Shown here: in pieces, positions 1 to 32,064 of the stretch
Layout of the letters: every line of letters starts with the position of its first letter
Position numbering within the stretch: the first letter of the stretch is position 1
Assembly (NCBI GenBank): GCA_018699735.1
Contig: JABIRP010000127.1
Coordinates: 1 to 32,064, forward strand
DNA from: Rhodospirillaceae bacterium
Lineage (GTDB): Bacteria > Pseudomonadota > Alphaproteobacteria > Thalassobaculales > Thalassobaculaceae
Reading direction: 5' to 3'
Length of the DNA: 32,064 bases
The notes under the pieces: model-generated
Databases searched by the model: none
What the model was told of the DNA's origin: nothing
What the model saw: the letters and a program-made list of their open reading frames with translations, nothing else
Translations under genes and position numbers: made by a program

Positions 1-672
1 AAATCCGATAACGCCAAAACTCGTGAGAGATAAAATGGTTTTATGATCTCCCACCAACGCTTGGTTTGTTTCATAAACCTGCAAGGCCATGCCGGTGACG
101 ATTCCCGCCCCCAGCACCAACTCGGCATAGGCAAGCAACCGAAATTCAAGCCTCTCAGCCTGCATGACCGCGGGAAGCCGTTGGCCAAATTGACTGGGCT
201 CTCGGGCTTTCAAAGCGCGCTCCTGCAGAAAAACCGCGAGACCTGAGACCGCCGCGAGCGTGATCAATCCATAGGTAACGACCGCGACAGTGATATGGAC
301 CGCAAGCCAGCTCGTTGGGCCGGTTCCCGCGACATCCTCGCCCGAGTAGTTCCGGGACAGGGTGGCCAAAAGTCCAAGGACGACGAGATAGGGCATCAAA
401 AGTGCCGACAATCCGACCGCTGCGCGGTTTGTCAGGCAAACCAGCCCGTAAAGCCCAAGGCAGGTCGCGATCGAAACCCAAAGCGCCTGGGAAAGCCCGG
501 TGCGCCATGAATCGGCCAACTCCCACCATGACCATCCGGCGGCGCCGACGATCGCCAAGCCTAGCAGGATCCAGAATTGAGCGTCGCGCGCGGTGCCGCC
601 ACGTTGCGCCAGAATTGCCGCTGGTAATAACGAGAACAAAGCCGAAAGGTTCAAGATCAGAGACAAGGACAT
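1..672 (-). CDS. CcsA/YpjD-type cytochrome c assembly membrane protein, partial (3' end off the left edge)
   Basis: Reading the minus strand from the ATG at 672 gives 224 codons with no stop before the window edge. The product is very hydrophobic, with several predicted membrane segments beginning at the N-terminus. Around residues 119-143 comes [15 protein letters not shown], the tryptophan/histidine-bearing helix typical of the CcsA/CcmC/YpjD family, then at about 164-190 an [19 protein letters not shown] block and a helix containing IVTGMAL. In YpjD-like proteins this last pair reads roughly E-x-L-x-x-R-L followed by a G-x-x-x-G helix. Family members work in the inner membrane in haem handling or cytochrome c maturation, but the role of the YpjD branch is poorly defined. 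The gene is divergent from ispDF, 65 bases away. About 40-50 residues are probably missing. Confidence 0.8.
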
Positions 673-737
673 GGCCTGACTATATCATCCCGCCGAATTC
701 CGGGCCCGCAACGCCAATTCGCATGATCAAGCTCCGC

Positions 738-1925
738 ATGACAGAAAACCAACCAATAATATTTGCCATCGTGGTTGCCGCCGGTCGGGGTGAGCGCGCC
801 GGCGGTGACCTGCCCAAACAATATCGCCAGCTTGGCACTAAAACCATGCTGCGGCGTTCGATCGAGAGCTTTCATTACCACCCGAGCGTGTCGGAGACTA
901 TCGCTGTCATCCATCCGGATCATGAGGCGTTGTTCGCCGAAGCAACCGCAAGCTTGTCGATCGCCGACCCGGTGCACGGTGGCGATGCGCGTCAAGACTC
1001 TGTCCGCCTCGGCTTGGAGGCTGTCGCGGCGCGGGGTGGTGCCGACTACGTACTGATCCACGATGCCGCTCGCCCCTTCGTTCCAGGCGCGGTTGTTGAC
1101 CGGGTCCTCGACGCATTGTTTCAGGGGGCAAAGGCCGCATTGCCGGTGCTGCCGGTGGTCGATACCTTGAAACGGAGCGACGACGGTACGCGGGTTGAAG
1201 AAACGGTTGCTCGGGCTGGACTCTGGCGAGCGCAGACGCCGCAGGGTTTTGACTTTGGTCAGATACTGGGCCTGCATAGGGATTGGGATGGCACTGCTGC
1301 AACCGATGACGCTGCTTTGGCTGAGGAAGCCGGCGTTGATGTGATCACCGTGGTCGGCGACGAGCGTGCTTTTAAAGTGACGACGCCGGAGGATTTCGCC
1401 CGCGCGCATCAGTATCTGGCGACAGGTTATGAGACCAGGGTCGGTAGCGGCTTTGATGTCCATCGGTTCGCAGATGGCGACAGCCTCATGCTCTGTGGCA
1501 TTGAGATCATGCACGAGCATGGGCTGGAGGGGCACTCGGACGCAGATGTCGGGTTGCATGCGCTTACCGACGCGCTGCTCGGCGCGATCGGGGACGGCGA
1601 TATTGGATCGCATTTCCCGCCGAGCGAGCTCCGTTGGCGGGGGGCGCCCTCGGCGATATTTCTGCAGCATGCAGCAAGCCTGCTACGCAATCGCGGCGGA
1701 GAAATTTCCAACCTGGATGTGACCGTGATTTGCCAAGCTCCTAAGATTGGCCCGCACCGGGATGCCATGCGGGCGCGGATCGCTGAGATCTTGTCGATCG
1801 AGCGCGACCGGGTTTCTGTGAAAGCCACAACGACCGAGCGGCTGGGGTTCACTGGCCGTGGTGAGGGTATTGCGGCGCAAGCGAGTGTGCTTGTCCGATT
1901 ACCGAACGAGATGGGGGACGAATGA
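738..1925 (+). CDS. ispDF: Bifunctional IspD/IspF (MEP-pathway cytidylyltransferase and MEcPP synthase)
   Basis: One 395-residue protein joins two non-consecutive enzymes of the methylerythritol phosphate isoprenoid pathway. Residues 1-225 are IspD, which makes CDP-methylerythritol; the nucleotide-binding start reads [18 protein letters not shown], with HDAARPF later. Residues from about 233 are IspF, which cyclises CDP-ME-2-phosphate to MEc[11 protein letters not shown] holds the metal ligands Asp and His, followed by [19 protein letters not shown] and a C-terminal [16 protein letters not shown] block. Fused IspDF is common in alphaproteobacteria. The frame stays open upstream to 315, but the conserved fold begins eight residues after the ATG at 738; an ATG at 723 is the alternative. 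The stop overlaps the pgpA start (ATGA). Confidence 0.95.
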
Positions 1926-2377
1926 TGGGCCTGACAGGCTGGCTCGCCACTTGGTTCGGCTGCGGTTTGTCACCAAAGGCGCCTGGTACGATGGGTTCTC
2001 TTGCCGCCCTGCCCTTCGCCTACGGGATGGTTTGGGCTTGGGGAATGCCTGGCCTACTCATCGCCATCGTGATCATAATCCCGCTCGGTATCTGGGCTTG
2101 TGAGCGCTATGCGCAGTCCTCAGGCGACCCCGATCCGGGATCGGCTGTGATTGACGAGGTCGCTGGGCAATGGATCGCACTGGTGCCGGCCGGATTGGAC
2201 CCGATCCTGTTCGCGGTCGCCTTCGTCAGTTTTCGGCTATTCGATATCTGGAAGCCTGGCCCGATCGGCGTTGCTGATCGAGAACTGAAGGGCGGTCTCG
2301 GTATTATGGTGGACGATCTTTTGGCTGGACTGCCGGCTGCCGCGATCGTTTGGGCTGCCGGGCGTTGGTTGATTTAG
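1922..2377 (+). CDS. pgpA: Phosphatidylglycerophosphatase A
   Basis: This 151-residue inner-membrane protein dephosphorylates phosphatidylglycerophosphate to phosphatidylglycerol. The family signature is present in order: [20 protein letters not shown] at residues 11-30, IDEVAGQW at 77-84, [13 protein letters not shown] at 104-116 and a DD pair at 131-132. Hydrophobic stretches at about 40-60, 85-105 and 133-150 agree with a small multipass protein, and the length is close to the family norm. The start overlaps the ispDF stop by four bases, with a G-rich Shine-Dalgarno inside the end of ispDF, so translation is probably coupled. The cinA-type gene follows after 12 bases. Confidence 0.93.
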
Positions 2378-2389
2378 GACGAGGCACCG

Positions 2390-2884
2390 ATGACGATATT
2401 CCCCCCTGACATCATCACATCCGCGACCGAGTTGCTCGTGCGTTGCCGGGATAGCAGTGTAATGCTGGCGACAGCGGAGAGTTGCACCGGCGGGTTGATT
2501 GCGGCTGCCTTGACGGAGATCGCTGGGTCTTCCGACGTGGTCGATCGGGGTTTCGTCACCTATTCGAACGAGGCCAAATCCGATCTTGTCGGTGTGCGGG
2601 CGGAATTGATTGTGGAGCATGGAGCTGTCAGCGAAGCGGTCGCCCGGGCCATGGCCGAGGGGGCACTCGCCAGATCCCGCGCGTCGCTGAGCGTTGCGGT
2701 TACAGGGGTCGCCGGGCCTGGCGGCGGAACTGTGGAGAAGCCTGTCGGCTTGGTGCATTTCGCCTGTGCCAATACTGGCGCAGAGACCGCCCATCGATCC
2801 AAAATTTTTGCAGGCGACCGAGGCGCCGTCCGCCTCGCCACTCTTCGGCTTGCACTGGCAATGATGCAAAAGGCCGTGGCCTAA
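2390..2884 (+). CDS. pncC: CinA C-terminal-domain protein, probable nicotinamide-nucleotide amidohydrolase
   Basis: At 164 residues this is the stand-alone CinA C-terminal domain. The signature ATAESCTGGLIAAALTEI lies at about residues 27-44, followed by VDRGFVTYSNEAK, GAVSEAVARAMAEGA and the glycine-rich AVTGVAGPGGGTVEKPVGLV. In the PncC/YgaD family this domain deamidates nicotinamide mononucleotide to nicotinate mononucleotide in pyridine-nucleotide salvage, with the Ser of the ESCTGG motif important for catalysis. The N-terminal molybdopterin-binding-like half of full CinA is absent, which is normal for this short form. It is the last gene of the ispDF-pgpA run and converges with the dehydrogenase that ends at 2911. 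Family assignment is firm; in vivo substrate is inferred. Confidence 0.9.
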   Translation: MTIFPPDIITSATELLVRCRDSSVMLATAESCTGGLIAAALTEIAGSSDVVDRGFVTYSNEAKSDLVGVRAELIVEHGAVSEAVARAMAEGALARSRASLSVAVTGVAGPGGGTVEKPVGLVHFACANTGAETAHRSKIFAGDRGAVRLATLRLALAMMQKAVA

Positions 2885-2910
2885 AACGATCTCGCTAAAT
2901 CCGGCCGACC

Positions 2911-3702
2911 TCAGGTCCGCATCGTCAGGCCGCCATCGACCGGCAAACAGTGGCCCGTGATGTAATTCGCCTCGTCTGACGCCAGGAACACAGCGGCCCA
3001 AGCGACATCCCACGCTGTTCCCATCTTGCCGGTTGGAGACATGGCGTCACGTTCGGCCACCATTTGCTCTGCTGTGTCGTATTGACCACTGATGTGCTGA
3101 TAAATGTGTGGCGTGTTCATCAACCCCGGCATGATGACATTGGCCCGCACGCCCTGGCTCGCGTATTCGAGCGCCAAGCCCACCGTGAACTGATTCAATC
3201 CACCCTTCGAGGCGTAATAGGCACTGTACGGATATCCGGTGTTCCGGATTGCGGCGACTGACGAAACGTTGACGATAGCGCCCTTACCCTGCGCCAACAT
3301 TACCGGTAACACATGCTTACAAGTCAGGAACACGCTGGTCAGGTTGACGTCCAACACTCGATGCCAGTCTTCCTCAGAGAGCTCGATCGGACCGCCCATG
3401 GCGCCGATCCCGACGTTGTTGTGCAGGACATCGATACGGCCGTGCCGCGCCGCTATATCGGTGACCAAGCGGGCGGTTTCCGCGGATTTAGTAACGTCCA
3501 GTGTTTGCGCCTCGGCCTGGTTGCCTTCCTGTTTGATGATAGCAACGGTTTCCAGCGCGGCGGCTTCGTTTACGTCCACCGCTATGACCGTCGCCCCTTC
3601 GCGCGCGAAAGCCACTGCCGTCGCCTTGCCGTTGCCCCAACCCTCTCCGATTGAGCCGGCGCCCATCACCATGGCCACCTTGCCCGCCAATCGCTCGCCC
3701 AT
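2911..3702 (-). CDS. Short-chain dehydrogenase/reductase (SDR), substrate unknown
   Basis: A classical SDR of 263 residues and normal length. The Rossmann nucleotide site begins at about residue 13 (MGAGSIGEGWGNG). The usual NNAG motif reads NNVG at 95-98, the structural Asn is N120, and the catalytic Ser-Tyr-Lys set is S148, Y162 and K166 (YYASKGG). PGLMNTP and ITGHCLPVDGG occupy the places usual for the substrate loop and C-terminus. D43 at the end of the second strand suggests NAD(H) rather than NADP(H), by inference. The first glycine motif is slightly expanded compared with TGxxxGxG. A Shine-Dalgarno AGGAA stands eight bases before the ATG. It is a single gene, divergent from the small gene at 3830. 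Confidence 0.88.
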   Translation of the reverse strand: MGERLAGKVAMVMGAGSIGEGWGNGKATAVAFAREGATVIAVDVNEAAALETVAIIKQEGNQAEAQTLDVTKSAETARLVTDIAARHGRIDVLHNNVGIGAMGGPIELSEEDWHRVLDVNLTSVFLTCKHVLPVMLAQGKGAIVNVSSVAAIRNTGYPYSAYYASKGGLNQFTVGLALEYASQGVRANVIMPGLMNTPHIYQHISGQYDTAEQMVAERDAMSPTGKMGTAWDVAWAAVFLASDEANYITGHCLPVDGGLTMRT

Positions 3703-3726
3703 TGGTCAATTCCTTTCGGTGAAACA

Positions 3727-3756
3727 TTGGCAGAACAGTGCGACAAACCCTACAAT
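3727..3756 (+). promoter_or_regulatory. Candidate sigma-70 type promoter for the gene at 3830
   Basis: TTGGCA at 3727-3732 and TACAAT at 3751-3756 are separated by 18 bases, each one mismatch from the -35 and -10 consensus. They lie in the divergent region between the SDR gene and the small gene at 3830, pointing toward the latter. The expected transcript start near 3763 would give a leader of about 65 bases. Found by eye only; no expression evidence. Confidence 0.45.
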
Positions 3757-3829
3757 ATGACAACATCGCGACGCGGGCGCTGTTCGGTGTAAACTCTTCG
3801 GTGACGGGATTGAAAGCGGAGACGGTGCG

Positions 3830-4078
3830 ATGGTGATCGCAAGAAGGTTATTCATGGAAGCAGCAAGGCGTCTGGCGGGCGACCCGCGGGTACAGCGCAA
3901 AGCAGCGGAGTTGGCCGAGAAAGCCTACAGTCACGCGCAGCCGACGCTGTCCAATGCCTCGACCCATGTCAGTGAAAGCATGCGCGAGACCTTGGCCGAG
4001 GTCGATCCGTTGGAGGAACCGGGGCGATTTCTGAAAAATCTCAAATCCCGCATGCTGCCACCGGAAGACGACGAATGA
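3830..4078 (+). CDS. Small hypothetical protein, 82 residues
   Basis: I do not recognise a named family. The 82-residue product is helical and charged, with no membrane segment or signal peptide. It opens with MVIARRLFMEAARRLAGDPR, carries a probable amphipathic helix through about residue 35, and ends in a very acidic tail (PPEDDE). GC content and codon choice match the surrounding core genes, and a plausible promoter lies just upstream. The ATG follows a purine-rich GGAGACGG stretch; the alternative start at the next in-frame Met (residue 9) would lose half of the first helix. It is probably a real gene of unknown function. The hairpin repeat starts four bases after its stop and may end the transcript. 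Confidence 0.6.
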   Translation: MVIARRLFMEAARRLAGDPRVQRKAAELAEKAYSHAQPTLSNASTHVSESMRETLAEVDPLEEPGRFLKNLKSRMLPPEDDE

Positions 4079-4081
4079 CCC

Positions 4082-4160
4082 ATCGTCATTCCTGCAAAGG
4101 CGGGAATCCAGGTGATGTTGAAACTAAGAGCTGGATCCCCGCCTTCGCGAGGATGACGAT
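4082..4160. repeat. Dispersed intergenic inverted repeat (alphaproteobacterial palindromic type)
   Basis: Left arm 4082-4111 and right arm 4131-4160 are inverted copies matching at 25 of 30 positions by hand count, around a 19-base spacer. The core GTCATTCCTGCAAAGGCGGG and its partner are the familiar sequence that reads as WIPAFAGMT when translated by accident, widely scattered in alphaproteobacterial intergenic regions. The transcript would fold into a long hairpin. Only one copy is visible in this window. Confidence 0.8.
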
Positions 4161-4192
4161 CGCGACGAGCCCGACAGACGACAGAGGATTTC

Positions 4193-4993
4193 ATGACTTT
4201 CAAGCTTGGACTTATTGGTGCCGGCGCTATTGGTGCTGACGTAATCGATTTGGTGGCACGCGAACACTCCGGCGAGATCGAGATACCGGCAGTGTTGGTG
4301 CGGCAACCTCGGGAGCCTGACGGCAATGGCCCAAACTTCACCAACGACCCGGAAGCCTTTTTCTCTCACCAGTACGACGCCGTGCTAGAGGGCGCTGGGC
4401 ATTCCGCAATCATTGCTCATGGTGCTCGGGTGTTGAATGCCGGTTCCGATTTGATCGTAACCTCGGTTGGCGCCTTCACCGATCAGGCAGTCTATGATGG
4501 TTGTCTCGAAGCCGCCCAAGCCAATGGCACGCGCATGTTGATCGCGTCAGCCGGGATTGGATCTTTGGATATTTTGTCTGGTGCAGCGGTCGGCGGTCTG
4601 GATGAAGTCGTGATGACGGTGCGCAAGGATCCAAGCGCCTGGTTCGGAACTGTGGCGGAGGGTCAATACGATCTTGCCAATATGACGGAGCCGACGGTGA
4701 TCTTTGAAGGGTCACCCCGCGCGGGCGCGGCGTCATACCCACAAAACGTCAACATATCCGCCGCGGTTTCGCTGGCCGGTGCAGGATTGGACCGCACCAA
4801 GCTTATTATCGTCGCCGATCCGACGATTGATACTCACGTCATCGAAATTGTCGCCAAGGGAGCCTTTGGCCAGTACAGCTTCGTCGAGAATGTCGCCGTC
4901 AGCGAGACCAACCGCAAGACCGGAAAAATCGTTGCTATGGCGGTGATGAAGACCGTACGCAATCTAATCAGCCCGGTGGTTGTGGGTGTTTGA
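4193..4993 (+). CDS. Probable L-aspartate dehydrogenase (NadX-like)
   Basis: The 266-residue protein fits the aspartate dehydrogenase family. It has a Rossmann start LIGAGAIGADV at 7-17, the second-domain motif YPQNVNISAAVSLAG at 182-196, and DPTIDTHVIEI at 209-219 with H215 matching the family's catalytic histidine. The reaction is NAD(P)-dependent oxidation of L-aspartate to iminoaspartate, which can feed NAD synthesis in place of NadB, or the reverse amination. No nadA or nadC is nearby, so a role in NAD synthesis is not supported by context; amino acid catabolism is as likely. The start is 32 bases after the hairpin repeat. GC content is like the core genes, unlike the islet that follows. 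Confidence 0.83.
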   Translation: MTFKLGLIGAGAIGADVIDLVAREHSGEIEIPAVLVRQPREPDGNGPNFTNDPEAFFSHQYDAVLEGAGHSAIIAHGARVLNAGSDLIVTSVGAFTDQAVYDGCLEAAQANGTRMLIASAGIGSLDILSGAAVGGLDEVVMTVRKDPSAWFGTVAEGQYDLANMTEPTVIFEGSPRAGAASYPQNVNISAAVSLAGAGLDRTKLIIVADPTIDTHVIEIVAKGAFGQYSFVENVAVSETNRKTGKIVAMAVMKTVRNLISPVVVGV

Positions 4994-5063
4994 CTAGATT
5001 TTTACCGGCACGGCCGACGCCATCGCTCGGCAGGTGTTAGCCGCCCCGTATTGGATATCGGTG

Positions 5064-6599
5064 ATGCACAAAGAGTTGGATCTAAAATTTTTTAATTTTC
5101 CAGATAAGACAAGCATTATTGATGCAATTGATCGACTGCGATTCAACACGCACGAGCTTCAATTGATTCGTGTAGAAGAGGCGATATTGAGTCCAGCTCG
5201 CCTTCGTAGTGTAAGCGAGGGCGATAATAGCACCTCGTCGCCCGAGCCAGAATTGCGGGGTGGCGTATACAGTCGAAATGGAAGGCTATTGAGAGCGTCC
5301 CTCATGAATCGCGAAATTGATCTAGTCGCCAGCTCGGACGAAGCTGAGATCGACTCAGAATTTTTAAATATCAATAAAATCATTAGCTTAGGGGTATATT
5401 TGGGTTGGTATATGACCCATCATGGGCACTTTTTGACTGAAAGTCTTTCCAGGCTCTGGTGCTTCGAGAAATTTGCGGATAATCCCAACATCAAGTTCAT
5501 ATTCCATTTCTCAGACCGCACTGGCGAAAGAAAGCTGCGGCCTGATCATGCCAAAATCCTTTCTCTACTCGGAATTCCGGAACAATCGGTTGAATTCATA
5601 GAGGATTGGACTTCTGTTGACGCCTTGTTCATACCTGAGCAAGCGCAAGCTCTGAATCATTTCACGCATTCAAATCTAGCACCTGCATTCAATCAAATCG
5701 CTGAAATGGCCTCTAAATCAGCGGCGAATACGCCGGATAAAGTGTACATTTCTCGAAAAAATCTGAATTTTTTCAAGATTCGGCCGTTTAACGAGACCGA
5801 AATCGAAAACCTCATGGTGTCCCATGGCTTCAGTATTCTCTATCCAGAACAAACCGATATAGAAGAGCAAATTCGAACGTTCAAAAATGCTAAAGTGATT
5901 TGCGGATTTTATGGTTCGGGGCTTTATAACGGCTTGTTCAGCGGCACCAACGCACACATCATTGTTTTGACTGGCGATCACTCCAGATTGCCGCCTATGC
6001 ACCACTTTTTAATCTCATACCTGACCAAGTCTCGTCTCACTCTACTCAATTGTCTTGTACCACTCGAATATTGGCGAGGGGTTTGGCTGGATGGTCGGGT
6101 TGTAGATGCATTCTTATGTGCCGAGTTTGAGGGGCTGGCGAACGCTCAAACTCCGTGGACTTGGTGGCCCAATCCGCCAGATGCTGCTAATGATATGGAG
6201 CACCAAATCATGTTTCATCACGCAGTTATTGCTGCTTGTGATGATCGTCCAGAACGCTACCGCCCGCTCCTGCAGCGCTTGGCGCGCTACGCGAAAGACA
6301 CAGAGGCGGCGCTGGACCTTATCGCTGAGGTTTGGCATTTGAGTCGATATGACGCGCGAAGAGCCGAACTTAGCCGACATCTCGTTTCTCTCTCAGCGTG
6401 GGTCCTGGGGATATTTGATTGGGAACAAGCCGGAGATTTTGAACATGCTGTCACGAACAAACTGAAAGCCGTCGACTTGTCTAATTCGAGTGCCACGGCT
6501 TATGCGGATATGTATCGTGCATGCGGGTTTGTGACTGGAATAGATGCGTGGAATTCTCCAGATTCGCAATCAGCAGACTTACATTCGGATGATCATTGA
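5064..6599 (+). CDS. Glycosyltransferase family 61-like protein with C-terminal helical extension
   Basis: The central part resembles GT61 (DUF563) glycosyltransferases. GHFLTESLSRLW at 121-132 is the usual H-F-x-x-E-x-x-x-R-x-W block, VYISRKN at 227-233 is the strand before the donor domain, and a long GF..LYPEQTDIEEQIRTF segment at about 255-273 leads to CGFYGSGLYNGLF at 280-292. Bacterial members often build surface polysaccharide. The usual His in the G-x-H-G-x-G-L motif is Tyr here. Residues from about 390 to 511 are helical and could be a TPR-like extension. A GTG at 5034 would add ten residues; the ATG at 5064 is preferred. Base composition is far more AT-rich than in neighbours (17 of 60 bases G/C at 5341-5400), which suggests transfer. 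Confidence 0.75.
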   Translation: MHKELDLKFFNFPDKTSIIDAIDRLRFNTHELQLIRVEEAILSPARLRSVSEGDNSTSSPEPELRGGVYSRNGRLLRASLMNREIDLVASSDEAEIDSEFLNINKIISLGVYLGWYMTHHGHFLTESLSRLWCFEKFADNPNIKFIFHFSDRTGERKLRPDHAKILSLLGIPEQSVEFIEDWTSVDALFIPEQAQALNHFTHSNLAPAFNQIAEMASKSAANTPDKVYISRKNLNFFKIRPFNETEIENLMVSHGFSILYPEQTDIEEQIRTFKNAKVICGFYGSGLYNGLFSGTNAHIIVLTGDHSRLPPMHHFLISYLTKSRLTLLNCLVPLEYWRGVWLDGRVVDAFLCAEFEGLANAQTPWTWWPNPPDAANDMEHQIMFHHAVIAACDDRPERYRPLLQRLARYAKDTEAALDLIAEVWHLSRYDARRAELSRHLVSLSAWVLGIFDWEQAGDFEHAVTNKLKAVDLSNSSATAYADMYRACGFVTGIDAWNSPDSQSADLHSDDH

Positions 6600-6644
6600 T
6601 GATTTTCTTATCTAAACTAGCGTCGCGGCCACGCAGGTTACCTC

Positions 6645-7307
6645 ATGAGTGAATTAAGAAAGATTTTTGAAGAAAGCATCACTCGTGAATCCATGAAATG
6701 GGAGAATTATTTCGAGATTTATGAACGCCATATCAGACGATTTGTTGGATCGAATCCGACTGTATTGGAAATCGGGGTATATGCTGGCGGATCCTTGCAA
6801 ATGTGGCGTCGATACCTGGGCGACGATGCAATTATAGTTGGAATGGACACAGACCCACGTTGCGCCGAGATGAGGAGCGAAGGGTTCGACATATTCATCG
6901 GCGAACAAGGAAACAAAGATCACTTACAACAAATTATCGATCGCTATGGCAGCTTCGACATCGTCATCGACGATGGAAGTCATAAGACCAGCGATCTAAA
7001 GGCGTCATTCGAGAAGCTATTTCCGCACGTGACCGAAAATGGAGTGTATTTGGTTGAGGACATTCATACAAACTATTGGGCCAAACACGAGGGGGGGTAT
7101 AAAAATCCCGGCACATTTATCGAAATGATGAAAAGCACAGTTGACCATTTGAATGCATTTCACTCAAGAGATCCCAACTCATTTCGCCCAAATTTTCTCA
7201 CGCATACGGTCAATGGGTTACATTTTTACGATAGTGTTGTTGTCCTGGAAAAACGCACTCGTGAAGCCCCATTTCAACAAGTAACCGTGAATACACAGAA
7301 GGAATGA
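6645..7307 (+). CDS. Class I SAM-dependent methyltransferase (CmcI/TcmP-like sugar or macrolide O-methyltransferase type)
   Basis: This 220-residue protein has the SAM-binding first motif LEIGVYAGGS at 41-50 and an acidic second strand GMDTDP at 66-71. The metal-binding signature IDDGSH lies at 108-113, then YLVEDIHTNYW at 135-145. That arrangement is seen in MycE-like and related metal-dependent O-methyltransferases that act on sugars of glycosylated products or cell-surface glycans. It follows the GT61 gene by 45 bases, on the same strand and with the same AT-rich composition, so the two probably arrived and act together, the transferase adding a sugar and this enzyme methylating it. The substrate is unknown. 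An AGG before the ATG is a weak ribosome site. Confidence 0.8.
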   Translation: MSELRKIFEESITRESMKWENYFEIYERHIRRFVGSNPTVLEIGVYAGGSLQMWRRYLGDDAIIVGMDTDPRCAEMRSEGFDIFIGEQGNKDHLQQIIDRYGSFDIVIDDGSHKTSDLKASFEKLFPHVTENGVYLVEDIHTNYWAKHEGGYKNPGTFIEMMKSTVDHLNAFHSRDPNSFRPNFLTHTVNGLHFYDSVVVLEKRTREAPFQQVTVNTQKE

Positions 7308-7320
7308 TGCATTTGACTAT

Positions 7321-7342
7321 TCGTTTGCGGTGTCACAAACGA
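7321..7342. other. Inverted repeat upstream of the persulfide dioxygenase gene, possible operator or terminator stem
   Basis: TCGTTTG at 7321-7327 and CAAACGA at 7336-7342 are a perfect seven-base inverted repeat with an eight-base loop. It lies 14 bases after the methyltransferase stop and 46 bases before the dioxygenase start. No U-run follows, so an operator is as possible as a terminator. A TATAAAT sequence at 7365-7371 could be a -10 element for the downstream gene. Weak evidence. Confidence 0.25.
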
Positions 7343-7387
7343 TTATTGAGTTTACCAAACCACGTATAAATGCGGGGAGTCACCGCC

Positions 7388-8461
7388 ATGCTGATCTTTC
7401 GCCAACTCTTCGATCCACAATCTTCGACTTACACCTACCTACTTGGTGACCCCAAGACGCGGAAAGCTGTTCTCATAGATACTGTCTTTGAACAGGCCCG
7501 CCGGGATCTCGCTTTGATCGAGGAATTGGAGTTGGAGTTGCTGGCTACAATCGAAACCCATGTGCATGCCGATCATGTCACCGGCGCTTGGCTCCTGAAG
7601 CAAGCTGTGGGCTCCAGAATCCTGTTGTCCAAGGCCGGCAATGCGGAAGGGGTAGATACAGCACTTGAGGACGGTGATGCCGTCGATTTTGGCAGCCGGC
7701 ATTTGATCGCGCGGGCCACCCCGGGGCACACGGACAGTTGTATGAGTTTCGTGCTGGATGATCGTTCAATGGCGTTTACCGGCGACACGCTTTTGATTCG
7801 AGGCTGTGGGCGAACCGATTTTCAGCAGGGGGACGCTGGTGAGTTGTACCGTTCCATCCATGAAAAAATCTTCACGCTGCCCGGTGACTGCATGGTCTAT
7901 CCAGGGCATGACTATCGCGGTCTGACATCGACCAGTGTTGACGAGGAGCGCCGTCATAATCCGAGATTGGGTGGAGAGATCCAAGAAGCGGATTTCGTGG
8001 GGTATATGGATAATCTCAACCTGCCGCATCCTAAACAAATCGCAATCGCGGTTCCCGCCAACCTCAAGTGTGGACGGCGTGAGGATGGTATCGCACCAGA
8101 CGAAGCTCCCTCATGGGCGCCGCTGGCCTATACTTTTGCCGGAATTTGGGAAGTCCAGCCGCAATGGGTCGAGGAAAACGCCAACGCGGTCCAAATGATT
8201 GATGTCCGCGAGGCCGACGAGTTCACCGGCCCCTTGGGACATGTCGATGGCTCCAGCCTTATCCCGCTCGGTGAGTTGGAAGCAAACGCGGAGGCCTTAT
8301 CCAAAGACCGTCCAATCGTGGCCATATGTCGTTCGGGCGCGCGATCCGCTCAGGCAACCCTGATGTTGCGCAAAGCCGGGTTCGAAGATATCGCCAATAT
8401 GGCTGGCGGCATGTTGCGTTGGCGCTCGCAACGTCTGCCGGTGGTTGGCGGTCAGGAATAA
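7388..8461 (+). CDS. Persulfide dioxygenase-rhodanese fusion (ETHE1/Blh-type metallo-beta-lactamase fold plus sulfurtransferase)
   Basis: Residues 1-245 are a metallo-beta-lactamase fold of the ETHE1 persulfide dioxygenase class: THVHADH at 57-63, H114 in TPGHTDS, D133 in FTGDTL and H174 in YPGHDY. The mononuclear iron dioxygenase uses His57- and His114-type ligands with the Asp and oxidises glutathione persulfide to sulfite. Residues 265-355 form a rhodanese domain with active Cys314 in CRSGARSAQ. The 357-residue length matches known dioxygenase-rhodanese fusions. The protein probably detoxifies sulfide in the cytoplasm, cycling persulfide and thiosulfate. The ATG at 7388 has GGGGAG eight bases upstream and is preferred over an ATG at 7370. 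The chromate transporter gene follows directly. Confidence 0.9.
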   Translation: MLIFRQLFDPQSSTYTYLLGDPKTRKAVLIDTVFEQARRDLALIEELELELLATIETHVHADHVTGAWLLKQAVGSRILLSKAGNAEGVDTALEDGDAVDFGSRHLIARATPGHTDSCMSFVLDDRSMAFTGDTLLIRGCGRTDFQQGDAGELYRSIHEKIFTLPGDCMVYPGHDYRGLTSTSVDEERRHNPRLGGEIQEADFVGYMDNLNLPHPKQIAIAVPANLKCGRREDGIAPDEAPSWAPLAYTFAGIWEVQPQWVEENANAVQMIDVREADEFTGPLGHVDGSSLIPLGELEANAEALSKDRPIVAICRSGARSAQATLMLRKAGFEDIANMAGGMLRWRSQRLPVVGGQE

Positions 8462-8465
8462 CCCC

Positions 8466-9674
8466 TTGAGCCAAGCTCAACCGTCGGCGGCTCCCGACGG
8501 GCCGATTAGGGTATTCGTAGCTTTCTTGCGCTTAGGTCTGACATCCTTCGGTGGCCCGGTCGCTCATATTGTCTATTTCCGTGAAGCTTTTGTCACCAAA
8601 CGCCAATGGCTCGGAGAAGCGGCCTATGCCGATTTGGTGGCACTTTGCCAATTCCTTCCAGGCCCCGCATCGAGCCAGGTTGGCATAGGCCTGGGCCTCA
8701 TGCGGGCCGGAATTCCAGGGGCATTTGCCGCCTGGCTTGGGTTCACTCTGCCGTCAGTCGTGTTGATGACAGCCTTCGCGTTCGGCGCACCGGCGATGAC
8801 AGGAACATTCGGTTCCGGCTGGCTCGGTGGGCTGATGGCGGCGGTGGTCGCCGTCGTTGGCCAGGCGGTCTGGTTGATGGCGAGGACGCTTTGCCCGGAC
8901 GCACCGCGGCTGGTGCTCGCGGCCGTCGGCGGTGGCGTTGCTCTCTCGATCCCCGGCCCAGCCGGTCAGATGGCAGCGATTGGGTTGGGTGCCTTGGCGG
9001 GGCTTACATTCGGACTTGGCAGTGGGGCTGGCGAGGGTGCACCGGCGCCAGTCTCTGTCTCGCGCCGAACTGGCTTCGCCTGCCTCGTGATTTTCGTGGT
9101 GCTGCTTGCCGGATTGCCGCTCCTCGCCGCCGCCTGGCCAACCGACCTGTTCCGGGTGGTTGACGGTTTCTTTCGCTCAGGCGCATTGGTGTTCGGCGGC
9201 GGCCATGTGATGTTGCCGTTATTGCAAGGCGCCATGGTCGAACCGGGCTGGGTGGCCGCTGACGCCTTCATCGCCGGATATGGCGCCGCACAAGCGGTCC
9301 CAGGACCGCTCTCGAGCTTCGCCGCTTATCTCGGTGCCACCATGACGGCGCCACCCGGCGGTATCACCGGTGCCATCCTAGGGACAGTCGCGATTTTCGC
9401 TCCATCCTTCCTGTTGGTTATCGGCGCCGTGCCGTTCTGGGCCGCCTTGCGGGCACATACTCGCATCTCCCATGCTTTTGCCGGCATCAATGCCGCTGTC
9501 GTCGGCTTGCTGCTGGCGGCACTCTGGAACCCGGTGATCAGCACCGGCATCCGAGATTGGCCTGATGTGGTGTTGGCGGCGTTGGCGCTGGTCGCGTTGC
9601 AGTTCTTGAAATGGCCGAGTTGGGCGGTTGTCGGGCTCGCGGCGCTCGGTGGATGGGGGATCACTCAAATCTAA
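8466..9674 (+). CDS. chrA: Chromate transporter, long two-domain form
   Basis: This is a hydrophobic 402-residue inner-membrane protein made of two homologous halves. The first opens with LRLGLTSFGGPVAHIVYFR and the family motif ALCQFLPGPASSQVGIGLG. The second has FRSGALVFGGGHVMLPLL and GAAQAVPGPLSSFAAYLG. The paired FGGP/PGP motifs are diagnostic of ChrA, which expels chromate and may handle sulfate-like anions. The TTG at 8466 has AGGA eight bases upstream and gives the natural N-terminus. A TTG at 8445, inside the dioxygenase gene, adds seven residues and is less likely. It lies four bases after the dioxygenase stop, so the two genes are probably cotranscribed. Whether its main role is chromate resistance or sulfur oxyanion export cannot be seen. 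Confidence 0.9.
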   Translation: MSQAQPSAAPDGPIRVFVAFLRLGLTSFGGPVAHIVYFREAFVTKRQWLGEAAYADLVALCQFLPGPASSQVGIGLGLMRAGIPGAFAAWLGFTLPSVVLMTAFAFGAPAMTGTFGSGWLGGLMAAVVAVVGQAVWLMARTLCPDAPRLVLAAVGGGVALSIPGPAGQMAAIGLGALAGLTFGLGSGAGEGAPAPVSVSRRTGFACLVIFVVLLAGLPLLAAAWPTDLFRVVDGFFRSGALVFGGGHVMLPLLQGAMVEPGWVAADAFIAGYGAAQAVPGPLSSFAAYLGATMTAPPGGITGAILGTVAIFAPSFLLVIGAVPFWAALRAHTRISHAFAGINAAVVGLLLAALWNPVISTGIRDWPDVVLAALALVALQFLKWPSWAVVGLAALGGWGITQI

Positions 9675-9694
9675 GACGATGAGTAGTTGGCACC

Positions 9695-10408
9695 TCAACC
9701 CGCCACGAAACACCCTTCGCTGAATACCGGAACTGTGGTGCTGACATCGAATTCGGTGGCCACATCGACATCTTGCGGGAACCCCATATCGCAAAGCTCT
9801 CGCCCACTGACAGAGTCTTTCAACACGTGTAGGAGGTTTCCTCGTACCGCCAAAAATGCGGATTCGGCTATCCGGGCCTCTGGCGATTTTGGACCCCGCA
9901 ACCCGTGAATGATCGCCCCGGCGCCAATAAGATCCTCAATTGCTGGCCTGAGGCTGCCATCAGGCCAACGCTCGCCGGCCGGAACGATGGTTACCGCGCC
10001 ACCATACCCGGCCAAACGCTCAGCGACCGCGGGCGCATTACGCAAGCACCCGGCGATCACCAATTCTGCCTCTGCGGATAACGTCAACGTTGACCCATTG
10101 GGTGATGGCAGTACAAGATTTCTGCCGGGCGGGAGGTCGACAAGGGACGCCGGGGATAGGGAATATCCACCTTCTTGCCTTGGCCCTGCGGCAAATCCTT
10201 CAAGGGACTTCGCAAAGCCGGCCGCGCCGCTATCACGGGACCGATAGGGATAAACCTTGGCACCGCGTGCGGTGGCGACATCGACGCAGGTCGAGAACGA
10301 GAAAACGTCGACGATCACGCAGGCCGCCCCGCCAGCGCCCGCTAACTCAACCCCATAACCGCCCCACTCGCAGCGAATTTCGTAAGCACCCTGGGCGTAA
10401 ATGGACAC
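9695..10408 (-). CDS. ComB-like 2-phosphosulfolactate phosphatase family protein
   Basis: The 237-residue product matches the ComB family. It begins YEIRCEWGGYGV, then VIVDVFSFSTCVDVATARGA (acidic phosphatase site), LPSPNGST, VPAGERWPDGSLRPAIEDL, and near the end SGRELCDMGFPQDVDVA. ComB removes phosphate from 2-phosphosulfolactate in coenzyme M synthesis in archaea. Bacterial homologues exist outside that pathway and their substrates are mostly unclear. No comA, comC or other sulfolactate genes are present here. I chose the GTG at 10408 because it starts about ten residues before the conserved EIRCEWG block and lies four bases past the acyl-CoA dehydrogenase stop; an ATG at 10444 would overlap that gene by 32 bases. 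Last gene of the minus-strand operon. Confidence 0.8.
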   Translation of the reverse strand: MSIYAQGAYEIRCEWGGYGVELAGAGGAACVIVDVFSFSTCVDVATARGAKVYPYRSRDSGAAGFAKSLEGFAAGPRQEGGYSLSPASLVDLPPGRNLVLPSPNGSTLTLSAEAELVIAGCLRNAPAVAERLAGYGGAVTIVPAGERWPDGSLRPAIEDLIGAGAIIHGLRGPKSPEARIAESAFLAVRGNLLHVLKDSVSGRELCDMGFPQDVDVATEFDVSTTVPVFSEGCFVAG

Positions 10409-10412
10409 CCCC

Positions 10413-11576
10413 CTACTTGGCTCGTTGGTTGAACCGCCGTCCAACTAGGGCCGACGCGATGTTGACCTTTTGAATGTCGATGGCACCGCCCGCGATACCC
10501 CAGCCCCAAGCGTCCCGCATGCGCTGTTCCATACCGTATTCCTTGGCATAGCCGTACGCCCCCATGACTTGCATGGCCGAACCCGTTACCTCGCGCACGA
10601 TTTCGTTGGCGAAGCATTTGGCGATGCTCGATTCCAGGACCGACGGTAATCCCTCTTCGGCATTGGTCGCAGCGCGGTGGATCAACAGGCGCGATCCTTC
10701 AACCCGCATGGCCATTTCGGCCAGCTTCAGTTGAACGGCCTGGAATTCCACCAGTTCCTTGCCAAAGGCTTGGCGTTCTTGGGTGTAGGCGAGCGCGTGT
10801 TCGAAGGCGGCCGCCGCTATACCGAGGCTCATGGTCGCATTACCACACCGCTCCAAGTCAAAAGCTTCCATCAACTGGCGGAACCCGCCGGCTGGAACGA
10901 CGATGTTTGATGTCGGCACCTCGACATTGTCGAGGAAGATGTCTGCCGACGGAATGCCGCGAAACCCCATCAGGCGCTCGCGTGGGCCAAACGACAGGCC
11001 CGCAGTTCCCTTCTCGACGTAAACTGCACCAATGCCCTTGGCTCCGGGATCCGCAGACATCTTGGAGTAAATGACATAACCATCGGCATGGCCACCGCCG
11101 GAGCACCAGCGCTTCTGGCCGTTCAGCACGACTGTATCGCCCTCGACCTTGGCGGTGGTCTTCAAATCGGTCAGTGCGGAGCCGGCATCCGGCTCCGACA
11201 TGGCGACGGCGCAAACGATCTCTCCGGCGCAAACCTGGGGAACCACCTTCTTCGCCAGGCTTTCTGGAGCAAAATGCTCGACCGCGCGGACCGGGCCGAC
11301 TGAGCTCTCGAAAATCGGGAAGGCCACGGCCGGCGAGACCTTGGCGAACTCTTCCAACACGATCAAGGCTTCCAGATTGCCGAGCCCGAGCCCGCCCATC
11401 TCTTCGGCGACATTGATGCCAAGGAACCCCATCTCAGCGTAGCGTTTGATATGCGCGTGGCTCAGCGGCTCATCCTTCTCCTCTAATTCGCGGCCGACCT
11501 CGGTCATCTCTTGGGTGGCGAAAGCCCGAGCGGTCTCTTGCAGCGCGCGCTGTTCTTCTGTCAGTTGGAAATCCAT
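10413..11576 (-). CDS. Acyl-CoA dehydrogenase family protein
   Basis: This FAD enzyme of 387 residues has the usual order of domains: an N-terminal helical part (MDFQLTEEQRALQETAR), the FAD/substrate strand VCAVAMSEPDAGSALTDLKT at 121-140, the LNGQKRWCSGGGHAD block at 151-165, and a C-terminal helical domain with MQVMGAYGYAKEYGMEQRMR at 335-354. The glutamate usually found in the C-terminal I-Y-E-G-T motif aligns with Gly363 (GIAGGAIDIQ). E242 in FDLERCGNA sits where isovaleryl-CoA dehydrogenase has its catalytic base. A branched or short acyl-CoA is therefore possible. The start at 11576 follows GAGG elements and lies five bases after the nitroreductase stop; the open frame runs further upstream without conserved sequence. 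Confidence 0.9.
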   Translation of the reverse strand: MDFQLTEEQRALQETARAFATQEMTEVGRELEEKDEPLSHAHIKRYAEMGFLGINVAEEMGGLGLGNLEALIVLEEFAKVSPAVAFPIFESSVGPVRAVEHFAPESLAKKVVPQVCAGEIVCAVAMSEPDAGSALTDLKTTAKVEGDTVVLNGQKRWCSGGGHADGYVIYSKMSADPGAKGIGAVYVEKGTAGLSFGPRERLMGFRGIPSADIFLDNVEVPTSNIVVPAGGFRQLMEAFDLERCGNATMSLGIAAAAFEHALAYTQERQAFGKELVEFQAVQLKLAEMAMRVEGSRLLIHRAATNAEEGLPSVLESSIAKCFANEIVREVTGSAMQVMGAYGYAKEYGMEQRMRDAWGWGIAGGAIDIQKVNIASALVGRRFNQRAK

Positions 11577-11581
11577 GGGCC

Positions 11582-12304
11582 TCAATCCTCGTGAAAGCTG
11601 ACGTAGTTGGTGAGTGGCTCTCGCTCGGTCACCAATGTATTCTCGATCCGCGACCAATCGGGCACGCCAAGCGACATTCCACAAATAACCGTTTCTTCAT
11701 CTGAAATAGGAAGAACACCTCTTAACACTTTGTGATAATGCGCGAAAGCTGCTTGAGGGCAGGTTTCATAGCCATGCGCGCGCGCCAATATCATTATGTT
11801 TTCCAGGAACATTCCGTAGTCCAGCCAAGACCCGATCTGAAGTTTGTTGTCGAGAGTGCAAATCAAACCGACCGGTGCATCGAAGAAATTGAAATTTCGA
11901 GCGTGTTGCGCATGGGTTTTATCCCGCTCGCCTTTCTTGATACCCAGCAAGTTATAGAGTGCCCAACCGACCGTGCGACGGCGAGAAATGTAGGGCTCGT
12001 GCAAGGGGGCCGGATAGTACTCCCACTCGTCTTCATGGGATTGGTTGGGATCGTTGAACGCATCCAACACAGCCTCTACCAACCGTTGGCGCGCCTCACC
12101 TGTAACCACGTGCACGTTCCAGGGCTGCATGTTGGTGCCACTGGGTGAGCGAGCGGCTAGAGCCAGGATCCGCTCGACCGTTTCTCGTGGAATCGGATCG
12201 GGCAGAAAACCGCGCACGGAACGGCGTTGCGAGACCGCATCCTCAATGGCGTTCAGGTCGGAGTAGCCAGTATCTACGTATGGAGCCTGCTGAGTGTCTG
12301 TCAC
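11582..12304 (-). CDS. Nitroreductase family FMN protein
   Basis: The 240-residue product has nitroreductase features: RRSVRGFLPDPIPRETV then AARSPSGTNMQPWNVHVVTG near the N-terminus (the FMN-binding Arg-Arg-Ser and P-S-G-x-N-x-Q-P-W motifs). It continues with SWLDYGMFLENIMILARAHG in the middle and VICGMSLGVPD near the C-terminus. Members reduce nitroaromatics, quinones or enones with NAD(P)H in the cytoplasm. The GTG at 12304 has GCGGGA upstream and lies just before the family sequence. The frame is open much further (to 12604), but that part is unlike the family and overlaps the divergent acyl-CoA synthetase. It heads the operon with the acyl-CoA dehydrogenase and the ComB-like gene. Confidence 0.87.
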   Translation of the reverse strand: MTDTQQAPYVDTGYSDLNAIEDAVSQRRSVRGFLPDPIPRETVERILALAARSPSGTNMQPWNVHVVTGEARQRLVEAVLDAFNDPNQSHEDEWEYYPAPLHEPYISRRRTVGWALYNLLGIKKGERDKTHAQHARNFNFFDAPVGLICTLDNKLQIGSWLDYGMFLENIMILARAHGYETCPQAAFAHYHKVLRGVLPISDEETVICGMSLGVPDWSRIENTLVTEREPLTNYVSFHED

Positions 12305-12363
12305 GGAATGTCCCGCCAATGCTTTGGATGAATGAGAAAGGAGTGGTTCACTTGCGACTTTAA

Positions 12364-12400
12364 CCGCATCGCTGCCCCTCTGGGCAAGTGTGGAATGCGG
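12364..12400. promoter_or_regulatory. Nested inverted repeat in the divergent nitroreductase / acyl-CoA synthetase promoter region
   Basis: CCGCAT at 12364-12369 pairs with ATGCGG at 12395-12400, and inside it GCCC at 12374-12377 pairs with GGGC at 12382-12385. The element sits between two divergent transcription units (232 bases apart), a usual place for a shared operator. No regulator gene is adjacent, and the match could be chance in GC-rich DNA. Confidence 0.2.
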
Positions 12401-12455
12401 CCTCCGATATTTGGATTGCGCAACATCTATAGGCACTGCCCGACCGGCTTCGCAA

Positions 12456-12536
12456 ATGGCAGGGTTGTCCACAGATGAAATCGAGGCGATGCTCACGGCC
12501 AGGATTGCTGACAAGCGCGCTAATGGGGAGTTGTAG
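12456..12536 (+). CDS. Small ORF (26 residues) abutting the acyl-CoA synthetase start
   Basis: An ATG at 12456 opens 26 codons whose TAG at 12534-12536 is followed at once by the ATG of the acyl-CoA synthetase. The frame is also open upstream to at least 12381, with possible TTG and GTG starts at 12411 and 12390. The peptide is hydrophilic and helical (LSTDEIEAMLTAR), unlike random GC-rich translation. No good ribosome site precedes the ATG. It could be a coupled leader peptide, a remnant of a longer gene, or chance. The ribosome site of the synthetase (GGGGAG) lies inside its last codons. Confidence 0.3.
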   Translation: MAGLSTDEIEAMLTARIADKRANGEL

Positions 12537-14123
12537 ATGGCCGGGGGGCTGCAGGAAATCCTTTCGGATCCGCTTCTGGCGGCGGCACATGGAGCCTCGA
12601 CCATGCGCCATGCTCAGGCACGTCCGGATATGACGGCGATGATCTGGGATGGTGGTGAGCGCTCGTGGGGCGATTTCGACCTTAGGGTAAACCGCACGGT
12701 TCGGCTCTTGCGCGGGGCCGGGCTCGCAGCCGGCGATGCAGTGGCGCTGATGTGCCCCAACCGCCCGGAATTTGTTGAGATATTCTTCGCCTGTTGGCGC
12801 TCGGGCCTACGGATCACAGCGATCAACTGGCGACTGACCGGCGAGGAAGCAGGATACATCCTGGGAGACTGCCAGGCGCGTGTTCTGCTGGTTCATGCGG
12901 AATGTGCCGAGGCTGCGTTGGAAGCTGCAAAAGTGGCACCTCTGCTTGAGCGGACATTCTGGATTGGCGCACCAATAGAGGGTGCGGAACCGTATGACGA
13001 GGCAATGTCCGGGCTGTCGGGCGATCCGATCGAGGATCCGGTGGTTGGGTCCTACATGCTCTACACCTCCGGCACGACCGGTCGCCCCAAGGGTGTCAGA
13101 CGCGACAAACAACCCGCACGTTCGCCTCTGCGCGACGCTGCTATCGCCTCCGGTTCCTTTCGACCGGGGGAAGACATGGCTTTGCTTACTGGGCCGGCCT
13201 ATCACGCTGCCCCGCTAGCTTTAAACATTCTCATTCCCATGAATGCCGGTGCCGGTCTTGTCATCATGGACAAGTGGGATGCGGAAGAAACATTGGCGCT
13301 GGTCGAGCGGCACAGCATCACCCATACACACATGGTCGCGACCATGTTCCACCGGATTCTCGCCCTCGATTATGAGATCCGTCAGAAATACGATCTATCG
13401 AGCATGCGCTGGCTTCTGCATGGTGCTGCGCCCTGCCCGGTTCATGTTAAGCAGGCGATGATCGAATGGCTCGGCCCGGTGGTTTATGAGTACTACGCCG
13501 GCACCGAGGGCGGCTGCTTCTTCGTCGACTCCAAGGTTTGGTCCTCCAAACCCGGGACAATCGGCCAGCCATTTGGCGATCAACACGCCTTGATCTTGGA
13601 CGATGACGGCAACGAGCTTGGCCCGAACGAGCACGGCAAGATCTACATGGAATCGCCCACCGATGCCCCGTTCGAATACTTCGGCGATCCCGAAAAGACC
13701 AAAAACGCCTATCACGGAGAGTTCTTCACCCTCGGAGACATCGGTTATCGGGACCAGGACGGATATTACTTTCTCTCCGGGCGGACCGCAGAGTTGATCA
13801 TCAGTGGCGGGGTCAACATCTATCCGCAGGAGATTGACGACGCCTTGTTGTCGCACCCGGATGTTGTCGACGCCTGCACGGTCGGTGCGCCGAACGAGGA
13901 GTGGGGCGAGGAGGTTGTATCGGTCATCCAATTGGCTGATGGCGTGATCCCCAACCCAGAAATCACGGATGCTTTGATGGCTCATGCCGCCGGCCGTCTG
14001 GCCGCCTATAAGCGCCCACGACGGATCGAGTTTGATGACGCCCTCCCGCGTGAGCCGACGGGCAAGATCCTGCGGCGTACCGTGCGGGAGCGGTATTGGG
14101 CGGGAATGGATCGTCGGATCTAA
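12537..14123 (+). CDS. Acyl-CoA synthetase (AMP-forming), substrate unknown
   Basis: This ANL-superfamily enzyme of 528 residues activates a carboxylic acid to acyl-CoA through an acyl-adenylate. The ATP loop YTSGTTGRPKG is at 176-186, and YEYYAGTEGG follows in the middle of the protein. The hinge region reads FTLGDIGYRDQDGYY and LSGRTAELIISGGVNIYP, and the C-terminal catalytic lysine sits in PTGKILRR. The cytoplasmic protein resembles medium-chain or aryl-type ligases (4-coumarate and FadD3-like), but the acyl pocket cannot be read by eye. It is divergent from the nitroreductase-acyl-CoA dehydrogenase operon, so the enzymes may serve one catabolic route. GGGGAG six bases before the ATG fixes the start. 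Its stop overlaps that of the convergent csaA. Confidence 0.92.
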   Translation: MAGGLQEILSDPLLAAAHGASTMRHAQARPDMTAMIWDGGERSWGDFDLRVNRTVRLLRGAGLAAGDAVALMCPNRPEFVEIFFACWRSGLRITAINWRLTGEEAGYILGDCQARVLLVHAECAEAALEAAKVAPLLERTFWIGAPIEGAEPYDEAMSGLSGDPIEDPVVGSYMLYTSGTTGRPKGVRRDKQPARSPLRDAAIASGSFRPGEDMALLTGPAYHAAPLALNILIPMNAGAGLVIMDKWDAEETLALVERHSITHTHMVATMFHRILALDYEIRQKYDLSSMRWLLHGAAPCPVHVKQAMIEWLGPVVYEYYAGTEGGCFFVDSKVWSSKPGTIGQPFGDQHALILDDDGNELGPNEHGKIYMESPTDAPFEYFGDPEKTKNAYHGEFFTLGDIGYRDQDGYYFLSGRTAELIISGGVNIYPQEIDDALLSHPDVVDACTVGAPNEEWGEEVVSVIQLADGVIPNPEITDALMAHAAGRLAAYKRPRRIEFDDALPREPTGKILRRTVRERYWAGMDRRI

Positions 14124-14455
14124 TACATCCGCCCGCCGTTTGGGACTTTAAGGTCTGGCGCTAACATCACGACCTCATTGTCGCCGTCCGGCACGCCTAA
14201 CACGAGGCATTCGCTCATGAATTTGCCGATTTGCTTGGGTGGAAAGTTCACCACCGCGACGACCTGACGGCCCACCAGACTATCCAAATCGTAGTGCTGG
14301 GTGATCTGAGCTGAGGTCTTGCGTTGGCCGATTTCGTCGCCGAAATCGAGCCAGAGTTTGATCGCCGGACGCAGCGCTTCGGGAAACGGTTGGGCATCCA
14401 CCACAGTGCCGACCCGAATATCGACTTTGAGAAAATCGTCGAAGCTTAATGACAT
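14120..14455 (-). CDS. csaA: CsaA-like tRNA-binding domain protein
   Basis: A 111-residue OB-fold protein, the normal size for CsaA. It begins LSFDDFLKVDIRVGTVVDAQ, has IGQRKTSAQITQHYD in the middle, and ends with FMSECLVLGVPDGDNEVV, a typical tRNA-binding (EMAP-II/MetRS C-terminal-like) domain. CsaA binds tRNA-like RNA and has been described as an export-related chaperone in Bacillus. The ATG at 14455 has GGGAGAGG five bases upstream, so the longer frame to 14485 is not used. The stop codon shares bases 14120-14123 with the stop of the convergent acyl-CoA synthetase. It is the distal gene of the minus-strand set that includes proC and the TetR-like gene. Confidence 0.88.
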   Translation of the reverse strand: MSLSFDDFLKVDIRVGTVVDAQPFPEALRPAIKLWLDFGDEIGQRKTSAQITQHYDLDSLVGRQVVAVVNFPPKQIGKFMSECLVLGVPDGDNEVVMLAPDLKVPNGGRMY

Positions 14456-14491
14456 CCATACCTCTCCCGCTCTTCGCGTGCCCAATGCACA

Positions 14492-15064
14492 TCAAAGCCT
14501 GAGGAGTTGAGCGGCTTCGTCGGCTTTTTTCAAGCGCGCATCCAGTGCCCGCATGGTGAAAGACAGATCCTGGGTTTCGTCTGATAGCCAAGTGGTCAAA
14601 CACGACAGGAAGATTGCCCGCAGGCCCTCAATTCGAAGCTGCCCGCATAAGCCGGCCGCCGGCACACCTGCGGCTTCAAGTGCGGCCCGCATCGAGGTTC
14701 GAACAGAGGCAATCCCGTCCAACGCCTCGGCCGGGTGCCTGGGAGCCGCGCGCAAGAGCGCCGAATATCCGGCGTGATGTTCCGCCATAGCCTCAAACCG
14801 CGCCATCAACACGTCGAATAGCCGGTCACGAATTGGCAACTCGGGGTCCTGAATGTCCGGCTCTAAGTTTGCCTCAACGACCCGGTCGAGATTGGCTGCT
14901 ATTTCGCGCAGAACGGCGCGTTTGTCTGCAAATGCGAGTTCGGCCCGGCGCGGAGACACATCGGCGGTTGCCGCTATTTCAGCAATGCTCACCGTCTCCC
15001 AATTGCCAGATGCCGCAGCCTCTAGCGCCGCTAGAATGAACGGTTCGGTCTCAGCTTTGTTCAT
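14492..15064 (-). CDS. TetR/COQ9-like helix-turn-helix protein
   Basis: The 190-residue protein has an N-terminal TetR-type helix-turn-helix (WETVSIAEIAATADVSPRRA at about 22-41, then FADKRAVLREI), followed by an all-helical domain. The C-terminal part reads FLSCLTTWLSDETQDLSFTM, similar in layout to COQ9 and COQ9-like TetR-fold proteins, which bind lipids rather than DNA. It may therefore be a regulator or a ubiquinone-related lipid protein; the ubiK gene in the same minus-strand set makes the latter worth testing. It lies 32 bases after proC and 36 bases before csaA. Length is normal for either family. The ATG start is chosen because the HTH begins about 20 residues later. Confidence 0.7.
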   Translation of the reverse strand: MNKAETEPFILAALEAAASGNWETVSIAEIAATADVSPRRAELAFADKRAVLREIAANLDRVVEANLEPDIQDPELPIRDRLFDVLMARFEAMAEHHAGYSALLRAAPRHPAEALDGIASVRTSMRAALEAAGVPAAGLCGQLRIEGLRAIFLSCLTTWLSDETQDLSFTMRALDARLKKADEAAQLLRL

Positions 15065-15096
15065 TTGGGCTACTCGTTCAAAAACGAGAGGCTACC

Positions 15097-15912
15097 TCAG
15101 CCAGCGAGCTCCGTCGACCGGCGCGCCGCAGCAGCAAGGGCCCGATCGAATACCGGCTGTATCCCATCATCGGCCATCAGCACCTCAAGTGCTGCCGCCG
15201 TCGTGCCGCCCGGACTGGTCACGTTCTTGCGCAATTGGCTTGCTTCCTCGCTCGATTGCCGCGCCAACTCCCCCGAGCCGATAACGGTCGCGCGGGCGAG
15301 TTTCATCGCGACATCCGCCGGCAAACCGAGTTTGGTTCCAGCAGACGCCATCGCCTCGATCAACAAGAAAATGTAAGCAGGGCCGCTACCGGACACAGCC
15401 GTTACCCAATCGAGCCATTCTTCATCCTGGACCGGTAGTGCCTCACCGACCGCCGCCAGCAATGCGGCGCAGGCGTCACTTTGGTCCGCATCGACGTTGG
15501 CGTTGGAATAATACGCCGTCACCCCGCGCCCAACGGCCGCCGGTGTGTTCGGCATGGATCGTACGATCGCGGCTTCACCGCCAAGATGCGATTCGAAGTA
15601 TCTCACCGTCTTGCCGGCGGCGATCGAAAGAAACGCAGTCCCGGGGGCAACAAATCGGCCAAGCGGCTCCAACGCGTCGTCCATGGTTTGCGGTTTGACC
15701 GCCAGGATGACAATTGCCGGCGTGAAGTCGGCTGGGACCTCATCGACCGAGGTCCGCAGATTTACCCGGGCATCTCCGGTGTAGCGTGACACCGCGTCGG
15801 CCATCGGCTCGATAACCTCGACACCGGCATCGGCCATACCGCCGGCCAACCAGCCGTCGAGCATAGCGCCGCCCATTTTTCCGCATCCGACCAGGAGCAA
15901 GGGTGAAGCCAT
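15097..15912 (-). CDS. proC: Pyrroline-5-carboxylate reductase
   Basis: This 271-residue enzyme reduces 1-pyrroline-5-carboxylate to proline with NAD(P)H, the last step of proline synthesis. The Rossmann start is LLVGCGKMGGAMLDGW at about 6-21. Then come ILAVKPQ, VRSMPNTPAAVGRG and the substrate-binding AVSGSGPAYIFLLIEAM, and VTSPGGTTAAALEVL closes the family signature. Length and all motifs are typical, and it is cytoplasmic. It lies five bases after ybjN and 32 bases before the TetR-like gene. The position of proC beside ybjN and ubiK is familiar in alphaproteobacteria. Nothing unusual is seen. Confidence 0.95.
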   Translation of the reverse strand: MASPLLLVGCGKMGGAMLDGWLAGGMADAGVEVIEPMADAVSRYTGDARVNLRTSVDEVPADFTPAIVILAVKPQTMDDALEPLGRFVAPGTAFLSIAAGKTVRYFESHLGGEAAIVRSMPNTPAAVGRGVTAYYSNANVDADQSDACAALLAAVGEALPVQDEEWLDWVTAVSGSGPAYIFLLIEAMASAGTKLGLPADVAMKLARATVIGSGELARQSSEEASQLRKNVTSPGGTTAAALEVLMADDGIQPVFDRALAAAARRSTELAG

Positions 15913-15917
15913 GATGA

Positions 15918-16421
15918 TTACGCCTCGCCTTCTACATCAAGAATTGCGGCCGCCATGGCATCGTCTGCCGACTTGCCGCCCCAGATAACAAATTGAAATG
16001 CGGGATAAAACCGCTCGCACTCGGTTGTCGCGACATCGAAAAGATCTTCAAACTGCTCGACGCTAACGCCCGGCGCGCCCCGCAGGGGGATCGTGTGGCG
16101 AAACATTGGCGTGCCGTCATCGGAAGAGAGATCGAAATGCCCGAGCCAGAGTTTCTCGTTGATCAAGGCGAGCAGGTTATGCACTTCCTGGCGCCGCGCT
16201 TTTGGCACCTTGGTTTCGAAGATGCTGGAGAAGTGCAGCGCGCCCATGTCTTCCTGCCAGAAGAAATATAACCGGTAACCGCACCAGCGCCCTTCGATCT
16301 CAACGGCCAACTCATCCCGGCTGGCGCGCTCGAAGGCCCACTCGTTGGCACCAACGACCTCCTCCAGCAAGTCCAACGGATGATGGGTAGTGCTCTCGTT
16401 GTCGATCGTCAGCAGAGCCAT
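15918..16421 (-). CDS. YbjN domain-containing protein
   Basis: This 167-residue protein fits the YbjN family, whose fold resembles a type III secretion chaperone and whose function is largely unknown. Recognisable blocks are HPLDLLEEVVGANEWAFER at 14-32, YRLYFFWQEDMGALHFSS at about 49-66, KARRQEVHNLLALINEKLWL at about 74-94, and GTPMFRHTIPLRG. The end, ECERFYPAFQFVIWGGKSAD, is the strongly conserved alphaproteobacterial tail. It is soluble, with no signal peptide. GGGGAG eight bases before the ATG fixes the start. It lies five bases before proC and is probably cotranscribed. E. coli YbjN has been linked to stress and motility, but that should not be transferred to this form. Confidence 0.85.
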   Translation of the reverse strand: MALLTIDNESTTHHPLDLLEEVVGANEWAFERASRDELAVEIEGRWCGYRLYFFWQEDMGALHFSSIFETKVPKARRQEVHNLLALINEKLWLGHFDLSSDDGTPMFRHTIPLRGAPGVSVEQFEDLFDVATTECERFYPAFQFVIWGGKSADDAMAAAILDVEGEA

Positions 16422-16711
16422 GTCGGTTCTCCCCTACGGAGCGCCGATGCCCGTTCCATGACCTTGTAGCTGGCCGGAACGATCACCGACCCATTCCCCC
16501 TCCCGGAGGACTACCGTCACACCGGAAGCACATTGTGTATGGCGCTATAGCACTGCACCACATGTAGTAAGGTTTCAGATGGATTAGGGCCAATCAACCC
16601 ATATTTCGTGGATCCGCTAAAATATGCGCAAGATGCTGATATAGACTTGGTTGCGTCAATCGCCGCCCGAGCGCATCTGGCGTTCGCAATCGCCGAATCC
16701 AAGGTTCCTGA
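16422..16711. other. Intergenic region between ubiK and ybjN, no convincing gene
   Basis: This 290-base stretch is the largest gap in the window. A minus-strand ORF of 61 codons (16517-16702, TTG start) is present, but its translation looks like no family and its ribosome site is poor. A perfect 14-base palindrome (TTCCTGATCAGGAA) at 16705-16718 spans the ubiK stop codon. It has no U-run and is not a standard terminator. The end next to ybjN holds its strong ribosome site (GGGGAG). A promoter for ybjN-proC is likely here, but I cannot place one with confidence. Confidence 0.5.
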
Positions 16712-17041
16712 TCAGGAATCGGCCTTCGGTGCTTTGGGCTTTGCCGATTTAGCACGGCCAGTTGCGGTTTTCCGTGAGGGACCGACCCGATTGGCTTTTT
16801 TGATCACGACTTCCAGCTCTGCGATGCGCTCGGCAAGACGCTCGTTTTCCTCGCGTGCCTTCAGTGCCATGGCGCGGGCGGCTTCGAACTCCTCGCGCGT
16901 TACCAGGTCACGCTCGTTGATAAAGCGCTCGAACTGATGCCGCACCAATTGCTCGATCTCTTCGCGCAAGCCTGAGAAGGCCGACATGGCGCCATTGGCC
17001 ACTTTGGCGATATCGTCGAGAATACGATTGTTGGTCTGCAT
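16712..17041 (-). CDS. ubiK: Ubiquinone biosynthesis accessory factor UbiK (BMFP/YqiC family)
   Basis: The 109-residue protein has the two features of UbiK/BMFP proteins. The N-terminal amphipathic helix is NRILDDIAKVANGAMSAFSG. A C-terminal coiled coil starts about residue 55 with VTREEFEAARAMALKAREEN and continues ERLAERIAELE. UbiK binds membranes and assists the aerobic ubiquinone complex with UbiJ. A basic Lys/Arg/Ala/Pro tail (residues 85-109) follows the coil, as often in alphaproteobacteria. GGGAG seven bases upstream supports the ATG at 17041 over a longer form starting at 17077. It is divergent from hldD, 123 bases away, and heads the ybjN-proC-TetR-like-csaA direction, though 290 bases separate it from ybjN. 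Confidence 0.87.
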   Translation of the reverse strand: MQTNNRILDDIAKVANGAMSAFSGLREEIEQLVRHQFERFINERDLVTREEFEAARAMALKAREENERLAERIAELEVVIKKANRVGPSRKTATGRAKSAKPKAPKADS

Positions 17042-17164
17042 GGTTGCGCTCCCTTCGTTCGTTAAGTCATATGGCATTCAAATGGTGTATTGGAAGGATA
17101 ATCGCATGGTCGGACAGCGACCTCTCGACGCGGACGCCAGGGGCTCCACCCGGGACGTGTTGCC

Positions 17165-18160
17165 ATGATCGTGGTAACCGGCGGCGCCGGCTTCATCGGT
17201 TCGAACCTGGTTGCGGCCCTTTGTGAGCGTGACGCCGAAGCGCGCGTCGACATTGTGGTTTGCGATCATCTTGGCTCTGACGACAAGTGGCGCAATATCG
17301 CCAAGCGCGAGTTGGCGGACGTCGTGCCGCCGGACGAACTCGGCGCTTTCCTGGACGCACATGCGGGAGAGATCGAGGCGATCTTTCATCTCGGCGCCAG
17401 TTCGTCGACTACAGAAACCGATGTCGACTTCATCCTGCGCAACAATTTTCGGCTTTCGCTCGACCTTTGGCAGTGGTGTGCAACCCATGACGCGCGCCTG
17501 ATTTATGCGTCCTCGGCGGCGACCTACGGCGATGGCTCCGATGGTTTCACCGATGACGCGTCGATCGCTGGCCTCTCAAAGTTGGCTCCGCTGAACCCTT
17601 ACGGGTGGAGTAAGCATCTGTTCGATCGTCGGGTCTTGCGCCTGATCGCCGACGGCGCGCCGTCTCCGCGCCAGTGGGCTGGGCTCAAGTTCTTCAATGT
17701 TTACGGCCCAAATGAATATCATAAGGGCGGGCAAAAAAGCGTGGTCTCACAGATCTACCCGCGTGCTGCGGAGGGTTTACCGGCAATCTTGTTTCGCTCG
17801 CACCACCCTGATTACACGGATGGTGGTCAGCTCCGAGATTTCGTCTGGGTGGGCGATTGCGTCGATGTCATGCTTTGGCTGTTGGATAACCCGGGCACCA
17901 ATGGATTGTTCAACCTGGGAACCGGCAAGGCGCGGAGTTTTGCTGATCTCGCGAGCGCTGTTTATGTGGCTCTCGAACGGGAGCCGGTCTTGGAGTTCGT
18001 CGACACACCGGTAGAGATCCGCGACCGTTATCAATATTTCACCCAAGCGCACATGGAAAAGCTTCGCGACGCGGGTTACGACGGCCAGTTTACCAGCCTG
18101 GAAGAAGGTGTCCGTCGCTACGTCCAGGACTTTCTCGAAACTGAAGATCCGTATCGCTGA
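17165..18160 (+). CDS. hldD: ADP-L-glycero-D-manno-heptose 6-epimerase
   Basis: The 331-residue protein is an extended SDR that converts ADP-D-glycero-D-manno-heptose to the L-glycero form for LPS inner core. The nucleotide site GGAGFIG is at 6-12. Motifs IFHLGASSSTTETD, SSAATYG at 116-122 and the catalytic NPYGWSKHLFD with Y146 and K150 follow. FFNVYGPNEYHKGGQKSVV is specific to HldD (formerly RfaD) and separates it from GalE-like epimerases. This implies that the organism makes heptose-containing LPS. No other heptose gene is in the window. Its TGA shares one base with the ATG of lgt, so the two are translationally coupled. Confidence 0.92.
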   Translation: MIVVTGGAGFIGSNLVAALCERDAEARVDIVVCDHLGSDDKWRNIAKRELADVVPPDELGAFLDAHAGEIEAIFHLGASSSTTETDVDFILRNNFRLSLDLWQWCATHDARLIYASSAATYGDGSDGFTDDASIAGLSKLAPLNPYGWSKHLFDRRVLRLIADGAPSPRQWAGLKFFNVYGPNEYHKGGQKSVVSQIYPRAAEGLPAILFRSHHPDYTDGGQLRDFVWVGDCVDVMLWLLDNPGTNGLFNLGTGKARSFADLASAVYVALEREPVLEFVDTPVEIRDRYQYFTQAHMEKLRDAGYDGQFTSLEEGVRRYVQDFLETEDPYR

Positions 18161-18969
18161 TGCTGACCTCTCTTGCATTCCCGGCAATTGATCCGATCGC
18201 CATCTCGATTGGCCCCCTCGCCATCCGTTGGTATGCCCTCGCCTATATTGCGGGCTTGCTGCTCGGTTGGAAGTACTGCGTCTGGCTTTCTGGGCGGGAA
18301 CCACGTCCGTTTGAGCCGCTGATCATGGACGATCTACTGGTGTGGGCGACCTTTGGTGTCGTTCTCGGCGGCCGGTTGGGATACGTGCTGTTCTATAAGC
18401 CTGAGTTTTACCTCGCCAATCCGACCGAGATTGTCATGGTTTGGCGGGGCGGTATGTCCTTCCACGGCGGGCTTTTGGGCGTTGTCGCCGCAACGTGGTT
18501 GTTCGCCCGAAATCGCGGGGTGGGATTTCTCTCGGTCATTGATGTTGTCGCTGCGGCGGCGCCGATCGGTTTGTTTTTCGGCCGCATCGCCAATTTCATC
18601 AATGGCGAGTTGTTTGGGCGGGCATCGGACGTCCCCTGGGCCATGGTCTTTCCGCATGGTGGCCCGATTGCCCGCCATCCGAGCCAACTCTACGAAGCGG
18701 CGCTCGAGGGCCTGTTGCTGTTTGTGGTGATCGCTCTGATCGCAAGACGGCCATCGGTTCGCGTCAAACGGGGCGCACTAACTGGATTGTTCCTGGTGGG
18801 CTATGCCATCGCCCGCATCCTGGCCGAGCTGTTTCGCGAACCCGACGCGCATCTGGGATTTCTTGCCGGCGGCGTGACCATGGGGCAGGTCCTCTCACTG
18901 CCGATGCTCTTGATCGGCCTCGGCCTCGTTTGGTTGGCGTCGCGTGGTCGCTTCGACGACGTGAGATGA
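18160..18969 (+). CDS. lgt: Prolipoprotein diacylglyceryl transferase
   Basis: This multipass inner-membrane enzyme of 269 residues transfers diacylglycerol from phosphatidylglycerol to the lipobox cysteine of prolipoproteins. The diagnostic signature lies at about residues 140-160: GRIANFINGELFGRASDVPW, with the essential Arg, followed by FPHGGPIARHPSQLYEA. Earlier comes RWYALAYIAGLLLG, and GGRLGYVLFYKP and WRGGMSFHGG carry other conserved residues. At least six hydrophobic segments are visible. Length is normal. The start overlaps the hldD stop by one base and the stop overlaps the next start (ATGA). Its likely clients include the lipoprotein encoded at 22099 downstream. Confidence 0.95.
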   Translation: MLTSLAFPAIDPIAISIGPLAIRWYALAYIAGLLLGWKYCVWLSGREPRPFEPLIMDDLLVWATFGVVLGGRLGYVLFYKPEFYLANPTEIVMVWRGGMSFHGGLLGVVAATWLFARNRGVGFLSVIDVVAAAAPIGLFFGRIANFINGELFGRASDVPWAMVFPHGGPIARHPSQLYEAALEGLLLFVVIALIARRPSVRVKRGALTGLFLVGYAIARILAELFREPDAHLGFLAGGVTMGQVLSLPMLLIGLGLVWLASRGRFDDVR

Positions 18970-20051
18970 CCGAGAACCTGACCTCTACCCTTAGGCAACG
19001 CATCGCGTCTGACGGTCCGCTTTCGGTTGCCGACTACATGCAGGCGGCGCTTCTGGATCCCGATCACGGTTACTATTCCACGCAAGAGCCCTTTGGCGTC
19101 GATGGCGATTTCATAACGGCGCCGGAAATATCTCAAATGTTCGGTGAGTTGATCGGGCTTTGGGCCGCCGTGGTTTGGCAAGGGCTCGGCTCGCCTGAGA
19201 CGATAGCGTTGGTGGAGTTGGGTCCCGGCCGGGGGTCTTTGATGTCCGACGTTCTAAGAGCATCACGCGCGGTTCCAGATTTCTCTTCGGCAATAGAGGT
19301 TCATGTGATCGAGGCAAGCCCGCGTCTGCGCCAAATTCAACGCGAAACGCTGGTCGGTCATGATATTACCTGGCATGACGACATTGAGGGCATTCCCGGC
19401 GTCCCGAGCATAACAATCGCAAATGAATTCCTCGATGCTCTGCCCATTCGGCAAATCATTCGAGCCGAGGATGGGTGGCACGAGAGGCTGGTTGACTGGT
19501 CAGGAGAGCATGAGCGTTTCGAGTGGAGTCAAGGTGACGCCTTAACAGATTTAGCGCGACATCTCCCATTGCCTTTGGCCGAAAAGGCAAAGGTGGGTGA
19601 CATCTGGGAAATCTCGACAACCGCTCGACATGCGGTCACCGCGCTGTCCAAAAGGATAAGTCTGGCTGGTGGTGCGGCGCTCATCATCGACTACGGATAC
19701 GCTGTCAGTAGTCTTGGCGACACCCTGCAGGCGGTTCGCAACCACAGCTCTGTGTCTGTATTCGATGCCCCAGGTTCGGCAGACCTGACAGCCCATGTCG
19801 ATTTCGCCGCTTGCGCCGAAATTGCGGCGGCGGCAGGTGCGCTCACCCATGGTCCAACCACACAACGTGCGTTCCTGAGAGGCCTCGGCATAGAGCTGCG
19901 GGCGGCTCGTTTGGCTGCAGCCATGAAAGAAAAACAGCGTCTTGAGATCGAATCTGCGTTGGCTCGCTTGATCGATCCCTCGGAAATGGGCACCTTGTTC
20001 AAGGTCATGGCAATCACGGCGCCGAATTCAGGGGCGCCGCCGGGACTTTGA
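18966..20051 (+). CDS. NDUFAF7/MidA-family SAM-dependent methyltransferase
   Basis: The 361-residue protein belongs to the MidA/NDUFAF7 family; in mitochondria the homologue methylates an arginine of complex I subunit NDUFS2. The start has IASDGPLSVADYMQAALLDP, then HGYYSTQEPFGVDGDFITAP, EISQMFGELIGLW and the SAM motif VELGPGRGSLMSDVLRA. After these come NEFLDALPIRQ, FEWSQGD and AALIIDYGYA. All are characteristic, and length is normal. The ATG at 18966 overlaps the lgt stop; a frame from 18930 without conserved sequence is rejected. Bacterial targets are not established, but a respiratory complex I role is plausible in alphaproteobacteria. Cytoplasmic. Confidence 0.9.
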   Translation: MTENLTSTLRQRIASDGPLSVADYMQAALLDPDHGYYSTQEPFGVDGDFITAPEISQMFGELIGLWAAVVWQGLGSPETIALVELGPGRGSLMSDVLRASRAVPDFSSAIEVHVIEASPRLRQIQRETLVGHDITWHDDIEGIPGVPSITIANEFLDALPIRQIIRAEDGWHERLVDWSGEHERFEWSQGDALTDLARHLPLPLAEKAKVGDIWEISTTARHAVTALSKRISLAGGAALIIDYGYAVSSLGDTLQAVRNHSSVSVFDAPGSADLTAHVDFAACAEIAAAAGALTHGPTTQRAFLRGLGIELRAARLAAAMKEKQRLEIESALARLIDPSEMGTLFKVMAITAPNSGAPPGL

Positions 20052-20099
20052 AGCGGTGTAAACTTCGCCGAAGTATGAATTATTGGGGGCGGTGCACGG

Positions 20100-20873
20100 G
20101 TGTTCCTGATCGACGAAATGAACGAAGGCGGGGTCCGCCACGCTTTCTATTCCAGACGCGGGGGTGTCAGCCGGGGTCTGTATACGTCGCTCAATTGCGG
20201 ACTTGGATCCAATGATGCGCCGGACGCAGTCGCCGCCAACCGGATCAGAACAATGGCAGCGCTCGATATGCCGGGCGATGCATTGTTCACGTGTTATCAA
20301 CATCACTCAGCCGATGTCTATGTGGTCGATCCGGCCTCGCCTGCCGATGACTGGCCGCGCGCCGACGCTTTGGTGACAGCCGCCAAGGGCGTGGCGCTTG
20401 GTGTGACGACGGCGGATTGCGCGCCGGTTCTGTTCTCTGACCCCCGAGACCGGATTATCGGTGCCGCGCACGCGGGTTGGCGGGGTGCGCTTGGCGGCGT
20501 GCTGGAAGCAACCGTGGACGCAATGATCGAGCTTGGTGCCAGGGCGGATAATATCCGAGCTGCGATCGGCCCGTGTATCGGCAAAGAGTCCTACGAAGTC
20601 GGCCCGGAGTTTCCCGAACCCTTTCTGGCGCAAGACCGGACCTATGCCATGTATTTTTCAGCCGCTGAGCGCGATGGCCACTTCATGTTCGACCTGTCGG
20701 GTTACGTTGCCAGGCGCCTTTCGGGCTTAGGTTTGGATGACGTGTTTCGGCTCGACGGCGATACGTGCAAAGACGAAGCAAATTTCTTCAGCTATCGGCG
20801 CTCGGTTCTTCGTGGCGAGCCGGACTATGGCCGCTCACTTTCCGTCATCACCCTCGGCCCGTCCGAAGAATAG
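20100..20873 (+). CDS. pgeF: Peptidoglycan editing factor PgeF (laccase-domain protein)
   Basis: This 257-residue protein of the YfiH/PgeF family has the three metal-ligand blocks: the His in VRHAFYSRRGGVS near the N-terminus, GVTTADCAPVLFSD in the middle, and AAHAGWRGALGG, followed by AAIGPCIGKESYEVG. In E. coli it removes wrongly incorporated L-Ser or Gly from UDP-MurNAc dipeptide precursors, keeping peptidoglycan composition correct; laccase-like and purine-nucleoside activities are reported for relatives. The protein starts at a GTG (20100), since no ATG occurs before the conserved region apart from the Met at residue 7. It follows the methyltransferase by 48 bases. Its TAG lies 11 bases before the next gene. 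Confidence 0.9.
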   Translation: MFLIDEMNEGGVRHAFYSRRGGVSRGLYTSLNCGLGSNDAPDAVAANRIRTMAALDMPGDALFTCYQHHSADVYVVDPASPADDWPRADALVTAAKGVALGVTTADCAPVLFSDPRDRIIGAAHAGWRGALGGVLEATVDAMIELGARADNIRAAIGPCIGKESYEVGPEFPEPFLAQDRTYAMYFSAAERDGHFMFDLSGYVARRLSGLGLDDVFRLDGDTCKDEANFFSYRRSVLRGEPDYGRSLSVITLGPSEE

Positions 20874-20884
20874 GAATCTAATTT

Positions 20885-22036
20885 ATGGCCCTCCATTTTT
20901 CGCCGGAAGAATTCGCCGGGCGTCGCGCCCAAGCGATCTCGAACATGCAATCGGCAGGCCTCGACGGGCTGCTGATGTTCAAGCAGGAAAGCATGTTCTA
21001 TCTGACAGGATACGACACCTTCGGGTTCTGCTTCTTCCAGTGCCTCTATCTCGGGGCTGATGGGCGCCTGATGCTGCTGACCCGAGCCCCCGACTTGCGC
21101 CAGGCACAGAACACCAGCGTCGTGGAGGATATTCGGATATGGGTCGACCGCGACGGGGTTAATCCCTCGGAACAATTGAAAGATGTTCTGGCGGAGTTCG
21201 GAGGTGCCGGAAAACGGTTTGGCGTTGAGTACGACAGCTATGGCTTGAACGCTCGCCAGGGCCGGCAACTTGATGCGGCGCTGGATGGGTTCTGCCAACT
21301 GCAGGACGCCTCTGATCTTGTCGCCATGTTGCGGTTGATCAAGAGCCCGGCTGAGATCACGTACGTCCGTCGGTCCGCCGAATTGGCCGACGCAGCCCTC
21401 GACGAAGCGCACCGAACCACAGCCCCTGGCGCCAAAGAGGGCGACATTCTGGCTGCCATGCAAGGCGCTGTGTTCTCAGGTGGCGGTGATTATGCGGGCA
21501 ATGAGTTCATCATCGGGTCGGGGCCAGATGCTCTGCTCTGCCGGTATTTCACCGGCCGGCGCACACTAGACGCTCAGGATCAAATGACCTTGGAATTTGC
21601 CGGAGCCTACCGGCACTACCATGCTTGCTTGATGCGTACGATCCCGGTTGGCCCTTTGCGTGACGAGCACAAAGCGATGCATGCGGCATGCGTAGATGCG
21701 CTTCAAGCCTGCAAGACAGCGCTGACGCCCGGACGGCCGATCGGCGAAGTGTTCGATGCCCATGCCCGGGTCATGGACGCAGCCGGCTATGAGCATGCGC
21801 GTATGAATGCCTGCGGATATTCCCTTGGCGCCGTGTTCGCCCCGATCTGGATGGATTATCCGATGTTCTACCACGCCAATCCGGTCGAAGCCGCACCGGG
21901 GATGGTGTACTTTCTGCACATGATTTTGATGGATAGCGATACGGGCCTCGCCATGACCCTCGGCGAGACGGTTCTGGTGGGCGAAACTGGTAATGAGCGC
22001 TTGTCCCGGGCCTCGTTGGATCTGGTGACCCGATAA
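20885..22036 (+). CDS. M24-fold (Xaa-Pro peptidase/creatinase-like) hydrolase with degenerate metal site
   Basis: The 383-residue protein has the creatinase N-terminal domain (LDGLLMFKQESMFYLTGYDT at 26-45) and a pita-bread catalytic domain from about 155 (KSPAEITYVRRSAELAD). In peptidases the metal motif reads L-D-F-G ... D-x-T-R-T. Here it is LEFAGAYRHYHACLMRT at 236-252, with E237 and C248 in the two Asp places. The usual His motif GHGIG is CGYSLG (Tyr312), and only the final Glu (E361) is kept. Metal-free relatives such as creatinase and the ectoine hydrolase DoeA also lose these ligands, so it is probably a C-N hydrolase rather than a peptidase. Substrate unknown. It follows pgeF by 11 bases. 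Confidence 0.75.
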   Translation: MALHFSPEEFAGRRAQAISNMQSAGLDGLLMFKQESMFYLTGYDTFGFCFFQCLYLGADGRLMLLTRAPDLRQAQNTSVVEDIRIWVDRDGVNPSEQLKDVLAEFGGAGKRFGVEYDSYGLNARQGRQLDAALDGFCQLQDASDLVAMLRLIKSPAEITYVRRSAELADAALDEAHRTTAPGAKEGDILAAMQGAVFSGGGDYAGNEFIIGSGPDALLCRYFTGRRTLDAQDQMTLEFAGAYRHYHACLMRTIPVGPLRDEHKAMHAACVDALQACKTALTPGRPIGEVFDAHARVMDAAGYEHARMNACGYSLGAVFAPIWMDYPMFYHANPVEAAPGMVYFLHMILMDSDTGLAMTLGETVLVGETGNERLSRASLDLVTR

Positions 22037-22045
22037 AGGCGCGCC

Positions 22046-22114
22046 ATGCCGCATTTGATCATTTTTACAGCTTTTATTCTCCTCGGATTGGTGGCCAGTT
22101 GCGTTATTCTTTGA
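22046..22114 (+). CDS. Small hydrophobic peptide ORF with lipobox-like end (22 residues)
   Basis: An ATG at 22046 follows AAGG at a six-base spacing, a better ribosome site than that of the lipoprotein gene it overlaps. It encodes 22 residues, nearly all hydrophobic, ending LGLVASCVIL. VASC has the form of a lipobox with Cys at residue 19. The TGA at 22112-22114 lies 13 bases past the TTG start (22099) of the lipoprotein gene in another frame. This could be a tiny membrane peptide, a coupling leader, or a vestige of a lipoprotein signal. No homologue is recognised. Confidence 0.4.
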   Translation: MPHLIIFTAFILLGLVASCVIL

Positions 22115-22995
22115 CGTTCATCCTGGCTGTCTTGGGAATGGTCTCGGTTTCATTGACCGGATGCGGCTCGGTGCCGCAACCCTTTCGCCCGGACATAGAG
22201 GACAAGGCCGCCAACCCATCCCTGATCTCGGATCTGAATACCGGGGTTTTCGTGCTTCCCTTAGAAGGCCCAACGATCTGGGTCGGGTGGGCCATGGCAG
22301 AGGCGATGGCGACTGCGCTTCGTGAACGTTCGGTCGCAGCCAGCACGTGGTCCAGCAATCGTGCGAGTTTGTTTCTGGCGTCCTGGGGCGAAGGGCGACC
22401 GCTTTCGGATGGTCGGATCGAATTGTTGCTGTCTTGGACCCTGAGCGACGGGGCCGGGCGCGTGTTGGGCGAACGCAAGCAAAAGACTGTGCCGCCGCCA
22501 GAATTTTGGCACAGCCCAAGCAAAGAAATGTTTCTGGAGATCGCAAAGAAGTCCGCTGGCAGGATCGCCAGGTGGGTCATGCCGAGAACCCGCGACCGAG
22601 CCCGAATTGCTCTGCCAAATATCCGGATTCTGCCGCTTGATGACGCTCCGGGAGACGCGAAGATTTCACTGGTTCAAGCGGTTTCCTATTATCTGAAACG
22701 GCGCCGGGTCAAAGTTGTGACCAGCCTCGAAGCGGCAGACCTTACGGTTGGCGTGCAGATCACGGTTTCGACATTGACAGACCAGCGTGAGACTGTCCGC
22801 ATCACCTGGACGGTTTTAGACGACGAGAACAAAATCATCGGGACCGTGGATCAGGAAAATTCAGTCGAGTCGGGTCGCCTGAACAAGCCTTGGAGAGAGA
22901 TTGCCGGTGCCGTCGGCGAGGGCGCGGCCGAAGGGATTGCCGGTCTGGCCAAGGAATTCGCTCAATCTAGGGTCAAGAGCGGAAATTCACCATGA
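22099..22995 (+). CDS. Predicted outer-membrane-type lipoprotein of unknown function
   Basis: The 298-residue product has a clear lipoprotein signal: a short start (MRYS), a hydrophobic stretch to about residue 18, and lipobox SLTGC with Cys22, followed by GSVPQPF. The residue after Cys is Gly, so outer-membrane sorting is expected. The rest is soluble and mixed alpha/beta, with VFVLPLEGPTIWVGWAMAEA and NIRILPLDDAPGDAKISLVQ repeating a strand-helix pattern, suggesting two similar domains. This pattern resembles proteins that assess small-molecule or peptide ligands in the periplasm, but no family is identified. The only possible start is TTG at 22099, because no ATG precedes the signal. It depends on Lgt, whose gene is upstream. 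Confidence 0.72.
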   Translation: MRYSLTFILAVLGMVSVSLTGCGSVPQPFRPDIEDKAANPSLISDLNTGVFVLPLEGPTIWVGWAMAEAMATALRERSVAASTWSSNRASLFLASWGEGRPLSDGRIELLLSWTLSDGAGRVLGERKQKTVPPPEFWHSPSKEMFLEIAKKSAGRIARWVMPRTRDRARIALPNIRILPLDDAPGDAKISLVQAVSYYLKRRRVKVVTSLEAADLTVGVQITVSTLTDQRETVRITWTVLDDENKIIGTVDQENSVESGRLNKPWREIAGAVGEGAAEGIAGLAKEFAQSRVKSGNSP

Positions 22996-23111
22996 TTAGA
23001 CCTTGCGCCGTTTAAAGGCGGACTGATACATTTTGGCCCTCGCGAACGGGGGCAAGTTTCCGTACGCGGCCCTAGACAGCAGCCCGTTCAACGCGACAGC
23101 AAGAGCCCCGG

Positions 23112-24065
23112 ATGCCTGACCTTCGTATGAAGATCCTGGCCTGTAATTCCAACAGGCCACTTGCCGAGGCAATCTCGGCATACCTCAATCTCCCCCTGAC
23201 CAATGCCGACATCAGACGCTTCTCTGATATGGAAGTGTTCGTCGAGATCCAGGAAAACATACGCGGCGAGGATGTCTTTGTCGTCCAGTCGACCTCCTAT
23301 CCCGCGAACGACCATATGATGGAACTGCTAGTGACATTGGATGCGCTAAAGCGTAGTTCGGCACGGCGGATAACTGCGGTAATTCCCTATTATGGCTACG
23401 CTCGCCAGGATCGGAAATCGGGACCACGCACACCAATTTCGGCCAAGCTGGTGGCGAACCTGATCACCACTGCCGGCGCTGACCGGGTCCTGACAATGGA
23501 TCTGCATGCAGGCCAAATTCAGGGGTTCTTCGATATACCCACTGACAATCTTTTTGCAGCGCCAGTGTTCCACAAGGATATCGTCGAGCGTTATGGCGAC
23601 GAGAAAGAACCGATCACCATTGTCTCACCGGACGTCGGCGGCGTGGTTCGCGCCCGCGCCCTCGCCCGTCGGCTTGATGCAGGGCTTGCCATCATCGACA
23701 AACGGCGCGAACGAGCCGGTGTATCGGAAGTGATGAACATCATTGGGGAAATTGACGGTCATCGATGCATTATGGTCGACGATATCGTGGATAGCGGCGG
23801 CACGCTTTGCAATGCCGCTGAGGCCTTGATGCAGGCTGGTGCGGTGTCGGTTGATGCTTACGTTACCCACGGTGTGCTTTCAGGTGGTGCGGTTGCGCGG
23901 GTGACCTCATCGCCGCTCAGTTCCTTGGTGACGACGGACTCGATCCAAGCCACCGAAGCGGTGCGGGTGGCCCATAACATCCGACAAATATCCGTCGCCC
24001 CCTTGTTTGGCGAAGCGCTGAGCCGCATCGCCGAGGAAAAATCGGTCTCCAGCTTGTTTAACTGA
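23112..24065 (+). CDS. prs: Ribose-phosphate pyrophosphokinase
   Basis: The 317-residue enzyme makes PRPP from ribose 5-phosphate and ATP for purine, pyrimidine, histidine and NAD synthesis. Motifs are in order: [20 protein letters not shown] near 36-55, [39 protein letters not shown], the catalytic flexible loop [14 protein letters not shown], and the PRPP loop [17 protein letters not shown]. Length is typical for class I enzymes, and it is cytoplasmic and hexameric by family. The ATG at 23112 is preferred; a second Met five residues later begins at the conserved MKILACN and is an alternative. A 116-base gap separates it from the lipoprotein, so it may have its own promoter. A hairpin terminator follows. 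Confidence 0.95.
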
Positions 24066-24137
24066 CCAAGCATAAGGGATCGCCACGCCGCGAAAACACT
24101 GGCGTTTAAATACATTTGCGATTAAATACGGCGCCTT

Positions 24138-24172
24138 CGCCCAACCGTGTGAGCGGTTTGGGCGGTTTGTTG
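24138..24172 (+). terminator. Rho-independent terminator-like hairpin after prs
   Basis: CGCCCAACCG at 24138-24147 pairs with CGGTTTGGGCG at 24154-24164, with a one-base bulge and a six-base loop (TGTGAG), giving about ten base pairs. The following bases GTTTGTTGTG are T-rich but not a pure U-run. It lies 73 bases after the prs stop and 90 bases before rplY, so it probably ends prs transcription and leaves rplY with its own promoter. A leader attenuator for rplY is less likely but possible. Confidence 0.65.
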
Positions 24173-24261
24173 TGACCGACACCCCTGGAGGTCTCGCGAC
24201 AAGCCATCCATGGATGCGGCCATTAAGGCCACGTTCGACACCGAGTTTCTAGGAGACAGAC

Positions 24262-24942
24262 ATGTCCGATACGACAGTAATCAGCGCCGAGCCGCGCGAC
24301 CGGGTTGGTAAGGGGTCCGCCCGCGCCGCACGCCGAGAGGGCCTGATCCCCGCCGTTGTCTACGGCAACAAGAAAGATCCGCAACCGATCACCGTGAACG
24401 AGCGTGTCTTGATGCGCCTGATCCACACCCCTGGTTTCTTTGCCACATTGTTCGATGTCGAGATCGGTGGTGAGACGACCCGGACCCTGCCCCGCGACGT
24501 CCAGTTCCACCCGGTGACTGATCGCCCGGAACATATCGACTTCCTGCGGGTTAGCGCCACGACGGCAATCACCGTCGCGGTTCCGGTCGAATTCCTGAAC
24601 GAGGAAGAGTGCCCGGGCCTGCGTCAGGGCGGCGTACTGAATGTCGTGCGTTACGAGATCGAGGTCAGTTGTACTCCAGACAAGATCCCGAGCTCTCTGC
24701 AGATCGATCTTGCCACGGCAGAGGTCGGCGACTCGATCCATATCAGCGCCATCACCCTGCCGGACGGTGTCACACCGACCATCACCGACCGTGACTTCAC
24801 CGTTGTCACAATCGCGGCTCCGACCGTGGTTCAGGACGAGGCAGCCGAAGCCGCGGCCGAAGCAGCCGAGGGCGAAGAAGGCTTTGCGCCAGAGGATGGC
24901 GAGGAAGCAGCGGGCGAAGAGGGCGGCGAGAGCGAGGAGTAA
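24262..24942 (+). CDS. rplY: 50S ribosomal protein L25 / general stress protein Ctc
   Basis: The 226-residue protein is the long two-domain L25 (Ctc/TL5) form, which binds 5S rRNA. Residues 1-95 are the RNA-binding L25 domain (RDRVGKGSARAARREGLIPA, then VVYGNKKDPQPITVNE, RDVQFHPVTDRPEHIDF). Residues 100-185 are the beta-rich TL5 domain (EFLNEEECPGLRQGGVLNVV). Residues 190-226 are an Ala/Glu/Gly-rich acidic tail common in alphaproteobacteria. AGGAGA six bases before the ATG is an excellent ribosome site. Two TTAAATAC repeats (24106-24113 and 24122-24129) lie before the terminator upstream. The pth gene follows by 45 bases, so rplY, pth and ychF probably form one unit. Confidence 0.95.
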   Translation: MSDTTVISAEPRDRVGKGSARAARREGLIPAVVYGNKKDPQPITVNERVLMRLIHTPGFFATLFDVEIGGETTRTLPRDVQFHPVTDRPEHIDFLRVSATTAITVAVPVEFLNEEECPGLRQGGVLNVVRYEIEVSCTPDKIPSSLQIDLATAEVGDSIHISAITLPDGVTPTITDRDFTVVTIAAPTVVQDEAAEAAAEAAEGEEGFAPEDGEEAAGEEGGESEE

Positions 24943-24987
24943 TCCTCGCTCACCACCTTATTTCGCCGATCCAAGAGGTACGGTTCG

Positions 24988-25632
24988 ATGCTGTTGTTGG
25001 TCGGCCTGGGAAACCCGGGTCCGAAATACGAGCGCACGCGCCACAACATCGGTTTCATGGTGGCCGACGAGATCGTCGCCAGCTATGGCCTCGGCCCGTA
25101 CCGATCGCGATTTCAGGGTTTGGTTTCAGAAGGCACCATCGCCGGCGAAAAGGTGATGGTGCTGAAACCACTCACCTATATGAATGAATCCGGTCGCGCG
25201 GTCGGTGAGGCTCTCCGGTTCTATAAGCTCACGCCTGAGCAGATTATCGTCATCTATGACGAAATTGATCTGAAGGGCGGCAAGACGCGCGTTAAACGTG
25301 GCGGTGGGGCTGGTGGCCACAATGGCATCCGAAGCATCGACGCGCATATCGGCAAGGACTACTGGCGGGTACGTCTGGGTGTCGGGCACCCGGGGGACAA
25401 GGCCGAGGTCAAGAACCACGTCCTGCAGGAGTTTGCCAAGGCGGAGCGCGAGGGTTGGGTCGCTAAACTGGTGCCCGCCGTAGCCGATGAGATCGATCTG
25501 ATGATCAAGGGCGATGACAAAGGCTTCATGAGCCGGGTCGCGAATGCTGTGTTTCCGCCACCGCCAAAACCTCCCGCTCCGAAACCATCTGCGGATGCGG
25601 GGCCCCCTCCAGAGAACGAAAGCGACGGCTGA
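24988..25632 (+). CDS. pth: Peptidyl-tRNA hydrolase
   Basis: This 214-residue enzyme cleaves peptidyl-tRNA released from stalled ribosomes. The N-terminal VGLGNPGPKYERTRHNIGFM carries the Asn and the catalytic His (in RHNIG). Then come KPLTYMNESGRAVGEALRFY, VIYDEIDLKGGKTRVKRGGG and GGHNGIRSIDAHIGKDYWRV. All key residues are present. About 25 C-terminal residues are a proline-rich tail (PPPPKPPAPKPSADAG) beyond the usual fold, frequent in alphaproteobacteria. AGAGG about nine bases before the ATG is the ribosome site. Its TGA lies three bases before the ychF start, so the two are cotranscribed, as in many bacteria. Confidence 0.95.
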   Translation: MLLLVGLGNPGPKYERTRHNIGFMVADEIVASYGLGPYRSRFQGLVSEGTIAGEKVMVLKPLTYMNESGRAVGEALRFYKLTPEQIIVIYDEIDLKGGKTRVKRGGGAGGHNGIRSIDAHIGKDYWRVRLGVGHPGDKAEVKNHVLQEFAKAEREGWVAKLVPAVADEIDLMIKGDDKGFMSRVANAVFPPPPKPPAPKPSADAGPPPENESDG

Positions 25633-25635
25633 GCC

Positions 25636-26739
25636 ATGGGCTTCAATTGTGGAATTGTTGGATTGCCGAATGTCGGCAAATCAACCCTGTTCAATGCCCT
25701 CACCTCCACGGCAGCAGCCGAGGCAGCGAATTATCCATTCTGCACGATAGAGCCAAATACGGGGCGCGTTGGGGTCCCCGACTCGCGCTTGGACGATTTG
25801 GCCAGACTGGCAAAATCCGCCAAAATTATTCCGACCCAACTTGAGTTCGTTGATATTGCAGGTCTGGTGCGCGGCGCCTCCAAGGGCGAAGGTCTGGGCA
25901 ACCAATTCCTTGGCAACATCCGGCAGGTTGACGCCATCATTCACGTGCTGCGTTGTTTCGCATCCGACGACATCACCCATGTCGAAGGCAGCGTCGACCC
26001 GGTCCGCGATGCAGAGATCATCGAAACCGAACTGATGTTATCGGATCTGGAAAGCCTGGAACGTCGGATCGAACCGCTAGCCAAACGGGCCAAAGGTAAT
26101 GACAAAGAGGCCAAGATCGAAGTCGCGGTGATGGAAAAAGCGCTCGCGGTTTTACGGGACGGAAAACCGGCCCGCACGATCAGCGACTGGTCACGCGAGG
26201 ACATGCCCTATGTACAACGCATGCAGCTCTTAACCAGCAAGCCGATATTGTTTGTGTGCAACGTCGATGAAGAAAGCGCCGCCGCAGGTAACGAACACAC
26301 AGCCTCGGTTGAAGCCATGGCCGCCGCGATCGGTGCGGGAGTTGTTACTATATCGGCTGCGATTGAGGCTGAAATTGCTCAGCTGGCAACCGATGAAGAG
26401 AAGGCGGAATTTCTTGAGACACTCGGGCTCGATGAAGCCGGTCTGGCGAAGCTGATCCCAGCCGGATACCAGTTGCTGGATCTCATCACCTTTTTCACGG
26501 CCGGACCCAAGGAAGCGCGGGCCTGGACCGTGCGTCGGGGCGCGAAGGCCCCTGAAGCAGCCGGTGTCATCCATACAGATTTCGAGCGCGGGTTTATTCG
26601 AGCTGAAACCATTTCCTATGACGATTTTGTCGCCTGCGACGGTGAGCAAGGCGCCAAGGATGCCGGCAAAATGCGGGTCGAGGGTGGCGAATACGTCGCG
26701 CATGACGGTGATGTGTTCCATTTCCGCTTTAACGTCTGA
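25636..26739 (+). CDS. ychF: Ribosome-binding ATPase YchF
   Basis: A 367-residue Obg-family P-loop protein that prefers ATP. The P-loop [14 protein letters not shown] lies at about 8-21, followed by the switch region [14 protein letters not shown] and the G3 motif [20 protein letters not shown]. The fourth nucleotide motif reads NVDEES in place of NKxD, as expected for ATP use. The C-terminal TGS-type domain ends with [20 protein letters not shown], a family hallmark. YchF binds ribosomes and is linked to oxidative stress control. Length is normal. It is three bases downstream of pth. A 140-base gap follows before the lyase gene. Confidence 0.95.
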
Positions 26740-26879
26740 GCTGGGCGAACCAACGCTGACCGAAATTTGGATCGGTGCCATCGGGCGAAATGGAGACTAT
26801 TCTGGTTGTCTGGAGTGTTTGAATAGGCAGCAATACGCCTGCCTGCTTCACTCAATCGACATGAGAGGTCTCGACGATC

Positions 26880-28067
26880 ATGAACCAGGCCAAGCACTCT
26901 AATTACGCGCGCGAGACGCTCGTCACTTTGCTGGGTCGGAACCCAGAAATGCATGCTGGGTCCGTCAGTCCGCCGGTTGAAAGAACCTCGACACGCGTGT
27001 TTTCAACTTTGGCTGAATTGGAAAAGGCGCACTCGACGGGAAAACTTAGCGATTTCCTAGGCTCAACCACACCTGAGTGGCTCGAAGAAGCGGTCGCGGA
27101 ACTGGAAGGCGGCGACAGCCAGGTGATTGCCTCGGGTACGGGCATGGCCTCGCTCGCGATCGTCTTTTTGTCCGTCCTGGAAGCTGGAGATCACGTCCTT
27201 GTCCCTGATTCGGTGTTTTGGCCGACGAGAAAGGTCGTGGACGGCCTCATGCGGCGGCTTGGTATTGAAGCGAACTACTACGACCCGATGGCCGGGGCGG
27301 CAATAGAAGACGAATTTCGCGCCAACACAAAACTGGTCTTGACCGAGTCTCCAGGCTCCAACACGTTCGAGGTGCAAGATATTCCCGCGATCACCGAGGC
27401 AGCACACGCAGCCGGAGCCTTAGTTGCGACCGACAATAGCTGGGCGACTCCGCTCCTGTTTCGCCCACTTGAACATGGTGTCGATTTTTCCATGTGCGCG
27501 GTGACCAAATATCTTGTCGGGCATTCCGATGTGTTGATGGGAACCGTGGCCACAAGACCCGAGCATATCCAGCGCCTTCGCGAAACCGCGAACCAATTGG
27601 GCAATAGCTGCGCGCCGGATGATGCCTTTATGGCTCTGCGGGGACTGCGGACCTTGGCGATCCGAATGCGGCACTTTGAAGAGGCCGGATTGCGCATAGC
27701 GAAGTGGTTAGACAAGCGCCCAGAGGTTAAGAGAGTTTTGCATCCGGCTTTGCCGTCCTGCCCAGGGCATGAAATCTGGAAGCGGGATTTCGATGGTAGC
27801 TCCGGGCTGTTCTCGATTGTCGTGGAGAAGCTTAGCCGCGCGCAGCTGGAGCGCTTTCTGGAGAGCCTGCAGCTGTTCAAGCTCGGCTACAGTTGGGGCG
27901 GCTTTGAGAGTTTGATTCTGCCCGTCTACCCGCAAAACGAACGATCAGTCACGCACTGGAAAGACGATGGCACGGTCATCCGTGTCAATGTCGGGCTGGA
28001 AAACCCAGACGACCTGGAAGCCGATCTGGACAGTGCTTTTAGACGTTTACAAGAACAAAAAAGATGA
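26880..28067 (+). CDS. metC: Cystathionine beta-lyase (PLP enzyme)
   Basis: This 395-residue enzyme of the Cys/Met metabolism PLP family probably turns cystathionine into homocysteine, pyruvate and ammonia in methionine synthesis. The cofactor Lys is K210 in CAVTKYLVGHSDVLMG, and the Asp pairing with the pyridine nitrogen is D185 (TDNSWATP). ASGTGMASLAIV at 84-95 contacts the phosphate. TESPGSNTFEVQD at about 155-167 resembles E. coli MetC more than MetB or CGS enzymes. The C-terminal SWGGFESL and IRVNVGLENPDDLEADL are typical. GAGAGG lies about 11 bases before the ATG. The gene converges with the adenylate cyclase gene; no terminator hairpin is visible in the 31-base gap. Confidence 0.88.
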   Translation: MNQAKHSNYARETLVTLLGRNPEMHAGSVSPPVERTSTRVFSTLAELEKAHSTGKLSDFLGSTTPEWLEEAVAELEGGDSQVIASGTGMASLAIVFLSVLEAGDHVLVPDSVFWPTRKVVDGLMRRLGIEANYYDPMAGAAIEDEFRANTKLVLTESPGSNTFEVQDIPAITEAAHAAGALVATDNSWATPLLFRPLEHGVDFSMCAVTKYLVGHSDVLMGTVATRPEHIQRLRETANQLGNSCAPDDAFMALRGLRTLAIRMRHFEEAGLRIAKWLDKRPEVKRVLHPALPSCPGHEIWKRDFDGSSGLFSIVVEKLSRAQLERFLESLQLFKLGYSWGGFESLILPVYPQNERSVTHWKDDGTVIRVNVGLENPDDLEADLDSAFRRLQEQKR

Positions 28068-28098
28068 AAAATCAATTTGTTATGAAGAAATCCTAAAG

Positions 28099-29862
28099 TC
28101 AGTCGAGAAGGTCGGCGCTTTCCAATCCGCCGAAAAATCGATCGAACCAGGTGGGGACCGTGTATGGCAGCGTCTCTCGCAGTAACTGAGGGTCAAAATC
28201 AGGGTTGATGTCCAGCATGTCCTGCCAAGTCTGTTTTGCCTCATCAATACGTCCCGTCGCACCGTAGAGTGCCGCCAGATAAGCGCGGGACGTGTCTGAT
28301 CTCGGATTGCGTATCAGCCGCCGACGGAGATTCTCTTCGGCTTCAGCATCTCGCCCCAAGGCGAATTGCGCACGTCCCAAAAGGCTCAACGCCATATCGA
28401 AAAGCGGATCATGCCTATAGGCAATTTGGAACCGATCAACCGCACTATCGTGATCACCCCGGAAGTCCAGGATTTGGCCAAGCGACGACCAGCCCCTGGC
28501 GGAATTCGGATCAATCTCGACACAGCGTTTGGCGTTGATTTCAGCTTCATCCAGGTCTCTATGCCACATTTGACAATGAGCCAGGGCGGCAAAAGCCTCT
28601 GGATTGTTGCTGTCCAACTCGGTTGCCTTCTCGGCATACCCCATGGCTTCGGCTAATGAGCCTTCATGCCAATCATTCCAGCGATTGAGATAGTTTGCGT
28701 TATGGATCAAGGCGAGAAACGGGAATGCCAGGGACATGTCGGGATCGATTTCGATCGCCTTTTCCATCATCCGCCGGCCTTCGGCCATGGAGTCTTCAGT
28801 GATCTGAAGCATGCAGTTCCGGCCCCGGAAATAATAATCGTAGGCTTCCGGATCGACTTTGTTCAGATGTTCCCGCCGACCCTCTTCGGACGCGGTTAGT
28901 TTAATTTTTAGGGCGTCGACGATTTCACGCGTGACTTCGTCCTGGACGGAAAAAATATCTTCCAGGTCGCGGTCATATCGGTCAGCCCAAATATGACTGC
29001 CATCGCTACCCTTGATTAGCTGAGCGTTGATCCGAACCCGATTGCCCGCCCGTCGAACGCTTCCTTCCAGAACATAAGCCACCCCGAGTTCTCGGCTGAC
29101 CTGTCGGATGTCCGGGCTCTTACCCTTGTAGGCAAATGATGAGTTTCTGGCGATGACGAAGAGGCCCGAAACCTTGGAAACATCGGTGATGATGTCTTCG
29201 GTCATGCCATCGGCGAAATACTCCTGTTCCTGATCGCCCGACATGTTGTTAAACGGCAAAACCGCGATAGAGGGTTTGTCGGGCAAAGCCAGGGGAATGT
29301 CGCCCGCAGATGCAACTGCGGCAACTTCCACGGCCCCCCCCGGAGACCAGCGCCAGACATGGACCGGCCTCGCAATATTTTTTAGAGATTGCTCGCCAGT
29401 ATCATCGAATGCCGCAGTCAGTCGATCTTGTACATCTTCATGCACGCGTCGCGATATCGTTACACCACCCGGCTCGGCAATTTCCTGCAATCTGGCGGCA
29501 ATGTTGACGCCGTCGCCCAGGATATCTTCGCCATCGATGACGATGTCACCCAGGTTCACCCCGATGCGCAAGGTGATCTGCTTGTCTTGATCGACGCCTT
29601 CATTTCGCTCAGCCATACCGTGTTGCACATCGATGGCGCATTGTGTGGCGTCGACCACCGACGGAAACTCCAGCAGCAATCCATCGCCCATCGTCTTGAC
29701 GATGCGTCCACCATGTTCGGCGACTTTCGCATCAATCAACTCGTCACGATGGTTACGAAATGCGGAGATCGTGCCGGTCTCATCAATCCCAACGAGGCGC
29801 GAATAGCCGACGACATCAGCGGATACGATTGCGGCCAATCGCCGTTGTGTTTTCTCCGTCAT
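28099..29862 (-). CDS. Class III adenylate cyclase with TolB-like and TPR regions
   Basis: The 587-residue cytoplasmic protein has an N-terminal class III nucleotide cyclase domain with the needed residues: metal Asp D16 (SADVVGYSRL) and D60 (KTMGDGLLLEF), K56, D117 in ILGDGVNIAARL, N120 and R124. A TolB-N/FlgO-like segment follows from about 197 (PSIAVLPFNNMSGDQEQEYF), through EDIITDVSKVSGLFVIARNS and YVLEGSVRRAGNRVRINAQL. Helical TPR repeats fill 330-587. This layout is common in rhizobial and rhodospirillal cyclases. No membrane segment or sensor is seen, so signals are probably sensed through the TPR or TolB part. Product is cAMP, by family. Its start has only a weak ribosome site; the motif start at MTEKTQRRLAAI is convincing. 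Confidence 0.87.
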   Translation of the reverse strand: MTEKTQRRLAAIVSADVVGYSRLVGIDETGTISAFRNHRDELIDAKVAEHGGRIVKTMGDGLLLEFPSVVDATQCAIDVQHGMAERNEGVDQDKQITLRIGVNLGDIVIDGEDILGDGVNIAARLQEIAEPGGVTISRRVHEDVQDRLTAAFDDTGEQSLKNIARPVHVWRWSPGGAVEVAAVASAGDIPLALPDKPSIAVLPFNNMSGDQEQEYFADGMTEDIITDVSKVSGLFVIARNSSFAYKGKSPDIRQVSRELGVAYVLEGSVRRAGNRVRINAQLIKGSDGSHIWADRYDRDLEDIFSVQDEVTREIVDALKIKLTASEEGRREHLNKVDPEAYDYYFRGRNCMLQITEDSMAEGRRMMEKAIEIDPDMSLAFPFLALIHNANYLNRWNDWHEGSLAEAMGYAEKATELDSNNPEAFAALAHCQMWHRDLDEAEINAKRCVEIDPNSARGWSSLGQILDFRGDHDSAVDRFQIAYRHDPLFDMALSLLGRAQFALGRDAEAEENLRRRLIRNPRSDTSRAYLAALYGATGRIDEAKQTWQDMLDINPDFDPQLLRETLPYTVPTWFDRFFGGLESADLLD

Positions 29863-29990
29863 AATTGGAGTTTAACTAGGCATGATCGGGGAATCTATGA
29901 GTTGTTTCCCGGGTTGTGGATTGCGGCGGCTCTATTTGTTTAAAGTTTCGATGCCGGAATGTTTAATCGTCAGAGAAACCAAGAACCAAG

Positions 29991-30689
29991 TTACATCTCC
30001 AGCCAGTCCCGCAAAACCGTGCCGGTTTCCTCTGGAGACTCGAGCGCTGGCAAATGCCCACAATCCTCAAAAACCTTAAGCTCAGCGCCGGGGATCGCTT
30101 CCGCCATCTCCTGACTTAATTCAAGTGGAGTCAGGGCATCTTGGCGCCCGCAACCAACCAAAGTCGGGCAGTTTATCCCGGCGAGAATGTCCAGGCTGTC
30201 AGTTCGAGACAGGATTGCCTGCTGTTGATTAACGAAGCCGTCTCGCCCAAGCCGCGCTGCCATGTCGTAAATTGTTTGCACAACAGACTGGTCCTCCAAT
30301 TTATCGGCATGAACCAACATCGGGAGTAGACGCGGTGTCACCCCCTTGAACTTGCCCATGGCTGAAAGCTGGATAAGGCCACGCCGGCGGCGCGCAACTT
30401 CGGCTGTATCCATTCGTGCGGAGGTATCGAGTAAAGCGAGGCGCAGTACCCGCTCAGGCGCCTTCCGCATGATCTCGAGCGCCACATACCCGCCCATTGA
30501 CAACCCGGCCAAGGCAAACCGGTCTGGGGCCTCGGCCAGGATTGCATCTGCGATGTCGTCCATTCGGTCGAGTTTTGCGGTATCCGGCACCCATGCGTCT
30601 GCAATATCGGCCAAGTCATCGATTTGATAGAACCACAATGCTGCGTCGCAAAGCAGACCTGGAACGAGAATCAAAGGAGTACGCGACAT
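29991..30689 (-). CDS. Alpha/beta-fold hydrolase, substrate unknown
   Basis: A 232-residue alpha/beta hydrolase. LILVPGLLCDAALWF at 6-20 gives the oxyanion region. The nucleophile elbow is AGLSMGGYVALE (Ser64). The acid and histidine are D184 (CGRQDALTPLE) and H212 (EDCGHLPALESPE), completing the Ser-Asp-His triad. The helical cap region at about 95-165 is short to medium. Family members include esterases, lactonases and MhpC-like hydrolases; nothing here identifies the substrate. It is soluble with no signal peptide. The gene lies 128 bases after the start of the cyclase gene on the same strand, and divergent from the helicase. Confidence 0.85.
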   Translation of the reverse strand: MSRTPLILVPGLLCDAALWFYQIDDLADIADAWVPDTAKLDRMDDIADAILAEAPDRFALAGLSMGGYVALEIMRKAPERVLRLALLDTSARMDTAEVARRRRGLIQLSAMGKFKGVTPRLLPMLVHADKLEDQSVVQTIYDMAARLGRDGFVNQQQAILSRTDSLDILAGINCPTLVGCGRQDALTPLELSQEMAEAIPGAELKVFEDCGHLPALESPEETGTVLRDWLEM

Positions 30690-30766
30690 ATATTGATTAG
30701 CCCCTGCATGAGAAAGTCTTTGTATTTCGGGCGTCTTGGTCGTAAAAACCCAACGGGAGAAAAAGA

Positions 30767-30829
30767 ATGATTAAAGACTGTGCGCCTCCCCTCATATTAT
30801 CCCGGCACTCGCACCGCCGCTGCAACTGA
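30767..30829 (+). CDS. Candidate leader peptide (20 residues) upstream of the DEAD-box helicase
   Basis: A strong ribosome site GGGAGA at 30755-30760 lies six bases before the ATG at 30767. The ORF has 20 codons and ends TGA at 30827-30829, 27 bases before the helicase start. The peptide begins MIKDCAPPLIL and ends SRHSHRRCN, with an unusual concentration of His, Arg and Cys plus a Pro-Pro pair. The helicase itself has only a poor ribosome site and a TTG start, as expected if its expression depended on this leader. No family is known to me; a ribosome-arrest or attenuation leader is an inference. Confidence 0.5.
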   Translation: MIKDCAPPLILSRHSHRRCN

Positions 30830-30856
30830 TTTGCAAGAAAAGAAACGGACACTATT

Positions 30857-32064
30857 TTGAATTTTACAGACCTAGGTCTTAGCGACGAGGTTGTATCCGC
30901 CGTAACAGACGCCGGCTACACCACACCCACACCAATTCAAGAACAAGCCATCCCACACGTGCTCATGGGGCGCGATGTATTGGGATGCGCCCAGACCGGC
31001 ACAGGTAAGACCGCCGGTTTTACGTTGCCGATGATCGACATCCTAGCTGCTGGCCGCGCCAAAGCGCGTATGCCGCGCTCGTTGATCGTCTGCCCGACAC
31101 GCGAACTGGCGGCTCAAGCAGCCGACAACTTTGTTACTTACGGTAAGAACCACAAGCTCAGCATGGCCCTCCTGATCGGCGGTGTATCCTTCGATGAGCA
31201 GGAAAAGAAGCTTGACCGCGGTGTTGATGTCTTGATCGCGACCCCTGGCCGCCTGCTCGATCACTTTGAGCGCGGTAAGGTATTGCTGACCGACGTGAAG
31301 ATCCTGGTGATCGACGAAGCCGACCGCATGCTCGACATGGGTTTCATCCCCGACATGGAACGGATCGTCTCGCTGCTTCCGGTAATCCGCCAGACATTGT
31401 TCTTCTCGGCCACCATGGCCCCGGAGATCCGCAAAATCGCCGACAAGTTTCTGATGAACCCGCGCGAGGTTTCGGTCGCACCACCGGCTTCGACTGCCGA
31501 CACGGTTATTCAGTCCCTGCTCTACACCACTCAGGCTGAAAAACGTAACTTGCTGCGCGAACTATTGCGTACTGAGAATGTAACCAACGCATTGATCTTC
31601 TGTAATCGTAAGCGCGACGTCGGCGTTCTACACCGCTCACTCAAGCGTCACGGCTTTGATGTCTTGCAATTACACGGCGACATGCATCAGTCGGAGCGCA
31701 CGGACACCCTAAAGCGCTTTAAGGATAATGAAGTGGCCCTATTGGTCGCCTCAGACGTGGCTGCGCGTGGCTTGGACATCAAAGGCCTGTCACACGTCTT
31801 CAATTTCGACGTCCCGTCGCACGCCGAGGACTACGTCCATCGCATCGGCCGAACTGGACGTGCGGGGCTTGAGGGACGCGCATTTACAATCGCCACCAAC
31901 GAAGACTCTCGCTACCTCGCTTCGATCGCAAAATTGATTGGAAACACGATCCCGGTCGTAGATTTGCAGGGACTTTCCGTCGCCGCTGCCTCGGAGGCCA
32001 CGGAAGATGCCAAACCAGATCGCCCCAGGCGCCGTCGTGGCGGCCGAGGTGGCGATAAAGACAA
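30857..32064 (+). CDS. DEAD-box RNA helicase, RhlE-like, partial (3' end off the right edge)
   Basis: The frame is open to the window end (402 full codons). Motifs are in order: Q motif YTTPTPIQEQ at 21-30, AQTGTGKT at 45-52, PTRELA at 80-85, TPGR at 129-132, DEAD at 153-156 and SAT at 184-186, then IFCNRKRD, SDVAARGLDI and HRIGRTGR. A basic region (PRRRRGGRGG) begins just before the edge, as in RhlE-type proteins that often bind RNA through the tail. Such helicases serve ribosome assembly and RNA decay, often in the cold. The start is the TTG at 30857, since MNFTDLGLSDEVV fits the family N-terminus and no ATG is near. The leader peptide ORF lies upstream. Confidence 0.9.
   Translation, partial: MNFTDLGLSDEVVSAVTDAGYTTPTPIQEQAIPHVLMGRDVLGCAQTGTGKTAGFTLPMIDILAAGRAKARMPRSLIVCPTRELAAQAADNFVTYGKNHKLSMALLIGGVSFDEQEKKLDRGVDVLIATPGRLLDHFERGKVLLTDVKILVIDEADRMLDMGFIPDMERIVSLLPVIRQTLFFSATMAPEIRKIADKFLMNPREVSVAPPASTADTVIQSLLYTTQAEKRNLLRELLRTENVTNALIFCNRKRDVGVLHRSLKRHGFDVLQLHGDMHQSERTDTLKRFKDNEVALLVASDVAARGLDIKGLSHVFNFDVPSHAEDYVHRIGRTGRAGLEGRAFTIATNEDSRYLASIAKLIGNTIPVVDLQGLSVAAASEATEDAKPDRPRRRRGGRGGDKD

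What the first reader, a model, noticed from the sequence alone, without database searches (positions are those of the whole stretch)
5064..7310. AT-rich two-gene islet: GT61-like glycosyltransferase and sugar-type methyltransferase
By hand count, 5341-5400 has 17 G/C of 60 (28%), and 5761-5820 has 25 of 60 (42%), against 46 of 60 (77%) in chrA at 8881-8940. Both genes share this composition and use AT-rich codons (AAT, TTA, ATA). They sit between ordinary GC-rich genes with no integrase, tRNA or repeat at the borders. The pair probably came by transfer and decorates a surface glycan.
Basis: partly seen in the sequence, partly recalled or inferred. Interest (0 to 1): 0.5.

Follow-up and report, generated by a model that had tools for sequence, protein, structure and literature searches.

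The report
Duplicated sugar-transfer and sugar-methylation gene pair
An AT-rich pair of neighbouring genes, predicted to attach a sugar and to methylate a sugar on some cell-surface molecule, sits in two places in one bacterial genome, which fits the well-known trade in surface-sugar genes among bacteria.

Summary
The AT-rich two-gene islet is real: a change-point search picks 5061-7580 at 46% GC, against 58.0% in 258 kb sampled from the same genome; its genes rank 1st and 3rd lowest in GC of 222 ORFs. Gene 1 is a GT61 glycosyltransferase. Gene 2 is closest, by sequence and fold, to the Mg-dependent macrolide-sugar O-methyltransferases MycE and SpnK, with metal and base residues kept. So the two genes have long stayed together, and one recent transfer is too simple. 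The pair was not found in 35 family members. Low GC is common in both gene families. Most likely: a portable unit that adds and O-methylates a surface sugar. Acceptor and sugar unknown; arrival by transfer plausible, not shown.

The parts
5064..6599 (+). GT61-family glycosyltransferase, 511 aa (alternative GTG start at 5034 gives 521 aa); GT61 core about residues 120-300, plus a C-terminal tail (from about residue 326) matched otherwise only in the second copy among the loci scanned
   Evidence: ORF; Pfam PF04577 3.5e-20; alignment with the second copy; tail
6600..6644 (+). 45-nt gap between the genes (46 nt in the second copy); operon-like spacing
   Evidence: coordinates; sequences
6645..7307 (+). 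MycE/SpnK-like sugar O-methyltransferase, 220 aa, without MycE's N-terminal domain; D110, H113, E138, D139 align with MycE D275, H278, E303, D304
   Evidence: ORF; Pfam PF13578; phmmer MycE 8.7e-28; AF2 model pLDDT 96.3; MycE Z 27.6-27.8; residues
4193..4993 (+). upstream flank: aspartate dehydrogenase (nadX type), ordinary composition; not part of the unit
   Evidence: Pfam PF01958; GC 0.567
7388..8461 (+). downstream flank: metallo-beta-lactamase fold plus rhodanese domain, GC 0.561; not part of the unit
   Evidence: Pfam; GC

Best explanation
A two-gene operon that adds and methylates a sugar. The GT61 enzyme transfers a sugar from a nucleotide-sugar donor to a glycan or protein acceptor; the MycE-type enzyme, with Mg2+ and SAM, methylates a hydroxyl of that sugar (most likely the 2-OH, or the 3-OH beside it), capping or disguising the glycan. 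The pair belongs to the exchangeable, AT-leaning pool of surface-glycan genes, and this genome holds two long-diverged copies of it at unrelated sites. Shown: the gene pair, its composition, the enzyme families, the conserved metal and base residues, the second copy. Inferred: joint action on one glycan, the position methylated, surface location, arrival by transfer.
For: GT61 domain. MycE and SpnK are the best solved matches in sequence (8.7e-28 and 7.2e-27) and in fold (Z 27.6-27.9 against 16.5 for the next entry). D, H, E, D of the MycE site kept; E138, D139 and H113 invariant in 40 of 40 rows, D110 in at least 90%; roles of D275, D304 and H278 from passages of PMC9275233 and PMC10117803. 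Second copy of the pair with the same order and nearly the same spacing; 4-fold sites agree at 26 of 107 (GT) and 20 of 55 (MT), about what chance gives for the GT and a little more for the MT by my estimate. GT61 lies next to this MT in 1 of 80 genomic MT loci (Jiella) and the MT next to GT61 in 1 of 35 GT61 loci (L345). The commonest family among 71 same-strand neighbours of the MT family is glycosyltransferase 2, in 11.
Against: No assay. GT61 adjacency is rare outside this genome (0 of 80 viral, 1 of 80 genomic, 0 of 5 class and 0 of 8 family MT loci), so most MycE-like enzymes work without a GT61. No sugar-nucleotide synthesis, export or acceptor gene in the islet. Tyr208 of the MycE-type site falls in a loop that this protein lacks. 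Most of the 71 neighbours do not match GT2, and some are plainly unrelated (SecA, EutB). The nearest named MT relative, Enhydrobacter, is not low in GC (0.608 against 0.588). No usable GT model (pLDDT 33.9).
Confidence: 0.55

Rival explanations
1. Old lineage gene pair, vertically inherited after an ancient duplication within this bacterial lineage; the AT-richness reflects relaxed or biased composition of glycan genes, not a foreign arrival.
For: The two MT copies are each other's closest kin (SH-aLRT 99 and 100) yet near saturation at 4-fold sites; 10 of 35 other family members hold MT relatives, one of them only a 42-residue fragment, and family sequences branch beside the pair without resolution; low GC is common in both families (30 of 76 MT genes and 13 of 37 GT61 genes more than 5 points under their flanks, against 11.1% of 1400 random segments).
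Against: Compositions of the two copies differ (MT 0.436 against 0.503, GT 0.467 against 0.527), and the window islet is 12.6 points under its flanks; no paired GT61 found in the family.
Confidence: 0.25
2. Two separate acquisitions of the same pair from one AT-rich donor group, the copy on contig C288 first and now partly adjusted to the host.
For: C288 copy intermediate in GC and GC3 (0.50-0.53 and 0.585-0.595); its MT stop is 17 nt from a tRNA-Phe gene, a common insertion place (recalled); no likeness of the intergenic and border sequences by eye.
Against: No donor among the 80 best genomic MT relatives, at most 51% identical; no repeat of the tRNA end. An integrase-family gene lies on C288 about 9 kb away (730-1257, 328-aa frame), near shikimate-pathway genes; I take it for a housekeeping Xer recombinase (not tested).
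Confidence: 0.2
3. The methyltransferase is part of a small-molecule pathway (as MycE and SpnK are), and the GT61 gene is an accidental neighbour.
For: Best solved relatives are macrolide enzymes.
Against: The same two genes stay paired in two unlinked places; no polyketide synthase recognised among the window ORFs read (by eye); GT2 is the commonest neighbour family of its relatives, and the stand-alone Mimivirus R132 is proposed to methylate a fibril sugar (PMC10117803 passages).
Confidence: 0.07
4. Remnant of a phage or other mobile element that brought a surface-changing gene pair.
Against: None of the 80 loci has a GT61 gene nearby; the GT had no match in viral contigs by a scan with two peptide patterns and only partial ones of 25.9-30.0% in 4 phage records; viral rows do not group with the pair; no integrase-family match on this contig.
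Confidence: 0.05

Closest known systems
MycE (mycinamicin) and SpnK (spinosyn) sugar O-methyltransferases
   Same: Sequence (8.7e-28, 7.2e-27), fold (Z 27.6-27.9), positions of the two Mg-binding aspartates, a glutamate and the catalytic histidine of MycE
   Different: MycE has about 160 further N-terminal residues and a loop with Tyr208, both absent here; its known substrate is a macrolide sugar, here unknown
Mimivirus R132, proposed viosamine 2-O-methyltransferase (PMC10117803, passages seen)
   Same: Stand-alone form of 221 aa with MycE catalytic residues, near a glycosyltransferase cluster
   Different: Viral, in a large fibril-glycan cluster; direct similarity to the window protein not computed
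Pseudomonas syringae viosamine island with vioM and vioT (PMC3927599, passages seen)
   Same: A glycosyltransferase and a methyltransferase that cap a surface glycan with an O-methyl sugar
   Different: Seven genes, sugar synthesis included, serving flagellin; VioM and VioT not compared with these proteins
GT61 proteins of bacteria (Pfam PF04577)
   Same: GT61 domain above the gathering score (73.1 against 27 bits)
   Different: 19-25% identical to nine other GT61 proteins aligned; a C-terminal tail not matched in the others scanned
FlmG of Caulobacter (PMC7591256, passages seen)
   Same: Could work like a cytoplasmic protein glycosyltransferase, if the acceptor is a protein
   Different: FlmG has an N-terminal TPR domain and a GT-B-like domain; the window GT has no TPR match. 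It is the third GT61 of this genome (contig C185) that has TPR and a flagellin neighbour

Membership tests
Glycosyltransferase family 61 (PF04577) | Score above the curated Pfam cut-off over the whole domain | tested here: met
   73.1 bits against 27, profile positions 2-137 of 137
Glycosyltransferase family 61 (PF04577) | Transfer of a sugar to an acceptor | not testable with these tools
   needs an assay
MycE/SpnK-type Mg-dependent sugar O-methyltransferase | Closest in sequence and fold to MycE/SpnK, clear of other O-methyltransferases | tested here: met
   Z 27.6-27.9, next entry 16.5
MycE/SpnK-type Mg-dependent sugar O-methyltransferase | Asp275, Asp304 (Mg) and His278 (base); also Glu303 | tested here: met
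   aligned to D110, D139, H113, E138 (chain numbers minus 20, an offset I inferred); roles; a role for Glu303 is recalled only
MycE/SpnK-type Mg-dependent sugar O-methyltransferase | Active-site Tyr208 | tested here: not met
   named in PMC9275233; with the same offset it lies in a 7-residue loop missing from the window protein
MycE/SpnK-type Mg-dependent sugar O-methyltransferase | N-terminal auxiliary domain | tested here: not met
   the window protein aligns to MycE from residue 161 on; so it is a stand-alone relative, not a full MycE
MycE/SpnK-type Mg-dependent sugar O-methyltransferase | Mg- and SAM-dependent methylation of a sugar | not testable with these tools
   needs an assay
Genomic island acquired by horizontal transfer | Deviant composition | tested here: met
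   but common in these gene families
Genomic island acquired by horizontal transfer | Empty site in close relatives | tested here: inconclusive
   right-hand flank genes not near nadX in 13 relatives, left-hand ones only loosely in some; no same-genus genome met
Genomic island acquired by horizontal transfer | Integrase, tRNA or border repeats | tested here: not met
   for the window copy; transposases not searched. The second copy lies beside tRNA-Phe

The most novel reading that the evidence does not exclude
GT61 plus a stand-alone MycE-type methyltransferase is a self-sufficient, portable transfer-and-cap module for surface proteins or glycans, kept in diverged copies so that the cell can show two differently methylated surface sugars, for instance to escape phages; the tail of the GT61 enzyme, seen only in this pair, would choose the acceptor.
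Probability: 0.12. Interest if true: 0.5.

Novelty: new member of a known kind. Interest (0 to 1): 0.3.

Why it matters
Methylated surface sugars are known caps that can change how phages and hosts see a bacterium (general knowledge, not from a call). A compact gene pair, found twice in one genome and put together in at least two other genomes, offers a small and testable system for how such caps move and diversify. It also shows that low GC in glycan genes should not be read as recent transfer without checking paralogues.

Tried and rejected
Recent single transfer as the whole story: set aside because of the diverged second copy. Empty-site test: not possible. Donor search: the best MT relatives are at most 51% identical and spread over many phyla; the GT found none in genome contigs or viral contigs, but each scan rests on two short peptide patterns. 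Phage origin: see rival. Flagellin link: only the third, distant GT61 (contig C185, 28% over part) lies beside a flagellin; nothing ties the window pair to it. tRNA-linked insertion of the C288 copy: tRNA-Phe is beside it, but no repeat of the tRNA end was found. Promoter and terminator scan: no more than chance. GT structure: AF2 with two rows gave pLDDT 33.9 and was not searched further. Literature: brought 9 papers, by title and abstract on plants or plant biomass; two searches listed only papers with no GT61 term in them, so they say little. No bacterial GT61 and MycE-type pair was seen in these listings; subscription papers are not held. Rows dropped: in the neighbour count, 8 of 80 loci without an MT ORF under greedy ORF picking, and 16 more without a same-strand neighbour within 300 nt; in the GC comparison, loci with under 3000 bases of flank (76 of 80 genomic and 75 of 80 viral MT rows kept). 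Family MT places in G012, G023 and G031 (weak or fragment) were not fetched, so GT61 pairing was looked at in 8 loci from 7 of the 10 genomes. The family genomes are partly incomplete (down to 59%).

Full report
OBSERVATION. The GC dip is real. In 500-base windows GC is 44-52% from about 4750 to 7750, against about 56-67% in the neighbouring stretches; two weaker dips to about 52% lie near 11.5-12 kb and 28-30.5 kb. A change-point search over the window picks 5061-7580 (46.1% GC, gain 70; 15 block shuffles reach at most 14). The hand counts are right except that 5761-5820 has 24, not 25, G/C. The window is a whole contig: G000 contig C425, 32,064 bases, in a genome of 4.71 Mb in 431 contigs, 90.8% complete. 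A sample of 257,783 bases has GC 0.580; among 222 greedily chosen ORFs the methyltransferase is lowest in GC (0.436), the glycosyltransferase third (0.467), with GC3 ranks 1 and 2 and codon-adaptation ranks 6 and 5. The sample is 19 stretches, mostly every 30th contig, plus contig C185 and the window; two of the stretches are contig C288, which holds the second copy.

WHAT THE GENES ARE. Gene 1 (5064-6599, or from GTG 5034) matches only Glyco_transf_61 (3.5e-20, residues 131-310 of the longer form). Gene 2 (6645-7307) matches Methyltransf_24 above its cut-off (8.7e-8). Against solved structures, gene 2 finds MycE (8.7e-28) and chain 8ia9, titled SpnK (7.2e-27), then cephalosporin hydroxylase CmcI far behind (1.6e-4). 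An AlphaFold2 model from 40 sequences has mean pLDDT 96.3; aligned to PDB chains it scores Z 27.7 with 3ssn (204 residues, 2.5 A) and 27.9 with 8ia9 (213 residues, 4.0 A), and 16.5 with the next entry, TrmR. In the alignment, D110, H113, E138 and D139 pair with MycE D275, H278, E303 and D304 once the chain numbers are lowered by 20. Passages in PMC9275233 name Tyr208, Asp275, His278 and Asp304 as active site and the two aspartates as Mg ligands; PMC10117803 names H278 as involved in deprotonating the 2-OH. In 40 aligned sequences E138, D139 and H113 are invariant and D110 nearly so. Tyr208 and the N-terminal part of MycE are missing here. The PMC10117803 passages describe a stand-alone viral form of 221 aa with the same residues, proposed to methylate viosamine.

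THE SECOND COPY. The same genome has both genes again on contig C288: GT 53% identical by the search and 52% in my alignment, MT 70% and 69%, same order, 46 nt apart instead of 45, in L004 at 7225-8781 and 6504-7178 on the minus strand. A tRNA-Phe gene lies at 6411-6486, 17 nt beyond the MT stop. On the other side come a LuxR-type regulator, a chemotaxis receptor and a PAS protein; beyond the tRNA a TPR-methyltransferase protein. The border and intergenic sequences of the two sites show no likeness by eye. Four-fold degenerate sites agree at 26 of 107 and 20 of 55, and the NG86 dS is undefined, so divergence is old; the two MTs are each other's nearest kin (SH-aLRT 99 in a tree of 146 rows; 100 in one of 103 rows). 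The C288 copy is less AT-rich (GT 0.527, MT 0.503). The only integrase-family match on C288 is at 730-1257, about 9 kb away; there is none on the window's contig.

RELATIVES. For the GT, 11 of 97 other genomes gave weak partial matches, 22-37% identical; in 398 genomes of the phylum (own included) no listed match outside this genome reached beyond model position 361 of 522. A profile of the tail (from residue 326) matched only the C288 copy, at E up to 0.1, in the loci scanned. For the MT, 26 of 385 genomes of the class, own included, and 11 of 36 of the family, own included, have a match; the best in the family outside this genome is 49%. In the second tree the pair branches near family sequences, Enhydrobacter and two class members without resolution, so neither a donor nor vertical descent is shown. 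Around nadX in 13 relatives, neither the metallo-hydrolase nor chrA was found; an SDR gene at 35-41% lies near it in 6 and a cinA-like gene at 36-41% in 3, too loose to call the same site.

PAIRING. With six-frame profile searches, GT61 lies near the MT in 0 of 80 viral, 1 of 80 genomic and 0 of 5 class loci; the MT lies near GT61 in 1 of 35 GT61 loci; 0 of 8 family MT loci have GT61. The two outside pairs are Jiella endophytica (L326) and G544 (L345), both with MT first and GT61 second, the reverse of the order here; their GTs are 22.6% and 26.2% identical to the window GT over part of its length, their MTs 44.5% and 40.5% to the window MT. Both pairs are lower in GC than their loci. In L345 a 1339-aa multi-domain glycosyltransferase, a sulfotransferase-like gene and an ABC transporter lie nearby. 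The rare but repeated meeting of the two families, in different orders, hints at function together rather than one inherited block.

COMPOSITION AS EVIDENCE. Genomic MT genes lie on average 4.3 points under their flanks (30 of 76 by more than 5, 7 of 76 by more than 10); viral ones 2.2 points (19 of 75 by more than 5, none by more than 10); GT61 genes 4.4 points (13 of 37 and 6 of 37). Random 600-nt segments of the genomic MT loci do so in 11.1% and 1.4% of 1400 draws. The GT61 loci were picked as hits to this protein, not at random, and exceptions exist: the Enhydrobacter MT is 2 points above its flanks and one family MT (L384) 4.5 points above. The window islet, 12.6 points under, is at the far end of a common habit. 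This supports membership in a much-exchanged pool and weakens composition as a clock.

MECHANISM. Inferred: the GT61 enzyme adds a sugar, the MycE-type enzyme methylates it at O-2 or O-3. Neighbours of the MT family lean to a glycan role: of 71 same-strand neighbours from 56 of 80 loci, 11 match GT2, and a few match GT1, polysaccharide biosynthesis and nucleotidyl-transferase models; others are unrelated. A design with known chemistry is the viosamine island, where vioM deletion left the flagellin glycans one methyl short (PMC3927599 passages). What carries the sugar here is unknown.

VERDICT. A good observation, correctly read in outline. It is best filed as an ordinary kind of surface-sugar islet with one uncommon trait, a two-gene pairing held twice in a genome.

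Noticed in passing
L005 (G000 contig C185) 1558-3342 and 3925-4776: A TPR plus GT61 protein of 594 aa stands just upstream of a flagellin gene, an arrangement like the TPR-GT flagellin glycosyltransferase FlmG but with a GT61 domain.
   Followed up: partly
L252 (G000 contig C430) 6715-9892: Another low-GC patch of the same genome: a carbamoyltransferase and a glycosyltransferase-like gene, convergent.
   Followed up: partly
L025-L104 (IMG/VR contigs): Relatives of the MycE-type methyltransferase are common in viral contigs (80 kept of 98 candidate stretches), without GT61 nearby.
   Followed up: partly
   Followed up: no
L382 (G002) 1878-6265 and L385 (G034) 7408-8977: Two family members carry two methyltransferase relatives close together, unpaired with GT61.
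   Followed up: partly
L004 4370-6373: A TPR plus class I methyltransferase protein on the far side of the tRNA beside the second copy of the pair.
   Followed up: no
window 17165-18160: An epimerase that looks like the LPS-core heptose epimerase HldD (named by eye, not tested), 10 kb from the islet.
   Followed up: no
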